The notes under the pieces were generated by a model. That model ran no database searches, was not told the origin of the DNA, and was given only the letters and a program-made list of their open reading frames with translations. This document shows, piece after piece, positions 1 to 64,000 of a DNA stretch of 64,000 bases; the stretch's first letter is position 1, and every line of letters begins with the position of its first letter. Source of the stretch: an uncultured Pseudanabaenaceae cyanobacterium (GTDB taxonomy: Bacteria > Cyanobacteriota > Cyanobacteriia > Pseudanabaenales > Pseudanabaenaceae); NCBI GenBank assembly GCA_937927915.1, contig CALGKB010000002.1, forward strand, positions 124,001 through 188,000. Reading direction: 5' to 3'. Position numbers and translations under genes: made by a program.

Positions 1-83
1 TGGAAGCCGCCCGTGCCCAAAACAACACTGAGCTGCTGGGTCTGTTGGAAAAAGAAATGCGCGAACTGGGATTAAATCTCTAG
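1..83 (+). CDS. 3' end of an unidentified protein
   Basis: The reading frame that begins at base 3 stays open to a TAG at 81-83 and encodes 26 residues rich in Glu, Leu and Arg, ending in ELGLNL. The start lies before the window. The fragment looks helical, but it is too short to assign to a family. A perfect palindrome follows within ten bases. Confidence 0.5.
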   Translation, partial: EAARAQNNTELLGLLEKEMRELGLNL

Positions 84-90
84 GAGTGGT

Positions 91-106
91 GGGGGGCTAG
101 CCCCCC
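91..106. repeat. Perfect GC palindrome between the 3' fragment and rpaB
   Basis: GGGGGGCTAGCCCCCC is a 16-base perfect inverted repeat just after the stop of the upstream gene. It is followed by A-runs rather than T-runs, so it is not a canonical intrinsic terminator for the plus strand. It could act as a transcript 3'-end stabiliser or a weak terminator. Confidence 0.45.
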
Positions 107-195
107 AAAAAGGTTAAAAAATGTTGAGAATTTGGCTACCTTTACGGGTTTCATTTACATAATGAAATAATAAGCAGTAGTTTGGAAAAGAACCT

Positions 196-978
196 GTGGT
201 GCCCTTGACGAGTAAGACCGACACTTACAAAGAGAAAATCCTGGTCGTTGATGACGAGGCAAGTATCCGTCGTATCTTGGAAACTCGTCTATCCATGATT
301 GGCTATCAAGTGGTGACAGCGGAGGACGGGGAGAGGGCATTAGAGGTATTTCATGCGGAAGACCCGGACTTGGTGGTTTTGGATGTAATGATGCCCAAGT
401 TGGATGGCTACGGGGTCTGTCAGGAGTTACGCAAGGAATCGGATGTGCCGATCATCATGCTCACTGCCCTCAGTGATGTGGCAGATAAGATTACAGGGCT
501 GGAGTTAGGGGCGGACGACTACATTGTCAAGCCTTTTTCCCCCAAGGAATTGGAGGCAAGAATCCGATCGGTGCTACGGCGGTTTGAGCGCAACGGCAGT
601 TCGGGCATTCCCAGTTCGGGGGTGATTCAGGTGGGCAATATCCGCATTGATACCAACAAGCGCCAGGTGTACAAGGGGGATGAACGGGTGCGCCTGACGG
701 GGATGGAGTTTAGTTTATTGGAGTTGCTGGTGAGCCGATCGGGGGAACCTTCTTCCAGGGCAGAGATTTTGCAGGAGGTGTGGGGTTACACCCCCGAACG
801 CCATGTGGATACGCGGGTGGTGGATGTCCATATTTCCCGTCTGCGGGCAAAGTTGGAGGAAGACCCTAGCAATCCAGAGTTAATTCTCACGGCGCGGGGG
901 ACGGGCTATATGTTCCAGCGCATTGTTGACCCCCATGACAAAGAAGAGGAAAAGCATCCCAAAGAGGGGAAACACTAG
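196..978 (+). CDS. rpaB: RpaB, OmpR-family response regulator
   Basis: This is the essential cyanobacterial regulator (Ycf27 in plastids) that works with the NblS/Hik33 kinase and binds HLR1 direct repeats at light-stress, photosystem and cell-cycle promoters. The receiver domain (about residues 14-125) has the acidic DDE pocket, the phospho-acceptor Asp in VVLDVMMPK and the KPF lysine. The C-terminal winged helix (about 145-240) contains the RVVDVHISRLRAKL recognition-helix block. A hydrophilic Lys/Glu/His tail ends the protein. The start is GTG; a second GTG follows directly. The gene ends in a four-base convergent overlap with the GH3 gene. Confidence 0.95.
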   Translation: MVPLTSKTDTYKEKILVVDDEASIRRILETRLSMIGYQVVTAEDGERALEVFHAEDPDLVVLDVMMPKLDGYGVCQELRKESDVPIIMLTALSDVADKITGLELGADDYIVKPFSPKELEARIRSVLRRFERNGSSGIPSSGVIQVGNIRIDTNKRQVYKGDERVRLTGMEFSLLELLVSRSGEPSSRAEILQEVWGYTPERHVDTRVVDVHISRLRAKLEEDPSNPELILTARGTGYMFQRIVDPHDKEEEKHPKEGKH

Positions 979-2504
979 ATAAATTCCCCCTTGTCTGGTG
1001 GGGAAGAGGGAGGGACAAGCAGGCGATCAAGGCAGAATTTTTGACATTCGCGGTAGTGACCGTAGCTGAATAGCCAAGGCTGGCTGAAATTTTCTTGCAG
1101 GGTAGGGATGAGGTAGGGATTGCCGTAGAGAATACCCCCTAGTACTTGTTTGTTCTGTAAAAATTCTATGAGAGTTTGTAGGTTAGATACATGACCTTGG
1201 AAGGGGTTACCCCTGGTATAAATCTGCACAAATATCCCCCGATCGGTGGGCAAGTTGTAGTAGGGTAGTTGTGCTAATTCGGCATAGATGGTGGTGGCTC
1301 CCCAATGGGTGGGTAGGGCGTGGGCAGGGGCAGTGGGAGTGAGAAATTCTGGTGCTTTGCATAGACGATCGGTGACGATCAAATTCAACCATTGGGCGGG
1401 TAGGTTGATCTTGCCTTCCCTAATCCATTTGATACTATCTTGGGCAACCCGATCGGCTACATAGCCGTAGTGCAATTGGTCAAAATCAGGCAATTGCTGG
1501 GGCAGTTTTAACTTGCTTTTGGCTTGACAGATGCGGTTTACAGATTGATAAATCCGATCGAGGGAAATTTCCCCCTGTTTGACAGCTTGGGAAATAATAT
1601 CAATGGTGGCAAAGGGATCGGGGGGCATCAACAAAATATCATTGCCCGCTTTTAGTGCCTCCATCACCATTTCCCGCAGAGTATAGAGATTGTTGACCCC
1701 CGCCATCACCAAAGCATCGGTTACAATTAAGCCGTTAAATCCCCACTCCTGGCGCAAAATTTTTGTCAACAATAGCTCTGACAGGGTGGCAATCTGGTTG
1801 TCAATTTCCGGCAGTAACAGGTGGGCAGTCATTATGGCATCTACCCCCGCCCCGATGGCGCCTTGGAAAGGAATAAATTCTAACTGTCGCAACTGGTCTA
1901 AGTTCTTGCGCAAAACTGGTGTCGTGAGGTGGGAATCGAGGTCAGGATCGCCATGCCCAGGGAAATGCTTTGCCGTCGTTAAAACGGGATGTTGGCGAGC
2001 GCCATAGATGAACTCTCGCACCCGATCGCTGACGGCATAGGGTTCACTGCCAAAGGCACGCACGTTAATCACAGGATTGCGGGGATTGCTGTTGACATCC
2101 GCCACAGGTGCCAGCAGCCAGTTTATACCCAGGTTGGCGGCTTCTTCCGCTGTTACACGCCCCAACTCAAAGCTACGGCGGGGGTCCAGGTCTGCCCATG
2201 CCATCGGCGGCGGAAAGCGAGTTGCGCCTGCAAATCTTTGCCCCACCCCTTCTTCCACATCAGCGGCAATCAGTAGGGGATAGGCTGCCCAGGACTGCAG
2301 TTCTTGAATGCGTAGATATACCTCTGGGGCACTGCCCCCCAACAAGATCACGCCCCCAATGCCGTAGTCAGCAATCAGGCGTTTAAGCTGGTCTTTGCTT
2401 AATTCCCACTGCGGATACTGCCTTTGGCGGTCGTAGAGATGACCACAGGCACGCACCACCACCATCTGGGCAATCAGACGCTTTAGACTCCACTCCGCCG
2501 CCAA
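975..2504 (-). CDS. Glycoside hydrolase family 3 protein (NagZ-like beta-N-acetylhexosaminidase)
   Basis: This is a family 3 glycosidase of the NagZ/BglX type, likely acting on N-acetylglucosaminides from peptidoglycan or other glycans. The loop AKHFPGHGDPDLDSH (near residue 180) carries the His/Asp acid-base dyad typical of beta-N-acetylhexosaminidases. The nucleophile Asp is in LIVTDALVMAGV (near 263). At 509 residues it is longer than bacterial NagZ (about 340); the extra C-terminal part matches longer cyanobacterial homologues. The start is TTG three bases after the GerMN stop, so it is probably co-transcribed with that gene. No clear signal peptide is visible. Confidence 0.85.
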   Translation of the reverse strand: MAAEWSLKRLIAQMVVVRACGHLYDRQRQYPQWELSKDQLKRLIADYGIGGVILLGGSAPEVYLRIQELQSWAAYPLLIAADVEEGVGQRFAGATRFPPPMAWADLDPRRSFELGRVTAEEAANLGINWLLAPVADVNSNPRNPVINVRAFGSEPYAVSDRVREFIYGARQHPVLTTAKHFPGHGDPDLDSHLTTPVLRKNLDQLRQLEFIPFQGAIGAGVDAIMTAHLLLPEIDNQIATLSELLLTKILRQEWGFNGLIVTDALVMAGVNNLYTLREMVMEALKAGNDILLMPPDPFATIDIISQAVKQGEISLDRIYQSVNRICQAKSKLKLPQQLPDFDQLHYGYVADRVAQDSIKWIREGKINLPAQWLNLIVTDRLCKAPEFLTPTAPAHALPTHWGATTIYAELAQLPYYNLPTDRGIFVQIYTRGNPFQGHVSNLQTLIEFLQNKQVLGGILYGNPYLIPTLQENFSQPWLFSYGHYRECQKFCLDRLLVPPSSPPDKGEFI

Positions 2505-2507
2505 ATG

Positions 2508-3080
2508 CTAGAACTCCAACGGTAAATCCTGGCGCCGCATCGGTTGCTTAACTTCTAAGCCTTCCCCACCCACTGCCCCGATCGGTTCTCCTTCCACCAA
2601 AATAAACACATTCGCCTCGGGGTTAAGGCTGGTAGCGGTATAGACCACTTGGGTCACACGGGCAATCATGCTGGCACTGCCGCCCCCTTCCTTAAATTCC
2701 CTGGAGAGATTGATAAACACATCCCGATCGTTGGCAGAGAAATTGAGCAATTTAGTTTGGGGGGGAATGCCAGAGTAGAAACCACTGGGGGGAGGGCTAA
2801 ATAGTTCCTTAATTGCCTGCTCCAGTGCCTGTTCATTGTTGACAGCTTTGACTACCTGGGGCACAGCCCGCAATTTCTTTTCTGTGGCTTCAATCCAATA
2901 GACACTGACTTGATGTTCCTGCGGCACAGGATTGACAACAGATTGCCCCTGGGAAGGATTGCTGCTGTTGCTTCCCGGTGGCGGATTACCTTGGAATAAG
3001 AGATAGTAGGCAACCCCTCCTACTAGCCCCACCGCGGCGAGGACGATTCCCACTTGGCTTCTGCGCGATGCGATTTTCAT
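2508..3080 (-). CDS. GerMN domain protein, membrane-anchored
   Basis: A 190-residue protein. The N-terminus is basic and followed by one hydrophobic segment (about residues 10-29), then a Pro/Ser/Asn/Gln linker and a C-terminal GerMN domain (about 55-180). GerMN domains occur in sporulation protein GerM and in cell-wall-associated proteins of non-sporulating bacteria; their ligand is unknown. In this family the domain sits outside the cytoplasmic membrane. The gene lies between the manganese importer and the GH3 hydrolase on one strand with very short gaps. The position next to a glycosidase suggests a cell-wall role, which is an inference. Confidence 0.8.
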   Translation of the reverse strand: MKIASRRSQVGIVLAAVGLVGGVAYYLLFQGNPPPGSNSSNPSQGQSVVNPVPQEHQVSVYWIEATEKKLRAVPQVVKAVNNEQALEQAIKELFSPPPSGFYSGIPPQTKLLNFSANDRDVFINLSREFKEGGGSASMIARVTQVVYTATSLNPEANVFILVEGEPIGAVGGEGLEVKQPMRRQDLPLEF

Positions 3081-3097
3081 GGATGCCCACTAAACTC

Positions 3098-3949
3098 CTA
3101 TAGATCAATTTTAGCCCAAAATTTCCTGGCGAGAATGCCATGCTTGGGAGCAAAAAACACTGCCAAACCAAACAATAGAGTTTGCACCAGGACAATACAG
3201 CCCCCCGTTGCCACATCTAAATAAAAACTAACGTAATTCCCCACGATCGCTGCCGCCGCCCCTAGCCCCATCGCCAATCCCAGCATTCTGTCAAACCGAT
3301 CGGTCAGCAAATATGCCGTTGCCCCAGGGGTAATGAGCATCGCCACCACCAGAATAATGCCTACTGCCTGCAGTCCCGCCACCGCCGTCAAGGACAGGAG
3401 GGATAAAAGTAGGTAGTGGAAGAGATTGGTGTTGATGCCAATAGAACGGGCATGGGTGGGGTCAAAACAAAATAGCAGGAAATCCCGCTGCCGCAAAAAT
3501 AGGATGGTAAGGGTAACAACGCTGCTAATTACTGTCTGGTAGATGTCCGTATTGCTAATGCCTAAAACATTGCCAAAGAGAATGTGGGTTAAGTCGATCG
3601 TGCTCTTCACCTTTGACAATAGCACCAACCCTAACGCAAAAAAGCCTGTAAATACAATGCCAATGACGGTGTCTTCTTTAATGCGAGTTTGGGACTCAAC
3701 AAAACCAATGGTTAATACTGAACCCACTCCGAACACAAATGCCCCTAAAGCTAGGGGTAAATTGAGGACATGGGCAAGGATAACCCCTGGCAAAACCGCA
3801 TGGGAAATGGCATCCCCCATCAATGCCCAGCCCCGTAAAACCATGTAGCAAGAGAGGGCGCCACAGACCAATCCCACCACCACACTGAGCAAAATTGCCC
3901 GTACCATAAATTCATACTGCCAGGGAGCAGTGAGCCATTGCCAGAACAT
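3098..3949 (-). CDS. mntB: Manganese ABC transporter permease MntB
   Basis: An ABC-3 family permease of the zinc/manganese importers, 283 residues from the ATG at 3949. It is almost entirely transmembrane, with the conserved block LMGDAISHAVLPG near the N-terminus and the glycine-rich VVAMLITPGATAYLL segment later. The chosen ATG overlaps the mntA stop by one base (TAATG), which implies translational coupling; the frame stays open further upstream inside mntA but that extension is not family-like. Together with mntA and mntC it forms a complete importer. Confidence 0.9.
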   Translation of the reverse strand: MFWQWLTAPWQYEFMVRAILLSVVVGLVCGALSCYMVLRGWALMGDAISHAVLPGVILAHVLNLPLALGAFVFGVGSVLTIGFVESQTRIKEDTVIGIVFTGFFALGLVLLSKVKSTIDLTHILFGNVLGISNTDIYQTVISSVVTLTILFLRQRDFLLFCFDPTHARSIGINTNLFHYLLLSLLSLTAVAGLQAVGIILVVAMLITPGATAYLLTDRFDRMLGLAMGLGAAAAIVGNYVSFYLDVATGGCIVLVQTLLFGLAVFFAPKHGILARKFWAKIDL

Positions 3950-4692
3950 TATTTTCCCTCTTGATACTGACAAAAATGATTGCCAAAGGTACGACATAAA
4001 TTCTCTGGCGTAAACACAGTTTCTACATCGCCATAAGCTAAAATACTGCGATTGATCAACACTACCTGGTCGCAAAATGTTTTGATGGAACTGAGGTCAT
4101 GGGTGGAAACTAATACTGTATGTCCTGCCTGGCGCAGTTGTAATAAGCGATCGATGATCAATTTTTCCGTCGTAATATCCACAGCGGCAAAGGGTTCATC
4201 TAAGAGAAATATTTGTGCCTGTTGTGCCAAGGCCCGCGCTAAAAATGCTCGCTTTCTCTGTCCCCCCGATAACTCAGCAATGGGGCGGTCTTGTAATTTC
4301 CCCATCTCCACCTCCGTTAGAGCGGTTTGCACTAATGTGTAGTCAACTTTGCTAGGTAGGCGCAGCCAATTCATGCGTCCATAGCGCCCCATCATCACTA
4401 CATCAAATACGGTGACAGGAAACTGCCAATCCACCTCCTCTGCCTGGGGGACATAGGCAATTAAATTGCGTTTCTGGGCTGCCCCCACTGGTAATCCCTG
4501 TACTAATACTCGCCCCTCAAGGGGACGGACAAAACCCATAATTGCTTTCAACAAAGTGGATTTCCCCGCTCCATTCATGCCTACCAAACCACAGATAGTG
4601 CCCGATCGGATTGCCAAGGAAGCGCGGTAGAGTGCCACCCGATCGTGGTAGGCAACTGTGACATTTTCCACCGCAATACTAGTTGTTACCAT
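3949..4692 (-). CDS. mntA: Manganese ABC transporter ATP-binding protein MntA
   Basis: The cytoplasmic ATPase subunit of the metal importer, 247 residues from the ATG at 4692. It has Walker A (GMNGAGKST), the signature LSGGQRKR, Walker B (IFLLDEP) and the switch His in STHDLSS. An upstream extension of the frame exists but lies inside mntC. The ATG at 4692 gives the normal family N-terminus and a 14-base overlap with the mntC stop. Confidence 0.9.
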   Translation of the reverse strand: MVTTSIAVENVTVAYHDRVALYRASLAIRSGTICGLVGMNGAGKSTLLKAIMGFVRPLEGRVLVQGLPVGAAQKRNLIAYVPQAEEVDWQFPVTVFDVVMMGRYGRMNWLRLPSKVDYTLVQTALTEVEMGKLQDRPIAELSGGQRKRAFLARALAQQAQIFLLDEPFAAVDITTEKLIIDRLLQLRQAGHTVLVSTHDLSSIKTFCDQVVLINRSILAYGDVETVFTPENLCRTFGNHFCQYQEGK

Positions 4693-5602
4693 TACTATTT
4701 CTCCTCTTCTCCTCTGCCTGTAAACCCCCCATGAGAGTGTGCATGTTGTGTTGCAAAAGTTTGAGGTAGGTGGGTGCTTCTCCCTCTGCTGCTGAGAGAG
4801 AGTCGACATAGAAAACACCACCAAATTTTGCCCCTGTTGCTTTTACTACTTCCATTTGCGCCTCCTGACTAACCGTACTTTCGCAGAACACCGCGGGGAT
4901 TTTATGCGCCTTGACTGTAGCAATTACCTTCTCTATTTGACGGGGTGTACCCTGTTGCTCTGTATTCAGGGACCACAGAGAAATTGCCCGCAGACCATAG
5001 TCCCGTGCTAAATAGGAAAATGCTCCCTCACAGGTGACCAAAAACCGCCGATCGGGGGGAATACTGTCAACCGCCTCTGATAGCTGTTTATCTAACTCTT
5101 GAATCTGCCTCTTGTAATTGGCAGCGTTTTGGTTATAGGTAGTAGCATGGGGGGGATCAAGGCTGATAAGGGCACGGCGGATATTTTCCACATAAACCAA
5201 GCCTTGGCGGGGCGATAACCAGGCATGGGGATCGGGCTTCCCTGGCTCTATATCGATAGTGTTTATCCCCTCACTGACAGCAATTACAGGCACGCGGGGC
5301 AAACTATGGAAAAATCTCTGTCCCCCTGCCTCCAAACCCAAGCCATTTTTGAGGATTACAGATGCCCCTTGAGCACGGACTAAATCACTGGGTGTCGGTT
5401 CGTAGGAGTGAATCTCTGCCCCCACCTTGGTAAGGGAGATAACGATCGCTTTGTCCCCCGCTACGTTCTGGACCATATCCGCCAGGACGGTAAAGGTAGC
5501 CACCACCACCTTCTTATCCCCTGGGACTGCCCCCCCGCTACACCCCACCAAGAGTAGCCCCGCTACCAACGCCAGTAGGTATTTCCCCATCCCCCTTTTC
5601 AT
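4679..5602 (-). CDS. mntC: Manganese-binding lipoprotein MntC
   Basis: The periplasmic cluster A-I solute-binding protein of the importer. A lipobox LLVGC places the lipidated Cys at residue 21. The metal ligands align as His65, His126, Glu192 and Asp267; Glu at the third position is the manganese-type set known from Synechocystis MntC, whereas zinc proteins have His there. Cys191 and Cys240 match the MntC disulfide pair. The unusually long His-rich loop of ZnuA is absent. It is the first gene of a probable mntC-mntA-mntB operon that may read on into the GerMN and GH3 genes. Control by manganese through ManS/ManR is known elsewhere but not visible here. Confidence 0.92.
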   Translation of the reverse strand: MKRGMGKYLLALVAGLLLVGCSGGAVPGDKKVVVATFTVLADMVQNVAGDKAIVISLTKVGAEIHSYEPTPSDLVRAQGASVILKNGLGLEAGGQRFFHSLPRVPVIAVSEGINTIDIEPGKPDPHAWLSPRQGLVYVENIRRALISLDPPHATTYNQNAANYKRQIQELDKQLSEAVDSIPPDRRFLVTCEGAFSYLARDYGLRAISLWSLNTEQQGTPRQIEKVIATVKAHKIPAVFCESTVSQEAQMEVVKATGAKFGGVFYVDSLSAAEGEAPTYLKLLQHNMHTLMGGLQAEEKRRNSNGNN

Positions 5603-5620
5603 AATCCTTTCATTTTTGCC

Positions 5621-5649
5621 AGGCTACACCACTAGGGGGAGAAAGTCAA
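5621..5649 (-). promoter_or_regulatory. Candidate promoter of the mntCAB operon
   Basis: On the minus strand TTGACT (5649-5644) is followed after 17 bases by TAGCCT (5626-5621), ending about 18 bases before the mntC ATG. The -35 is strong and the -10 is poor, as would suit an activated or regulated promoter. The predicted leader would be very short. Confidence 0.35.
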
Positions 5650-5700
5650 GACTGGTCAGGGACTGTAGTAAAATCAGGCGCAATTGTCCTCCATTTCCCC

Positions 5701-6861
5701 ATGACGAAGTTGCAGGTGGTATATGTCCTCCCGTCTCTGCGGGACACTCTGCAGCGGGGACACCCCTGGGTCTACCGCAATCACATTCAGGGGGGTGTAA
5801 ATTTGCCCACAGGTACCTGGGTCAAGGTCAAATGTGGCAACTGGCAGGGGTATGGCTTGTGGGATGCCGACAGTCCCATTGCCATTAGGATTTTCTCCAC
5901 CCAGCAGGTGCCCGATCGGAAGTGGTTGCACAGGCAAATTGCCCAGGCATGGTTTCTGAGGGCGGGGATCAGGGCACAGGCAACTACGGCTTATCGTTGG
6001 CTCTATGGCGAAGGGGATGGACTGCCGGGAATTACCTTGGATTTGTACGATCGCTATGCTGTCCTCCAGACCTACAGTGGCGGATTGCGGGCGCTGCAGA
6101 CAGATATAGTGGCTATTTTGCCCCAAATTACCCCCCTGCGGGGTATTCTCTGGCGGGAACACCACAGCCCCCCCCAACTCCTATGGGGAGAACTGCCGCC
6201 CCCCGATTTGCTGGTCACGGAATATGGCATTAAGTTTTGTGTTGATTTAACGATCGGGCAGAAAACTGGTCTCTTTCTTGACCACCGCGAAAATCGCCGC
6301 TATGTGGAAGGCATTAGCCAGGGGCGCACTGTCCTCAATTGTTTTGCCTATACGGGGGGTTTCTCCCTCTATGCCCTGCGGGGGGGAGCGGAGCACGTCA
6401 CCAGTGTTGATATAGGCAAGGGGCTAGATGTAGCCATCGCCCACAATCTAAGGGTAAATGGAATGGACACCCATCGCCATACATTTGTTACCGCCGACTG
6501 TTTTAGTTTTTTGCCGCAGCTGGTGAGCCAGGGCAAGCAATTTGATATAGTCATTCTGGACCCCCCTAGTTTTGCCAAGAGTAAACAAAACCGCTTTGCT
6601 GCCCTCAGGGCTTATACCAAACTAAACACGATCGGTCTGCGGTTGGTGAAGGCGGGGGGGTTTCTCGTCTCTGCCAGCTGCACTAGTCAAGTCAGTCCCA
6701 GTGATTTTCAAGCTATGCTAGGCACTGCCTGCAGTCAAGCGGCGGTGAGGGGGCAAATTGTGCACGAGGCGGGACAACCCCTTGATCATCCCGTCCCGGC
6801 AGGTTTTATGGAGGGGCGCTATCTGAAGTTTGTGGTGCTGCGGGTTACCCCTCTTCCCTAG
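5701..6861 (+). CDS. RlmI-like class I rRNA (cytosine-C5) methyltransferase
   Basis: A 386-residue SAM-dependent methyltransferase of the RlmI/RlmK family, which modifies 23S rRNA. The N-terminal PUA-like segment contains RGHPWVYRNHI. The central EEHD-like region includes GQKTGLFLDHRENR. The Rossmann domain shows motif I in VLNCFAYTGGFSLYAL and the catalytic DPPSF loop (ILDPPSFAKSK). A late Cys in SASCTSQV matches the C5-methyltransferase cysteine. It is divergent from mntC and overlaps pilT by four bases at its end. Confidence 0.88.
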   Translation: MTKLQVVYVLPSLRDTLQRGHPWVYRNHIQGGVNLPTGTWVKVKCGNWQGYGLWDADSPIAIRIFSTQQVPDRKWLHRQIAQAWFLRAGIRAQATTAYRWLYGEGDGLPGITLDLYDRYAVLQTYSGGLRALQTDIVAILPQITPLRGILWREHHSPPQLLWGELPPPDLLVTEYGIKFCVDLTIGQKTGLFLDHRENRRYVEGISQGRTVLNCFAYTGGFSLYALRGGAEHVTSVDIGKGLDVAIAHNLRVNGMDTHRHTFVTADCFSFLPQLVSQGKQFDIVILDPPSFAKSKQNRFAALRAYTKLNTIGLRLVKAGGFLVSASCTSQVSPSDFQAMLGTACSQAAVRGQIVHEAGQPLDHPVPAGFMEGRYLKFVVLRVTPLP

Positions 6862-8129
6862 ATGCGACCTCTGAGCATCTGTGCCATTTCGTTGGGCTTG
6901 GGGGAATGCTCGATCGCTGTTTCCTCTGTAATTCTCCCTTCTTCGTAGAGGCGGAAGAGAGATTGGTTCATGGAGCACATGCCATCGAAGGAGCTGCGGG
7001 GAATGATGGCTTCAATTTCATCCACTGCCCCCCTTTTAATGTAATCCCGCACCGCATCCGTGTTGACCATGATCTCGTGGGCAGCTGTGCGTTTGCCGTC
7101 CGTAGTGCGCACCAGGGTTTGGGCAATAACCGCCACTAGGGTTTCTGCCAATTGGTCCCGCATCGGTCCCTGCTGGTCCGGTTCGTAGAGGTTAAGGATA
7201 CGCTCGATCGTTTTAACAGCACTGTTCGTGTGCAGAGTGCCAAACACCAAGTGACCAGTTTGACCAGCCTTGAGAGCAGTGTTGACTGTTTCGCGGTCCC
7301 GCATTTCCCCGATCAGAATCACATCCGGGTCTTCCCGCAGAGCAGCTTTGAGGGCATTATCAAACTTGAGGGTGTGAATTCCCACCTCCCGCTGCTTCAC
7401 GATCGATTTTTTGCTGACATGGACAAACTCAATGGGGTCTTCAATGGAGATGATATTTTTGGGCATTTCCGTGTTGATGAAATCCACCATTGCCGCCAGG
7501 GTGGTAGACTTACCGGAACCCGTAGGACCCGTCACCAGAATCAAGCCCTTGTGGGTATAGCACAGCTCGCGGAACACCTCCGGTGCCCCCAATTGGTCGA
7601 GGGTGAGAATTTTGAGGGGGATAATACGGATGACCAGGGAAGGACCGCGCAGGGAGTCAAACACATTCAAGCGGCAGCGGCAGTAGTCATACTGGAATGC
7701 CCCGTCGTACTCCAGGGTATCGCGGAACTTTTGCAATGCCTTCTCATCCATTGCCTCCCGCAGCCAGGAGTAGAAAGTGGGTTCATCGGGGATGGGATAC
7801 TTGTCTTGAATGACAATTAAGCCGCGATTACGGAAGCGCACGTGTTCCCCCACCCCCAAGTGGAGGTCAGAACAGCCCTGGTCGTAGGCATCCCGCACTA
7901 ATTCGGCTAGGGTAGGCTGATTTGGTCCCTTGACGGCAATGGGAGTTTGGGGCGCAGGGGGACCAGGACGGACAGGGACTTTGGGGGGCGGTGGGACAGA
8001 GGGTTTTACCTTCTTGACAGAGCCAGGGGGAGGTGCAACAGTGGAGTTATTATCAGTAGGCTTGGTCAGTTCACTGGTACGGGGACCAGGTTTTGCCCCA
8101 GGAGGAGGAGGAATTGGCGGTAAAGACAT
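6858..8129 (-). CDS. pilT: Type IV pilus retraction ATPase PilT (PilT2-like)
   Basis: A hexameric ATPase that powers pilus retraction for twitching motility or phototaxis. The core has Walker A GPTGSGKST (near residue 200), the Asp and His boxes and the family motif GTLHTNSAVKTIERI. The C-terminus carries the PilT-specific helix around EMAQMLRGRI. The first 70 residues are a Pro-rich low-complexity extension that typical PilT (about 350 residues) lacks. Cyanobacteria usually have two PilT paralogues, and the extended N-terminus suggests the PilT2 type; that subtype call is an inference. It is transcribed away from map. Confidence 0.9.
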   Translation of the reverse strand: MSLPPIPPPPGAKPGPRTSELTKPTDNNSTVAPPPGSVKKVKPSVPPPPKVPVRPGPPAPQTPIAVKGPNQPTLAELVRDAYDQGCSDLHLGVGEHVRFRNRGLIVIQDKYPIPDEPTFYSWLREAMDEKALQKFRDTLEYDGAFQYDYCRCRLNVFDSLRGPSLVIRIIPLKILTLDQLGAPEVFRELCYTHKGLILVTGPTGSGKSTTLAAMVDFINTEMPKNIISIEDPIEFVHVSKKSIVKQREVGIHTLKFDNALKAALREDPDVILIGEMRDRETVNTALKAGQTGHLVFGTLHTNSAVKTIERILNLYEPDQQGPMRDQLAETLVAVIAQTLVRTTDGKRTAAHEIMVNTDAVRDYIKRGAVDEIEAIIPRSSFDGMCSMNQSLFRLYEEGRITEETAIEHSPKPNEMAQMLRGRI

Positions 8130-8207
8130 AGCAATCTCTCTCTAATAAAGCACCTGTCTACACTGTAGCGAAAATTTGACCCACCCCTTGCGGAATTAGG
8201 CTAAAAC

Positions 8208-8213
8208 TATAAT
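8208..8213 (+). promoter_or_regulatory. Candidate -10 element of map
   Basis: TATAAT is a perfect -10 hexamer 25 bases before the map ATG. No well-spaced -35 is visible: TTGACC at 8176 is 26 bases away and TTGCGG at 8188 only 14. The candidate HLR1 begins four bases downstream and covers the predicted start site. Confidence 0.5.
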
Positions 8214-8216
8214 AGC

Positions 8217-8234
8217 TTTACATTGGTTTACTGT
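8217..8234 (+). promoter_or_regulatory. Candidate HLR1 (RpaB binding site) at the map promoter
   Basis: TTTACATT, two spacer bases (GG), then TTTACTGT. The HLR1 consensus is two copies of (G/T)TTACA(T/A)(T/A) separated by two bases. The first half is a perfect match and the second fits six of eight positions. A site on or just after the transcription start would be a repressing position for RpaB, by the general rule described for HLR1. Confidence 0.45.
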
Positions 8235-8238
8235 ATAC

Positions 8239-9096
8239 ATGAACATTCTCAGTGCCCTGAAATCAGAATCCCCCACCCGATCGCGCAGGAAACAGGAGGC
8301 AGCTGGTCCTACCGCCAGTAAAGGCATTGAAATCAAATCCAAGCGAGAGATTGAGTTAATGCGAGAGTCAGCGCGGATTGTTGCCACTGTCCTGCAGGAA
8401 ATTTCCCAGCTGCTGCAGCCGGGCATGACCACCCAGGAGGTAGATGCCTATGCCGAACGGCGCATTCGGGAGATGGGAGCTGTCCCCAGTTTTAAGGGCT
8501 ACCACGGCTTCCCTGCCAGTATTTGTATTAGTATCAACAACGAGGTAGTGCATGGTATTCCCAGCCCTCGCCGTGTCCTCAAACCAGGGGATGTGGTGAA
8601 GGTAGACACCGGTGCCTACAAAAATGGCTTCCACGGCGACTCTTGCATCACCGTAGCTCTCCCCCCTGTCTCCGAACGGGCAGCCCGTCTGATTAAGGTA
8701 GCGGAGGAAGCGCTTTATGTTGGTATTGCCCAGGTGCGGGCGGGTGCCTATCTCCTAGACTTGGGGACAGCGATCGAGGAGTTTGTCAAATCCCAGGGCT
8801 ATTCCGTTGTGGAAGATTTTACGGGGCATGGCGTGGGGCGCAATCTGCACGAGGAACCGGCAGTATTTAACTTCCGCACCCATAAACTCCCCAATGTGAA
8901 GTTGCGGGCAGGGATGACCCTTGCCATTGAGCCAATTATCAACGAGGGGTCACGCCATGTGCGCATCCTCAAGGACAAGTGGACAGCAGTGACGGTGGAT
9001 AATCAACTCTCTGCCCAGTTTGAACATACTGTCCTGGTGACGGAGACGGGCTACGAAATCCTAACCGATCGGTCTTTGGTCGTCGCTTCACCCTAA
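8239..9096 (+). CDS. map: Type I methionine aminopeptidase
   Basis: Removes the initiator methionine from nascent proteins. The 285-residue protein has a basic N-terminal extension of about 35 residues ahead of the catalytic pita-bread fold, which starts near [18 protein letters not shown]. Visible metal and active-site residues are Asp in KVDTGAY, Asp in FHGDSC, His in [12 protein letters not shown], Glu in IEPIINEG and the final Glu in [11 protein letters not shown]. Cyanobacteria have several map paralogues, and the extension marks this as one of the longer ones. It is divergent from pilT. Confidence 0.93.
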
Positions 9097-9139
9097 CCAT
9101 CTGCGGTATCATTGCCTTGACAGCACCCTTACTGCCCCC

Positions 9140-10162
9140 ATGAACATCTCCAGCTACGAAAAGCTTGCCCTCACCAAGGTTAAGAGTTTGACAGCGGCGC
9201 GGGGGGAATTGGTCTTTCCCTGTGTGCCCCACCTAGCGGATCACTTTTTTCAGCAGATACAAAACCTCCTCCTTGCCCTGGGGCAAAACCTCAAACCCCA
9301 GGAATTACAGTCCCTGCGTACCACGCTGCACCAGAGAATCCAGGAAGGTTTTAGCCAGTCCCCCCATGCCCGCCTGGTCTTCCAGTACGAACCGCCGGAC
9401 CCCACTGTTGGTTTGACTAATGGTCTGCGCATTCGCATGAACACCCAAATTCTCACGATCGAGGACAAGTACACCCGCTGGGTACAGACCCGCCAGGGAC
9501 CTCTCTTTGGCAGTCATCCGGACGCTAAGGTGATGGCAGTGGTACAGGAGCTGGGGCAGCAGCCCCTACGCATTCTCGATGTGGGGGCTGGAACAGGCAG
9601 AAATACCCTCCCCCTAGCCCGCTTGGGACATCAGGTAACAGCGATCGAGTTAGCGCCGGTGTTTGTGGCAAAACTACAGGAGAGTGCCCAGGCAGAGGGT
9701 CTAGGGATTGAGGTACAGCAAGCAGACATTCTCAAAACTACCTTGCCTGCCAATACCTATGACCTCATTATCGTCGTGGAAGTCATTTCCCACTTTCGTT
9801 CCCTGAACCAAGTGCGCCACCTCCTGGAAAACAGCAGCCAAGCCCTAAAGGTGGGAGGTAAGATTTTGTTTAGCGCCTTTTTGACGGTGGATAACTTTGT
9901 CCCTACTGCCATGGTGCGGGAAGTAGCGGAAGTAGCGTGGTCATTTTTGGTGACCCCAGGGGAGTTGCAGGAATGCTTGGCGGGGCTACCCCTCGCGATC
10001 GAGAGTAACGAATCTGCCTACGACTATGAACGCACCTTTTTGCCCCCCGCTGCCTGGCCCCCCACTAAATGGTTTGTCAACTGGTCTACTGGTAGGGATG
10101 TCTTCCCCACCACGGGCGAAACTCCCCTCTCCCTACGCTGGATTTTAGCCCGCCGCCTTTAG
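9140..10162 (+). CDS. Class I SAM-dependent methyltransferase of unknown substrate
   Basis: 340 residues. The Rossmann methyltransferase domain starts near residue 143: motif I is ILDVGAGTGRN, the acidic motif II residue is in VTAIELAP and motif IV is around YDLIIVVEVISH. The first 140 residues form a helical domain without a family that I recognise. The chemistry is clear but nothing in the sequence or neighbours names the substrate. It ends in a four-base convergent overlap with the HU gene. Confidence 0.75.
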   Translation: MNISSYEKLALTKVKSLTAARGELVFPCVPHLADHFFQQIQNLLLALGQNLKPQELQSLRTTLHQRIQEGFSQSPHARLVFQYEPPDPTVGLTNGLRIRMNTQILTIEDKYTRWVQTRQGPLFGSHPDAKVMAVVQELGQQPLRILDVGAGTGRNTLPLARLGHQVTAIELAPVFVAKLQESAQAEGLGIEVQQADILKTTLPANTYDLIIVVEVISHFRSLNQVRHLLENSSQALKVGGKILFSAFLTVDNFVPTAMVREVAEVAWSFLVTPGELQECLAGLPLAIESNESAYDYERTFLPPAAWPPTKWFVNWSTGRDVFPTTGETPLSLRWILARRL

Positions 10163-10482
10163 AACTCCTTCTTCTCCTTCGCCAGACTCTGTTTGATTTC
10201 CTCGATATTGTTGGCAACTAACTCCTTGAAGATTTTACCCGCTGAGAAGGCAGGGACAACGGTTTCAGGAATCTTCATTGCCTCCTTGGTCTTGGGATTG
10301 CGCCCATCCCGCTCTTTGCGTACCCTGGGTTCAAAGGAACCAAACCCCACTAGGGTCACCTTCTTCCCTGAGGTCACTGTATCCATGATGATCTGCGTAG
10401 TGGCAGTCAGGATTTTGTCCACTGTGTTTTTGTTCTCCTTGGTAGTTTTGGAAATGGCATCTACTAGCTCACCCTTGTTCAT
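10159..10482 (-). CDS. HU-family DNA-binding protein
   Basis: A histone-like nucleoid protein, 107 residues from the ATG at 10482. That start is preceded by a good ribosome binding site (GAGGAG) and gives the standard N-terminus MNKGELVDAISK; the longer open frame upstream is leader sequence. The GFGSFEPR and GRNPKT motifs of the DNA-clasping arm are present. The C-terminal 15 residues are a Lys/Glu-rich extension beyond the usual 90-92 residue HU. HU dimers bend and compact DNA and act at oriC and promoters. Confidence 0.93.
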   Translation of the reverse strand: MNKGELVDAISKTTKENKNTVDKILTATTQIIMDTVTSGKKVTLVGFGSFEPRVRKERDGRNPKTKEAMKIPETVVPAFSAGKIFKELVANNIEEIKQSLAKEKKEF

Positions 10483-10571
10483 AGTTTCTCCTCGTAGTAA
10501 TTGACAGTAGCCATAGGTTCTATGTAAAGAAATTTGACATAATCCTGATGGCGAGTTGTTTCTAACCAACT

Positions 10572-10599
10572 ATTCTAATAGGAACCCCCCATTTGTAAA
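10572..10599 (-). promoter_or_regulatory. Candidate promoter of the HU gene
   Basis: TTTACA (10599-10594) is followed after 16 bases by TAGAAT (10577-10572) on the minus strand. Both boxes match the sigma-70 consensus at five of six positions. The predicted leader is about 80 bases and contains a small hairpin (CATAG/CTATG) near 10515. Confidence 0.55.
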
Positions 10600-10685
10600 T
10601 AGGGTGAGGCTAGAATTTGCCACGATTTCAGCAAATTTTTTTTCTGCTTTAGCTGTCCGCCCAGGTGTGCTATACTTTTTTGCCC

Positions 10686-10716
10686 TAAAAAATAACCCCC
10701 ATACTGGATGGGAGTT
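10686..10716 (-). terminator. Intrinsic terminator downstream of doxX
   Basis: On the minus strand AACTCCCAT, loop CCAGT, then ATGGGGGTT forms a nine-pair stem with one G-T pair, directly followed by ATTTTTT. It lies 26 bases after the DoxX stop and separates that gene from the HU promoter. Confidence 0.8.
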
Positions 10717-10741
10717 AAAACTGTAGGGAGTTGGCTTAGCT

Positions 10742-11299
10742 TTAGCGAGTAAGATAGGAACCCCAGCCCTTTCTTTCCTGCGGTTCTCCTTTCTCTGGTG
10801 CCGGTACCTCCACTGGGAAAGAGGATTGCAGGGATTCCACCTCTTCCTTGGCAATGAGCCTTGCAATGAGGGCATCAAGGGAAAATTGACCCGCCCCCAT
10901 CACCGTTAAAAAGAGGAAGCAGGCGGCATAGACCATAGACAACTCCAGATAGGGAATGCTAAAACCTGCTACCAGGATATGGTGATACATGGCAACAAAC
11001 ATGGTGGCCGTCAAGCCCAAAGCTGCGGGACGGGTGGCTAAGCCCAGCATCACCAGGGGAGCACCGATCGTTTCCGTAGCCGCTGCCACATAGGCAAAGA
11101 AAATGGGGAAGGGCAAACCGATCGCCTCTACATAGGCCTCAGCAAAGCCGGGGATGTCAGCAAACTTATCTAAACCGTTGTGGATCATAGTGAACCCACA
11201 GACCACACGAAACACTGTCCATGCCAACTGAGTCAGGGTAGCTTGGGGGTCAGCCGGCAAAAAGACCAGACGGAGAGCGCGTTGGATAGGGCTAATCAT
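10742..11299 (-). CDS. DoxX-family membrane protein
   Basis: A 185-residue protein with four hydrophobic segments and the DoxX features: an early Arg-containing helix (TVFRVVCGFTMIHNGLDKF), a central GAPLVMLGLATR loop and a late tyrosine-rich helix. DoxX proteins are small integral membrane proteins. Some are linked to thiosulfate:quinone oxidoreduction or to oxidative stress, but most are uncharacterised. The C-terminal 30 residues are Glu/Pro/Lys-rich and probably cytoplasmic. The gene is single, with its own terminator and an HLR1-like sequence in its promoter. Confidence 0.85.
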   Translation of the reverse strand: MISPIQRALRLVFLPADPQATLTQLAWTVFRVVCGFTMIHNGLDKFADIPGFAEAYVEAIGLPFPIFFAYVAAATETIGAPLVMLGLATRPAALGLTATMFVAMYHHILVAGFSIPYLELSMVYAACFLFLTVMGAGQFSLDALIARLIAKEEVESLQSSFPVEVPAPEKGEPQERKGWGSYLTR

Positions 11300-11349
11300 G
11301 GCAGTTTTTACTATCGTTAAAAAGGATAGATAAATCCGTTTCGTTTATC

Positions 11350-11367
11350 TTTACAAACTGTAACATA
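11350..11367. promoter_or_regulatory. Candidate HLR1 (RpaB binding site) at the doxX promoter
   Basis: Read on the plus strand: TTTACAAA, two spacer bases (CT), then GTAACATA. The first half is a perfect (G/T)TTACA(T/A)(T/A) match and the second differs at one position, so 15 of 16 defined positions agree. On the doxX strand it overlaps a plausible -35 (TTGTAA) that is 18 bases before TATCTA. RpaB could therefore block polymerase here. Confidence 0.5.
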
Positions 11368-11438
11368 ACTCCATGCCCCAGGCAGGGCTTGCCCCCCAGG
11401 TTATATCAAGAGGCATAGGGCAAAGGTGAGATGCCTAG

Positions 11439-12572
11439 CTACACTTCTGCGGGGGTGAGGCGATCGAGGGCAGCGGGGTCAAGGTATTTTTGGCGGATAA
11501 TGGCGGGGGAATTGCCTACCCAATGGGCGACGACATCGGAGGAGACACCGGCGGCGATTTGCAAACTAATAAAGGTATCACGGCAGTTGTAGGGGGTCAT
11601 GCGCGTCCCGTTTTTGTACTCCAGTCCCAGTTGGCGCAATACCGATCGCCAGGCACCGACATTGAAGTTTCTGATGTTGATGGGCTTACCCTGCTTGCTG
11701 GGGAACACAAGGGTATGGGAAGAGGGGTGGAGGGACCGCAACAATTCCCGCAGGGATGGACTACAGGGGAATTTCCGTACCACGCCGGTTTTGGTGGTGG
11801 GGCGTTCTACTAGCTTGCTCCCTGCCAGGACGATACCAGCGGCAAAGTGGATAAAACTATAGTCGGGGGCTACCGCTGCCCACTGTAATCCCACTGCTTC
11901 ACAGGGGCGACAGCCAGTCCAGAACAAAAATTTGACCAGGGGGGCATAGTAGCTGTAGACGGAGTCACTGGCAAAGGCAGCGATAATGCTGTCCCTCTCT
12001 GCCTGGGTAAAGGCAACGGGGGCTGTGGGTTTGGGGGTCCTGATCTCCCTATACATACCGGCAAAGGGATCGCGATCGAGCAACCCCTGGTTCATGCCCC
12101 ACTGACAACATTTGGAGAGATACATGAGGGCATTCTGGGCTTGTCCTTTGGTAGTAATTTGCAGTAACTCTCCCCGTAGACCAATGGGGTCTTGCAAGCC
12201 CTCCGTTTGACATTTTTGTAAGTAGCGGGTGACTGGCTCGTAACTGTTGGCAATGGTGGTGGGGGAGAGAATTTCCCTTTGGTAATCGACAAATTTTTGC
12301 CACAACTCCCCTAGGCAGACTATTTGTCCCCTTGCCCCCCCATTCCCTAGGTAAAAAGCTTTGTTTTCGGGGCGAAATAAGCCCAGTTCAATGTCCTGGC
12401 GGATTTTGAGGGCTTTTTGGTGGGCAACTAAGCGGTTGTAGGGGGTGTCAGCAAGGCGCAAATGCCAAAAAAATCGGCGTTTATTAAAACTAAATATCAG
12501 CCGCAAATTGCCCCGATCGTTAGCGACCACAACTTCTCCCTTTTTATGCCGTTTTTGTTTTCTGCGTCCCAT
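11439..12572 (-). CDS. Tyrosine recombinase/integrase
   Basis: A 377-residue site-specific recombinase. The N-terminus (about 1-65) is basic and looks like an Arm-type DNA-binding domain. A SAM-like core-binding domain follows, and the catalytic domain starts near 195. Catalytic residues seen: Arg in GCRPCEAVGL, Arg in YNCRDTF, His in VVAHWVGNS and Tyr in RQKYLDP. In the HxxR motif the His is replaced by Tyr. No tRNA, att repeat or phage gene is near. The ATG lies six bases after the queC stop, so it may be expressed from that operon. It looks like a resident cyanobacterial integrase rather than part of an intact element. Confidence 0.85.
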   Translation of the reverse strand: MGRRKQKRHKKGEVVVANDRGNLRLIFSFNKRRFFWHLRLADTPYNRLVAHQKALKIRQDIELGLFRPENKAFYLGNGGARGQIVCLGELWQKFVDYQREILSPTTIANSYEPVTRYLQKCQTEGLQDPIGLRGELLQITTKGQAQNALMYLSKCCQWGMNQGLLDRDPFAGMYREIRTPKPTAPVAFTQAERDSIIAAFASDSVYSYYAPLVKFLFWTGCRPCEAVGLQWAAVAPDYSFIHFAAGIVLAGSKLVERPTTKTGVVRKFPCSPSLRELLRSLHPSSHTLVFPSKQGKPINIRNFNVGAWRSVLRQLGLEYKNGTRMTPYNCRDTFISLQIAAGVSSDVVAHWVGNSPAIIRQKYLDPAALDRLTPAEV

Positions 12573-12578
12573 ACAGGA

Positions 12579-13241
12579 TCACGTAACAAGATCGGGTCGC
12601 CCTGCTTCTATCAGAGCAGCGTTGCGAATACGGCAGGCATCACATACGCCACAGGGTTTTTCTCCCCCCTGATAACAAGACCAGGTTAACTCGATCGGTA
12701 CCCCCAGTGCCAGTGCCCTTTTGACAATGTCCACTTTCCGATCGTGAATTAGAGGGGCTACTAGACGGGGGGGTTTGCCCTCCACACCCACTTTACAGGC
12801 AAGACTGACCAAGTGCTGAAACGCCTGCAAATATTCGGGACGGCAGTCGGGGTAGCCGGAGTAGTCCACCGCATTGATGCCCAAATAGATAGCTTCTGCC
12901 CCCTTAGCTTCCGCCAGGGAGAGGGCAATGGCAATGAACACCGTATTTCTACCAGGGACATAGGTAGGGGGAATAATGGCGGGATTGACGCCTGTGGTCG
13001 GTACGGCAATATGCGGACTGGTGAGGGCAGAGCCGCCCCATTGGGAGAGATCGACAGTCAAAATATAGTGCTGCTGCAGGTGAAAATAGCTAGCGATCGC
13101 TTTTGCTGCCTCCAATTCCCGCTGGTGTTTTTGTCCATAGAAGAGGGAAAGGGCAATGGGAGTATAGCCATCCGCCAGCGCCTGGGCAAGCACTGTTGCC
13201 GAATCCAAGCCCCCTGAGAGTAACACCACAGCTTTGTTCAT
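12579..13241 (-). CDS. queC: 7-cyano-7-deazaguanine synthase QueC
   Basis: Converts 7-carboxy-7-deazaguanine to preQ0 with ATP and ammonia, in the queuosine tRNA modification pathway. The PP-loop is [12 protein letters not shown] at the N-terminus. The C-terminal zinc site is visible as four cysteines in [15 protein letters not shown]. The length of 220 residues is normal. It overlaps the sugar dehydrogenase gene by four bases (ATGA). No queD, queE or queF is in the window. Confidence 0.95.
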
Positions 13242-14377
13242 GGCTCTAAGCGTAGCAGTTTACCGTTGGGTTCATCCGTTAGGACATATACAAAACCATC
13301 CCTCCCCTGCCCCACATAGCGCACCCGCCTGCCAATAGGGATTGCCCCCATCACCTCCCCCTGGGGAGTGAGCACCTGCACCTGCTGCGCCACTAATCCC
13401 CCCACGAGCAACTGCCCCCGCCACTGGGGAAACCTGTCTCCCCCATAGATGGCTAGACCAGAGGGAGCGATCGCCTCTTCCCAGACTACCACAGGGTCCA
13501 CCATGCCAGGAGCAGAGGGAACACCGATCGGTTCCCCCGTAGTGTATTCCCTGGTGCGGGAGACGAGGGGCCAGCCATAGTTTTGCCCTGCCTGCAGGCG
13601 GTTGAGTTCATCGCCACCCCTAGCCCCATGCTCGGAAGCCCATAGCTCTCCCGTTTGGGAGTCCCTAGCTAAACCTTGGATGTTGCGATGCCCGATCGTC
13701 CACAGGTAGGGGTCGGTTTTGGGGTCTTGGACAAAGGGGTTGTCAGGGGGGACTTTCCCCTCAGCAGTGAGGCGGACAATTTTACCCAGGTGGCTGCGGC
13801 GATTTTGTGCCTGTTCTCTTATCAACTTCCCCCCCAAACTGAGGGGCGGATTGCCACCATCCCCAATCGTGACTAATAAAGTGCGATCGGGTAACCACAA
13901 CAGACGGGAGCCAAAGTGCTGTGTCCCTGCCTTGGAGGGCTGTGCCTGCCAAAGAACCTGCCATTGGCGGAGATTTTTGCCGTCAAAGCGTGCCCTTGCC
14001 ACCGTTGTCTGATTGGCACTGCTATTCCCTTGGGCATAGGTGAAATAGACAAGGGAGTTTTGGGCAAAGTCAGGATGGAGAGCAATATCCAATAACCCCC
14101 CTTGACCAGCGGCAAATACAGGGGGCACTCCTTCTACCAAGCGCAACTGCCCATTCTGCCAATGCCTCACCCTGCCTGGCCTTTCCGTAATTAGGGCACT
14201 GCCATCGGGCAACCACACCATACCCCAGGGGTGCTCCAAACCAGACAGGATGGGCTTGATTTTCACTGTCGTCAACAGCGGCACATCCCTGCTGTTTTTG
14301 ATAATTCTAGGTTGCGCTACCGCCCCTAGGTAGACACTGGCTACACCAACCAGGAGAAATTTAGTGAAGGAGAGCAT
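13238..14377 (-). CDS. PQQ-dependent aldose sugar dehydrogenase-like protein
   Basis: A six-bladed beta-propeller of the soluble glucose/aldose sugar dehydrogenase family (Asd/YliI), 379 residues. It begins with a hydrophobic signal or anchor ([18 protein letters not shown]), so the propeller should be exported. Family blocks seen include [14 protein letters not shown], the His in [21 protein letters not shown] and [14 protein letters not shown]. These proteins oxidise sugars with PQQ. Whether this organism makes PQQ is not visible here. It is the first gene of a probable dehydrogenase-queC-integrase unit. Confidence 0.85.
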
Positions 14378-14414
14378 TCCCCGCCGTTGAGCACTGCAAA
14401 TAATTGGACTGCCT

Positions 14415-14765
14415 TTATTCCAAGTAAAGTTCCATAGTGGGGAACAGGCGTTGCAGATTGCCCAGGGAGCGCTCCTGCCAGAATATCGCCTTTGACCCCC
14501 GCACTACTAACTGCAGTTCAGGATACTGCCTGGCACTGATGACAAAGCGAGATAGAGTAGTAATGCCAGAGCTGTTGAGGAGTCTCAGTTCCTTGAGGTC
14601 AAGGGTCAGATGTCTCACCCCACTGTCTAAAATCTGGGTTAAAAAATCAGCAATGGGGCGATAGGCATTGGCACCCGCTAGATGCAAACTACCGCTAAAA
14701 ACAATCCTGCCTGTCTGCTCATCATAACAGACAGTATAGTCATCGTGGCTAATTACTGGGGTCAT
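14415..14765 (-). CDS. Slr1659-like STAS-type regulator
   Basis: A 116-residue single-domain protein. LTLDLKELRLLNSSGITTLSRFV matches the STAS phospho-switch region, with Ser-Ser before Gly-Ile at the position of the phosphorylatable serine in anti-sigma antagonists. It most resembles the cyanobacterial Slr1659 family, whose members pair with kinase-like partners. The partner is not adjacent here. The start overlaps the proC stop by four bases, so it is translationally coupled to sepF-proC. Confidence 0.75.
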   Translation of the reverse strand: MTPVISHDDYTVCYDEQTGRIVFSGSLHLAGANAYRPIADFLTQILDSGVRHLTLDLKELRLLNSSGITTLSRFVISARQYPELQLVVRGSKAIFWQERSLGNLQRLFPTMELYLE

Positions 14766-15571
14766 GGGGAAGAGTCCAATGCCTGTGCTCGTTTGGTAGC
14801 AGCCTCTACCGCCGCCATCAATGCCGATCGCAACCCATGATACTCCAGGGCATAGATACCAGCAATAGTGGTACCCCCAGGGCTAGCCACCTGGCTTTTT
14901 AGGCAAGCGGGGTCAGTATTAGTAGTCTTGAGATACTGAGCGGTACCCAGCATGGTCTGTACAGCCAGGGTAAAGGCAAGATGGCGCGGTAAACCCATCA
15001 TCACTCCCCCATCAATCAAAGCCTCTAGAACGATCGCTAGGTAGGCAGGTCCGGACCCCGCCACCGCTGTCACAGCATTGAGATATTTTTCTGGTACTTC
15101 CACCGCCTCCCCCACAGCCTGCAACAGGGACTGCACTTGCCGTCTTTTCTCTTCCGTTACCTGCTCATTACAGGCAAAAGCAGTCATACCTGCACCTACC
15201 TGCACAGGGGTATTGGGCATAGCTCGCACCAGAGGCAGATGGGGAAACACCGCCGCCAGGGAGGACAAGGTAACTCCTGCCATCACCGAAACCACCAAAT
15301 CCGTCGTGATAGTTGCCAGTTCCCCCTTGATGCTGTCAAATTGCTGGGGCTTTACAGCCAAGAGTAAAATTTCACAGGGGGGCAGTTCGGCAATAGTACT
15401 GACGGGCTTGATGCCATAGCGGGTTTGTAGCACAGAGCGCCGCTCCGAGCGGGGATGACAGGCAGCTACCTGGGCAGGGGAGTAGAGAGAAACAGCCAAA
15501 AGCCGTGAGAGGATTGCCTCCCCCATCACCCCCACACCGACGATACCAAGGGCAAATTTATTGTTGCGCAA
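14762..15571 (-). CDS. proC: Pyrroline-5-carboxylate reductase
   Basis: The last step of proline synthesis, reducing pyrroline-5-carboxylate with NAD(P)H. The N-terminal Rossmann motif is [12 protein letters not shown]. The C-terminal dimerisation and active-site region contains [27 protein letters not shown] and the final helix. The length of 269 residues is normal. The start appears to be TTG, lying 14 bases inside the sepF 3' end. The sepF-proC adjacency is common in cyanobacteria. Confidence 0.95.
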
Positions 15572-16127
15572 AGCGATTGACAGAGGGTTCAGCAGACCAA
15601 GCAGGGGAAGACATAGAGGGACGACTGGGAATTTTCACCTGGGGTAAGGGCGGTTCACTGAGGTTACCCCCCATAGTAGTCACCTGCACGCAGGAGGGGG
15701 CAAAGAGGAAAATGCTATCGCCAATGCGTTCTTGGTGTCCATCAATGGCATAGGTACCCCCCGCCACAAAATCCACCGCCCGTTGAGCTTGGTCAGGTTC
15801 CATCATGGTCAGGTTCAGGACAACCGACTTGCGTTCTCGGAGGGCTTGGATGGCAGCGGGCATTTCCTCAAAGCTACGAGGCTCCATCAACACCACTTGG
15901 GATACGACATTGCTAGCCCCAGGCATACCAATGACATTGCTGCCAACTTCACTGCGGAAAGGACGCTCCCGCCGACGGGTGGCAAAATCTTCTGGCTCAG
16001 GAGCAGGGCGAGCAGGCTCTTCTGCGGGAGGGTTGTATTCCCTACTCCCCGTCTCTTCGTACTCGTAGTCGTACTCCTGGTCTTCAGACAATCCCACAAA
16101 ATTGCGCAGTTTATTGAAGATGCTCAT
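15558..16127 (-). CDS. sepF: Cell division protein SepF
   Basis: An FtsZ-interacting membrane-associated division protein. The chosen start, ATG at 16127 after GAGGAG, gives [13 protein letters not shown], the amphipathic helix that binds membrane in SepF. A Glu/Tyr- and Pro-rich linker follows (about 18-65), then the SepF core with [42 protein letters not shown] and [11 protein letters not shown]-terminal extension of about 30 residues is less conserved. The upstream open frame is not needed. Confidence 0.93.
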
Positions 16128-16195
16128 AGATGACTCCTCATTTACCATTGATCTTAGTCCATGTAGTCCTGTTGGGAGCGCCACGGATAGTAAAA

Positions 16196-16201
16196 ATTAT
16201 A
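16196..16201 (-). promoter_or_regulatory. Candidate -10 element of sepF
   Basis: A perfect TATAAT on the minus strand about 70 bases before the sepF ATG. The region 17-18 bases further upstream (TTCGTA) is only a weak -35. No other good promoter is seen on this strand between sepF and the divergent DUF3172 gene. Confidence 0.35.
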
Positions 16202-16330
16202 GGGAAATTTGCCTTCTTTACGAAATTTTTTCTTGTCAACTCTGACAATGTTCAGGATTTTGACTGGTTTTTAAGAATGTCTTTGGGATCGGGGGGAGTG
16301 GGTATGATGGGGAGAGTGTAGGATAGAGAT

Positions 16331-16831
16331 ATGGCAAGGAGACGGTCTACGACTTTTGCGGGTACCCCCCCCAGGGATGACACCAGCCTCAAAATTGCGG
16401 TGGCAGGGGCGATATTTATCTTGGGGATCGGGGTTGGTTTGGCGATCAGTACCCTTAACCCTACGGTGCGGACGGTGGATGTGACGCGTTTGGAGTATTT
16501 GGCGGGGCAATTTTGCACTAATTTTGGCTATGCCGCAGTGGTGACCACAAATCGCATTTATGTTACACTTAATCCCTACAACGTCTATGTCAGTCAGTCG
16601 GATTCCCAGCCTGGCTGTGTGGTGCTGCCCAATAACTGGAACCAACTGCAACAGCGCCAGCTGATTACGGGGGAGGATATTCAACGTTGCCGTGCCCGCC
16701 TCAATACCTTTGGCTACGCGGGTAATATAGATGACCCCCAGAGTGTCAAAGTAGACTGCATTTACGAAAGTAAGGACGCCCAGGCTGCTTTTCTCCCTCA
16801 GAATCCCCAGAACACCCAGCCAACGCCATGA
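16331..16831 (+). CDS. DUF3172 protein, single-pass membrane
   Basis: A 166-residue cyanobacterial protein of the DUF3172 family. A basic N-terminus (ARRRST) is followed by one transmembrane helix (about residues 22-42, rich in Ala/Ile/Gly), then a conserved soluble domain with [32 protein letters not shown] and a third Cys in VKVDCIYES. Function is unknown. It overlaps der by four bases, so the two genes are probably co-expressed. Confidence 0.8.
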
Positions 16832-18189
16832 GCTTACCGATCGTTGCTATTGTAGGTCGCCCCAATGTGGGTAAATCTACGCTCCTCAACCGCATTACCG
16901 GGGAGCACTGGGCGATTGTCTATGATGAGCCAGGCATTACTAGGGACCGCACTTACCGCCGCGCGTTTTGGGGTGCCCATGAATTTGTGGTGGTGGATAC
17001 GGGGGGCTTGGTCTTTGATGATGATTCGGCATTTTTACCCCAGATTCGCCAGCAGACGATGGCAGCGGTGCAGGAGGCAACAGCGGTAATTTTGGTGGTG
17101 GATGGGCAGGAGGGTTTGACACCAGGGGATTTACAGATTGCGGAGTGGTTGCGACACCATCCCGTGCCTGTTCTGGTGGCGGTGAATAAGTGTGAGTCAG
17201 AAAATATTGGTCTAGCCCAGGCGGCGGAGTTCTGGCAGTTGGGTTTGGGAGAGCCATTCCCCATTTCCAGCATTCATGGCATGGGTACAGGGGAGTTACT
17301 AGAGGCGTTGGTTGCCCATTTACCCCCCCCAGAGGCAGTGACAGAAGAGGAGGCGGAAACCAGGGTAGCGATCGTGGGTCGTCCCAATGTGGGCAAGTCC
17401 AGTCTCCTCAATGCCTTTACGGGGTCAGAGCGAGCGATCGTCAGTCCCATTGCTGGTACTACTAGGGATGCCATTGACACAGTGGTCACTAGGGGGGAGA
17501 AGCGCTACAGGCTGATTGATACGGCGGGGATTCGGCGCAAGAAGAATGTGGAGTATGGGGCGGAATTTTTCAGTATTAACCGTGCCTTTAAGGCAATTCG
17601 CCGCTCGGATGTGGTGTTGTTGGTCTTAGATGCCCAGGAAGGGGTAACAGAGCAGGACCAGCGCCTGGCAGGGCGGATTGAGGAGGAGGGGAGGGGTTGT
17701 ATTATTGTCGTGAACAAGTGGGATTTAATTGAAAAAGACAGCTACACAATTTACGCATATACGGACAAGATTAGAGCAGACCTCTATTTTGTGGAGTATG
17801 CCCCCCTTATTTTTGTCAGTGCCTTGACGGGACAGCGGGTACCCAAAATCCTCGACCTGGTGGACAGGGTGGCGGAGCAACACCAGCGGCGCGTGCCTAC
17901 GGCGGTTTTGAATGATGCCCTCAACGAAGCGATCGCTTGGCACAATCCCCCTGTCTCTCGCGGTGGCAAACAGGGCAAGATTTATTACTGTACCCAGGTG
18001 GCGACTGCCCCTCCCACGATCGTGCTGTTTGTCAATGACCCCGATCGGTTTAATGACACCTATCGCCGCTATATTGAAAATCAACTGCGCAAGTCCTTAG
18101 GGTTTGAGGGTACGCCCCTGAAATTGATGTGGCGAGGTAAGAGGGTGCGGGAGGCGGAGAAATCCCTCAATCGGGCGACCAAGGTGTAA
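16828..18189 (+). CDS. der: Ribosome assembly GTPase Der (EngA)
   Basis: A double-GTPase factor required for 50S subunit maturation. There are two G domains, each with its own P-loop (GRPNVGKST near residue 9, GRPNVGKSS near 184), DTGG/DTAG switch II, and NKCE/NKWD base-recognition motifs. The C-terminal KH-like domain begins around 350. At 453 residues it is typical. It overlaps pgeF by 23 bases at the 3' end. Confidence 0.97.
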
Positions 18190-18856
18190 TGCCTGACCAC
18201 TGGACTTTACCTATCTCGCTGTCTTGGCTGTGGCAACTGCGGCGGTAGGAGTAGAACAAGTGGGGGTTGGCATAGGTGCAGTAGGGAGCGATGGCGATGT
18301 GGTGGGGGGGAACCCCTAGTTCCAGGAGTTGTTGTTGTTGCACAAGGCGTAAATCTAGGCGGGCATGCCCAGGTGATGGATCAGGCAAAACGCCCACAGG
18401 TTGGCTGATGGTAGATAGGACTCGATCGGCTACCTCTTGCCCCACTTGATAGTTTTCTCCACTAATGGCAGGACCCAAGGCAAACAGCAAATCTTCTAGG
18501 TGACTTCCTTGTTGTTGCAGAGTTTCTACCATGAGGGGGAGAATTTTTGCCGCTGTACCCCGCCACCCACTGTGAATTGCCGCTACCGTCCCCCTTTGGC
18601 TATCGCCGACCAAAATTGGTACACAATCGGCAGTGCAAACCCAAATTGACCTTGCCCCCTTGCCATCTAACCATAGCCCATCCGCCTCTAGAGCTTGTTG
18701 AACTAAAGCCAGCCCATATACACAGCGATTTCCGTGTACCTGCTTGGCAAAGAGGGCATTAGGGGGAGGACTTTGGTTTTTGGTGAGGAAATAGTGCTGC
18801 CACCGATCGAGTAGACGACAGCGCAAACTTCCTGCCTGCCAGTACCAATCCGTCAT
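18167..18856 (-). CDS. pgeF: Peptidoglycan editing factor PgeF (YfiH/laccase-domain family)
   Basis: A 229-residue multicopper-oxidase-unrelated YfiH protein. In E. coli this family prevents mis-incorporation of serine into peptidoglycan stems; other members show purine nucleoside phosphorylase activity. The three metal-site residues appear as His in [10 protein letters not shown], Cys in [10 protein letters not shown] and His in AIHSGWRGT. The start overlaps the DUF58 gene by four bases. Confidence 0.88.
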
Positions 18857-20193
18857 AACAGACTGCGTTGTTTGAGTTGCAGATAGCGATCGACCAGGGG
18901 CTGACTCACCTGGTGGGCGGGGGCATCGAGGACGAGGACTCCCTGTTGCCGCAATTTGGCAAAAGCCAGTTCCCGGTGTGCCAGTAAATCTAGGGCTACC
19001 GCTCGATCGAAGGCAGCTTTGATGGCAGTAGTCATCCCATCGACCATCGCCGGGTCAGGAAAAGTGTGGGCAAGGCGATCGATTTCAGGGTCCCTCAGGG
19101 TGACACAAAAGGGCAGGTAGCGGGGACGGAGGTGAGCCATGGCTGTCAACAATTCTGCGGAAGCAGTTTCATCAATAATATCCGTGAGCATTACCACCAA
19201 TGCCCGCCTAGTCTGTTGTTGTACTACCTTCCCCACCGCCGTCATGTAATCTGGTTCTAGGAGTTGCGGCTCGATCGGTGTCAGTTGTTCCATAATTTTC
19301 CCTAGGCGATGTTGACCCCGTTCTGGCGGTATCCAGCAGTACATTTCGCGGTCAAATACCCCTACCCCCACCCGATCGCCCCTGTGCAGTGCCGTCATTG
19401 CCAGAGCTAAGAGCGCATTCAAACCATGGTCAAAGCGAGTCAAACCCGCCACCCGTGCCGTCATCAAACGACCCCGATCGAGGAGGACTATCAATGTCTG
19501 TTCCTGTTCTGGCTCTAAAACCCTCAGCAGAGGGCGGTCCCGCCTTGCCGTTGCCTTCCAATCAATTAGCCTTGTGTCATCCCCCAGGTGATATTCCCGC
19601 AGTTCCGCAAATTCCGTGCCGATACCCAACCGCCGCCGCTGCCTGATTGCCCCCGCTGTCTCCATTGCCAATTTGATCGTCAGAGCCTTGAGGGAGACCA
19701 AATCGGGATAGACTGCTACTTCCTGCTGCGCGGGCACTTGCCACTGCCTAAACGCCAACCCCCAACGCCCCCGTTGCCGCACATAAATATCCCCCCAAGG
19801 GAATACCCCCCGCCGATCGGGCGTGATAGTATAGGTCAACTCACACCCCACCCTTGCCCCCAATTGCACCTGCCAAGTATCCCTAGATACGACAAATTGA
19901 GGGGGGTAACTATCCCTTATCTCCACATAGCAGGGCTGTGCCGCCGACTCAATCTTTATTACTACAGGATTGGGTTGCCCGATGGACAGACGGGGAGCCA
20001 GTAAACGCCAGACCTTGACCCGATCGACAGTGAGCATATCCAGCAGCGCCAGCATCAGGACCAGGAGATTGCCCACGATCAGTGCCAGGGAAGCCATCTG
20101 CCAGCGGAAAGGCACGGGGGACAAGCCAAACAGGACTGCCCCCACCAGTCCCACCCCTAGCAGGAGAAAATAAGCCCGCTCGGAGAGGAGCAT
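18853..20193 (-). CDS. DUF58 domain protein
   Basis: 446 residues with two transmembrane helices at the N-terminus (about 8-27 and 34-52) and a DUF58 module containing GTEFAELREYHLGDDTRLIDW. The rest resembles a von Willebrand A fold with DRGRLM near the metal-site position. DUF58 proteins typically occur with MoxR AAA ATPases as chaperone-like systems; no MoxR gene is adjacent here. It sits in a minus-strand run glcF-ycf34-DUF58-pgeF. Confidence 0.85.
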   Translation of the reverse strand: MLLSERAYFLLLGVGLVGAVLFGLSPVPFRWQMASLALIVGNLLVLMLALLDMLTVDRVKVWRLLAPRLSIGQPNPVVIKIESAAQPCYVEIRDSYPPQFVVSRDTWQVQLGARVGCELTYTITPDRRGVFPWGDIYVRQRGRWGLAFRQWQVPAQQEVAVYPDLVSLKALTIKLAMETAGAIRQRRRLGIGTEFAELREYHLGDDTRLIDWKATARRDRPLLRVLEPEQEQTLIVLLDRGRLMTARVAGLTRFDHGLNALLALAMTALHRGDRVGVGVFDREMYCWIPPERGQHRLGKIMEQLTPIEPQLLEPDYMTAVGKVVQQQTRRALVVMLTDIIDETASAELLTAMAHLRPRYLPFCVTLRDPEIDRLAHTFPDPAMVDGMTTAIKAAFDRAVALDLLAHRELAFAKLRQQGVLVLDAPAHQVSQPLVDRYLQLKQRSLL

Positions 20194-20448
20194 CTAAGTC
20201 GGGACAGCTACCCCAGGGCGAAGACGGCACCACTTCCCCTCTTCCAGACGGAAGCTATCGCAACCTACGACATCCCATTCCATGTAAATTTCTTCCCCTT
20301 GGGTACGGATGTTGACATTAATTTGGGGATTATTGGGCATGAAATCGGGGTAATCCGTGAGGTGGGGTTGTTGGTGTTGCTGCTCCACCGCATGGTAGGT
20401 GATGCACTGATCGACAAAGTAGCAATTGACACAAATACACATAGGCAA
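20194..20448 (-). CDS. ycf34: Ycf34, iron-sulfur protein of photosynthetic electron transport
   Basis: An 84-residue protein with the Ycf34 N-terminus: cysteines at positions 4, 6, 9 and 15 (CICVNC, then DQC). The conserved tail WDVVGCDSF ... KWCRLRPG adds two more cysteines. In Synechocystis Ycf34 binds an Fe-S cluster and affects linear and cyclic electron flow. The stop abuts the DUF58 start, so the two may be co-translated. The extra Met-Pro before MCIC may or may not be used. Confidence 0.9.
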   Translation of the reverse strand: MPMCICVNCYFVDQCITYHAVEQQHQQPHLTDYPDFMPNNPQINVNIRTQGEEIYMEWDVVGCDSFRLEEGKWCRLRPGVAVPT

Positions 20449-20467
20449 CCCTCGCCTAGCAGTGAAT

Positions 20468-21757
20468 CTATGATAGGGGATTTTGCAAAGAACGGGCTAA
20501 CAACTCCACAGGATGTAACACAGGCACATTCCTATTCTGCAGCGCCAGATGTTTACGAATTTGCAGCGCACAGCCCACATTGGGAGAAGCAATGACATCG
20601 GGTTGGGGAGCTAATAAATTTTGCACTTTTTGTCTGCCCAACTCCTCCGCCACCTGGGGTTGCAGAATGTTATAGACTCCCGCACTGCCACAACAAAGGG
20701 CATTATCGACAATCTCTGCCAGTTCCACCTGGGGAATCTGTCGCAGGAGCCGACGGGGAGGCAAACTAATCCGCTGCCCGTGCAACAAATGACAGGCATC
20801 TTGATAGACCACCTTCAAACTGGCAGCGATCGGTTTTAGCTTTGCCGTCATGCCCACCGTATCTAAAAACTCATGCACATCCCTGACCTTGGTCACAAAG
20901 TCCTTTGCCTTGTCTTTGTATTGGGGGTCAGCTGCCAGTAGATGATGATATTCCTTCAAGGTGTGACCACAGCCCGCCGCATTGATGATCACATAATCCA
21001 CTTGAGCAGCAGTAAAACAATCGATCATCTCCCTTGCCAACTGTTGTGCCTGTTGGGACTGCCCCTGGTGATGGGATAGCGCTCCACAACACCCCTGCCG
21101 CGGCGGAATCACCACTTCACAGCCATTAGCCGCTAACACCTTAACCGTCGCCTCGTTCACCTGGGGTTGAAACAACCGCTGCACACAGCCCAAAATCACC
21201 CCCACCCGATAGCGCTTTTCCCCTTGGGCAGGTACTACCGTCGGTAACCAATCCCTAAACGCCTCTTCTGTGACAGGGGGCAGAATTGATGCCATTGCCT
21301 GCAGCCGATGGGGTAACAGTTGCCACAGTCCCACACTGCGCAGCAGCGACTCCAGCCCCAACTTTTGGTAGAGCCACAGGGGGTAGAGCAACCAGCGCAT
21401 TCTTTGGGGATAGGGGAAGATGTGAAAGATAAACCAACGCAACAAAAAGTCAAAGGGAGAGCGAGCATAATTGCTTTCCACCTGGACACGGGTGGCACTG
21501 ATCAGTTGGTCGTACTGCACCCCCGAAGGACAGGTCGTCACACAAGCCAGACAGCCCAAACAGGTATCAAAGTGATCAACAACAGGGGAAGTCAATTGTA
21601 CCTCCCTGCGGTTGATGGCATCCATCAGATAGATACGCCCGCGCGGCGAATCTGTTTCCTTGCCGATGACACGATAACTGGGACAAGTTGCCAGACAGAA
21701 ACCACAGTGGACACAGGCATCAATCAGTTGGGGGTTAATAGGGGGAGAATTGGTCAT
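20468..21757 (-). CDS. glcF: Glycolate oxidase iron-sulfur subunit GlcF-like
   Basis: A 429-residue (Fe-S)-binding protein of the GlcF/LldE/HdrD family. The N-terminal ferredoxin domain holds two 4Fe-4S motifs (CVHCGFCLATCPS and CLGCLACVTTCPS). Two CCG domains follow, marked by RQGCCGALSHHQG and DNALCCGSAGVYN. In photorespiration GlcF passes electrons from glycolate to quinone together with GlcD; glcD is not in the window. A lactate or other 2-hydroxyacid role is the alternative. Confidence 0.87.
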   Translation of the reverse strand: MTNSPPINPQLIDACVHCGFCLATCPSYRVIGKETDSPRGRIYLMDAINRREVQLTSPVVDHFDTCLGCLACVTTCPSGVQYDQLISATRVQVESNYARSPFDFLLRWFIFHIFPYPQRMRWLLYPLWLYQKLGLESLLRSVGLWQLLPHRLQAMASILPPVTEEAFRDWLPTVVPAQGEKRYRVGVILGCVQRLFQPQVNEATVKVLAANGCEVVIPPRQGCCGALSHHQGQSQQAQQLAREMIDCFTAAQVDYVIINAAGCGHTLKEYHHLLAADPQYKDKAKDFVTKVRDVHEFLDTVGMTAKLKPIAASLKVVYQDACHLLHGQRISLPPRRLLRQIPQVELAEIVDNALCCGSAGVYNILQPQVAEELGRQKVQNLLAPQPDVIASPNVGCALQIRKHLALQNRNVPVLHPVELLARSLQNPLS

Positions 21758-21878
21758 AGCTTGCTATAGGCGTTTTTAATCATCTTAATCAATCCCCACC
21801 CGCCTCTGACCTGTATTCTCTGCATGGGGTACATAGGGCGAAACCTATAATAGAGACAACATCTATCTTTTTGAGGAG

Positions 21879-22218
21879 ATGGAAGAACTACTACAACTGG
21901 AGCAGTTATTGCAGGCAGGGAAAGTGGCAGATGCCCTGGTGTTAGTCTCAGGAAAGTAAGGATAACAAACTCAACGCAGTCTTTAGTTTTGTAGAGAAGC
22001 GCACAACCCCTTCTTAGGAAAATTCTATTTTGAGTGCAGTTACGCAAATTCAACCCACTAACAAAAGGAGAAGTACAGGGAGGCACTATCTAACTGCCGC
22101 AGATCAAAGAAACACTAGTCGCGCTATACACATGGTCGATCAAAATAGCATCATCGCCAAAGCAATGCAGTTAAGCTTGGAAGGGAACTTGCCCATTGGT
22201 GGGAGCAGCAGGAATTAA
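21879..22218 (+). pseudogene. Decayed DUF29-family gene
   Basis: The 515 bases between glcF and purK hold no intact gene but a recognisable DUF29 remnant. An ATG at 21879 gives MEELLQLEQLLQAGKVADAL, the family N-terminus, then stops at 21957. In the +1 frame from 21952 come ESKDNKLNAVFSFV, a gap of about 15 expected residues, then EKRTTPS, a TAG at 22015 exactly where the family has Trp (S-W-E), and ENSILSAVTQIQPTNKRR leading into GRHYLT. The decay is thus one frameshift, one internal deletion and one nonsense change. The C-terminal open segment runs to 22218. Confidence 0.75.
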
Positions 22219-22272
22219 TTGCCCTAAACTAAATAGACCCCTTGCGGTTGTGAGACTAGGAGAAATAAATCC

Positions 22273-23382
22273 ATGACTACAGTAGGCGTAATTGGCGCAG
22301 GACAGCTAGCCATGATGACCGCAGAAGCTGCCCGATCGTTATCTCTTGGCTTAGCAGTTTTACCTAGTGCCCCTGATGACCCTGCCACTTTGATTGCTGA
22401 TTATGTGGCAAAGGATTTATCAGATTTAGTGCAACGATCGTCCCTGATCACCTTTGAAAATGAGTTTGTCAATTTAGGAGAGTTGCGGGAATTTGCTGAT
22501 AGGGGCATCAAGTTTTTACCTCACCTCAACTGCCTGGGTATTTTAGTCAACAAATATGAGCAAAGACAATTTCTCCACTGTCATCATTTGCCGACACCCC
22601 CCTTCACCCCTATAGATGAGTATCTGCAGCAAGGCAATCCCTCTTTTCCTGCTGTAGTCAAACTTTGCCGCCAGGGCTATGACGGTAAGGGGACGAAAAT
22701 TGTCACCACCAAAGAGGAACTACATCACTACTGGCAGCAGGTAAAACAAGCCAGCGCTATTGTGGAACCCTTGATCAACTTTCAGCAGGAATTAGCCATT
22801 ATGGTAGCCCGATCATTAACAGGGGAAATTAGCTTGTTTCCTATAGTTGAGACACAGCAAATCAAGCAAGTCTGCCGTTTGGTTATTGCCCCCGCCAGAG
22901 TCAGCAATGCCATCGCTGCCCGTGTTTGTGACATCGCTACCACGATCGTGACTACCCTCAACTACGTCGGTATTTTGGGGATTGAACTTTTCCTCACTCC
23001 AGATAACGAAATTCTCATCAATGAGATGGCACCCCGTCCCCACAACTCAGGACATTACACGATCGAGGGCTGCGTTACCTCCCAGTTTCAGCAACTATTG
23101 TTAGCAGTCCTAGGCAGAAATCTGGGGTCAACAGCGATGACCGCCCCCGTAGCAGTTATGGTCAACTTGTTGGGGTTAGAAATAGCAGAAGGAGAATACA
23201 CAAATCGCCTCCACAAAATTACCCAATTTCCCCACACCTACTTGCATTGGTATCACAAACAACCCCGATGGGGACGCAAACTTGGTCATGTCACTATCTT
23301 GGCAGAGGACTACACCCAAGCATTGGCTACTGCCACAGCAATTGAGGACTTATGGTATGCCCAAACCAGCCAACCACTCTAG
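22273..23382 (+). CDS. purK: 5-(carboxyamino)imidazole ribonucleotide synthase
   Basis: ATP-dependent carboxylation of aminoimidazole ribotide in purine synthesis. The ATP-grasp protein starts with VIGAGQLAMMTAEAARSLGL-like sequence; later blocks are LPTPPFTPID, KLCRQGYDGKG, EPLINFQQELAIMVAR and NEMAPRPHNSGHYTIEGC. The length of 369 residues is normal. Its 3' end overlaps the convergent thioesterase gene by 33 bases. Confidence 0.93.
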   Translation: MTTVGVIGAGQLAMMTAEAARSLSLGLAVLPSAPDDPATLIADYVAKDLSDLVQRSSLITFENEFVNLGELREFADRGIKFLPHLNCLGILVNKYEQRQFLHCHHLPTPPFTPIDEYLQQGNPSFPAVVKLCRQGYDGKGTKIVTTKEELHHYWQQVKQASAIVEPLINFQQELAIMVARSLTGEISLFPIVETQQIKQVCRLVIAPARVSNAIAARVCDIATTIVTTLNYVGILGIELFLTPDNEILINEMAPRPHNSGHYTIEGCVTSQFQQLLLAVLGRNLGSTAMTAPVAVMVNLLGLEIAEGEYTNRLHKITQFPHTYLHWYHKQPRWGRKLGHVTILAEDYTQALATATAIEDLWYAQTSQPL

Positions 23383-23760
23383 GATGTAGGGGGGTAGGGG
23401 AGCGCGCTGGCGGGTATTGCGATCGATACAACAATGGCGTAAACTCCCCTCTGCCTTCAACTCCTCCCCCACTTTGATTTGATAACACGTGACAAATTCC
23501 GCCACTTCTGTTTGTTTCCCCGTTAAGGTAATAGTTAATAAATCACCACAGAAAATGGGCTTGCAGAAACGCATTGCGCAGTTAATGATGGGGAAGGCAA
23601 GGGGTTGTCTCTGAAAAAACTCCGTCATATCTATACCCTTTTCCCGCAGGGATTCCTCATAGGCAGCATGACAAAAATCTAGGACACGGGCAAAATAAAC
23701 TACCCCTGCGCCATCGGTATCCCCAAAATAAACACGGCAATGATAAACAAATCCCACCAT
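23350..23760 (-). CDS. Hotdog-fold acyl-CoA thioesterase, DHNA-CoA hydrolase-like
   Basis: A 4HBT-type thioesterase, 136 residues from the ATG at 23760. That start gives MVGFVYHCRVYFGDTD; a longer frame with extra methionines exists upstream. The catalytic Asp is in FGDTDGAGVVYFARVLDFCH. The sequence resembles Slr0204, the 1,4-dihydroxy-2-naphthoyl-CoA hydrolase of phylloquinone synthesis in Synechocystis. No other men gene is nearby, so a general acyl-CoA thioesterase is possible. Confidence 0.82.
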   Translation of the reverse strand: MVGFVYHCRVYFGDTDGAGVVYFARVLDFCHAAYEESLREKGIDMTEFFQRQPLAFPIINCAMRFCKPIFCGDLLTITLTGKQTEVAEFVTCYQIKVGEELKAEGSLRHCCIDRNTRQRAPLPPYILEWLAGLGIP

Positions 23761-23832
23761 TGATTCCCCAGCTGGCATCAAAATAAGCATAAACAATTAC
23801 AATCAAAAAGAGATTATCTAGGAGGAATTGCT

Positions 23833-24585
23833 ATGGTGAATGTCATTAGGCGCAGTCAGATTATCGGTCTTATGTCTTTGGATACGGGTACTGCCAGGCG
23901 GTTTGCCACAGTGCAGGAGGTGTGGACGGACAATCGGGGCAGGGTAGTCTGTTTTTCCAGCAGTGATGGCTACATTCCCCTAGAACAGGTGGCAACGATC
24001 GGGATGGATGCTCTCCTCACTTACTCTGACCTTCTGCTAGAGGCAATGGCAAGCAGCAGTCCTCTTTACCGCCGCCCAGTAAGACTGCCCAACGGCGATC
24101 CCATCGGTTGGATTGATGACTTTCTATTTGACTGGGAAACGGGGGAAATTGTTGCCTATATCCTCAGCGGCAAAGGGGCAGAACCCTGGGGGGGCAAAGC
24201 AGTTCTCTATCCTGAGGACATTCAAACGATCGAGGCAGAAGCAGTGATCATCAAGGAGGAAGCCCCCCAGAAACTGAAAAGCGAGGGAGAACTGCAGCAA
24301 TTCCTCAGCGAAAAATCCCAGCAGGTACGGCGCTTAGTGGGACAGATGGTAAACAAACTGCGCTCCCTCATCTCCCCCCAGGACAGCCCTGAAGTAGTGC
24401 GGGTGAAAATTCAACAGGTGCGGGATGACTTGGCAAAGGGCATCACTGACCACAACCTCCTAGAAGAAGCAACTAGTTTTCTGCAGGCGAAATGGCAGTC
24501 TCTACAACAGAGCATCGCCAGGGCGGCAACCAGGATGGAAAATGCCCTCAGTCAAGCCTGGCAGCAATTGACCCACAAACACTAA
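23833..24585 (+). CDS. PRC-barrel domain protein
   Basis: 250 residues with two PRC-barrel domains (about 5-75 and 80-155): IGLMSLDTGTARRFATVQEVW and RRPVRLPNGDPIGWIDDFLFDWETGEIVAYILSG. A charged helical C-terminal half follows, with DSPEVVRVKIQQVRDDLAKG and alternating Gln/Ala. PRC-barrels occur in photosynthetic reaction centre H subunits and RimM. Cyanobacterial two-barrel proteins like this are mostly uncharacterised. A strong ribosome binding site (AGGAGG) precedes the ATG. Confidence 0.85.
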   Translation: MVNVIRRSQIIGLMSLDTGTARRFATVQEVWTDNRGRVVCFSSSDGYIPLEQVATIGMDALLTYSDLLLEAMASSSPLYRRPVRLPNGDPIGWIDDFLFDWETGEIVAYILSGKGAEPWGGKAVLYPEDIQTIEAEAVIIKEEAPQKLKSEGELQQFLSEKSQQVRRLVGQMVNKLRSLISPQDSPEVVRVKIQQVRDDLAKGITDHNLLEEATSFLQAKWQSLQQSIARAATRMENALSQAWQQLTHKH

Positions 24586-25169
24586 TCCCCCTCAAACCGC
24601 AGTTGTCGCAGTTGGGGCAGGAGTTGGGCAAGGGCATGGGCGCGGTGACTGATTTGTCCCTTGAGAGCAGGGGACATTTCCCCAAAGGTCATCTGGTACT
24701 GGGGAACATAGAAGATGGGGTCATAGCCAAACCCCTGGCTGCCGCGCGGTGTATGCACAATTTCTCCAGCACAGGTACCAACGGCTTCTGCCACAATTTT
24801 GCCCTGGGGATCGGCAACGGCAATGGCACAGACAAAGCGGGCAGGGGAAGGGCGCTCCCCCAGTTCTGTCAAAAGTCTGTCAATGCGTTCAGCATCTGTG
24901 GCACCATAGCGGGCAGAATAGACTCCAGGGGCACCGCCTAGGGCATCCACCTCCAATCCCGAATCATCGGCGAGGGCAAAACAGTGGGTGGCAAGGGCAG
25001 TCTGGCTAGCCTTGAGGCGAGCATTTTCTAAAAAAGTTGTCCCCGTTTCTGGGATCTCCAAATGCGCTGGTTTGGGGCACAGCTGCAGTCCCAACTCCCC
25101 CAGGTACTCCTCAAATTCCCGAATTTTGCCCTTGTTGCCGCTTGCAATTACCAGCTTGCCCATGTTCAT
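24582..25169 (-). CDS. rdgB: Non-canonical purine NTP pyrophosphatase RdgB/HAM1
   Basis: Hydrolyses dITP, dITP analogues and XTP to monophosphates so they are not built into nucleic acids. The nucleotide-binding start is VIASGNKGKIREFEEYL. The catalytic region is FALADDSGLEVDALGGAPGVYSARY. The substrate-specificity loop is SQGFGYDPIFYVP, ending with SHRAHAL. At 195 residues it is typical. Either of two near-adjacent ATG codons could be the start. Confidence 0.95.
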   Translation of the reverse strand: MNMGKLVIASGNKGKIREFEEYLGELGLQLCPKPAHLEIPETGTTFLENARLKASQTALATHCFALADDSGLEVDALGGAPGVYSARYGATDAERIDRLLTELGERPSPARFVCAIAVADPQGKIVAEAVGTCAGEIVHTPRGSQGFGYDPIFYVPQYQMTFGEMSPALKGQISHRAHALAQLLPQLRQLRFEGD

Positions 25170-25209
25170 CTTCTATGCTCAGAATATACTATCGTCTATT
25201 TGCACTTCT

Positions 25210-26067
25210 ATGGGGCAGGTTTTGCAGGCATTGGTGGATGGGATCGCAGTTGCCAGTATTATGGCCCTGGCGGGGGTAGGTCTCACCCTTACCTATGGCA
25301 TTCTCAAGTTTGCTAACTTTGCCCATGGGGATTTGTTGACCTGGGGTGCCTATTTCACTCTCCTCGTAACGCCTGTGGTGGGCATCTATGGTGCGATACC
25401 GATCGGTTGTGGTCTGGTCATTCTCCTCACTTTGGTTATCGATCGCACTCTGTGGCAGACCCTACGCCGCCAGCGGGCAACTCCGACGACCATGATGATT
25501 GCTTCTATTGGCTTAGCGTTGGTGCTGCGTAATTTGATTATTTTGGTGTGGGGGGCAGGGACACAGTCCTATGGGCTACCCATCTATCCTGGTATCCAGT
25601 TGGTGGCGGGGGTAACAATTACGCCCCTGCGGTTGGTAGCGATCGGGCTAGCGGTGGTAGCGATCGGGGTAGTTTATTACGTGCTGCAGAATACCAAAGT
25701 TGGCTGGGCAATGCGGGCAGTGGCGGACAATCCAGAGTTGGCAAGGGTGTCAGGTATTGCCGTCGATCGGGTAATTCTATGGACTTGGGTGTGGGCAGGG
25801 GGGTTGACAGCCTTGGGGGGCACCATTTACGCCCTCATTACGGCACTGCATCCCAATCTCGGCTGGTTTTTGGTAGTCCCCCTCTTTGCCAGTGTGATTT
25901 TAGGGGGCATTGGCAACCCCTACGGCGCCATTTTGGGGGCACTGGTGATTGGCATCGCCCAGGAATTGGGCACTCTGTTTATCAATACGCAGTACAAACC
26001 GGCCATCGGATTGGCGATAATGATTTTAGTCCTCCTGTTGAGACCGCAAGGCTTATTTAAGACATGA
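25210..26067 (+). CDS. livH: Branched-chain amino acid ABC transporter permease (LivH type)
   Basis: A polytopic membrane permease of 285 residues, starting at the ATG at 25210 (the frame is open further upstream inside rdgB but is not family-like). LivH features include ALAGVGLTLTYGILKFANFAHGD at the start, VGWAMRAVADNPELARVSGI in the cytoplasmic EAA-type loop and GGIGNPYGAILGALVIGI near the end. The other subunits are not adjacent; a livF-type ATPase gene lies 24 kb away. In cyanobacteria this matches the scattered Nat neutral amino acid system. Confidence 0.88.
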   Translation: MGQVLQALVDGIAVASIMALAGVGLTLTYGILKFANFAHGDLLTWGAYFTLLVTPVVGIYGAIPIGCGLVILLTLVIDRTLWQTLRRQRATPTTMMIASIGLALVLRNLIILVWGAGTQSYGLPIYPGIQLVAGVTITPLRLVAIGLAVVAIGVVYYVLQNTKVGWAMRAVADNPELARVSGIAVDRVILWTWVWAGGLTALGGTIYALITALHPNLGWFLVVPLFASVILGGIGNPYGAILGALVIGIAQELGTLFINTQYKPAIGLAIMILVLLLRPQGLFKT

Positions 26068-26510
26068 ACCCCCTCGATCGCCAGGTCAAACGCCTTATAG
26101 AAGGGGCTGCCAGTCATCGCATTCCCCCCCCCGCTATGCAAATCATTGCCAATGTCTTGCGCACGATTGCCGATCGTTTGGACTACCCCACCTACACAGT
26201 CCTGACAGCTAGTAACGGCGGCTGGTTACAGGTGACCCTCAGTAATCGCCAATTCCCTGAACTGGAAAAAAAAGTCGTCTATGCCTACCCCTCCTACAGG
26301 ATGGCAAAACTAGAGGCAAACAAATTGGTAGAACTAGAGCCTGTCTGCCAAGAATTAGGCACGATCGATTTATTATTTCAACTGTTGGGCTTGCCAGAAA
26401 TTGACAGTTTAATTTTTCTCGAGCATGGACAGGGGGGCAAAGAGATCAAGCGGCAAGAACTGTACAACCTCTGTCAAAAACAACTGCAGTCAAATATATA
26501 CCTGGCTTAG
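26064..26510 (+). CDS. Conserved hypothetical protein behind livH
   Basis: A 148-residue soluble protein that I cannot assign. It begins with a four-base overlap with livH and has no signal peptide or membrane segment. Helical N-terminus (IIANVLRTIADRLDYPTYTVLTAS), then a mixed beta segment (GGWLQVTLSNRQFPELEKKVVYAYP) and a final helix. The coupling to livH suggests co-expression only. Its 3' end overlaps the GGDEF gene on the other strand by 21 bases. Confidence 0.65.
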   Translation: MNPLDRQVKRLIEGAASHRIPPPAMQIIANVLRTIADRLDYPTYTVLTASNGGWLQVTLSNRQFPELEKKVVYAYPSYRMAKLEANKLVELEPVCQELGTIDLLFQLLGLPEIDSLIFLEHGQGGKEIKRQELYNLCQKQLQSNIYLA

Positions 26511-27545
26511 TAATTCCTGCCCTTCCCCTTGATATAAAATAGCCCGATTACGCCCTGCCTTTTTTGCCCTATATAAGCACTGGTCTGCCTGCTGCAGTAG
26601 GGTTTTGGCATCCACCAAATTGCCGCTATGGGCGATACTGGCACCAATACTGACCGTCACAGGAATAAGATGACTACTAACAGAAAATTTGTGGCGGGCA
26701 ACGATGGTGAGTAATTGCTGACAGAGAGCGATCGTGTCCTTCTCCGTGATATTGGGGGTGACACAGACAAACTCTTCCCCGCCGTAGCGGTAGATAAAAC
26801 TATTGGGGAAGATGTGATTCTTTAGGCGCCCAACTAATGCCTGTAAAATTTGGTCTCCTACCAGGTGACCGTAGGTATCATTTATGTTTTTGAAGTGGTC
26901 AATATCAATCAGGAGGACGGCGAGGGTAGTGATTTCCTGCTGCCCTAAGTCATTTAACAACTGAGGGAGGGCTTGGTCCAGGGCACGGCGATTGAGGGCA
27001 TTGGTCAGAGCATCCGTTAAGGACAGGGACTCCAATAATTTATTTTGTGCCTGTAACTGTTGATTTGCCCGCAGCAGGGATTGCGTCACCAAACTCAGCC
27101 TTAAACCCGCCCTCACCCTTGCCCGCAATTCCGAAGGGTCCAGGGGTTTTGCCAGAAATTCATCCGCCCCTGCCTCTAACCCCGCCACCCGATAGGTCAT
27201 ATTGGCATAGGCAGTGACCAAAATAAAATAAATCATGCTCAGTTCCGGATGCTCGGCATTGGCTTTTACCCGCTGACATAAGATCAAGCCGGAAATATCT
27301 GGCATACACCAGTCACTGATGATTAAATTGGGGGGAGAAGTTAAAATGACCTGCCATGCCTTTTCCCCCCGATCGACTGCCTCTATGTCGTAGCCATCTT
27401 CCTGCAGATAGCGGTTAATGAGGCGGCAAGCACTGGGGTCATCTTCCACGATTAGCACGCGGGGTTTGGTGCCAAACTGCTTGGGCTGGTCACGGCGATA
27501 TATGTGCAGGACTTCACTGGGGAGGGGAAATTTGGCGTTGGGCAT
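26490..27545 (-). CDS. Response regulator with GGDEF diguanylate cyclase domain
   Basis: A PleD-like two-domain protein of 351 residues. The receiver (about 28-150) has the DD acidic pair (VEDDPSACR), the phospho-acceptor Asp in IISDWCMPD and the Lys in LAKPLDPSEL. The GGDEF domain (about 190-340) has the active motif YRYGGEEFVCV and the DIDHFKNINDTYGHLVGD substrate-binding block. The RxxD inhibitory site expected just before GGEEF is absent (NSF there), so product inhibition may be missing. It should make cyclic di-GMP on phosphorylation. The PilZ-bearing glycosyltransferase at 54.6 kb is a possible receiver of that signal. Confidence 0.92.
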   Translation of the reverse strand: MPNAKFPLPSEVLHIYRRDQPKQFGTKPRVLIVEDDPSACRLINRYLQEDGYDIEAVDRGEKAWQVILTSPPNLIISDWCMPDISGLILCQRVKANAEHPELSMIYFILVTAYANMTYRVAGLEAGADEFLAKPLDPSELRARVRAGLRLSLVTQSLLRANQQLQAQNKLLESLSLTDALTNALNRRALDQALPQLLNDLGQQEITTLAVLLIDIDHFKNINDTYGHLVGDQILQALVGRLKNHIFPNSFIYRYGGEEFVCVTPNITEKDTIALCQQLLTIVARHKFSVSSHLIPVTVSIGASIAHSGNLVDAKTLLQQADQCLYRAKKAGRNRAILYQGEGQELLSQVYI

Positions 27546-27594
27546 AGGGCAGGGGCTAAAATAAATTTTTAGTAATATTATCGGAAGTTACAAT

Positions 27595-28287
27595 TTGTAC
27601 GCTATAGAACAGTGGACGAATAGCTGGTTGGCGGGGGAATGGGGGTCTCCCTGGTTACCTCTTTTGGTTTTCGCAGCGGGTGTCCTCACCAGTTTCACTC
27701 CCTGCACGCTGTCTATGCTGCCGATTACCATCGGTTACCTCGGCGGTTTTAGTACCCCCCGCCCTGGGCGACAGGTGTTACTGTTTGTCTTAGGCTTTGT
27801 TACTATTTTAACTGCTCTGGGTTTGGGAGCCGCCCTCCTGGGCAAGGTGTATGGACAAACGGGGTGGGGTTGGTCCCTAGTGGTGGGCACGATCGCTGTG
27901 CTCATGGGTCTGAGTTTGTTAGAGGTTATGCCCCTGCCGCAGTGGAACTCCCTGCCCCTGGAAAAATACCTACCCCCTAGTCTACGCTCCTACGGTGTGG
28001 GGCTGAGTTTTGGTTTAGCCAGCTCTCCCTGCTCTACCCCTGTGTTGGCGACATTACTTGCCTGGGTTACCCAATCCCAAAGTTTTTTTCTGGGCAGTCT
28101 GGTGCTGTTTATCTATGCCCTCGGTACCTGTGTGCCCCTGCTGCTGGCGGGTCTGTTTATGGTCAGCCTGCGCTCCCTCCTGGCACTGCGGCAGTGGACG
28201 GTCTATATTAACTATTGCAGTGGCGTGGTCCTACTGGGGTTTGGGGTCTATAAGCTGCTGGCGACGGTGCCCCATCTCTATAGCTAG
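27595..28287 (+). CDS. ccdA: Cytochrome c biogenesis protein CcdA
   Basis: A six-helix thiol-disulfide transporter that moves reducing power across the membrane for c-type cytochrome assembly (System II). The paired redox cysteines are in FTPCTLSMLP (helix 1) and SSPCSTPVL (helix 4). The length of 230 residues is normal. The start is TTG with GGAAG upstream. It overlaps pdxA by 57 bases at the 3' end. A TxlA-like thioredoxin, a candidate partner, is coded at 34.4 kb. Confidence 0.9.
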   Translation: MYAIEQWTNSWLAGEWGSPWLPLLVFAAGVLTSFTPCTLSMLPITIGYLGGFSTPRPGRQVLLFVLGFVTILTALGLGAALLGKVYGQTGWGWSLVVGTIAVLMGLSLLEVMPLPQWNSLPLEKYLPPSLRSYGVGLSFGLASSPCSTPVLATLLAWVTQSQSFFLGSLVLFIYALGTCVPLLLAGLFMVSLRSLLALRQWTVYINYCSGVVLLGFGVYKLLATVPHLYS

Positions 28288-29274
28288 TGCCACTGCCTGC
28301 CCTAAACTGCGGTAGTCCGCTATACCCCTGCCGGCGATGTCAAAGGCGGTGCCGTGATCGGGGGAGGTGCGCACAAAGGGTAGCCCGATCGTGCAATTGA
28401 CGCATTCGGCAAATGCCAGTAACTTCATGGGGATCAGCCCCTGGTCGTGGTACATGGCGAGGTAGGCGTGGGGGGCATTGTGACTGTCCTCTAGCCAAGC
28501 CCGCTTTGCCCCTAACCACACTGTATCGGGGGAGATGCTCTGCCCTATACCCAATTCCTGCAGCAGGGGATGGAGCCAGTCTTTTTCTTCTCTACCCAGG
28601 TAGCCCTCTTCGCCGCTGTGGGGATTGATCCCTGCTACTGCTATCTGGGGTTGCTGGATGCCAAAGTCCTGCTGGAGGGAGCGCCGTAATAATGCCAGTT
28701 TCTGACGGATGAGGGCAGGATTTAGGACTTGGGTCACTTGCCCGAGGGGGATATGCACAGTTGCCAGGAGGGTGCGCCAAACCCAGCCCGTGTAGGGAGA
28801 GCGTGCCACAAATAACATTCCGTAGTCTGTAACCCCCGATCGGTCTGCTAGTACCTCCGTTTGACCGGGAAAGAGGTGACCAGCCTGATGCCAGGCGGCT
28901 TTGGCGATGGGAGCGGTAACAATGGCATCAAACTCCCCTGCTAATGCTCCCTTGATTGCCCGCTCTAGGTAGCGAAAACTGCATTCCCCACTGTGGGCAT
29001 CCCCCTGTCCCCAGGTGATCTCTAAGCCCGTTGCTAGGTCAATAAATTCCACTTCCCCAGGGTCGAGGAGGGGCGAATTAGCTATGGACCGCAGATGGCG
29101 AAAAACGGCTTGCGCTTGACAGAAATCGCCAATGACCGTTATCTTGGCGGGTAATTCCTCCTTTTGTGCCTGAAACAGGTATTTTAAGACAATTTCTGTC
29201 CCTATCCCCGCAGGATCACCTAAAGTTATGGCAATGTGTGGCAGAGAGTTGGGCACGACTTCCTGGTTAAACAA
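28231..29274 (-). CDS. pdxA: 4-hydroxythreonine-4-phosphate dehydrogenase
   Basis: NAD-dependent oxidation in the DXP-dependent pyridoxal phosphate pathway. Family blocks seen: ITLGDPAGIGTEIVLKYL, DAIVTAPIAKAAWHQAG, ATVHIPLG, VAGINPHSGEEGYLG and YHDQGLIPMKLL, containing the metal-binding histidines, plus FVRTSPDHGTAFDIAG. At 347 residues it is typical. Its substrate pathway uses DXP, made by the Dxs encoded at 32.4 kb. Confidence 0.95.
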   Translation of the reverse strand: MFNQEVVPNSLPHIAITLGDPAGIGTEIVLKYLFQAQKEELPAKITVIGDFCQAQAVFRHLRSIANSPLLDPGEVEFIDLATGLEITWGQGDAHSGECSFRYLERAIKGALAGEFDAIVTAPIAKAAWHQAGHLFPGQTEVLADRSGVTDYGMLFVARSPYTGWVWRTLLATVHIPLGQVTQVLNPALIRQKLALLRRSLQQDFGIQQPQIAVAGINPHSGEEGYLGREEKDWLHPLLQELGIGQSISPDTVWLGAKRAWLEDSHNAPHAYLAMYHDQGLIPMKLLAFAECVNCTIGLPFVRTSPDHGTAFDIAGRGIADYRSLGQAVALAIEMGHRRQQLIDPKPQ

Positions 29275-29354
29275 TTGTTTAACTTTGATCCTACTGCTTT
29301 CCCGGATCGGTCGGTCATAGGTTAGTATTGATTTCCCCCTTGAGGAAGGATGCT

Positions 29355-30701
29355 GTGGACATAACGCTAGAGACGCTGTGGAACCGTGTCCTGGAGGAAT
29401 TGAAGACCCAGGTGAGTCGCCCTGCCTATGAGACCTGGATTAAGTCCATTGTGCCGGAGTCTCTGACGGCGGAGGTATTGACTTTGCGGGTGTTGCATTC
29501 CTTTGCCAAGATGTGGCTCACCCGTTACTATGCCAACAGTATCAACAAGATTGTGGCGGATATTTTGGGCTATCCTGTGGAAATTCAGGTGGTCTGTGAA
29601 CCAGCCCCTAAACAGGTAGAGGCAGTCAGCGAACCCCCCCGTCCCCCTCACCCCGGTCTCAATCCCAAGTATACCTTTAGCCGTTTTGTTGTCGGTCCTA
29701 ACAACCGGATGCCCCATGCGGCGGCGCTGGCGGTGGCGGAGGCTCCCGGTCGCGAGTTTAATCCCCTCTTTCTCTGTGGGGGGGTGGGCTTGGGTAAAAC
29801 CCACTTGATGCAGGCGATCGCCCATTACCGTTTGGAGATTGCCCCCAAGACAAAAATTGCCTATGTGTCTACTGAGCAGTTTACCAATGACTTAATTACT
29901 GCTATCCGCAAGGATAGTATGCAGTCCTTTCGCGAGCAGTACAGAGCGATCGACATGATCCTCGTGGATGACATTCAGTTTATTGAGGGGAAGGAGTACA
30001 CCCAGGAGGAGTTTTTCCACACCTTCAATGCTCTCTATGAAGCGGGTAAGCAGATTGTGCTTGCCTCTGACCGTCCCCCTGCCCATATTCCCCGCCTGCA
30101 GGAGCGCCTGTGTTCCCGTTTTTCTATGGGGTTGATTGCTGATATTCAAGCCCCAGACCTGGAAACGCGTATGGCAATTTTGCAGAAAAAGGCGGAGATG
30201 GAAAATCTCAAAATTCCCCCTGAGGTCATCCACTACATTGCGACGCGCTATACCTCCAATATCAGGGAATTAGAGGGGGCTTTGGTGCGGGTAGTTGCCT
30301 ATATCTCCATCTCTGGCTTGCCTATGACGGTGGCAAATGTTGCCCCTGTTCTGACTCCCCCTAAGGAACCGATCGAGGTGTCGCCGCAGTTAGTCCTACA
30401 GACGGTGGTGACGGAACTAAAAGTCAATCTGGAGGAATTGCAGGGGAATTCCCGCCGCCGCGAGATTACTCAAGCCCGCCAAATTGCTATGTACCTGATG
30501 CGCCAGCATACTAACCTCAGTCTACCTAAAATTGGGGAGGCTTTGGGGGGGAAAGACCACAGTACGGTGATGTATAGCTGTGAAAAAATCAGTCAACAGC
30601 TCAGCCGCGACGGGGAACTCTCCCAACTGATCAGGCAACTGAGCGATCGCATTTACATCCTCTCTCAGACGCAGAATCCCTCTATTCCCCCTGTAGGGTA
30701 G
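29355..30701 (+). CDS. dnaA: Chromosomal replication initiator DnaA
   Basis: The AAA+ initiator that binds DnaA boxes and opens oriC. Domain I (about 1-80) starts with [19 protein letters not shown] short Pro-rich linker precedes domain III, with Walker [10 protein letters not shown], Walker [10 protein letters not shown] and the sensor motifs. Domain IV has the helix-turn-helix and the signature [16 protein letters not shown] chose GTG at 29355 because AGGAAGGA lies just upstream and the sequence from there is the usual cyanobacterial start; a TTG at 29328 would add nine residues. No cluster of DnaA boxes is visible beside it. Confidence 0.92.
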
Positions 30702-32262
30702 TGGCGGGCTGGCGGGAGACTATATCCCTGACGGTCTTGTATGCCTCGATAAAGGTGCGGAAGGACTCTTGGGAAATTTTCTCATCAATTAGGTCGTAGC
30801 CCGCTTCCTGCATAATTTTGTCCAGGCGATCGAGGGCTTGAGTGGGGGAAATTTTTTTGTCCTTTGCCACCTTCAGCACCTCCATGATGTAATGGTCAGC
30901 CTTTTCCTTGCGAATGGTTTCCGCCTCCTTGAGGAGGAGTTCCTGTTGTAGGAGTTGCTGTTCTTTCATGTCCTGGATACGGCGATCAAGGACTTCCCGT
31001 GCTGTTTTGTAGGCCTCGTTGAAGGTGCGGAAGGATTCCTGGGAGATTTTTTCCTCCACTAGGTCGCGGGCAGCTTTCATAAAAATCCGATCGAGTTCCT
31101 GGCGATTTTCCTGGGGGGTGGCGGTCACTTCATCCTGCATCAACTCCACCGCCACATCGATGTAAATGTCCGCAACATCCTTCTTGCCTTTGTCAATCCA
31201 GTTCTTTAACTCCATAGCCCAGGACCACAGGAGCAAAACGATCGTGATAATCAGCGCTACATAGTCGGCATTTTCCTGGATAAAGGAGGGCTTGTCCTTG
31301 TCGTAGTAGGCAATGGCGCCGGCGTGGATGGGAATACCAGTGCCCCCCGTAGCAGAAGGACGATCGATGCTGGTGACCAGGGGACGCATGTGGGCGAATT
31401 CCTCCGGGATGACTCTTGCCAGGTCTTGGCGCTGTTCATAGAGGACTCTAGTTACTAACTGTACGCTTTGGAAGTCGGCATCTTTGTTTGCCAGGAGAGT
31501 GCGCTGGATGGCGAGGGTGGGGATGTCCTGGGCGGGGATGGGGGGATTGCCACGATAGATACCCTGGGGGATGACAGTGGGGGTAAGGGCGGGATACTTG
31601 GTCTGCAGTGCCTTGCCCTGTTCGATGGGCAGCATCTTACTGCCGGGGATCAGTTCCACCACAGCTATGTTACCCAACGCCCGTACGAAGAAAGCAGCAT
31701 CTGCCCTCCCCTGTTTGTAGGCTTGGTTGGCGGATTTTTGGTCTTCCCCTAAAAAGATAAAGTTCCCCTGTTGGTAACCAAAGTGCTGGGCAATTGCAAG
31801 GAAAGTATCAAACTGTCCCCCCTTGGGTTGCAGGGCAATGCGTTTTCCCTTCAGGTCACCAAACCCCGCTATGGCTGACTTTTCTGGCACCAACAAATGG
31901 ACATAGTCTGTGTAGAGATTGGCAACTAGGCGGGCACGATCGCCGGCGGGAATATCCGCTTGGGCAGCAGCAAAATCCACTTCCCCTGCTTGCAGGCGCT
32001 TGAGACTATCGGAGGTACCGGCGGTTTCTACCACCTCGATCGTGAAGCGGGGGTAATTTTCCTTCACCACTTGGGCTAGTGCCTGGGCGATGATATAGCT
32101 CTCCCCTGTAGTGTTACCAGCAGCAATTCTGACGCGACGGGGGCGGTTCTGCCAGAGGATAAAACCAATCGTGGCACCGATGACCCCGACTGTTACTACT
32201 CCCAAACCAAGACCGATGGCAAGACGCAAGGGGTTGATGTTTTTGGGTATGATTTGCACCAT
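30682..32262 (-). CDS. TAXI-family solute-binding protein with a second helix and repeated cytoplasmic tail
   Basis: 526 residues. An N-terminal membrane helix (about 14-36) precedes a TAXI-type (TRAP-associated) binding domain: [52 protein letters not shown] and QGIYRG. A second helix (about 337-355, [12 protein letters not shown]) should put the C-terminal 170 residues in the cytoplasm. That tail contains two copies of a roughly 38-residue helical module sharing [11 protein letters not shown] and EAYKT, joined by a Glu/Gln/Lys-rich coiled coil. No TRAP permease gene is adjacent. This layout differs from a normal secreted TAXI receptor of about 320 residues. It overlaps dnaA by 20 bases. Confidence 0.8.
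30719..30838 (-). repeat. Second copy of the tail module in the TAXI protein
   Basis: It encodes [19 protein letters not shown] followed by [19 protein letters not shown]. The first copy lies at roughly 30985-31105 ([16 protein letters not shown] then [18 protein letters not shown]). The copies are about 60 percent identical by eye, which points to internal duplication within the gene. Confidence 0.65.
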
Positions 32263-32354
32263 GCTATTACCCTCCTAACTGCCCCGATCCTACCGCAAAT
32301 TGCATCCGAGAGTTCCTGGAGCGATTCTTACTCTACCCCCTGCCCTCAGAACCA

Positions 32355-34274
32355 CTAAGGACTAACTAGTGTTTTGGCGGTCAGTTGGGGGAAATAGTGC
32401 CCTAAAATCTGCATTGCCATCTGGTCTGGCAGCAAGCCCAAATCAGCCAGGGACTCCTGGGGCGAGGCGTGCTCTACCAAAATGTCTGGTACCCCCAACC
32501 GCTGCACTGGCACTATTACTCCCGCATCCATGAGCATCTCCAGGACTGCCGAACCAAATCCCCCCATCAAACACCCTTCCTCTAGGGTGACCACCTTCCT
32601 AATCTGTTCACACAGGGGTAAGAGTAATTCCCGATCGAGGGGCTTGGCAAACCGCGCATTGACCACCGTTGCCTCTATGCCGTGCTCCCGTAAAATTTCC
32701 GCTGTCTGCAGGGCAGGATAGACCATAGAACCGTAGGCAATCAACAGCACATCGTCGCCATGCCGCAGTATCTCCCCTTTACCAATGGGGATTGGCTCCC
32801 ACCCCTCTGCCATCGTTGCTACCCCAATGCCGTTTCCCCTGGGATAGCGCATAGCGATCGGTCCGTTGTGGTTTAAGCCCGTGACCAGCATCGACTGCAG
32901 TTCCGCCTCGTCCTTGGGTGCCATCAACACCATGTTGGGAATACAGCGCAGATAGGCAATGTCGTACATCCCCTGGTGCGTCGGTCCATCTGCCCCCACA
33001 ATCCCCGCCCGGTCAAGGCAGAAGAAGACGTGGAGGTTTTGAATGCACACATCATGGACAATCTGGTCAAAGGCGCGCTGCAGGAAGGTGGAATAGATGG
33101 CTGCCACTGGTTTCATCCCCTCACAGGCTAACCCCGCTGCCAGGGTGACTGCGTGCTGTTCCGCAATGCCCACATCAATATATTGCTTCGGCAGGCGCTT
33201 CTGCAGAATATCTAGCCCTGTGCCCGTTGCCATTGCCGCCGTAATGCCGATGATGCGGCTGTCCTGTTCTGCCAGTTGGGTGAGGGTTTCGCCAAAGACC
33301 TTGGAATAGGTGGGGGGCTTGGGTTTGCTGGATTTGTTAGCCTTGCCTGTGGCTAAATCAAAGGCGTTCTGGGCATGATAGGCTACCCGATCGGCTTCCG
33401 CGTAGGGATACCCCTTCCCCTTGGTAGTTGCCACGTGCACCATGACTGGACCCTTGAGGCGGTGGGCGGTTTCAAAGGTCTCGATCAATTCAGCAATATT
33501 GTGCCCATCAATAGGACCAATATAGGTAAAGCCCAGTTCTTCAAAGACTGCCCCCACCTTGTTTTGCAGCACAGTCAAAATTTTAATGTTGTCCTTGATG
33601 CGCTCTAGTTCCGTGCTCAGGGATTCCCCCACAAAGGGGATGTGCTGGATACCCTCGCCAATGTTGCTGCTGAGGAAACGTACCCCTGGACTGAGGCGTA
33701 GGCGGTTCAAATATTTGGGAATGGCACCCACGTTGGGGGAAATGGACATCTCGTTGTCATTGAGGACCACCAGCAAATTGGTGTTGGGTAAATGCCCGGC
33801 GTGATTGATTGCCTCTAGAGCCATGCCCCCCGTGAGGGCCCCATCGCCAATGATCGCCACTACTTTGAAGTTCTCCCCTTTCAAATCCCGCGCGATCGCC
33901 ATGCCCAGGGCTGCCGAAATACTAGTAGAAGCGTGACCGGCGCCAAAGTGGTCAAACTTACTCTCACAGCGCTTGAGATAGCCGGCAATACCCCCCTTCT
34001 GACGGAGGGTGTGAAACCTGTCATACCTGCCTGTCACTAACTTGTGGGGATAAGCTTGGTGCCCCACGTCCCAAATTACTTTGTCCCGATCGAGGTCAAG
34101 GGTATGGTAGAGGGCGAGGGTGAGTTCCACAACGCCTAAACCCGGTCCCAGGTGCCCCCCTGTGGCTGCCACAGTCTTGAGGTGCTTGTCGCGAATCTCC
34201 TGGGCTAGTACTTCTAGTTGGGAAACGGACAACGATCGGAGTTGGTTGGGGTGAGTAATTTCGTGGAGGTGCAT
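32355..34274 (-). CDS. dxs: 1-deoxy-D-xylulose-5-phosphate synthase
   Basis: The thiamine-diphosphate enzyme that condenses pyruvate and glyceraldehyde 3-phosphate, the entry step of the MEP isoprenoid pathway; it also feeds pyridoxal and thiamine synthesis. The first domain has [16 protein letters not shown], the GDGALTGG thiamine-binding motif and [13 protein letters not shown]. Later blocks are [29 protein letters not shown] and [15 protein letters not shown]. The length of 639 residues is typical. Confidence 0.97.
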
Positions 34275-34399
34275 AGCAGGCTGAAAATTTGTGAAATTAC
34301 GTGAATATCTCTAGTTTACATCCGCTGCCCAGCTCCTTAAGAAAACTTAAAGAAATAGCGGTAAAATTCCCTCTTTTTTCCTAAGCAGGACTACTCAAG

Positions 34400-34930
34400 T
34401 TAGCTGTGACTGCGGGGCTGGGTGGGGTCAGGTGCCAGGGGACTGCCAAAGAAGGATTTTTGAGCACTGCTCAGTTTGGCGTGGGGTAACTTCTCTCCCC
34501 GTAACAAAGCGGTAATATTAGCTACCATCACTTCTTTAGGCACAAAGCCGATCGCTTCTCCTACTACTGTCTTGGCGGGGTCTAAAAAGACAAAATGGGG
34601 AATGCCATCCACTTGGAAACGGCGGATTTCCGGCAGCCAGCGGTTGTTGTCTACATCCAACATGACAAAATTTACAGCCCCGCCAAATTGCTGCTGCAGC
34701 GCGCGGGTATCCGCTGCCATGCTCTGACAAGTCGTACACCAATCGGCGTAAAATTCCACCACCGTAGGTAACTGGTTTTGCTGTGCCTCTGCCCAGGGGG
34801 TGCTGTGGCGCACTACTGCCTGCAGGGATAGGTCTTGATTTTTTGCCTGCAATCCCAAAAACAGGAGCGTGGCTAAAACGATCGTGGTGATTGCCAAAAC
34901 CAGGTTAGTGAATTTTTGTTGTTGGGGCAT
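34400..34930 (-). CDS. txlA: Membrane-anchored thioredoxin-like protein (TxlA/HCF164 type)
   Basis: 176 residues. An N-terminal membrane anchor (about 9-27) is followed by a thioredoxin fold with the active site YADWCTTCQSMA and the cis-proline region VDGIPHFVFLD. In cyanobacteria and chloroplasts this family sits on the thylakoid membrane facing the lumen and passes electrons from CcdA towards cytochrome b6f and c6 assembly. The C-terminal 30 residues are poorly conserved. It lies between dxs and recJ on the same strand. Confidence 0.83.
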   Translation of the reverse strand: MPQQQKFTNLVLAITTIVLATLLFLGLQAKNQDLSLQAVVRHSTPWAEAQQNQLPTVVEFYADWCTTCQSMAADTRALQQQFGGAVNFVMLDVDNNRWLPEIRRFQVDGIPHFVFLDPAKTVVGEAIGFVPKEVMVANITALLRGEKLPHAKLSSAQKSFFGSPLAPDPTQPRSHS

Positions 34931-34956
34931 GGCTTTTAATCTATGCTGTCCCTATT

Positions 34957-37272
34957 TTAACGCCTGGATAAAAGCTGCCTACTTAACTGAGGGGGGGAGA
35001 GTTGATACCAATTCTCTAACTGTTGCAGCTCTTCTGCCAGGGTTTGGGTGGGGGGAAAGTTGTGGCAGCTATAGCCCAATTCCCGCAGTCCTGCCACGAT
35101 CGCCCTGGGACTAACCCACCATGCCTGACTTGTGGCTAACAAATCCCACTCTGGCAAATGGTCGCTGATCTTTTGTCTGAGCTGCGCTAGGGTAGGGAGG
35201 GGAGGGACATGACCCGCCAGATAGATAACCTGGGGTTGCGCTACCCACAACAGCCACCGCAGATGGTCAAGGGAGGGGGGTAAAGTCCAAAACAAAATGG
35301 CTCTGCACCTGCCCTGGGGACGGTCATAAAAAATGCGCTCTGCTAAATGGTCAAACTGCTTTTGCGGTCGGTTGTAACCATAGACCAACAGAGACTCCAC
35401 TTTCTCCCGCAGCTCCTCTACCCCTCGCCATTGGTATTGCCCCGTAACAGGGGGGGGTTGTTTGTAATGCAGCTGAAAGTTGCGCAGTCCTTTTAACTCT
35501 AACTCGATCCCTTGCTCTTCCCCGTAGGTCTTCACTTTGGGACTAAAGACAATATCTACTTCCTCTGCCACAGGATGAAATTCACTCCACCGCCAGGCTG
35601 TCGCTGTCAGCTTTCTGCCATCCCCCCGATCGAGGATTAACTTGAGATGTTTATCTTCCTTCCCAAAGGTACTTTGGTGCACTACTTTGATTGCCCTAGC
35701 ACAGAAAAGGGGGTCAGGATTCCCCACCCCACAGGGCTGCAGTAGTTCTAGCTCCCTTAGCTGGGCTACAGACAAATCTCCCAAACGAATGACACTATCG
35801 ATCTGGACATAGGGCTGAATGTGCTCTGGCAAAACCCCCGCGCGGTCAGCAAACTCGCGCAATCTGTCTTTTAGGAGGGAGAGATTCTCTAGGGGCAGAG
35901 AAAACCCCCCTGCCACCCTGTGTCCCCCTCCCTTCCCTCTAATGTCGGCAATGAACTGCAAGGACTGGGAGACATGGAATTCCGGAATACTCCTAACAGA
36001 AAAACGTACCTCTTTTTTCTCGGTCTCAACACTGCCAATGAAGACGGGGGCACCATATCTTTCTACTAACCGTGAGGCTACAATGCCGATTACGCCGTGA
36101 TGCCAATGGGTGTCAGGACTGACTTGCCGATCGACAATTACAATCACCTTGTCTTTTTGTAAGTCCCAATTTCCCCCCCCTATCTGTTCCTCAATGTAGG
36201 CGATCGCTTCCTGTTCAATCCTTTCACAGAGTCGCTGTCTCTCTTGGTTGAGTGCTTCACAAATTGCTGCCTTTGCTTCTGCTTCCCACCAGTCTTCCGT
36301 AGTCAAAAGGTCAATCACAACCTGGGGGTCACCTATCCTACCCACCGCATTGATGCGCGGACCTAACTGAAAGCCGATCGCCTCCGGGCGCAGGACTTGC
36401 TGGGGATTGATCCCTGCCTTTGCCATGAGGGCTTGCACACCGAGAATTTGCGACTGCGGCAACAACTGCAACCCTTTTTTCACCAAAGGACGATTCACAC
36501 CCCCTAGTTCCGCCACATCAGCGATCGTGCCCAGGGTAAACAGCTCCAGCAGAGAGTTATATAACTTTTCCCGCTTGCCGAACCTAGTCGCTAACTCCAA
36601 CCCCAACAGGTAGACAACCCCCACCCCCGCAATACTCCTGTAGGGGGAGCTGGGATGTAGAAACTTAGGATTGAGCAGGGCAGCTGCCGGGGGCAAAGTA
36701 GGGGGAATATCGTGGTGGTCGGTGACAATGACGGTCATTCCCAACTGGCGGGCTAACTCCAGGGGCTGATGGGCAGCAATACCGTTATCAACGGTGATGA
36801 TTACCTGTACCCCCGTCTCGGCAAATTCCCGCACAATCCGATCATTGATACCATAACCCTCCTGCATGCGACTGGGAATGGCGTAGTCCACAACCCCCCC
36901 CAACTCCCGTAGAGTGCGCAGAAGCAGGGCTGTACTGGTCATGCCGTCCACATCGTAGTCACCGCAGATGGCAATCTTCTCCCCCTGGGAAATGGCTTGC
37001 TGTAACCGATCGAGGCTATAGGCAAAACTCCCCCCCACCAATTGTCGTGCTGCGGGGGGCACCGTCTCCCCTAGGCGCTGGAACTCCGCCAGAGGAGGGG
37101 GTAAACGATCGGGGTCAGGGGACAAAAACTCCCGTCCTGCCTCCACCACGCCGCGATTGATCAGCAGTTGTGCCAGCAAGGGAGAGATACCCAATTCCTG
37201 GGCCCATCTTGCTGCTCCTTCGGGGTCAGGGGGATAGACCAGCCACCGCTGCGCTGGAGGAGACTTAGCCAC
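34957..37272 (-). CDS. recJ: Single-stranded-DNA-specific exonuclease RecJ
   Basis: A 5'-to-3' exonuclease for recombination and repair. The DHH domain has GDYDVDGMTSTALL, the DNGIA motif and the metal-binding VTDHHDIPPTLP. The DHHA1 domain has RGKGGGHRVAGGFSLP. An OB-fold DNA-binding region follows, and then a C-terminal extension of roughly 200 residues, longer than in E. coli RecJ (577 residues) but common in cyanobacteria. The start overlaps the fabF stop by eight bases. Confidence 0.93.
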   Translation of the reverse strand: MAKSPPAQRWLVYPPDPEGAARWAQELGISPLLAQLLINRGVVEAGREFLSPDPDRLPPPLAEFQRLGETVPPAARQLVGGSFAYSLDRLQQAISQGEKIAICGDYDVDGMTSTALLLRTLRELGGVVDYAIPSRMQEGYGINDRIVREFAETGVQVIITVDNGIAAHQPLELARQLGMTVIVTDHHDIPPTLPPAAALLNPKFLHPSSPYRSIAGVGVVYLLGLELATRFGKREKLYNSLLELFTLGTIADVAELGGVNRPLVKKGLQLLPQSQILGVQALMAKAGINPQQVLRPEAIGFQLGPRINAVGRIGDPQVVIDLLTTEDWWEAEAKAAICEALNQERQRLCERIEQEAIAYIEEQIGGGNWDLQKDKVIVIVDRQVSPDTHWHHGVIGIVASRLVERYGAPVFIGSVETEKKEVRFSVRSIPEFHVSQSLQFIADIRGKGGGHRVAGGFSLPLENLSLLKDRLREFADRAGVLPEHIQPYVQIDSVIRLGDLSVAQLRELELLQPCGVGNPDPLFCARAIKVVHQSTFGKEDKHLKLILDRGDGRKLTATAWRWSEFHPVAEEVDIVFSPKVKTYGEEQGIELELKGLRNFQLHYKQPPPVTGQYQWRGVEELREKVESLLVYGYNRPQKQFDHLAERIFYDRPQGRCRAILFWTLPPSLDHLRWLLWVAQPQVIYLAGHVPPLPTLAQLRQKISDHLPEWDLLATSQAWWVSPRAIVAGLRELGYSCHNFPPTQTLAEELQQLENWYQLSPPQLSRQLLSRR

Positions 37273-38512
37273 GATACTTGCGGAACGCCAACGTCACGTT
37301 GTGACCGCCAAAGCCAAAGGAATTAGACAGGGCTACCTCAATGGCAGTCGATCGTGCCCCGCTACTCACGTAGTCAAGGTCGCATTCTGGGTCAGGGTGG
37401 ACGAGGTTGATGGTAGGGGGAGCAATATCGTGGTAGACAGCCAACACCGTAGCCACTGCCTCTATGCCCCCCGATCCCCCCAACAGGTGCCCCGTCATCG
37501 ATTTAGTGGAACTCACAGGCACTTTGTAGGCGTGTTCCCCCAGGGCAGTTTTAATTGCCTTTGTTTCATTAGGGTCATTGGCGGGGGTACTAGTGCCATG
37601 GGCATTGATATAGCCCACCTCCTGGGGTGAAATCTGCCCATCCAGTAAAGCTGCTTTGATCGCCCGCGCTGCCCCCTCTCCCTCCGGCGCAACGTTGGTG
37701 ATATGGTAAGCATCGCAGGTCATGCCGTAGCCCACCATCTCCGCATAGATCCTGGCACCCCGCCGCAGGGCATGGTCCAAACTCTCCAGAATGAGAATAC
37801 CTGCCCCTTCCCCCAAAACAAAGCCATCCCGATCCCGATCGAAGGGACGCGAGGCATGGAGATAGTCCTCATTGTTGGTCGTCATTGCCCTACAGGCACA
37901 AAAACCGGCAAAGCTAAGGGGCGTGATTGCTGCCTCTGTTCCCCCGCAGATCATCACCTGGGCATAGCCCCGCTGCACCAAGCGAAAGGCATCCCCCACC
38001 GCATTTGACCCCGCCGCACAAGCTGTCACTGTACAGGCATTGGGTCCCTTTGCCCCTACCCGAATTGCCGTCAAGCCCGCTGCCATATTGCCGATCATCA
38101 TGGGGATCATAAACGGACTACACCGATCGGGACCTTTGGTGCGTAGAATTTCGTGCTGCTCCTCTAGTACCTTAATACCACCAATCCCCGTGCCAATGAT
38201 AATCCCCACGTCATAGCAGTTTTGGGGCGTAATTTCCAACTGGGCATCCCGCAACGCCTGCAAACTAGCCGCCATGGCAAACTGGGCGAACCGATCGACC
38301 CGCCGCGCCTCCTTGCGATCGAAGTACTCCAGGGGGTCAAAATCCTTTACCTCTCCCCCGATGCGGGTAGCAAAGCCCGTTGTATCAAAGAGGGTAACCG
38401 GGGCAATACCATTGCGTCCGCTACAGAGACCCTCCCAGTAGGTGGGCACGTCATTGCCAATGGGAGTAACCGCTCCTAAGCCTGTGACTACAACCCGTTG
38501 CAATTCTGGCAT
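37265..38512 (-). CDS. fabF: 3-oxoacyl-[acyl-carrier-protein] synthase II
   Basis: The elongating condensing enzyme of type II fatty acid synthesis. The catalytic Cys is in CTVTACAAGSNA, and the two histidines are in NAHGTSTPAND and KSMTGHLLGGSGGIEA. The C-terminal NSFGFGGHN motif is present. At 415 residues it is typical. The ATG overlaps the acpP stop by one base (TGATG), so the carrier protein and the synthase are coupled, the usual acpP-fabF arrangement. Confidence 0.97.
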   Translation of the reverse strand: MPELQRVVVTGLGAVTPIGNDVPTYWEGLCSGRNGIAPVTLFDTTGFATRIGGEVKDFDPLEYFDRKEARRVDRFAQFAMAASLQALRDAQLEITPQNCYDVGIIIGTGIGGIKVLEEQHEILRTKGPDRCSPFMIPMMIGNMAAGLTAIRVGAKGPNACTVTACAAGSNAVGDAFRLVQRGYAQVMICGGTEAAITPLSFAGFCACRAMTTNNEDYLHASRPFDRDRDGFVLGEGAGILILESLDHALRRGARIYAEMVGYGMTCDAYHITNVAPEGEGAARAIKAALLDGQISPQEVGYINAHGTSTPANDPNETKAIKTALGEHAYKVPVSSTKSMTGHLLGGSGGIEAVATVLAVYHDIAPPTINLVHPDPECDLDYVSSGARSTAIEVALSNSFGFGGHNVTLAFRKYRG

Positions 38513-38751
38513 CAGTTTGCTTGCTTACTTTCAATATATTTAACCGCATCCCCCACTGTGGCAATCCCTTCCGCATCCTCATCGGGGATTTCTAGCTTAA
38601 ATTCTTCCTCTAAAGCCATCACCAATTCTACGAGGTCAAGGGAATCTGCCCCCAGGTCATTCTGGAAGTGGGACTCTGGCTTGATGGTGTCTGCCTCTAC
38701 ACCTAGTTGTTTTGCTACTACTGCCTGCACTCTGCTTAGGGTATCACTCAT
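38512..38751 (-). CDS. acpP: Acyl carrier protein
   Basis: Carries growing acyl chains on a phosphopantetheine arm attached to Ser in [12 protein letters not shown]. It has 79 residues from the ATG at 38751, the normal ACP length; the open frame continues upstream through the promoter but that part is not coding. The protein is strongly acidic with the standard four-helix pattern. Confidence 0.97.
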
Positions 38752-38782
38752 TAGGTTGTCTTTCCTTAGAACAGCGTATTTC

Positions 38783-38811
38783 ATTCTAACGGAAGAGGGA
38801 CACCTTGCCAA
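38783..38811 (-). promoter_or_regulatory. Candidate promoter of acpP-fabF
   Basis: TTGGCA (38811-38806) and TAGAAT (38788-38783) are 17 bases apart on the minus strand. Both match sigma-70 boxes at five of six positions. The predicted leader is about 25-30 bases. The -35 overlaps the T-tract of the terminator of the preceding gene. Confidence 0.6.
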
Positions 38812-38841
38812 AAAAATTGTGGCTTAGTTCCCTAAACCACA
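38810..38841 (-). terminator. Intrinsic terminator of the small gene upstream of acpP
   Basis: TGTGGTTTAG, loop GGAA, then CTAAGCCACA forms a ten-pair stem with one G-T pair, followed by ATTTTTTT on the minus strand. It lies 23 bases after the stop of the 65-residue gene. Confidence 0.82.
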
Positions 38842-38864
38842 CTGTCCCCTCGTCCTAGCTGCAA

Positions 38865-39062
38865 TTACTGACCGCTTTTCTGCTCTTCTACCTGCAGGTC
38901 ATCAGGGTCAACATAGTGACACACATGGTCATCCAGGCAAATGAGCGCCCACCCGTTCTGATCAATCGATACCAGCTTGTAAGTCTCTTCCACCACGAAA
39001 AATCCCTTGTGATTGCGGGTTTCGGGCTTCACTTTCACTTCTTGCCGTTCCTTGGGTAACAT
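38865..39062 (-). CDS. Small hypothetical protein, 65 residues
   Basis: An unassigned small soluble protein, acidic overall, with two cysteines (ICLDDHVCHYVDPDD) and a beta-rich pattern (GFFVVEETYKLVSID). It is supported as a gene by a ribosome binding site (AGAGAGG) before the ATG, a TATACA -10-like box upstream and a strong terminator downstream. It is its own transcription unit between acpP and the 39.3 kb methyltransferase. Confidence 0.65.
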   Translation of the reverse strand: MLPKERQEVKVKPETRNHKGFFVVEETYKLVSIDQNGWALICLDDHVCHYVDPDDLQVEEQKSGQ

Positions 39063-39114
39063 ACCTCTCTTCTCCTATAAGCCAATTTTCAAAAACAGAT
39101 AAAAAAAGTCTTAT

Positions 39115-39134
39115 GTATAGACTAACACCTATAC
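39115..39134. repeat. Inverted repeat in the promoter of the 65-residue gene
   Basis: GTATAG, eight bases, CTATAC: a perfect six-base inverted repeat that overlaps the probable -10 region of the small gene. Its size fits a dimeric regulator site, but no regulator is indicated. Confidence 0.35.
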
Positions 39135-39144
39135 CCCCAAAAAT

Positions 39145-39198
39145 TTGTTAAGAAATACGGCAAAACACCCTCAAAAGGGTTAATTCTTGTTAAGAAAT
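39145..39198. repeat. Direct repeat TTGTTAAGAAAT, two copies
   Basis: The 12-base sequence occurs at 39145-39156 and 39187-39198, exactly 42 bases apart (about four helical turns), in AT-rich DNA upstream of the 65-residue gene. A small hairpin (ACCCT/AGGGT) with a short T-run lies between the copies and may end the methyltransferase transcript. Confidence 0.4.
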
Positions 39199-39298
39199 CT
39201 AACCAAATTTTAAGCTACTTCCTGAGTACCTACTTATCAGTAAATATACTCCCCATTTGCCAGTTTGTCCAGTAGATTTACCTAGATAATGTACAGAG

Positions 39299-39925
39299 CT
39301 AGTCGCTAATTTTTTGGATATAGACTTGGTAGAGGGGGGCAGAGACAATCCTGAGCTGGCGGCAATAGAGATTGGTGAAGGCATCTATAGCGGGTTTGGG
39401 ACAGCGGAGGGGGTCAACGCCGTAGGGGAGATGTTCGTGCCACAGGTAATCATCAAAGGCAAGCAAACCAAACTTGCGCAGTAGTCTAAAACTCAAGATC
39501 GCATCACATAAAACATCAGGGGCTTGGTGGGAGCCATCCACATAAATAAAGTCAAAGTAGTTTCTTTTGCCCTGGGTCAACAATTCCGCCAGTTTTAGAT
39601 CAGAAAAGCCCTTGTGTACAACTAAATCAACGCGATGGCTAACTTTGGCAAGGGCAAGGTTGATGTTTGCCCAGAAGTTTTGTTCCACCGCAGCCATGTC
39701 AGTACCTTGGTGTTCTATGCCCCCTGCCCAGGTGTCAATACAATGTAGCTCTATGTCCTGTTGGTGGCCTAACTTTTCAATCAAATAGCAGGTACTTGCC
39801 CCTTCGTAGGAGCCAATTTCCAATATTTTGCGCGGATTCAGTTGGGGAATTATCTGGTCCCAAATTGCTTTTGCCGAGTGGACAAACCAGTTGTTACTAA
39901 ATTTGTAATCAGAATTACTGGGCAT
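39299..39925 (-). CDS. Class I SAM-dependent methyltransferase, cephalosporin-hydroxylase/Methyltransf_24 type
   Basis: 208 residues. Motif I is KILEIGSYEGASTCYLIEKL, the acidic residue of motif II is in ELHCIDTWAGG and FDFIYVDGSHQAPDVLCDA is the late core with a metal-type Asp and His. LLAFDDYLWH follows. This family often methylates sugars or small molecules in glycan and natural-product loci, but no such genes surround it. The substrate is unknown. Confidence 0.8.
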   Translation of the reverse strand: MPSNSDYKFSNNWFVHSAKAIWDQIIPQLNPRKILEIGSYEGASTCYLIEKLGHQQDIELHCIDTWAGGIEHQGTDMAAVEQNFWANINLALAKVSHRVDLVVHKGFSDLKLAELLTQGKRNYFDFIYVDGSHQAPDVLCDAILSFRLLRKFGLLAFDDYLWHEHLPYGVDPLRCPKPAIDAFTNLYCRQLRIVSAPLYQVYIQKISD

Positions 39926-39958
39926 TTTTTATAACCTCCTACCACCCCCATATTCTAA

Positions 39959-39990
39959 ATAAAAAATTCCCCTCTGCTACCAGAAGGGAA
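39959..39990 (-). terminator. Intrinsic terminator of phoD
   Basis: TTCCCTTCTG, loop GTAG, then CAGAGGGGAA forms a ten-pair stem with one G-T pair, followed by TTTTTTATTT on the minus strand. It begins 21 bases after the phoD stop. Confidence 0.85.
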
Positions 39991-40010
39991 CTAAAAAATA
40001 TGACAACTTC

Positions 40011-41693
40011 TTAACGGGGGGTAACGTCCCGAATTAGGACTTGGTCTTTGGGGACGTCATAGACCTTCAAAGTCGAGAGCGTGGCAGTGGGGGAGGTAAT
40101 GTTGCTGACTGCCTTCATGCGGCAGGTGAGAAGCGTGGGAGTGACCTCGATAATGTTGTAGCCATGGGTATCAGAGTTGAAGAACAGAAGGTGGGGGTTA
40201 CTTGCCAACAGCAACTGTGTAGAAGTTTGCACGTCCAGTTGGAAGGGGTTGGGCTGTTCCGCCAAGTTAGAAGCAGAAATAGAGCCACACACAAATTCCA
40301 CACCGACGGCATCGGGGGGCACAGTACCAGGACTAAAGGGGGTGTTGAAGTCGATGCGTTGATACCCCGCCACGAAGCTGTGTAGGTCTCCCGTCACCGT
40401 CACAAAGTTTTTGATGCCCCGATCGCGAATAGTCCTAAAAATTAACGCCCGCTCCACAGGATAGCCGTCCCACTGGTCGAGGTAGGCAAACAAATCCACG
40501 GGAATTAAACCAGGACGCACCCGATCGACTACTGCCTTAGAAATCTTCAACTGCATGGTCATCACTTCGTTGCCCCAGATTTTCCAGGTGCGTGTGGAGT
40601 TAGTCACCTTGGACAGGAACCAATCCCGCTGCGTTTTGCCCAGCATAGAACGATCGGGGTTAGTTAGGTTGGGGCAACCGGGATTTAGTGCTCTTTGGGC
40701 AGTCGTAGGACCACAGGGGGGAGCATCGCGGTACAGGCGCTCATCGGTCATGATCAGCTCTACCAGGTCACCGATGACAAAGGAGCGATAGAGTTGAATT
40801 GCTTCCAAGGGGGGGCGGGTACCATCAAACACAATGGCAGTGGGAGTGTATTCTGCCCACACGCGGCTGGCGGTTTGGCGACGGCGGGGAGTATTACTCA
40901 GCTCTGGTTTGGCAGGGTCAGGGTTGTCCGTGTTGAAAGTCTGATAGGCATCGTTGGCGAACTCGTGGTCATCCCAGATGAAGATGAAGGCGTGACTTTC
41001 GTGCACCCTTTGTAGGTCGGGGTCAGAGCGATAAATCTTGTACAGGGCACGGTAATCTTCGAGGGATTCCGCTTTGGCAGCACCACTGGGCAGCCGAATG
41101 GGACGGACATTGTTTTGGAAGGTGGGGTCAAACACCGTCTCGTAGATGGCATCCCCTAAATGCACAACGAAATCAATATCCTCCTCCGCCAGATAGCGAA
41201 AGGCAGTAAACAAACCGTTGGTGTAGTCGGAGCAGCTAATGTAGGCAAACTTCACCCGATCGACCTTGGCATCAGGGGCAGGCAAAGTCTTGAAGCGACC
41301 GACGCGGCTGGGAGTGTTGTCAAAAATAAAGCGATAGAAGTAGGTAGTAGCGGGCTTCAGTTCAGAGCGGTTATTGAGATTAACTTTTACTGTATGGTCC
41401 CGCTCACTGTCAGTACTAGCCACACCACTGAGGACTATATTGCGGAAATCCCGATCGGTGGCAATTTGGAAGGAGAGGGTAGCGGTGGGGAGAGTAGTGT
41501 TCACCCGCGTCCACAGAGTAATCCCCTGGGGTTGGGGGTCACCAGAGGCTACACTTTGGGGGAAAAGCTGAGCCGTTTGGGCATTGGTAGCACCGATATT
41601 AAACAGTTCCGCGAATTTACCTGGCACAGCACTGCCTGCCCAAACCACTACCCCCGTTGCAACGGAGTAGGCTAAAAAAGTACGTCTATCCAT
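40011..41693 (-). CDS. phoD: Alkaline phosphatase D, Tat-exported
   Basis: A calcium/iron-type PhoD phosphodiesterase/phosphatase that releases phosphate from organic esters outside the membrane. The N-terminus DRRTFLAYSVATGVVVWAG is a twin-arginine signal. The PhoD N domain has QSVASGDPQPQGITLWTRV. The catalytic region shows FAYISCSDYTNG, DFVVHLGDAIYE, IWDDHEFANDAY and VTGDLHSF, which supply the metal ligands. The length of 560 residues is normal. A candidate Pho box precedes it and a strong terminator follows, so it is a single-gene unit. Confidence 0.95.
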   Translation of the reverse strand: MDRRTFLAYSVATGVVVWAGSAVPGKFAELFNIGATNAQTAQLFPQSVASGDPQPQGITLWTRVNTTLPTATLSFQIATDRDFRNIVLSGVASTDSERDHTVKVNLNNRSELKPATTYFYRFIFDNTPSRVGRFKTLPAPDAKVDRVKFAYISCSDYTNGLFTAFRYLAEEDIDFVVHLGDAIYETVFDPTFQNNVRPIRLPSGAAKAESLEDYRALYKIYRSDPDLQRVHESHAFIFIWDDHEFANDAYQTFNTDNPDPAKPELSNTPRRRQTASRVWAEYTPTAIVFDGTRPPLEAIQLYRSFVIGDLVELIMTDERLYRDAPPCGPTTAQRALNPGCPNLTNPDRSMLGKTQRDWFLSKVTNSTRTWKIWGNEVMTMQLKISKAVVDRVRPGLIPVDLFAYLDQWDGYPVERALIFRTIRDRGIKNFVTVTGDLHSFVAGYQRIDFNTPFSPGTVPPDAVGVEFVCGSISASNLAEQPNPFQLDVQTSTQLLLASNPHLLFFNSDTHGYNIIEVTPTLLTCRMKAVSNITSPTATLSTLKVYDVPKDQVLIRDVTPR

Positions 41694-41738
41694 AGAGTAG
41701 ATGGGAAACCTAATGGTTGAGCCAATAGTCCCACACCA

Positions 41739-41779
41739 AGGTTATGCCTGGATAAATAAGAGGTTAAGGGAAGTTAAAG
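41739..41779 (-). promoter_or_regulatory. Candidate Pho box upstream of phoD
   Basis: On the phoD strand four 8-base units start exactly 11 bases apart: CTTTAACT, CTTAACCT, ATTTATCC, CATAACCT. The second is a perfect cyanobacterial Pho box unit (CTTAACCT) and the fourth matches seven of eight positions; the other two are weak. The 11-base period is that of PhoB (SphR) tandem sites. The array ends about 45 bases before the phoD ATG. Confidence 0.5.
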
Positions 41780-41781
41780 GA

Positions 41782-42303
41782 TTAGTTGGACTGGGCTGCC
41801 AGCAATCTCTGCTTAAATTCCTCCAATTCCGCTGCCCAACGGGGGTCAGGTTGATGTAACTCGGAACTACTGTAGCTACTGCGCTTCTCTGGACGATTAT
41901 TGGACTTCTTGCGCTTTTTCTTCCGTTTGGCGGGTTGCTTCTCCTCCGCCTTGGTTTCCTCCTTTGTCTCCGCTGCAGTGCTAGGGGACTCCCCTTCTCC
42001 CTCCTGCCCTACTACTGCCTCTTCTTCAGTCTTCTCTTTGTCCTTCTGGTCTTTTTGCCTGGGTAAAGCCTTCTCTAGGCGCAATGCCGTACCATTAAAC
42101 TCAAAGCCATTGAACTTCTGGATCATGGAGTCCGCCTGTTCGTCTGTCGCCACCGTCAAGAAGCCAAACCCCCGACACCGCCCTGTTTTGCGATCGGTAA
42201 TTACCTTGACCGTGAGAGGTTCCCCCTCTTGACTAAACACTTGCTCTAGCGCCTTGCGATCTAGCTCAGCTGGCAAGTTCCCTACATACAGACGTACAGA
42301 CAT
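41782..42303 (-). CDS. RRM-type RNA-binding protein with charged tail
   Basis: 173 residues. A single RNA recognition motif (about 1-80) has RNP2 (LYVGNLP) and RNP1 (CRGFGFLTV). After it, residues 85-150 are an alternating Glu/Lys low-complexity region, ending in a Lys/Arg patch (KRKKKRKKS). Most cyanobacterial Rbp proteins are about 90-110 residues with a short Gly-rich tail; this tail is much longer. Rbp proteins take part in cold response and mRNA localisation at thylakoids. Confidence 0.88.
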   Translation of the reverse strand: MSVRLYVGNLPAELDRKALEQVFSQEGEPLTVKVITDRKTGRCRGFGFLTVATDEQADSMIQKFNGFEFNGTALRLEKALPRQKDQKDKEKTEEEAVVGQEGEGESPSTAAETKEETKAEEKQPAKRKKKRKKSNNRPEKRSSYSSSELHQPDPRWAAELEEFKQRLLAAQSN

Positions 42304-42309
42304 AACTTC

Positions 42310-42501
42310 TCAGACCCCATCACATTTATTACTTTTTTTAGTCCACTCAGCTAGATAGCGATATTGACCACTGGCGAATTGCGCCAAATAGAAATTTACC
42401 ATATCAAAGCCCAAAAAGCAAACAATTTGTCGGAAAAAGTGAGCTGGCGAAAAATGTCGGGGAGGTGCTTCAAAAAGCCGAACATTGATGCTAAATTCCA
42501 C
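42310..42501 (-). CDS. Possible small protein upstream of the RRM gene
   Basis: An open frame of 63 residues with a GTG start, ending six bases before the RRM gene start on the same strand. The composition looks protein-like (FFRQIVCFLGFDMVNFYLAQF, then a basic tail) rather than random. I recognise no family and the ribosome binding site is weak. It may instead be the leader of the RRM gene. Confidence 0.35.
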   Translation of the reverse strand: MEFSINVRLFEAPPRHFSPAHFFRQIVCFLGFDMVNFYLAQFASGQYRYLAEWTKKSNKCDGV

Positions 42502-42527
42502 AGGTAGAACTCACGCGGGAAGAAGTT

Positions 42528-43502
42528 ATGACAGACCAACCGATCGCTAGTGCTGAGGTGACAGAGCAGTTAAATACCCTCTCCGACACTCTAGCCTCGG
42601 AGATTGCCAAAATCACGGAGTTGTTGCAACAGGCACAGGCATTGTGTCAGTCAGCCCAGGCAGCGGAAGCGGCAATTGCCCAGGCACGACAGGAAATTAT
42701 GGCGGCATTGCCCCTAGCCGAGCGGGTACAAGCATTGGAAGGTCGGTTGGAGGAATTTGTGTCCACTTTGCCCCGTTTAGCCCAGGATGTGAAGAATTTT
42801 GCTCGCCTTGCCCAGCACATGGACCAATGTGCCAACGAAGTCAACCAGTGGTACACGGCACTCCAGCAAAAGCAGACAGGAGACCAGGGCAGTTCCCTCA
42901 GTGAGTTGCAGGGGCACATTCTGGAGCTTCACAACGCTTTGCAGGCTTACAGTCAATCCCATCAGGCACTGGCGGAACAGGTGGCATTGTTGCAGTCCCA
43001 AGCTCCTGCTGTTGCAGCTGTCGATCTCACTCCCCTCGATGCCAAACTGAGAGAATTGGAGCAAAGATTGGCGCAGTTGGAATCTCTTAGGGCTACTGCC
43101 GCTTCTATAGAGCAAAAGTTAGAAGGCGCAACTCCTACGATCGATGAGGGGCGTCTGCGGGCTTTGGTGGAAGGGCTGATCGCGGAACGGGCGCAGACTC
43201 TGCAGGGGGAAATGAGTACGATGCAGCAGGACTGGCAGACGGGGGCGGCAATTTTGCAGCAGATGCAGGTTAGAATTGAGGCTCTGGAAGGGAGAAGTGG
43301 CGATGCTACCACTGCGCAGTTAGAGGCAATCCGATCGGAGATGCAAAGTATAGTTAACCGTGCCAAGGCAGAACAGGAGGCAACTCTACGCAGTCAAAGC
43401 AGTGAACTGGAAAAGTTACGCAAGCAGAATTTTTCCGCTGTAGCTGTTGTCCTGGCGGGGGTAGCTTTTGTTGTCAGTCTTTTTGCTGTCCTCCGTCGTT
43501 AA
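42528..43502 (+). CDS. Tail-anchored coiled-coil protein
   Basis: 324 residues, almost wholly predicted helical: Glu/Gln/Ala/Leu heptads run from residue 10 to 295, with many Gln residues. A single hydrophobic segment close to the C-terminus (AVAVVLAGVAFVVSLFAVL) followed by two Arg makes it tail-anchored, with the rod in the cytoplasm. No enzyme domain is visible and I do not recognise a named family. It ends in a four-base convergent overlap with another coiled-coil gene. Confidence 0.65.
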   Translation: MTDQPIASAEVTEQLNTLSDTLASEIAKITELLQQAQALCQSAQAAEAAIAQARQEIMAALPLAERVQALEGRLEEFVSTLPRLAQDVKNFARLAQHMDQCANEVNQWYTALQQKQTGDQGSSLSELQGHILELHNALQAYSQSHQALAEQVALLQSQAPAVAAVDLTPLDAKLRELEQRLAQLESLRATAASIEQKLEGATPTIDEGRLRALVEGLIAERAQTLQGEMSTMQQDWQTGAAILQQMQVRIEALEGRSGDATTAQLEAIRSEMQSIVNRAKAEQEATLRSQSSELEKLRKQNFSAVAVVLAGVAFVVSLFAVLRR

Positions 43503-43927
43503 TCAAACCAGCCGATGTTCTGGTCAGTTTGTTTTTGCTGCTCGCGGTTGGAACCGATGGGGCGGGGGATCATCTTGACCTGGGGCTTTTGGGGGGAGAC
43601 GATCGCTGCCTTTGCCTTTAATTCCGCCTGGGCTTGCTCTAGGTAGGACTGCAGTTGTTCTAGGTGGGCTTGCTTGACTTGGAGGGCTTGTTGCAGTTGT
43701 TCCCGCTCTAGGTTTGCTTGCTGCAGTTGCTGCTGTAGATGAGCACGATCGGTGTTTGCTGCTGCTAATTCTGCTTTTACTGCTGCTAGTTCTTGGGTGA
43801 GGCGGGCTACTTCTGCTTCCAAATCAGCTTTGGTCTGGCGACGAACAACTTTACCTTCTACTTCCTCTGGGGGGGCTTCTTTAGCAATTTCTTCCTTTAC
43901 CACATCTGTCAGAGTTTTTTTAGTCAT
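43499..43927 (-). CDS. Small coiled-coil protein
   Basis: 142 residues. Residues 30-105 are one long heptad-repeat coiled coil (LEAEVARLTQELAAVKAELAA and on), followed by a basic-to-polar tail ending in QNIGWFD. No membrane segment or known domain. It is convergent with the tail-anchored coiled-coil gene; an interaction between the two rods is possible but only inferred from position. Confidence 0.6.
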   Translation of the reverse strand: MTKKTLTDVVKEEIAKEAPPEEVEGKVVRRQTKADLEAEVARLTQELAAVKAELAAANTDRAHLQQQLQQANLEREQLQQALQVKQAHLEQLQSYLEQAQAELKAKAAIVSPQKPQVKMIPRPIGSNREQQKQTDQNIGWFD

Positions 43928-43998
43928 AGCGGTTGTTTAGATATAGCAGAACTAGATTATCTCAACACTTTAGCTTTTACTATAGTCAGTTTGCCAAG

Positions 43999-44021
43999 AA
44001 AAAACACCCCGCTGCAGGGGC
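43999..44021 (-). terminator. Intrinsic terminator downstream of the radical SAM gene
   Basis: CCCC, TGCAGC, GGGG forms a short GC stem followed by TGTTTTTTC on the minus strand. It lies about 40 bases after the radical SAM stop and marks the end of the sqr-arsR-Tll0287-radical SAM unit. Confidence 0.65.
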
Positions 44022-44061
44022 AATAATTTTGCTGCCAGAGATAATCCTGCCCACTCTGACT

Positions 44062-44841
44062 CTATTTGAGTGCTACAGCATAGCTAACTGGCACCTGGGA
44101 CTCTTCTTTGATGGTGCGGGCAAAAGTCTCCAGATAATCTATGGAGAGGGGCTTGAGCCATGTACTGTTCTCTACTGCTGTGAGGTTTTCCCGTCCTTGC
44201 AACAGACGACGCAGGGGTTTCGGTCGCCGCGGAATGTTGAGATAAACCCGGTCGGGTTGTAGTTCTTTTAGGCGATCGATGTACATCTGTCTTTCCGCCT
44301 CTGACCAAATCGATAGGAGCATGGTTTGCACAGTCAAAGTGCCGCCAAACTGTTCTCGCCATCGCAAGAGGTTGTGCCAGAACACAGACCAATCCCAGGC
44401 AAATCGCGGTCGATTGACCCGCCTTACCCGCTCTGGGGTGACAGCATCTAACTTAACAGAGACTTCATCTGCCAGGCGCAAATCCCAACGGACGCTCTCG
44501 AGTCCCAGCATGCTGCCGTTAGTCAGCACTACCACAGGGGTAGCCGTTTTTTCCTTCACCGCAATTATGATTTCCCCCAGATTGAGGGCAAGGGTGGGTT
44601 CGCCACTGCCGCTGACGGTGATCACATCCAGGTCTTTCTGCAGTTTGGGCACCAACTCAGTAACCACTGCCGCCGTAGGCACAAAGGTCTGGCGCTGTAA
44701 AGACGATCGTTCTATCTGTCCCAACTGACAATAGACACAGTTAAAAGAACAGGTAGAAACCCTACCAATGGGGTCAATACCGAGGGAACACCCATAGCGC
44801 CAGGATTTCACAGGACCGTAGACAGGACTGAATTCGCTCAT
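44062..44841 (-). CDS. Radical SAM protein
   Basis: 259 residues. The cluster motif is CSFNCVYCQLG (CX3CX2C) with the earlier GPVKSWRYGCSLGIDP, followed by the SAM-binding GSGEPTL. This architecture is the short radical SAM family with no accessory Fe-S domain, often annotated simply as radical SAM protein; substrates are unknown. The start overlaps the Tll0287-like gene by four bases, making it the last gene of the sqr arm. A link to sulfur metabolism is positional only. Confidence 0.82.
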   Translation of the reverse strand: MSEFSPVYGPVKSWRYGCSLGIDPIGRVSTCSFNCVYCQLGQIERSSLQRQTFVPTAAVVTELVPKLQKDLDVITVSGSGEPTLALNLGEIIIAVKEKTATPVVVLTNGSMLGLESVRWDLRLADEVSVKLDAVTPERVRRVNRPRFAWDWSVFWHNLLRWREQFGGTLTVQTMLLSIWSEAERQMYIDRLKELQPDRVYLNIPRRPKPLRRLLQGRENLTAVENSTWLKPLSIDYLETFARTIKEESQVPVSYAVALK

Positions 44842-45404
44842 TTTTCTAATGCCTTCTCTAACTCTGGAATAATGACAGCGTACATACCCCGCAAATCCCC
44901 TACCTGGAAATTGTAAGCTAGGTCTTGGGGATATTTGGTCTGGATAAAGGGGGGGCGGCTGTCTTTAGCACCATGGCAGACTAGACAACTGGCTTGCACA
45001 TCAATGCGGCGAAAATAACGCACCCCTCGCTCATCCCGTTGCCAAAAACCCTGTAAATCCGGATGGGCAGCAAATTCTGCCAGCGCTCTCTCCTCTGCAG
45101 CATCCTGGGGCTTGTGGTTGGGATTGCGGTATTTAAGGGCTACCTGCCGCACCTGCCAACCGTTTTCTTGGGCAATTGCCTGCGCCCGCCTACCCACAGG
45201 GGCACACACTGCTTTGAAGGTATCCAAGGTGGGTTCTTCTGTGCTTCCCTCCAAAGTCCCTGCCAAACTCGTGCGCATCTGGTCTAACAGTTCTATCTCT
45301 GTTACAGCCTTAGCCAGCTCCCCAGGGTCAACACTAGCCCACGCCGCCAGGCTCCCACTCCACAACCACAGACAGATAAGTAAAAGACAGACTATTCTTC
45401 CCAT
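44838..45404 (-). CDS. Tll0287-like (DUF3365) c-type haem protein
   Basis: 188 residues from the ATG at 45404, which has AGGAGG nine bases upstream; a longer frame inside arsR is less likely. A signal peptide (IVCLLLICLWLWSGSLAAWA) leads into a DUF3365 domain with one CxxCH haem site (ASCLVCHGAKDS). Tll0287 itself is a PAS-like c-haem protein with a Cys axial ligand, thought to sense redox or gas. It lies between the sulfide regulator and a radical SAM enzyme, with a 13-base overlap with arsR. A role as a sulfide/oxygen redox sensor is an inference. Confidence 0.87.
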   Translation of the reverse strand: MGRIVCLLLICLWLWSGSLAAWASVDPGELAKAVTEIELLDQMRTSLAGTLEGSTEEPTLDTFKAVCAPVGRRAQAIAQENGWQVRQVALKYRNPNHKPQDAAEERALAEFAAHPDLQGFWQRDERGVRYFRRIDVQASCLVCHGAKDSRPPFIQTKYPQDLAYNFQVGDLRGMYAVIIPELEKALEK

Positions 45405-45709
45405 GATGAGATAACCTCCTTTGATGTCAGTGATAATTCCCTGAGGACTTCGGCACAAAAATTGAGATACTTGGGGTCAGCTACGGTGTAAATGCGACTG
45501 TTCCCCTCCTTGCGACAGCTGACAATCCCCCTTAGACGGAGCATCTGTAAGTGTTTGGAGACGTTCGCCTGACTAAGACCTGTCATAGCGCTGATTTCCC
45601 CTACGCTGCACTCCCCCTGGCATATGCACCAGAGAATGTGGAGGCGGCTCCGATCGCTCAGGAGTTTGAACAATTCCGCTAATCGATCGCAGTCGGGGGG
45701 TTCTGGCAT
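45392..45709 (-). CDS. ArsR-family regulator, cysteine-rich (SqrR/BigR-like role)
   Basis: 105 residues from the ATG at 45709, five bases after the sqr stop; the frame extends upstream inside sqr but does not look coding. The winged helix has LSDRSRLHIL and the recognition helix TGLSQANVSKHLQMLR. It has six cysteines (7, 28, 30, 34, 65, 85). The pair around Cys34 (GECSVGEI) and Cys85 in the last helix resembles the dithiol that senses persulfide in SqrR/BigR. With sqr directly upstream it is likely the sulfide-responsive repressor of this cluster. Confidence 0.88.
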   Translation of the reverse strand: MPEPPDCDRLAELFKLLSDRSRLHILWCICQGECSVGEISAMTGLSQANVSKHLQMLRLRGIVSCRKEGNSRIYTVADPKYLNFCAEVLRELSLTSKEVISSWEE

Positions 45710-45713
45710 AGGT

Positions 45714-47006
45714 TCACACTTGGATAACTTCTTGTGCTTGAGGGCGCTGGACAGCAGGACGAGATAAGGATAGCCCAAACAACACCTGCAAACCTAGCTT
45801 CTCAAACCAGGGTAATCCCAAGCCTAGACGCATTTTGAGTAAAAAATAACGTTCAAAGGCGGCTTTTACCCAATTTACCCACACTCCCTGCCAGGCAAAG
45901 GAGTAACGGCGTTTTCCTGTAACGGGGTCAGGCATGACAGGGGCGGCAACGTAGGCAATGCCTGTCTCACCATACTCGGCAAAGCAGAGGGCTTCTAGGG
46001 TCGGTTCCATGAAGGGCGGGGGCAATGTCCCTACCTGCACGGCAATGTTGTGGGCAGCGGCTAATGCCATCTCCTCCGTCATCTGCCCACTCTTGGGCAT
46101 CCCAATGGGGACAGGGGTTTTATCGGGCTGGTCTAGTTGCACTGCTACACCCACACCGTAGATATTGCTATAGTCCTGATGTTGCATCGTCGGTAGTACG
46201 GGTAAAAAGCCCTTGGCATTCCCTAGACCGGACACCCTTACAAATTCTGCCCCCCGAAATGCCGGTAAAAACATACTGTAACCAAACTTAAAGGTGCGAC
46301 CGTCGGCAAGTACTACCCGATCGGGCTGAATTTCCACCACCTCGGCATTGGTGACTGTATAGATACCCCGTCTTGCCAACAAACTTGCTGTCAGTTCATA
46401 GGCGTTTTGCAGACCCATAATGCCCAAGTGCCCGATGTAAGGTTCGGGAGTGACAAAGGTGATTCTGACCTTATCCCGGATGCCACGGCGGCGCAGCTCA
46501 GCTTCTGCCATAAGGACAAATTCGTAGGCTGGACCAAAACACCCCGCCCCCGGCAATGCCCCCACCACCAAATCCCCTTGCTGTTCTAGAAATTCTGCCC
46601 AAGCTGTGCGGGCAGCTAGCGCATGACTGGGGGTACAAATGGAATGACTGTATACCCCTGCCCCCGGCACCACGTCCGTCGCTAACTCGGAACCACTGGC
46701 AATTACCAAATAGTCGTAGTCCAACACCCGATCGGCGGTGTACACCCGTTGCAGCTTGGGGTCAATGCGTTCCACCTTCCCCTGCACCCACTCCAAGCCA
46801 TGGCGCTTTGCCAAGGTTGCCACCTCCAATTGCACCCGCTCTAGGGGGATATGCCCCAATGCTACCAACACCAAGCCCGGAATAAAGGTAAACTTGGGGG
46901 ACTGCGACACCAAGGTCACCTGATGCCCCCGCCCCAAATAATGCCGTAACTCGTAGGCGGCGGGTAACCCCCCCAAGCCTGCCCCCACTACTATTACTCT
47001 TGCCAT
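45714..47006 (-). CDS. sqr: Sulfide:quinone oxidoreductase
   Basis: A membrane-bound flavoprotein, 430 residues, that oxidises sulfide and reduces quinone. The N-terminal FAD motif is VVGAGLGGLPAAYEL. Three cysteines fall at the SQR catalytic positions: Cys124 (SHSICTPSH), Cys156 (GAGCFGPAYEF) and Cys341 (EALCFAEYGETG). The C-terminal amphipathic helices (LLKMRLGLGLPWFEKLGL) should anchor it to the membrane. All three cysteines together argue against a type II NADH dehydrogenase. It is the first gene of the minus arm of the divergent cluster. Confidence 0.9.
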   Translation of the reverse strand: MARVIVVGAGLGGLPAAYELRHYLGRGHQVTLVSQSPKFTFIPGLVLVALGHIPLERVQLEVATLAKRHGLEWVQGKVERIDPKLQRVYTADRVLDYDYLVIASGSELATDVVPGAGVYSHSICTPSHALAARTAWAEFLEQQGDLVVGALPGAGCFGPAYEFVLMAEAELRRRGIRDKVRITFVTPEPYIGHLGIMGLQNAYELTASLLARRGIYTVTNAEVVEIQPDRVVLADGRTFKFGYSMFLPAFRGAEFVRVSGLGNAKGFLPVLPTMQHQDYSNIYGVGVAVQLDQPDKTPVPIGMPKSGQMTEEMALAAAHNIAVQVGTLPPPFMEPTLEALCFAEYGETGIAYVAAPVMPDPVTGKRRYSFAWQGVWVNWVKAAFERYFLLKMRLGLGLPWFEKLGLQVLFGLSLSRPAVQRPQAQEVIQV

Positions 47007-47035
47007 AACCCCTCCAAAATTTCCTTATTAAGTTA

Positions 47036-47068
47036 TTGACTATTTAACCATATAGGAATATAGTTACA
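47036..47068. promoter_or_regulatory. Promoter with ArsR-type operator between sqr and the ChrA arm
   Basis: On the plus strand TTGACT (47036-47041), 17 bases, then TATAGT (47059-47064) is a strong sigma-70 promoter for the 4Fe-4S gene. Across its spacer and -10 lies an imperfect inverted repeat: TTTAACCATATA, GG, AATATAGTTACA, with nine of 12 arm pairs complementary. The 12-2-12 geometry is classical for ArsR/SmtB operators. Its position would block polymerase, and its location 38 bases from the sqr start could also affect the other arm. Confidence 0.6.
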
Positions 47069-47098
47069 TTATACATGGGTTAGTTGGGAAGTCAAGCT

Positions 47099-47608
47099 AT
47101 GGCGATCCAGTTAAGAGGCAAACCTAGTCAGTGGGTGACGATTTGGTTATTTTTTCTGATTGCGGTGGGGGGGTTATGGTATCCCTTGCTGGGGTACTTG
47201 ATGTTGGGGATGATGTTGGGGATTCCCCTGCTGGCATATTTCCGCAGTCGTTACTGGTGTGGCAATTTGTGTCCTAGGGGGGCATTCCTGGACATTGTGC
47301 TGTACCAGTTTAGTCCCCGTCGTCCCTATCCCCGTCTGTTTAAGAAGCAGAGTTTCCGCTGGGGAGTTTTTTCCTTCATTATGACGGTGTTTGCTATCCG
47401 CATGACCCTGGCGTGGGGGAACTGGCTGGCAGTGGGGGGCTTGTTTGTGAATATGTGCGTGGTCACCTCCATTGTGGCGATCCTGTTGGGTGTTCTGTTC
47501 AATCAGCGCGCCTGGTGTGCCATTTGCCCAATGGGTACGTTGCAGGAGTCCTTGGGGAAGTTGGGCAGCAAAGTCCACAAGAAGACGGTGGCAAAGTTAG
47601 ATGAATGA
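47099..47608 (+). CDS. NapH-like membrane 4Fe-4S protein
   Basis: 169 residues from the ATG at 47099 (GGAAG upstream; a TTG at 47084 is the alternative). Four hydrophobic segments alternate with cytoplasmic cysteine motifs of the NapH/RnfH polyferredoxin type: YWCGNLCPRGAFLD and AWCAICPMGTLQE. Two CxxxCP-like motifs (CGNLCP and CAICP) suggest Fe-S or quinone-linked electron transfer, but the usual C-terminal 2x4Fe-4S ferredoxin domain is missing. It is the first gene of the plus arm behind the ArsR operator. Confidence 0.78.
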   Translation: MAIQLRGKPSQWVTIWLFFLIAVGGLWYPLLGYLMLGMMLGIPLLAYFRSRYWCGNLCPRGAFLDIVLYQFSPRRPYPRLFKKQSFRWGVFSFIMTVFAIRMTLAWGNWLAVGGLFVNMCVVTSIVAILLGVLFNQRAWCAICPMGTLQESLGKLGSKVHKKTVAKLDE

Positions 47609-47925
47609 ACATAAGCCAGATCAGGGGTATGAGTTGTATTTCCATTTTGTTGTTGAGCAGGGAGTTGTCATGTACTTTTTTTGACCAAGGGGTGGCAATG
47701 GTGAAAGATGCCCTCCAACAGGAAGAAATGGGGGTGATGACAGCGCCGCTATCAGGTTCTGGGGGCATGATGTTTCCCTGTAATGTGGTCGTGCAGGAGC
47801 GGGAAGACAGCAAAGTGGAGGTAGCAGCGGTCGACCCTCTGGCTATGTTTGTGATGATTCCCAGGGCAAAGGAAATTGCTCTCTATGCCAGTGCCATGAT
47901 GCAACGATTAATCAATCATATTTAA
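47605..47925 (+). CDS. DUF302 protein with internal deletion
   Basis: 106 residues. FDQGVAMVKDALQQEEMGVMT matches the first helix and strand of DUF302, and MMFPCNVVVQEREDSKVEVAAVDPLAM matches its second half. The 35-40 residues that normally lie between them (the IDVxATLKxKLG and YxILGACNP region) are missing without a frameshift. The start overlaps the preceding gene by four bases; an ATG at 47629 is a possible alternative. DUF302 genes are often near sulfur-oxidation genes. It may be a real short form or a decaying copy. Confidence 0.68.
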   Translation: MNISQIRGMSCISILLLSRELSCTFFDQGVAMVKDALQQEEMGVMTAPLSGSGGMMFPCNVVVQEREDSKVEVAAVDPLAMFVMIPRAKEIALYASAMMQRLINHI

Positions 47926-47941
47926 CAGGAGTAGACGGCAG

Positions 47942-49186
47942 ATGAAGATAGAAGAAGCAGAGGTTTTAGAATTAGCGCCAGAAGCAAAGACTCCCAATTT
48001 GGCAGAGATGACTTGGTTATTTTTGAAGCTGGGTTCTATCGGGTTTGGCGGTGGGATTGCCATGATTGCCCTGATGGAACAGGAGTTTGTCAAACGGCGG
48101 CATTGTATAGACACAGAAGAGTTTTTACATGGGGTCGCCCTCAGTCAAATTTTGGGTTCTTTCCCCGTCAACACTGCTTTGTTTATTGGCTATCGTCTGC
48201 ACGGCTTTTTAGGGGGATTGTTTGGCAGTACGGTATTTCTCTTTCCCTCCTTTGCTGCCGTGATTATCTTGTCCTGGTTGTATTTTACCTACAGTAAAAT
48301 TCCTTCTCTGCAGAGCATTTTGGATGGCTTAGCCCCCGTCGTAATTGGCGTCATTTTAACGGCTGCCTGGTCGATGGGACAAAAAACGATCGGTTCCTAT
48401 GTCGCAGTGGGTATTGCCATTGGTGGTTGTATCGGTACGTTAACTAAAATCAATCCTGTGCTCATTTTAGGCGTAGGGGGAATTATTGGTTTGCTGTTAA
48501 AAATGACACCCCGTAAACCTCCCCTAAAAAAGCCTAGTGATCAACCCCAAGCCGCAATCGCTCTGCCTTTGGCAATGGAAGTTTTACCTCACAAAATTGC
48601 CCAGTTAACAGAACCTACCAGTCAACCTGCTACTATTAACTTAGTCACTTTGGGCTTGACATTTTTGAAAGTGGGTTTTGTCTTCTTTGGCGGTGGGTTT
48701 GTGTTAATTCCTGTGTTGAAACAACTGCTGATTGATAACTTACACTGGCTGACCCAAAAGGAATTTATTGATGGGGTGGCTATCAGTCAGTTAACCCCTG
48801 GTCCGATCGCTGTAATTTCTACCTTTGCTGGTTTTAGGGTTGCTGGATTAGCGGGGGCAATTGTGGCGACAGTGGGACTATTTTTACCCTCGATCGTGCT
48901 GATGTTTTTCCTGTCTATGTACTACCAAAAGGTGAAGCATTGGCAACCTGTAAAGCACTTTTTATCTGGGGTCAATCCGGCGGTAGTGGGGATGGTAGTT
49001 TCCGCTGCTATTAACTTAGCCCCTTCTGTGTTTCCCCTCGATCAACCGCTGAAAATTACCATCAATGCTATTTTGTTAGCCGTTTCTCTCTTAGTGATTG
49101 GCAAATTAAAGTGGCATCCCGCCATCGCCCTAGGGATGGGAGCAACTGTGGGTGTTATAATGAATTTTGTTCCAGGACTGGCATAG
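47942..49186 (+). CDS. chrA: Chromate transporter family protein (ChrA-like)
   Basis: A 414-residue two-domain CHR-family transporter. Each half has the signature pattern (FLKLGSIGFGGGIAMIALMEQE and FLKVGFVFFGGGFVLIPVLKQ) followed by GVALSQILGSFPVNTA and GVAISQLTPGPIAVIS. About ten to twelve membrane helices. ChrA exports chromate, a sulfate analogue. Next to sqr and under an ArsR operator, a sulfur oxyanion is a plausible natural substrate, but that is inference. The gap before it is 16 bases. Confidence 0.87.
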   Translation: MKIEEAEVLELAPEAKTPNLAEMTWLFLKLGSIGFGGGIAMIALMEQEFVKRRHCIDTEEFLHGVALSQILGSFPVNTALFIGYRLHGFLGGLFGSTVFLFPSFAAVIILSWLYFTYSKIPSLQSILDGLAPVVIGVILTAAWSMGQKTIGSYVAVGIAIGGCIGTLTKINPVLILGVGGIIGLLLKMTPRKPPLKKPSDQPQAAIALPLAMEVLPHKIAQLTEPTSQPATINLVTLGLTFLKVGFVFFGGGFVLIPVLKQLLIDNLHWLTQKEFIDGVAISQLTPGPIAVISTFAGFRVAGLAGAIVATVGLFLPSIVLMFFLSMYYQKVKHWQPVKHFLSGVNPAVVGMVVSAAINLAPSVFPLDQPLKITINAILLAVSLLVIGKLKWHPAIALGMGATVGVIMNFVPGLA

Positions 49187-49687
49187 GTGGCAATGCACAA
49201 ACTACAGGAGTGGGGTTTGACAAAGGACTGGTGGCGCAATCAACGGGGAGAGTATTGGGTGATTGGGCAGACAATTCTCAGTGTTGCCTATGTCCTTTTA
49301 CCTAGTGTGTCTGTCTTTTCTCTACCTTTTGCAGTGCGTATTAGTGCCACAGTTGTTTTGGGGGGGGTGGCTTTTCTCCTTGGTTTTACTGGTCTTTTTG
49401 CCTTAGGAGATAACCTCACTCCTCTACCTCACCCCAAAGAGGAAGGCACGTTGATCACCACAGGTGCTTATCGGTTTGTGCGCCATCCCCTGTATAGCAG
49501 TGTCATCTTTCTTGCCCTTGCCTACGCCGTTTGGTTAATGAGTATTACCCACCTAGTCGGTGTATTATTTTTGGTGGTCTTTTTCGATCGTAAAGCTGCC
49601 CAGGAAGAAAAATGGTTAACTGCTAAATTCCCAGAGTATGAGGAATACAGACGATCGGTGCAGAAGTTACTGCCAGGCATATATTGA
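49187..49687 (+). CDS. Isoprenylcysteine carboxylmethyltransferase-family membrane protein
   Basis: 166 residues with four hydrophobic segments and the ICMT/PEMT core TTGAYRFVRHPLYSSVIFLALAYAVW, then EEKWLTAKFPEYEEYRR. In prokaryotes such proteins methylate unknown thiols or lipids, or act in mercury/selenium methylation in some. The start is GTG at 49187, or ATG at 49193. It follows chrA with no gap and is the last gene of the plus arm. A thiol- or sulfide-methylating function would fit the locus but is not shown. Confidence 0.8.
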   Translation: MAMHKLQEWGLTKDWWRNQRGEYWVIGQTILSVAYVLLPSVSVFSLPFAVRISATVVLGGVAFLLGFTGLFALGDNLTPLPHPKEEGTLITTGAYRFVRHPLYSSVIFLALAYAVWLMSITHLVGVLFLVVFFDRKAAQEEKWLTAKFPEYEEYRRSVQKLLPGIY

Positions 49688-50194
49688 ATGCACTCTTGTC
49701 ATAGAGGTCTGCGAGGGGGAGCTGAACAGGCAGGGTACATCCTGTAATTCCTTATATTCTGTCAAAACCCCCTGGTAATGCATCACCCCTACTTCTTCCT
49801 GCGCCAGCAATAGATACTCTGCCAAGGTGGCAATGGTGCGGTAAGCAGCAAACTTGTCCCCACAATCATAACCCCTAGTGGTCTCTGAGAGCACCTCCGC
49901 AACACCGTATCTTTTCTGCCCTCCTGGAGTAGCAAGGGTTTTCCTGGCACCAGGACATCGGGATAGGTGTACATTTGCCGATCGGGAATCCACAGGCGCT
50001 GGTTGCTGACAAAGACATAGTAAGGTTGCCCCCCCAGTGTCAAGTTGAGGCTAGAGGACAATTAAGTTGTGATTGGGCTTACCGCCGGTCATCTCTCTGA
50101 TTGCCCCGTTGATGTATTCATGGCGCAATTCCGACTGCACTGCCAGCTCTAAATATTCCTGGGGAGAAACTTTTGGGGTTGCTAACTCCCCCAT
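49667..50194 (-). pseudogene. Frameshifted Uma2-family (DUF820) gene
   Basis: The 580 bases between the ICMT-like gene and livF hold the remains of a Uma2 endonuclease-like gene. The ATG at 50194 gives MGELATPKVSPQEYLEL, then LRHEYINGAIREMTGGKPNH and a stop. One frame over come GGQPYYVFVSNQRLWIPDRQ and YTYPDVLV. Back in the first frame come VAEVLSETTRGYDCGDKFAAYRTIATL and LLTEYKEL-like sequence (VLTEYKELQD). Two opposite frameshifts and a small deletion after KDTV break it. The 3' end overlaps the ICMT-like gene by 21 bases. Confidence 0.82.
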
Positions 50195-50267
50195 TTGCTT
50201 TGGTATGAGTAATTTACATTATGCAACGGTAAGATAAAGACATTGCTGCTGTGGCAAGGGAAGAGGG

Positions 50268-50963
50268 ATGTTGGTCATTACTGATCTCTGTGTTGATTAC
50301 GATGGCGTACAGGCGCTGGCGGGCATTAATTTAGAAGTAAAACAGGGAGAAATTGTCACTCTCATTGGCGCTAACGGGGCGGGTAAAACTACTACCCTCA
50401 AAGCAATCTCGGGATTGGTGAAAGTCCGATCGGGGTCAATCTATTACCAAGGTCAACTCCTCAATACTGTTGCCCCCCACCAACGGCTGTCTTTGGGAAT
50501 TGCCCATTGTCCTGAAGGTCGCCATATTTTGCAAAAACAAACTGTAAAAGAGAATTTAGAGTTAGGGGCATTTATCCGATCGGACCGCGCAGCTATTGCG
50601 GCAGATATGGAGAAGATGTTCAGTCTCTTTCCCCGTCTGCAAGAACGCCAAAATCAACTGGCGGGTACCATGAGCGGCGGTGAACAACAGATGTTAGCGA
50701 TCGCGAGGGCGTTGATGTCCCGTCCCCAGCTGCTGTTGCTAGATGAACCAAGTTTGGGTTTAGCACCCCAAATTGTGCAGGACATTTTCCGCGTCATTCA
50801 AACTCTCAAACAGGAAGGCGTGACTATTCTCTTGGTGGAACAAAATGCCAAACTCGCCCTGGAAATTGCCGATCGGGGTTACGTTTTAGAAGCAGGGGAA
50901 ATTAAATGCAGCGGCTCTGACCTTCTCCATGACCCCAGAGTGCAACTTGCCTATTTGGGATAA
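50268..50963 (+). CDS. livF: Branched-chain amino acid ABC transporter ATP-binding protein (LivF type)
   Basis: 231 residues. Walker A is GANGAGKTT, the signature is MSGGEQQML and Walker B LLLLDEPSLGLAP. The LivF hallmark CPEGRHIL follows the Q-loop region. It is alone, without livG, livK or permease genes; the livH gene at 25.2 kb may encode its partner, as in the dispersed cyanobacterial Nat system. Confidence 0.9.
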   Translation: MLVITDLCVDYDGVQALAGINLEVKQGEIVTLIGANGAGKTTTLKAISGLVKVRSGSIYYQGQLLNTVAPHQRLSLGIAHCPEGRHILQKQTVKENLELGAFIRSDRAAIAADMEKMFSLFPRLQERQNQLAGTMSGGEQQMLAIARALMSRPQLLLLDEPSLGLAPQIVQDIFRVIQTLKQEGVTILLVEQNAKLALEIADRGYVLEAGEIKCSGSDLLHDPRVQLAYLG

Positions 50964-51012
50964 AACAGGATTTTGCCCTAAGATGGACTCTAAGGCATAG
51001 CAGTAGGGGAAA

Positions 51013-53223
51013 ATGACCAAAACAACAGTGGTGACCCTGACGATCGGGGGCATGAAATGCGCTGGCTGTGTGGCTACAGTGGAGAGACTACTCAAGCAGT
51101 GTGAAGGGGTAGAGGGAGTAACGGTCAATTTTCTACTGGAGCGGGCAACGGTATTTACTAACCTCGATCGGCAACAGGTCATTCCCTTGCTGGTGGAGCG
51201 GATCCAAAAAGCGGGATACACCGTGCAGGTGCAGGAGGAGCTAGCTATTCCCCAGGTAGGACAAACTCCTGTAGATTCCCCCTCTAACCGCGACATCTGG
51301 CTGTCCTTAGTGCTGATTACAGTGGCTTTGGTGGGGCATTTGGGTCATCATCACCCCCTGCTCAGCAATGACTATTTACATGGACTGCTGGCGACCCTAG
51401 CCCTGGCTCTACCAGGCAGACCCCTGTTAGTGGATGGGGCAAAGATGTTGGGGCGAGGCACTCCCAATATGAATTCCCTGGTGGGGATGGGGATTGTGGC
51501 GGCTTACTTGTGCAGTGTGGCAGCATTGTTTTTCCCTGGGACGGGGTGGCATTGCTTCTTTGAAGAACCGGTGATGTTGTTGGGGTTTATTCTCCTGGGC
51601 AAAGCCTTAGAGGCAAAGGCAAAGAGAAGAACCACTGACTCCCTGCGCGCTCTGCTGGCTCTGCAACCCCCCACTGCCAGGGTAATTGTCGGTGAGCAGT
51701 CCTTTGTTATCCCCTTAGCACAGGTGAATGTAGGGGACCGGGTGCGGGTGCTGCCGGGGGAAAAAATTCCCGTAGATGGGCTGATTGTCCAAGGGGCAAC
51801 CACAGTCGATCGCTCTTTGGTAACAGGGGAATCTCTGCCAGTGGCACAGACCGTAGGCGATGAGGTGACAGGGGGCACAGTCAACCTCACAGGCTCCATC
51901 GAGGTAGAAGTGACCAGGGTGGGAGCAGATACTACCCTTGCCCAAATTATCCGCCTGGTGGAGACTGCCCAAACCAACAAAGCCCCCATCCAAAAACTAG
52001 CCGATCGGGTGTCCGGTGTCTTTACCTACGGGGTGATGGTCTTAGCCTTGCTCACCTTTGGGGTGTGGTTAGGAATGGGACAGGACATCTTTTTTGCTCT
52101 CAAGTTAGCGATCGCTGTTTTGGTAATTGCTTGTCCCTGTGCCTTGGGTTTGGCAACTCCTACCGCCCTTATGGTGGGAACAGGTATGGGGGCAGAGCGG
52201 GGTATTTTGATCAAGGGGGGGGAAAGTCTGGAGGCAATACAAAACTTAAACGCTATTGTCTTTGATAAGACGGGCACTTTAACGATCGGGAAGCCCCAAG
52301 TAGCCGCCATTATACCTAAAGACAGCCATTTCCCCCTGTTGCAGTGGGCAGCCAGCGCGGAAGTGGGAGCAAATCACCCCATTGGTCATGCCCTCCTGGA
52401 GCAGGCTAGAGCCTGTGGTATTGACCTGATTCCTATCACCACCTGTGAAACGGTACCGGGCATGGGCATCCAAGCGGAGACAAGGGACGGGCATAGAATT
52501 TATCTGGGTAATCAGGCATGGCTAGAACAGCAGGGAATAGAAATTACTGCCCTGTGGCGGAAACAAGCCCTCAAGCTGGCAGAGGAAGGGAAAACAATAA
52601 TTTTTGCTGCCCTAGACCAGGAATTCGTGGGCTTAATTGCCATCTCTGATCCCCTCAAACCGGAAGCCCCCCGCGTCATAGAAGCATTACAAAACCTTGG
52701 TCTACAGGTGTGGGTAATCAGCGGCGATCGGCAGGAGACAGCCCAAGCGATCGGGAGGGAGCTGGGTATTCCCCGCCAGCAGGTGATGGGGGATGTCAAA
52801 CCCGCTGCCAAGGCAGAAGCAATTAAAACCCTCCAGAAACGGGGCTACAAGGTAGCGATGGTGGGGGATGGGATCAACGATGCCCCTGCCCTAGCCACAG
52901 CTGACGTAGGTATTGCCATTGGCTCCGGCACAGATGTAGCGATGGAAACCGCTGATATTGTCCTTCTTCCTGACAACCTCAACGTGCTCACCACAGCGAT
53001 CGAGTTAAGTCGCGCCACCTTTGCCAAGATTCGCCAGAACCTGTTTTGGGCATTTTTCTACAACTGCTTGGGCATTCCCGTTGCCGCCGGTGTCCTCTAT
53101 CCCTCAACTGGCATTCTGCTGACCCCCACTATAGCAGGGATGGCAATGGCCTGCAGTTCCGTCAGTGTCGTGCTTAACTCCCTGTCCTTGCGCTGGTGGG
53201 GAAAAACAAAGTCTACTCCCTAA
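51013..53223 (+). CDS. ctaA: Copper-transporting P1B-type ATPase (CtaA-like)
   Basis: 736 residues. A single N-terminal heavy-metal domain has GGMKCAGC. The transmembrane CPC site is in [11 protein letters not shown] (near residue 372), the phosphorylation motif is DKTGTLTIG, the nucleotide domain has [12 protein letters not shown] and the hinge is [25 protein letters not shown] plus these motifs indicates Cu(I). In cyanobacteria CtaA imports copper to the cytosol and PacS moves it into thylakoids; the MKCAGC motif favours CtaA, an inference that phylogeny would settle. Confidence 0.9.
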
Positions 53224-53254
53224 AAACTACCCAAAAATTAGCGATAATCTTTGT

Positions 53255-53282
53255 TTGAGAACGTTCACTTGTCTTCTATATA
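53255..53282 (+). promoter_or_regulatory. Candidate promoter of the HlyD-glycosyltransferase pair
   Basis: TTGAGA (53255-53260), 16 bases, then TATATA (53277-53282). A palindrome GAACGTTC lies at the start of the spacer. The predicted leader is about 35 bases. Confidence 0.4.
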
Positions 53283-53324
53283 GGGGTATAAATAGTATAG
53301 GAGCAAACTAAGAATTTCCATTGT

Positions 53325-54599
53325 ATGAAGACAATCATTCCCCCGCGTCCCGAAACAGCTACAGTACTAGAAGAAAAGGCGGTACGCAGGTCAGATATAT
53401 TTCGCTGGCTGCGGTTAATTTTAGGGATAGGGTTACTCGGTACAGGGATTTACCTGACATGGTATCGATTTGGGCGTGTTGTCAGTCGGGTGGGTTATGT
53501 CAATGCTCCTCTCATCCATATCTACGCCCCCATGACGGGGGTACTACACCTAGAGTCATTGCAACCCGGTCAGCAGTTGCCCCAGGGGACAGTAATTGGT
53601 AAGGTCAACAATGAAAAAAATCCCCAGCTGGAACTCGATCGGCAGAACTTGACTAGCCAGCTACAAATTGCCAAACAAAAGTTGCAGAACCTAGAGGGAC
53701 AACTAGCGCAACGGCAGGAGCTACAACAATACTTAGCAAAAAAGGCTGACCAACAGGCTAACTTAGACCTGGACTTTTTTCGGACTAATCTAGAACGCAG
53801 TGAGCGGGAATTGCGCGCCGCCCAGGCACAGCTGGCATTGGCAGAGAAGGAATTTAACCGTTTTAGCAGTTTAGCAGCGGAGGGGGTAGTGCCTCCCCAA
53901 AGGGCGGACCAGGCGTTGGCGGAATTGGAGGTGGCACGGGAAGCTGTAGCTACTCGCCAGGCAGAGGTGAAGAAGGCCCTGGTAAATTTGCAAGCGGCAA
54001 AAGCAGGTTTACAAATAGACAGTGCCCGCACCCTGAGTTTTCCTGCGCTGCGTTTACTGGAGTTGGAGCGGGAAATCACAGACCTGCAAAAGGAGAAGAA
54101 GGCTGTCAAAACTACCATTCAGCAACTGGAACAAGAAATCAAAACAGCCACCAGACAACTGCAAATTGCGCGGGCGGAGGAAATTAAAGCCCCTGTAGAC
54201 AGCGTAGTATGGTCTGTGAGTTTGAAAACGGGGGAGCTAGGTACCCATGTGGGAGCAGGCACGCCCCTAGTGGAGTTGGTTAATTGTCAAGAAGTATGGG
54301 TGTCAGCCCTGGTAGCAGAGAGGGCTAATCGTCAACTTGCGGTAGGTCAGTTAGCCCGCATTCGGTTTCTGGATGGGACAAAGCGGGTAGTCATGGGAAG
54401 AGTGCGTGCCATTCGCGGTGGACCAGGACGGGTGAGGGCAGGAATAGATGTGGCTGTACCGCCTCCAGAACTGGTGAGGAATGAAGTGGAAGTACAGTTG
54501 GAGCTGTTGGGGCAGGGTGTGGCAAACTCCCAATCCCAAAATTTTTGTGGTGTGGGGCAGAGCGTGGAGGTAGAGTTTCTGGCAGGAGAGAAGCAGTGA
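53325..54599 (+). CDS. HlyD-family membrane fusion protein
   Basis: 424 residues: a short cytoplasmic N-terminus, one membrane helix (about 26-46), a biotinyl-lipoyl-like half motif (PMTGVLHLESLQPGQQLPQG), a long coiled-coil hairpin (about 95-275), the second half motif (APVDSVVWSVSLKTGELGTHVG) and a beta-barrel domain. It is translationally coupled (GTGA) to the glycosyltransferase. The pair resembles the XcsB-XcsA set of Thermosynechococcus, where an HlyD-like protein works with a cellulose synthase in export. Confidence 0.88.
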   Translation: MKTIIPPRPETATVLEEKAVRRSDIFRWLRLILGIGLLGTGIYLTWYRFGRVVSRVGYVNAPLIHIYAPMTGVLHLESLQPGQQLPQGTVIGKVNNEKNPQLELDRQNLTSQLQIAKQKLQNLEGQLAQRQELQQYLAKKADQQANLDLDFFRTNLERSERELRAAQAQLALAEKEFNRFSSLAAEGVVPPQRADQALAELEVAREAVATRQAEVKKALVNLQAAKAGLQIDSARTLSFPALRLLELEREITDLQKEKKAVKTTIQQLEQEIKTATRQLQIARAEEIKAPVDSVVWSVSLKTGELGTHVGAGTPLVELVNCQEVWVSALVAERANRQLAVGQLARIRFLDGTKRVVMGRVRAIRGGPGRVRAGIDVAVPPPELVRNEVEVQLELLGQGVANSQSQNFCGVGQSVEVEFLAGEKQ

Positions 54600-56851
54600 A
54601 GTTACGCCTGTCGGTAGATTTTTTGCTGCTGTGGGCAGGGTTGGTAGCTATAGGGGTGGTAGCTCTCTCTGCCCTGGACTACCGCTGGCTAATCCATCTC
54701 TGTTTGGACTGGTGGGAGTGGGGTAAGCTCTACTTCCGTCCCTACAGTTATACGTTACAAGCCCTTCTGTTGCCCGCCCTGGTGTGGTTTGCCTTTACCT
54801 TTGTCCTCAAGGAGATATTTCCCCAGTCTAATGGTGTTAGCCGCGCAGTGGTGTGTGTAATTAACGCTGTCCTGGGCACAAGGTACCTCCTGTGGCGCTT
54901 CTTTGTCACTCTCAATCTCGATGACTGGCTGAGTGCCACTGTTTCTATCACTCTGTTTGTGGCCGAATGTCTGTCTGTCCTCAACTCTGTTCTCTTCTAC
55001 CTCCACAATATTTTCTATATCGATCGCTCAGCGGAAGCCGATCGGTGGAGTGAAGCGGTAATTAGGGGAGAGTATCTACCAACAGTGGATGTCCTGATTC
55101 CCACCTACAACGAAGATGGGGAGATTCTACGGCGGACGGTGATTGCCTGCCAAGAGATGGACTACCCCCACAAGAAGATATATTTGCTAGATGACAAACG
55201 CCGTCCCGAAATTAGGGAGCTGGCCAGGGAACTGGGTTGTGAATATTGCGATCGTCCTGACAATCGTCATGCCAAGGCGGGGAATATCAACCATGCCCTA
55301 CCGACCATTGACGGCGAGTTGATAGTTATTTTTGATGCCGACTTCGTGCCTTCTCGCAACTTTTTGCAGCGGACAGTGGGATTTTTCCAAGACCCCCGCA
55401 CAGCCCTGGTGCAGACTCCCCAGAATTTCTTCAATGAAGACCCCATTACTGTCAATTTGGGCTTGGAGGGGATTGTCAACAATGAACAGACTCTATTCTT
55501 CCGCCATATTCAACCCAGCAGGGATTTTTGGGATGCGGTGGTGTGTTGTGGGACTTGCTTTGTGGTGCGCCGTTCCGCCCTGGATGAGATTGGTGGTATT
55601 CCCACGGGCAGTGTGACGGAGGACTATTACCTTAGCATACGGTTGCAGGCGCGGGGCTATCGGGTGAAGTACCTGAATGAAGCACTGTCGGCGGGGCTGG
55701 CGGCAGAAACGATCGGGGCTTTTATCAGTCAGCGGTTGCGGTGGGGACAGGGCACAATACAGCTTTTGTACTCCGATGCCAATTTCCTGACAGTGCCCCA
55801 CTTAAGTTGGCGACAGCGGTTTTCCCATGGTTTAGGGGTGTTGTACTGGTTTCTATCTATCTCCCGTGTTGTTTTCCTGTTTTCTCCCCTCTGTTTTCTA
55901 CTTTTTGATATTGCGCCCCTGCGTGCCACGATCGATCAGCTGATTTTCTTTTATCTGCCCTACTACGTGGGGGGGGTAATGTGTTTTTCTTGGCTGACGG
56001 AAAATCGGCGTTCCGCCTTCTGGTCGGATGTGTATGAAACGCTTCTCTGTTTGCCCATGAGCATTACTGTCCTGCAGACGCTGATCAACCCCCACAACAA
56101 GCCCTTCAAAGTTACTCCCAAGGGGGTGACTGACCCCAATAAAATTCATGTCAATTGGATTTTAGTGCGCCCTCTGCTGGCGATATTAGTTCTATCTTTT
56201 TTGGGAATTGGTCGCCATATTTTAGGCTGGACAAATGTGGCTACTAATCCTGACAGTTTGGGGGTGAATATTTTCTGGACAACCTACAATTCCCTGTTAC
56301 TACTAGTCTGTATCATGGCAGCGATCGATGTACCCCAGCGGCGTCATACGCGGTTTCCACTGCAGGAAGCTTGTATGTTGCAGGTGGGTGGCAATTGGTT
56401 TAAGGGCATGACTTTGAATCTGTCGGAGGGTGGCGCTCTGTTGTATTTGTGGCATTATCCCCACTGTTATGCCCAGCGAGGTATCCTGCAGTTTGTGTCC
56501 CCCAGTCCCCTGGAGGGTTTAACTGTGCCTGTTGCCATTATGCCGCGGCAGTGTCATCCGGAGGAAGCGCGGGTGGGTGTGCAGTTCCTAGAGATGGATA
56601 TAGCAGCCTGGCGCAGATTAATTCCCCATTTGTACTGCCGTCCCTATCAGTGGCAGGAGGTGCGGGTAGGGGAGTTATGCACTTTCTGGGCAATGGTGAT
56701 GAGTGTCTTCCGTCTCTATCCCCTCGTCTTCACTCGATCGCCAGGCAGGAAACCCGTGCAGGGTCCCCAGGTCACTGTCCAATGCGCCTCTCCTTCCACC
56801 CCCTCTAAAGGAATTTCCCGTGTTACGACTCGATCGAGCAGCCCTAAGTAA
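54596..56851 (+). CDS. Cellulose-synthase-like glycosyltransferase with PilZ domain
   Basis: 751 residues from GTG at 54596, preceded by AGGAGAG. N-terminal membrane helices lead into a family 2 transferase: VDVLIPTYNEDGEILRRT, the second Asp in FDADFVPSRN (near 247), TED in SVTEDYYLSIRLQ and the QxxRW motif QRLRWGQGT (near 378). More helices follow. A C-terminal PilZ domain (about 580-680) has the c-di-GMP motifs RRHTR and NLSEGG. It probably polymerises and extrudes a beta-glucan when c-di-GMP is high. Confidence 0.9.
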   Translation: MKLRLSVDFLLLWAGLVAIGVVALSALDYRWLIHLCLDWWEWGKLYFRPYSYTLQALLLPALVWFAFTFVLKEIFPQSNGVSRAVVCVINAVLGTRYLLWRFFVTLNLDDWLSATVSITLFVAECLSVLNSVLFYLHNIFYIDRSAEADRWSEAVIRGEYLPTVDVLIPTYNEDGEILRRTVIACQEMDYPHKKIYLLDDKRRPEIRELARELGCEYCDRPDNRHAKAGNINHALPTIDGELIVIFDADFVPSRNFLQRTVGFFQDPRTALVQTPQNFFNEDPITVNLGLEGIVNNEQTLFFRHIQPSRDFWDAVVCCGTCFVVRRSALDEIGGIPTGSVTEDYYLSIRLQARGYRVKYLNEALSAGLAAETIGAFISQRLRWGQGTIQLLYSDANFLTVPHLSWRQRFSHGLGVLYWFLSISRVVFLFSPLCFLLFDIAPLRATIDQLIFFYLPYYVGGVMCFSWLTENRRSAFWSDVYETLLCLPMSITVLQTLINPHNKPFKVTPKGVTDPNKIHVNWILVRPLLAILVLSFLGIGRHILGWTNVATNPDSLGVNIFWTTYNSLLLLVCIMAAIDVPQRRHTRFPLQEACMLQVGGNWFKGMTLNLSEGGALLYLWHYPHCYAQRGILQFVSPSPLEGLTVPVAIMPRQCHPEEARVGVQFLEMDIAAWRRLIPHLYCRPYQWQEVRVGELCTFWAMVMSVFRLYPLVFTRSPGRKPVQGPQVTVQCASPSTPSKGISRVTTRSSSPK

Positions 56852-56963
56852 TTCATCAAGTACAGTGCAGACTTCTTAAGGAAAAATTAAATCTTAACAG
56901 TCCTCTGGCGCTCTGTGTCATAGTTACTTCTAATGATAGAACTGGCAGAAAATTGCAGGAAAG

Positions 56964-56969
56964 TATAAT
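56964..56969 (+). promoter_or_regulatory. Candidate -10 element of the receiver gene
   Basis: A perfect TATAAT 29 bases before the ATG of the response regulator. No strong -35 is visible. TTTTACATC just downstream resembles one half of an HLR1, but the second half does not match. Confidence 0.4.
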
Positions 56970-56997
56970 CTTTTACATCTGTTAATGATGGTCTTTT

Positions 56998-57378
56998 ATG
57001 CTGTCCTCCACACCCCAGGTCCTAAAGGTACTGATTGCGGATGATCACGAGTTGACAAGATGTGCTTTGAAGTTTATGCTCATGCGGCACCAATTTTTGG
57101 AGTTGGTGGGAGTGGCTTGCAATGGCAAAGAGGTAGTGGAAAAAGTGGCAAAGGAACGCCCCGATGTGGTTATTTTGGATATGCATATGCCTGTCATGGA
57201 TGGCTGGAGTGCTTCCCGCATTATTAAACACCAGTGGCCCGAGGTGCGCATTGTGGCTTATTCTTCTGTGGAGGTGGACAAGGACAGGGCGTTAGCGGAA
57301 GGCGCAGTAGTAGATGCGTTCTGTGAAAAGGGGGCTTGTGTCAGTAAGCTAGTGGAAGTTATCCGATCGCTGTTTTAA
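56998..57378 (+). CDS. Receiver-only response regulator (NarL-type receiver)
   Basis: 126 residues forming one receiver domain: acidic ADDHE, phospho-acceptor Asp in VVILDMHMPVMDG and a late Lys in CEKGA. The ADDHELTR start is typical of NarL-type receivers, but the DNA-binding domain is absent because the protein ends after the last receiver helix. It probably acts by protein contact, as CheY-like proteins do. It follows the glycosyltransferase by 146 bases with its own -10 box. Confidence 0.85.
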   Translation: MLSSTPQVLKVLIADDHELTRCALKFMLMRHQFLELVGVACNGKEVVEKVAKERPDVVILDMHMPVMDGWSASRIIKHQWPEVRIVAYSSVEVDKDRALAEGAVVDAFCEKGACVSKLVEVIRSLF

Positions 57379-59030
57379 TTAACGTATTTAGCGGCAATGG
57401 GCATTCGCCAACCTGTACCGAAGGCACGATCGCTAATTTTGAGGGTAGGGGGGGCTTGGCGGCGTTTGAATTCTGCCCGGCGCACTAACTGCATAACCCG
57501 ATCGACAGTAGCGGGGTCGTGACCCTGGCGAATAATTTCGGCACGAGAGGCGTGGCGGTCAATAAAATGGCAGAGAATATCATCCAGGATGTCGTAGGGG
57601 GGGAGAGAGTCCTGGTCCGTTTGATTGGGTTTCAGCTCGGCACTGGGGGCTTTGGTGAGGATAGAGGGGGGGATAATAGGGTCAGGGGCAAGGTTATTCA
57701 ACCAATAACAAAGACGATAGACTAAAGTTTTGGGAACATCACCAATCACAGCCAGACCGCCATTCATATCGCCGTAGAGGGTGCAATAACCCACTGCCAT
57801 TTCTGACTTATTGCCTGTAGAGAGCAAAAGATAGCCAAACTTGTTAGATAACGCCATGAGCAAAGTGCCACGAATACGGGATTGCAGGTTTTCCTCCGTC
57901 ACATCGGGGGGGCTATCTTGCAAGAGGGGAGCAAGAGCATGGTCGTAACTCTGCATTAAGGGAGTGATGGGAATGAGGACGGTTTTAATCCCTAAATTGT
58001 CTGCCAATTCTTGGGCATCAGTGATAGACTGATGGGAAGTATAGGGGGAGGGTAATAACACACCTAGGACATTTTCTCTACCTAGTGCTTCTGTAGCGAT
58101 CGTTGCCACGAGGGCAGAATCAATGCCCCCACTCAAACCCAAAACTGCTTTGCTAAAACCACATTTGTGGGCGTAGTCCCGCAAGCCCAAAACTAAAGCC
58201 TGCCACACTTCCGCTTCTATGACCACCCTATATTCAGGTATAGGTGCTAGGGGAAAATCCCGCTGTGTCGGATCAAATTCTACTATCAACAAATCGGGTT
58301 GAAAACTCTTTGCTCTCGCTACTACTTGTCCCCACCTATTGACGATAAAACTATTGCCATCGAAAATTAAATCATCGTTGCCCCCCACTTGATTGACATA
58401 GAGAATTGGCAGTGCATACTTTTGTGCATGGTGTTGTAATATCTTTTCCCGCAGTCTTTGTTTTTGCATGGTAAAGGGGGAAGCAGAGAGGTTGACTAAC
58501 AGATCGATCGGCTGTTTTACTAGTTCTGCCAGGGGATTTTGCTCATAGAGGGGGTCAAGGAAGTCCACATCATTCCACAGGTCTTCACAGATCGTCACTC
58601 CCATTGTGATCTTCTCCTCTCCTACCTGGAGAGATAAAACGTTAGCTGTTGTTCCCGATCGGAAATAGCGCTGTTCATCAAAGACATCGTAGTTGGGCAA
58701 TAGACGCTTGGGGAAAATGTGAGTGACCTGACCGTCTTGTAAACAGACCGCACTATTCCAGAGGGGTTGTCCTCTGCCTGGGGTGGCAAACGTTGGTGCT
58801 CCCACTAGGACGGTGATGGCGGGGGGGAGAGATTGTGCCAGTTCTAATAAAACCTGTTGCGTCGCCTCGATAAAACTGCGATCGAGCAACAAATCCCGGG
58901 GGGGATAGCCGCACAAAGCTAGTTCTGAGGTAATCAAAACATCGACATCTTGCGTTAAAGCTAGAATCTTGTCCGCATTTCCCTGCAGGTCGCCAACGAT
59001 GGGGTTAATTTGTGCCAAAGCAATGCGCAT
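57375..59030 (-). CDS. nadE: Glutamine-dependent NAD synthetase
   Basis: Final step of NAD synthesis, 551 residues. The N-terminal nitrilase-type glutaminase has the Glu-Lys-Cys triad: Glu in ITSELALCGYPPRD, Lys in FPKRLLPNYDVFDE and Cys in VTICEDLWND. The C-terminal synthetase has the PP-loop LGLSGGIDSALVATIA and LLSTGNKSEMAVGY. The end ITSEL-type architecture and length are normal. It overlaps the receiver gene by four bases. Confidence 0.95.
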   Translation of the reverse strand: MRIALAQINPIVGDLQGNADKILALTQDVDVLITSELALCGYPPRDLLLDRSFIEATQQVLLELAQSLPPAITVLVGAPTFATPGRGQPLWNSAVCLQDGQVTHIFPKRLLPNYDVFDEQRYFRSGTTANVLSLQVGEEKITMGVTICEDLWNDVDFLDPLYEQNPLAELVKQPIDLLVNLSASPFTMQKQRLREKILQHHAQKYALPILYVNQVGGNDDLIFDGNSFIVNRWGQVVARAKSFQPDLLIVEFDPTQRDFPLAPIPEYRVVIEAEVWQALVLGLRDYAHKCGFSKAVLGLSGGIDSALVATIATEALGRENVLGVLLPSPYTSHQSITDAQELADNLGIKTVLIPITPLMQSYDHALAPLLQDSPPDVTEENLQSRIRGTLLMALSNKFGYLLLSTGNKSEMAVGYCTLYGDMNGGLAVIGDVPKTLVYRLCYWLNNLAPDPIIPPSILTKAPSAELKPNQTDQDSLPPYDILDDILCHFIDRHASRAEIIRQGHDPATVDRVMQLVRRAEFKRRQAPPTLKISDRAFGTGWRMPIAAKYVN

Positions 59031-59088
59031 AGGAGAATTTAGAGGGATTTTCTGCTATCTTAGCAAGTATAGTTCTTGGGTAGAGTCT

Positions 59089-59706
59089 ATGGTTCCTCTG
59101 TCCACCATCTTCCAGGCGGGACGCTCCTACGATTTTCATAACTACGTCGATCTGCCCTTTGAGCCGGAGGACATCTTGCGGGCCTTTGACTACACGTTGC
59201 GCCATGATACCTTGGACTTGATGCAGGGGTTTGTACCGCCGGAACGCTCCCAAGAACTACAATATCGCATCACCCGCAGTCTGCGTTCTGTTAGTTTGAG
59301 TAGTGCCAATGCCCGTCGTGAAGTGCTGGTTGCTCCTATCCTCCTAGAAATTGTTGACCTCACGGAAGCGCAATTGCGTATAGACTACCCCGTCCAGGTG
59401 AATGAAAGACTACAAGGCACGATCGATTATTACCTCTACAAAGAAGAAAAACGCGTAGTGGTCTGTCATGCCCATAACAGCGATTTGACCAAGGGTTTTA
59501 CGCAACTGGCAGTGCAGATGATTGCCCTCAACCAGTGGCAACCCAAGGAGACTAACCTGCTAGGTGCCATTACAGCGGGGGACATTTGGCAATTTGGCGT
59601 GCTTCATTCCGCTAGTCGTCTGATTTGGCAAGATATAAATCTTCTCCGTGTTCCTGCTGACTTGCCTAATTTGTTGCAGGTGTTGGCGGCAGCTCTTTTG
59701 CCCTAA
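59089..59706 (+). CDS. Hypothetical protein with PD-(D/E)XK-like fold
   Basis: 205 residues from the ATG at 59089; the frame is open further upstream inside nadE but that is unlikely to be used. VNERLQGTIDYYLY ... VVVCHAHNSDLTKGFTQLAVQMIAL resembles the core of cyanobacterial PD-(D/E)XK proteins (GxxDY ... vvEAKnddlxxGFxQL). The Asp of the first motif remains but the Glu-x-Lys is replaced by Cys-His-Ala-His, so it may be catalytically dead. Function unknown. It overlaps the kinase gene by 41 bases. Confidence 0.6.
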   Translation: MVPLSTIFQAGRSYDFHNYVDLPFEPEDILRAFDYTLRHDTLDLMQGFVPPERSQELQYRITRSLRSVSLSSANARREVLVAPILLEIVDLTEAQLRIDYPVQVNERLQGTIDYYLYKEEKRVVVCHAHNSDLTKGFTQLAVQMIALNQWQPKETNLLGAITAGDIWQFGVLHSASRLIWQDINLLRVPADLPNLLQVLAAALLP

Positions 59707-62194
59707 AAGGTAGACGGACTTCAAAGCGAGAACCCACCCCCGGCGTGCTTTCTACCCCGATCGTGCCCCCCATCATCTGTACTAGTTCTTTGGTAATGGC
59801 TAAGCCCAAGCCCGTGCCCCCATGCCGCCGTGTAGAAGACTGATCGACCTGGCGAAACTGCTCAAAAATACGCTCCTTGTACTGCGGTTCAATGCCAATG
59901 CCCGTATCCTGTACCACAATACTCACCATACCTTCTTCTGCCGGGCGCAGTTCTACCCGCACTTCTCCCACATCCGTAAACTTGATGGCATTGGAGACCA
60001 GATTGGTGATGATCTGCCGCACACGGCGCGGGTCTTGGTAGAGAGTGCAACGACCGTAGTTATTTTGAAACAGGAATTGCAGGGACTTTTGCGTTGCTAG
60101 GGGTTGCAGACTTTCGCAGGTGTGGTGAATGAGTTCGTCGAGGTGGAAATATTCCGGGTGTTGTTCCATCTGCCCGGCTTCAATTTTGGATAAATCTAAA
60201 ATGTCGTCAATCAACTCCAGCAAATGCTTGCCATTCCTGAGGATGCGCTCGATCATGTCAATCTGATTTTCTGTGAGGGGGTCGCGCTTCTGCCGCAATA
60301 ACACTTGGGAAAACCCTATCACCGCGTTCATCGGTGTCCGCAATTCGTGACTCATATTGGCTAAAAATTGACTCTTGAGTTGGGTTGCCTCTAGTAGTTG
60401 GGCGTTTTGCGATTCAATCTGTTTGATCAACTGCGCGTTACTGATGGCAATTGCCGCCTGAATGCCAAAGGATGCCAATAAATTGCAATCTTCCCGCGAA
60501 CTGGCTTGCTTAAGAGTGGAATGCCCGATCGCTAACACCCCCAACCGCCCCGATCGGCTCGACTCAATGGGTACACAGAGAACGCTTTGCAGATGCACAT
60601 TGTCTAATAGCAGAGTATCCCCTTCTGTTACCTGCTGTGGTACACCTTCTTGGAAGACACGGGTGAGAACGCTCTCTGCATGGAGGGGCAAACCTTCTAG
60701 GTCTAAATGCAAACCCTTGGTAGCAGAAAAAACTAACTGTTCTTTCTTTGTGTCGTAGAGAGCTAAAATACCCACCTCTGCCCAGTTAAAAGCATCACAG
60801 GTCGCTTCCACGATCGATGCCAGCAGTTCATCCAAGTTGTCCAACTGTTGATTGATTAAGTTGGTCAGACGCTGCAGGATGCTCATGCGCTTTTGCTGCT
60901 CGATCATCAGGTAGTTGGTCTCTTCCAACATCTTTTCCCTGTATCTCTCCTGGGTCACATCCCGCAAGATCATCACACTGCCCAACTGTTCATTAGCTAC
61001 TCCCAACAAGGGTGCCGCCTTCGTACTGAGGATGACTTCCCCCCGATCGGGATGGTACATGATGATTTCATCTTCCACCACCGTACCCTTTTCCATGGCG
61101 GGAAAGACAACCAACTGTTTGGGGTCAATCGGCTGGCCTTTGCTGTTGCGGATGTCGAACTGCTGCACTAATTCCACCATAGAGGTCGCCACCACCGGGG
61201 AAGATTGGGGGTCACAGGCAAAGCCCAACATCTGCCGTCCCGCTGAATTGATTTTCAAAATCTTGCCCTGGGGGTCACACAGTAAAATACCGTCCACTAG
61301 TTGTTCAAACAGGGTAGTTAGTTCTTCTCGCTGCCGCGCGATGGTCTGTACACTTTGGGCATTGCTGATGGCGGTTGCCAAACGGCGGTCTATGGAATTA
61401 AGGAGATTCTGACTCTGGTCAGACAGGGGAGTAAGACTAGCGAGGAACAACACCCCCACCAAACTGCGCTTGAGACGGAGGGGCCAAGCAGAAAGACTGC
61501 GGGGAATAATGTTGCCAATGGGGGTGGCGTACAAAAAATCACTGTCGGTATTTTCCCAGATCACAGGTTCCCCCTTCTGGGCGGCTTGCCCTACGATCCC
61601 TTCCCCCAACTGCACCACCGGCGGCGAAGAATTGTGCCCCCACTGTGCCCCCAAAACTAAGCGATCTTCTTGCCAGAGGTAAATTGTCCCCATCTGCGCG
61701 CCTGTGAGATAGCAGACCTTTTCCAGACTGTTTTGCACTAGCTTATCTAGGTCGGTGGTACTCACTAGCACCTGGTCGAGGGACTGCACGCCATACTGAA
61801 TATCCCTTGCCGCCAGTTTCTGCGTCTCCGCCTCCAGTTGGTCCGCCATGCGGTTGAAAGCCCGCGCAAATTCCCCTAACTCATCATCCCGCTCGATCGT
61901 TGTGCGTACGGAGAGATTCCCCGCCGACAGAGCCTCTGCCACCATTGCCAACTCGGTTAGGGAGGGCTGAATTCGCTGCAGGATGGAGAGAGCGACATAA
62001 ATACCCACCGCTAACCCCACCACCAGACAACTGACCGCTACAACAGTAGCAATGGATTGAAATTCAGGACTGCCAACATGGACATAGAACAACAAAAGCA
62101 GGCAAGCCGTCGTCAGCAGGGAGACACTCAAAAACAACCCTGACAGGACACGACGGACTAAACTGGAGCGGCGATAGGAGGGAGTAGCAGACAT
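59666..62194 (-). CDS. Membrane sensor histidine kinase (HAMP-GAF-PAS-GAF-HisKA-HATPase)
   Basis: 842 residues. Two membrane helices (about 15-36 and 48-70) are separated by only about ten residues, so there is almost no outside sensor. A HAMP linker follows (about 75-125), then GAF (150-290), PAS (310-430, DGILLCDPQGKILKINSAG), a second GAF (450-590), HisKA with NMSHELRTPMNAVIGF (near 616) and the HATPase with GTGLGLAITKELVQMMGG. No receiver is fused. The adjacent response regulators are possible partners, unproven. Confidence 0.92.
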   Translation of the reverse strand: MSATPSYRRSSLVRRVLSGLFLSVSLLTTACLLLLFYVHVGSPEFQSIATVVAVSCLVVGLAVGIYVALSILQRIQPSLTELAMVAEALSAGNLSVRTTIERDDELGEFARAFNRMADQLEAETQKLAARDIQYGVQSLDQVLVSTTDLDKLVQNSLEKVCYLTGAQMGTIYLWQEDRLVLGAQWGHNSSPPVVQLGEGIVGQAAQKGEPVIWENTDSDFLYATPIGNIIPRSLSAWPLRLKRSLVGVLFLASLTPLSDQSQNLLNSIDRRLATAISNAQSVQTIARQREELTTLFEQLVDGILLCDPQGKILKINSAGRQMLGFACDPQSSPVVATSMVELVQQFDIRNSKGQPIDPKQLVVFPAMEKGTVVEDEIIMYHPDRGEVILSTKAAPLLGVANEQLGSVMILRDVTQERYREKMLEETNYLMIEQQKRMSILQRLTNLINQQLDNLDELLASIVEATCDAFNWAEVGILALYDTKKEQLVFSATKGLHLDLEGLPLHAESVLTRVFQEGVPQQVTEGDTLLLDNVHLQSVLCVPIESSRSGRLGVLAIGHSTLKQASSREDCNLLASFGIQAAIAISNAQLIKQIESQNAQLLEATQLKSQFLANMSHELRTPMNAVIGFSQVLLRQKRDPLTENQIDMIERILRNGKHLLELIDDILDLSKIEAGQMEQHPEYFHLDELIHHTCESLQPLATQKSLQFLFQNNYGRCTLYQDPRRVRQIITNLVSNAIKFTDVGEVRVELRPAEEGMVSIVVQDTGIGIEPQYKERIFEQFRQVDQSSTRRHGGTGLGLAITKELVQMMGGTIGVESTPGVGSRFEVRLPFRAKELPPTPATN

Positions 62195-62264
62195 TCAGAG
62201 CAGCAGAAAGCTTACCTCTACCTCTATTTTGTCACAGCCCCTCCCCCACCCCATTGACTCCATA

Positions 62265-63341
62265 TCACTTAATGTCGCGATATGCTCTTGCCACTAGACG
62301 ATTGCCTAGGAAGGTAGCGTTAATAGTGCCCCCCCTGCCGTCCGACCAACTGACGATCGTGGCTACCTGTTCCCCCACCGACGGCTTGCGCTTAAAGAGA
62401 GGGAAGAAGAAGCCCGCCTGCTGCTGTTGTTGTGCTAGGAGTTTCTTTGCTTCGCTGCTGTCCTTGCCAAATTTGGGGTCAATGCCCAGGACTTTACCTT
62501 CGCCCCCTAGAATCTTCTTGACGCGGTTGTAGCTCATCCCCGCCCGCAGACAGACATAGTTCTTCCTGGTTACCCCAGGGGCACCACAGCTATAGCGAGC
62601 ATTGGCAAAAGTCCGATCGTAGTGTTGGGGCGGTAACTTTGCCAAATCCAGGGTGGGACCAGACAGCAACCTGCCGCCAAACAGAACCAGAAGCACAATG
62701 AGACCAATGAAGAGAATATCCTCTAGGAGAGCCTTCCAGAGATTACGGCGGTGACGGCGCTTTTGCCACTCCACTTTCCCCTTCGCCCACTCTTCCCAGG
62801 GGAAGGTATCCACCCAATCCAAGGTCTGTGCCAGCTTTTGTCTAGTAAACTCCCCTGTCGCCACGATCGCCTGTTTCGGTTGTCGCAGCAGCGTCTTGGT
62901 AGTGTTGACAATGGCAGTGGGGAGAGCCGCACTCGTCAGCCAGCCTTGCAGTTGCCGTACTAGGGAACCACCCCGTCTTCTGGGGGGAGCATCCGCCCTA
63001 CTGCGGACAATTGCCCGATCGGGAGCCAAGTAGTTGAGGGGAAAACGATGGACAAGCAGGGATTGCCTACTAGAAACACTGATGAAGGACAGTTCCACAA
63101 AGCGGACACCTGCTAGGGGCAAGCGGCGCAACAACTGCTCCAGCTGAGCAATAAAGTAATTGAGCTGGGGGTCATCAGGAGCATCAGACAACAGGGTAAA
63201 ACCCAGGAACAGAGTCTCTTGGTCGTAGCGAACGTCCGCTTGTTCAGGCGCTAACAGGTCAATATAATCGGCAATAAAGCTGGTGAGAATCCGCTGAAAT
63301 CTTTGCCAAGACTGTCTATCTTCCAGATTTAACTTACCCAT
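62265..63341 (-). CDS. Hypothetical membrane protein with C-terminal SmpA/BLIP-like domain
   Basis: 358 residues. The cytoplasmic N-terminal part (1-110) has no match that I recognise. A basic linker (RRRGGSLVRQL, KRRHRRN) precedes one membrane helix (about 210-230). The outside part contains two cysteines (YSCGAPGV, YVCLRAGMS) and GMSYNRVKKILGGEGK ... ATIVSWSDGRGG, the pattern of SmpA/BLIP-type repeats that bind protein partners. I cannot name a function. It faces a divergent Ycf46-like gene. Confidence 0.7.
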   Translation of the reverse strand: MGKLNLEDRQSWQRFQRILTSFIADYIDLLAPEQADVRYDQETLFLGFTLLSDAPDDPQLNYFIAQLEQLLRRLPLAGVRFVELSFISVSSRQSLLVHRFPLNYLAPDRAIVRSRADAPPRRRGGSLVRQLQGWLTSAALPTAIVNTTKTLLRQPKQAIVATGEFTRQKLAQTLDWVDTFPWEEWAKGKVEWQKRRHRRNLWKALLEDILFIGLIVLLVLFGGRLLSGPTLDLAKLPPQHYDRTFANARYSCGAPGVTRKNYVCLRAGMSYNRVKKILGGEGKVLGIDPKFGKDSSEAKKLLAQQQQQAGFFFPLFKRKPSVGEQVATIVSWSDGRGGTINATFLGNRLVARAYRDIK

Positions 63342-63428
63342 CGTCTTCGCCTCTTGCTCTAAACTGCCCAGTTATTTGGCATCATGGTTGTACAAGGCAA
63401 TATTACCCAGGTTAGGTGCACTAATTTC

Positions 63429-64000
63429 ATGGCGTTTGGCACGGATTTGGAACTGTTCCTGCGGGCACGCTACCCGATCATAGCGATCGGAGCCTTGGCA
63501 GAGGAGGAGGTAGAAGCAGAGATCACGGCGGTTGCCAAAAGGTTGGGGCGCAGCCTGTATGTGTGGGATTTTGTGGAGGGGTATAGTCAGGGGGCGGCAA
63601 AACGCAATCCCCTCCAAGCTTTGGAGTTCCTAGACAAGACCGAGGGGGGAGCAGTCTTTCTGCTCAAAGACTTCGATCGCTTTTGGGAAGATGTGGCAGT
63701 CAGTCGCAAGTTACGCAATCTTGCCCGTCGCCTGAAACAGTTGCCCCAGAACCTCATCCTGTTGGTCACAGGCAAAACTGTCCCAGAATTTCTGCGGGAA
63801 GTGGTGACTGTCCTGGACTTCCCCCTGCCCAGCGCCGATCGGATTCGCCAAGAACTGCAGACCTTTGGTGTCCGGGAGCAGGATTTACTGGAAGAACTGA
63901 CCAGGGCTTGTCAGGGTCTCTCCCTAGAGCGAATTAGGCGGGTGTTATCCCTGGCAATTGCTGACCACGGCGAACTAAGGCACGGGGACGGGCAGTTAAT
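63429..64000 (+). CDS. ycf46: Ycf46-like AAA ATPase, N-terminal part
   Basis: The frame from the ATG at 63429 runs open to the window end, giving about 190 residues (an earlier in-frame ATG at 63384 is possible). LELFLRARYPIIAIGALAEEEVEAEI, AVFLLKDFDRFWED and KTVPEFLREVVTVLDFPLP match the N-terminal region of Ycf46, a plastid-conserved AAA protein linked to CO2 uptake and photosynthesis in Synechocystis. The ATPase core lies beyond the window. Confidence 0.78.
   Translation, partial: MAFGTDLELFLRARYPIIAIGALAEEEVEAEITAVAKRLGRSLYVWDFVEGYSQGAAKRNPLQALEFLDKTEGGAVFLLKDFDRFWEDVAVSRKLRNLARRLKQLPQNLILLVTGKTVPEFLREVVTVLDFPLPSADRIRQELQTFGVREQDLLEELTRACQGLSLERIRRVLSLAIADHGELRHGDGQL

Follow-up and report, generated by a model that had tools for sequence, protein, structure and literature searches.

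A probable suo-type sulfide-response locus with a decayed DUF302 gene in an uncultured Pseudanabaenaceae cyanobacterium

A divergent gene cluster of an uncultured Pseudanabaenaceae cyanobacterium, at positions 44062-49687 of the window (the whole 64,000-nucleotide stretch of DNA that was analysed), is probably a suo-type sulfide-response locus, a variant of the described ArsR-controlled sulfide/arsenite kind. As the original prediction had it, two arms diverge from a common promoter region, but they hold seven intact genes rather than eight: the DUF302 gene, counterpart of suoC, is a pseudogene, which makes the locus a suo variant and not a full member. The locus is mostly known already. The earlier view that no such set had been described is wrong for the core, as the suo locus of Synechocystis and the sqr clusters of Gloeomargaritales have both been published.

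The suoSR/suoCT (suoRSCT) locus on plasmid pSYSM of Synechocystis sp. PCC 6803 consists of sll5036 (sulfide:quinone oxidoreductase, SQR), sll5035 (ArsR), slr5037 (DUF302), and slr5038 (ChrA). As in the window, two arms diverge there from one promoter region, ChrA-DUF302 on one side and SQR-ArsR-DUF3365-DUF3122 on the other, the DUF3365 gene that follows ArsR being Tll0287-like. Unlike the Synechocystis locus, the window adds a membrane Fe-S protein (FER), an ICMT-like protein, and a radical SAM protein (RSAM), lacks DUF3122, and carries DUF302 as a pseudogene. According to articles that relate the results of Nagy et al. 2014 (PMC4307280, PMC5061849), SuoR binds and represses the common suo promoter (as stated in review), SuoT is reported to be an arsenite transporter, and expression of the suo genes is reported to respond to sulfide and arsenite. 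What is proposed below about repression, inducers, SQR activity, and the ChrA substrate in the Pseudanabaenaceae locus is drawn from this published precedent.

The minus-strand arm begins with an SQR gene (45714-47006) whose product is SuoS-like, being 67% identical to sll5036. Type I, represented by enzymes of known structure (3HYV; phmmer E=8.7e-87), is the closest SQR class, and other SQR types score far lower. All three catalytic cysteines are present as predicted, with Cys124, Cys156, and Cys341 aligning with those of the Aquifex and Acidithiobacillus enzymes. Directly downstream lies a SuoR-like ArsR/SmtB repressor gene (45392-45709, minus; NF033788, 82.6 bits against a cut-off of 55). 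Its conserved start, ATG 45709, gives a protein of 105 aa and leaves 4 nt between SQR and ArsR, so that the overlap predicted at this junction becomes a gap; the other overlaps of the predicted 4-13 bases are real, 13 nt between ArsR and the Tll0287-like gene and 4 nt between the latter and RSAM. The ArsR protein has cysteines at positions 28, 30, 34, 65, and 85, and in an alignment of 49 SQR-adjacent ArsR proteins it lacks one cysteine that is kept in 88% of its relatives. With the BigR model of sulfur-sensing ArsR proteins (NF040642) it scores 42.5 bits, below the cut-off of 155.

The third gene of this arm (44838-45404, minus), whose ATG is preceded by GGAGG, encodes an exported, stand-alone Tll0287-like c-type haem protein (DUF3365, sCache_heme; PF11845, 109.6 bits) and is the only copy in the genome. 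Its DUF3365 domain carries a CXXCH haem motif, CLVCH, at residue 140, and the product matches PDB 5b82 with E=5.8e-77. Tll0287 has been crystallised and was reported together with the PsbA2 form of photosystem II. The last gene, RSAM (44062-44841, minus; PF04055), has the motif CSFNCVYC.

Between the arms lies a 92-bp region (47007-47098) that contains two promoter-like sites, against 0.4 expected, both near consensus: TTGACT-16-TATAAT for SQR on the minus strand and TTGACT-17-TATAGT for FER on the plus strand. An operator-like palindrome overlaps both. The candidate SuoR operator (47045-47066) reads TAACCATAT-AGGA-ATATAGTTA, a split form of TAACTAWWTAGTTA, and as an exact 22-mer it is unique in the genome. 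A perfect 14-bp palindrome occupies the same place in three relatives (G002, G053, and G137), and Synechocystis has it with 2 mismatches. The window's copy is degenerate, its half-sites standing 8 bp further apart than in the relatives, and for this reason repression by the window's own ArsR is not certain. Matches to TAACTAWWTAGTTA with 3 mismatches number 6 in the window against 4 expected, no more than chance, so that only the position of the candidate is telling. As a general operator of cyanobacterial SQR-ArsR loci the motif was rejected: it occurs with at most 3 mismatches at 24 of 45 ArsR-adjacent loci and at 30 of 54 others. Being no commoner beside ArsR, it belongs to the near relatives.

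The plus-strand arm opens with FER (47099-47608), a NapH-like membrane Fe-S protein (Fer4_5, E=4.8e-18) with the motifs CGNLCPRG and CAICPMGT, in which Cys54, 58, 140, and 143 are invariant. Against models of NapH/MauN quinol dehydrogenase ferredoxin subunits it scores 23.6-24.5 bits, with cut-offs of 213-234, and only the Fer4_5 core matches; its AlphaFold model is of only moderate confidence (pLDDT 70), and the PDB offers it no match with an E-value below 3.5. The DUF302 pseudogene that follows (47605-47925, plus) is broken and does not support the prediction of a working part. The counterpart of the family's start codon, ATG 47670, lies in another frame, two deletions, of 47 and 52 nt, have removed the greater part of the invariant core, and the intervening 26 nt are out of frame. 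Of the ACHP and PCN motifs that mark the conserved core of SuoC, the ACHP region is deleted, the Pfam match covers only the last third of the product, and the structure predicted for the truncated form, the only one folded, reaches a pLDDT of 49.6. Because DUF302 is a pseudogene, its ATGA overlap with FER is uninformative. Beyond it are an intact, SuoT-like ChrA-family transporter gene (47942-49186, plus; TIGR00937, 241.5 bits, cut-off 171.7), whose product is 87% identical to the ChrA of the sister genome G003, and a gene for an ICMT/PEMT-like membrane methyltransferase (49187-49687, plus; PF04140, 36.8 bits).

A survey of 101 cyanobacterial SQR loci indicates which parts are constant. ArsR lies nearby on the same strand at 56 of them, Tll0287 at 44, a divergent DUF302 at 25, and ChrA at 5; the ChrA-ICMT pair (found in few relatives), RSAM, and FER are the variable parts. 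Tll0287 co-occurs strongly with SQR, in 58 of 64 genomes, and is often found where ArsR is absent, which means that its regulation differs among lineages. Fisher tests on 291 genomes, which ignore shared ancestry, gave p=1.7e-33 for Tll0287, 1.4e-12 for DUF302, 3.7e-6 for FER, and 7.7e-5 for close ChrA. The predicted co-occurrence is thus far above chance for these four families and RSAM, but all eight occur together at a single one of the 101 loci, that of the window. The same-genus MAG M5B4 (G002, L081) comes to seven of the eight, arranged SQR-ArsR-Tll0287-RSAM // DUF302-ChrA-ICMT; unlike the window, it lacks FER, has an intact DUF302 and a DUF3122, and its ChrA and ICMT frames are interrupted in the draft.

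Taken with the Synechocystis precedent, these features suggest how the locus might work. The SuoR-like ArsR, sitting on an operator between the divergent promoters, would silence both arms until sulfide, persulfide, or arsenite modified or bound its cysteines; its release would then allow both to be made. SQR would oxidise sulfide to polysulfide with plastoquinone as electron acceptor, which would serve detoxification and perhaps also sulfide-fed electron flow through photosystem I. The exported haem protein could be a lumenal or periplasmic redox partner, or a sensor, in the sulfide response, and the SuoT-like ChrA would serve as a membrane transporter for arsenite or an oxyanion. Homology and the published suo precedent lend good support to two elements of the original proposal, sulfide oxidation into the quinone pool and an ArsR repressor common to both arms. 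Its suggestion that ChrA exports a sulfur oxyanion found no support: the protein is 75% identical to slr5038 (SuoT), the reported arsenite transporter.

The arsenite responses reported for suo raise the alternative that the locus is primarily an arsenite response, in which ArsR senses As(III), ChrA carries arsenite, and ICMT or RSAM acts on arsenicals or thiols, with SQR as a side branch. Hot-spring Gloeomargaritales MAGs have arsenic-type sqr clusters that resemble the window in a type I sqr with adjacent ArsR and ChrA, and differ from it in carrying ArsA and ArsB, none being described with FER in the available parts of the article (PMC11304991); SBF-family transporter genes also lie near 23 SQR loci. 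Nevertheless, this alternative is unlikely. The constant member is an SQR with three catalytic cysteines, ChrA being far less regular; no arsM, arsC, or acr3 gene was seen in the window cluster; and Tll0287, DUF302, and FER track SQR, with FER found in sulfur rather than arsenic clusters.

Losses in relatives bear on a further reading, that the locus is a remnant on its way out and only partly functional. In G003 SQR-ArsR-Tll0287 has been lost, and RSAM is kept next to ChrA, the two separated by relics of ArsR and Tll0287, from which it follows that the ancestor of the genus already had the locus and that G003 has since lost it. In a second lineage (G084) FER precedes ChrA, DUF302 is missing, and SQR is fragmented. 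The pseudogene and the degenerate operator of the window would fit such decay, but the seven other genes are all full-length open frames and both promoter-like sites are near consensus, and we think the remnant reading quite improbable. RSAM is adjacent at only 6 of the 101 SQR loci and mostly unlinked elsewhere, which, with its survival in G003, tells against its being a dedicated part; its membership in the locus is doubtful, and any role for it is held with low confidence, as is any role of ICMT. The latter reaches the cut-off of none of the specific methyltransferase models, among them protein-S-isoprenylcysteine O-methyltransferase and MddA (59.4 and 28.9 bits against cut-offs of 160 and 270), and can be assigned by sequence to the superfamily only. 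It follows ChrA in G002, G053, and G137. A single sulfide pathway made up of all eight genes, in which ICMT caps a thiol and ChrA exports a sulfur oxyanion, is suggested by the tight spacing within each arm and by ICMT adjoining FER or ChrA in several lineages, but is highly improbable given the broken DUF302, an RSAM that persists without SQR, a full set found nowhere else, the arsenite precedent of SuoT, and the ICMT scores.

Within the preferred suo-type reading, the comparison links Tll0287 and FER, two proteins whose role is unknown, to SQR, and marks them as direct knockout targets for cyanobacterial sulfide handling, a topic relevant to anoxygenic photosynthesis in Earth's early history. 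The locus further illustrates gene exchange in a divergent arm and gene loss that leaves relics in a sister genome. FER stands beside the DUF302 position in this one genome only, in the promoter-proximal place of the decayed SuoC, where it might act as a membrane Fe-S electron-transfer accessory; that it has replaced SuoC, and what it does, we suggest with low confidence. It is doubtful that FER substitutes functionally for SuoC and forms, with the exported Tll0287, an electron or sulfur-redox relay that spans the membrane and serves SQR specifically; such a relay, if real, would give the orphan crystallised protein a function. Elsewhere FER joins sulfur clusters with a metallo-beta-lactamase protein, rhodanese, TauE, Rieske, and ArsR genes. 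Three of these, with ArsR and SQR (L134, L135, and L204), resemble the window in that members of this FER family lie next to genes of sulfur oxidation, but they have ArsR positioned differently and neither a ChrA nor a DUF302 arm. Over its best segment FER is 88-91% identical to its Thermosynechococcus counterparts, which suggested a recent transfer from there; this was rejected, as the full-length protein is 83-86% and the DNA only 73-76% identical. In the Thermosynechococcus-type SQR operon, as in the window, SQR is accompanied by Tll0287, there the protein of PDB 5b82 itself, with DUF3122 next; unlike the window, these genomes have no ArsR/DUF302 arm at that operon and carry FER followed by ICMT as a pair elsewhere in the genome.

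The divergent cluster in the window is genuine and conserved: a sulfide-response locus of a kind already in the literature, in which one gene is dead and one variable part is new. Its genome (G000) belongs to the family that includes Pseudanabaena; among named relatives, the MAG 'Cyanobacteria bacterium M5B4' (G002) is the closest. The minus arm consists of sulfide:quinone oxidoreductase (SQR, 45714-47006), ArsR (45392-45709), a Tll0287-like protein (44838-45404) and a radical SAM protein (RSAM, 44062-44841). The plus arm begins with FER (47099-47608), a membrane Fe-S protein resembling NapH, and continues with a DUF302 reading frame (47605-47925), ChrA (47942-49186) and an ICMT-like methyltransferase (49187-49687). 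The three catalytic cysteines claimed for SQR are borne out, as Cys124, Cys156 and Cys341 align with those of the Aquifex and Acidithiobacillus structures; the enzyme is of type I. The Tll0287-like protein matches the crystallised haem c protein (PDB 5b82) at 5.8e-77 and carries the CLVCH motif. Motomura's 2017 crystal paper on Tll0287 is said to have already raised an H2S-oxidising role, and Boussac in 2013 reportedly described the protein with PsbA2-photosystem II. Redox-related roles have been ascribed to stand-alone sCache_heme members (preprint, PMC12889525).

The full gene set had been thought undescribed, yet loci with its core are in print. Synechocystis PCC 6803 pSYSM carries ChrA-DUF302 divergent from SQR-ArsR-DUF3365-DUF3122, and so shares with the window both the divergent order and a gene of the Tll0287-like family, DUF3365. 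The published accounts name these pairs suoT-suoC and suoS-suoR, class SuoS as a type I SQR, assign arsenite transport to SuoT, and describe SuoR as binding the common promoter region, with both pairs repressed (PMC4307280; PMC5061849). The window SQR shares 67% identity with SuoS, and the window ChrA 75% with SuoT. Likewise, a 2024 description places ArsR and ChrA beside type I sqr in hot-spring Gloeomargaritales MAGs, as in the window (PMC11304991).

Among 101 SQR loci, ArsR (56/101), Tll0287 (44/101) and RSAM (6/101) lie near SQR on the same strand, and DUF302 (25/101), ChrA (5/101), ICMT (3/101) and FER (2/101) are divergent from it. The predicted co-occurrence held for five families across 291 genomes, namely Tll0287 (58/64), DUF302 (28/33), FER (14/17), RSAM (31/50) and close ChrA (9/10), with Fisher p from 1.7e-33 to 7.7e-5 in a test that ignores phylogeny. 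It did not extend to the whole set, since all eight families occur together only in the window among the 101 loci; G002 has every one except FER. In the G002 draft (L081) the ChrA and ICMT frames are split, suggesting frameshifts or sequencing errors.

The arms and gene order of the original prediction stand, but DUF302 as a gene does not. DUF302 proteins at 25 other loci start with MYxFSK or a close variant and contain ...GACHP...(F/Y)PCNVVVQ(E). In the window the ATG that corresponds to this start (47670) lies in a different frame from the remainder, and nucleotide alignment with G002 and Synechocystis reveals 47- and 52-nt deletions around 26 wrong-frame nt, plus a further 6-nt deletion. 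DUF302 is therefore a pseudogene here, and it is a coincidence that an open frame runs on from 47605. The truncated product, modelled alone without an intact counterpart for comparison, gave a pLDDT of 49.6 and no predicted fold.

FER has two Cys-Pro motifs with all four cysteines invariant. In Thermosynechococcus-type genomes it pairs with ICMT, apart from SQR; at three loci (L134, L135, L204) it sits within metallo-beta-lactamase protein/rhodanese-YgaP/TauE/PetC-like Rieske/ArsR clusters (L134:5196-9179) with ArsR divergent, and in L134 and L135 the cluster adjoins SQR. In a second lineage, G084, FER stands after the SQR promoter and ahead of ChrA, at a locus that lacks DUF302. Taken together, these settings show FER tracking sulfide oxidation. 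DUF302 is thus broken or missing in both suo-type loci with FER before ChrA, a hint, from two cases only, that FER may have displaced it. Recent acquisition of the window FER is ruled out by its closest relatives, from Thermosynechococcus, at only 83-86% protein and 73-76% DNA identity. The useful leads are this possible exchange of DUF302 for FER and the strong association of Tll0287 with SQR. In G084 (L199:8278-9491) SQR is split into several frames, through draft error or decay; FER, ChrA, ArsR and Tll0287 are open.

A third genome of the genus, G003, has lost SQR; its RSAM and ChrA genes are intact and flank remnants of ArsR and Tll0287 (L198:9161-9722). From this arrangement, the ancestor of the genus probably already had the locus, and RSAM does not depend on SQR.

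The 92-bp divergent region contains two promoter-like sites. A perfect palindrome, TAACTAWWTAGTTA, occurs in the equivalent region of G002 and two other genomes (G053, G137); Synechocystis has a copy with two mismatches. The window's half-sites lie 8 bp further apart (47045-47066), overlapping promoter elements of both arms, and form a candidate site for the local ArsR. This protein retains three of the four cysteines that are conserved across 49 ArsR proteins encoded next to SQR. For the steps past gene identity and synteny, we infer that ArsR would most likely be released by sulfide/persulfide or arsenite, with both arms then expressed. SQR would oxidise sulfide and pass electrons into plastoquinone. 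Tll0287 would most likely be a redox partner outside the cytoplasm and FER a membrane accessory for electron transfer, with ChrA serving arsenite or another oxyanion.

Other genes recur beside SQR. DUF3122 follows SQR or Tll0287 on the same strand in 53/101 loci (e.g. L008:8345-8884) and is absent from the whole of G000. A conserved protein downstream of SQR at 26 loci (L127:10818-11297 and 25 more) has no Pfam match at E<=1e-4. psbA, encoding photosystem II D1, lies near SQR at 19 loci (e.g. L099:6924-8087), as reported earlier for low-oxygen psbA variants (PMC5061849).
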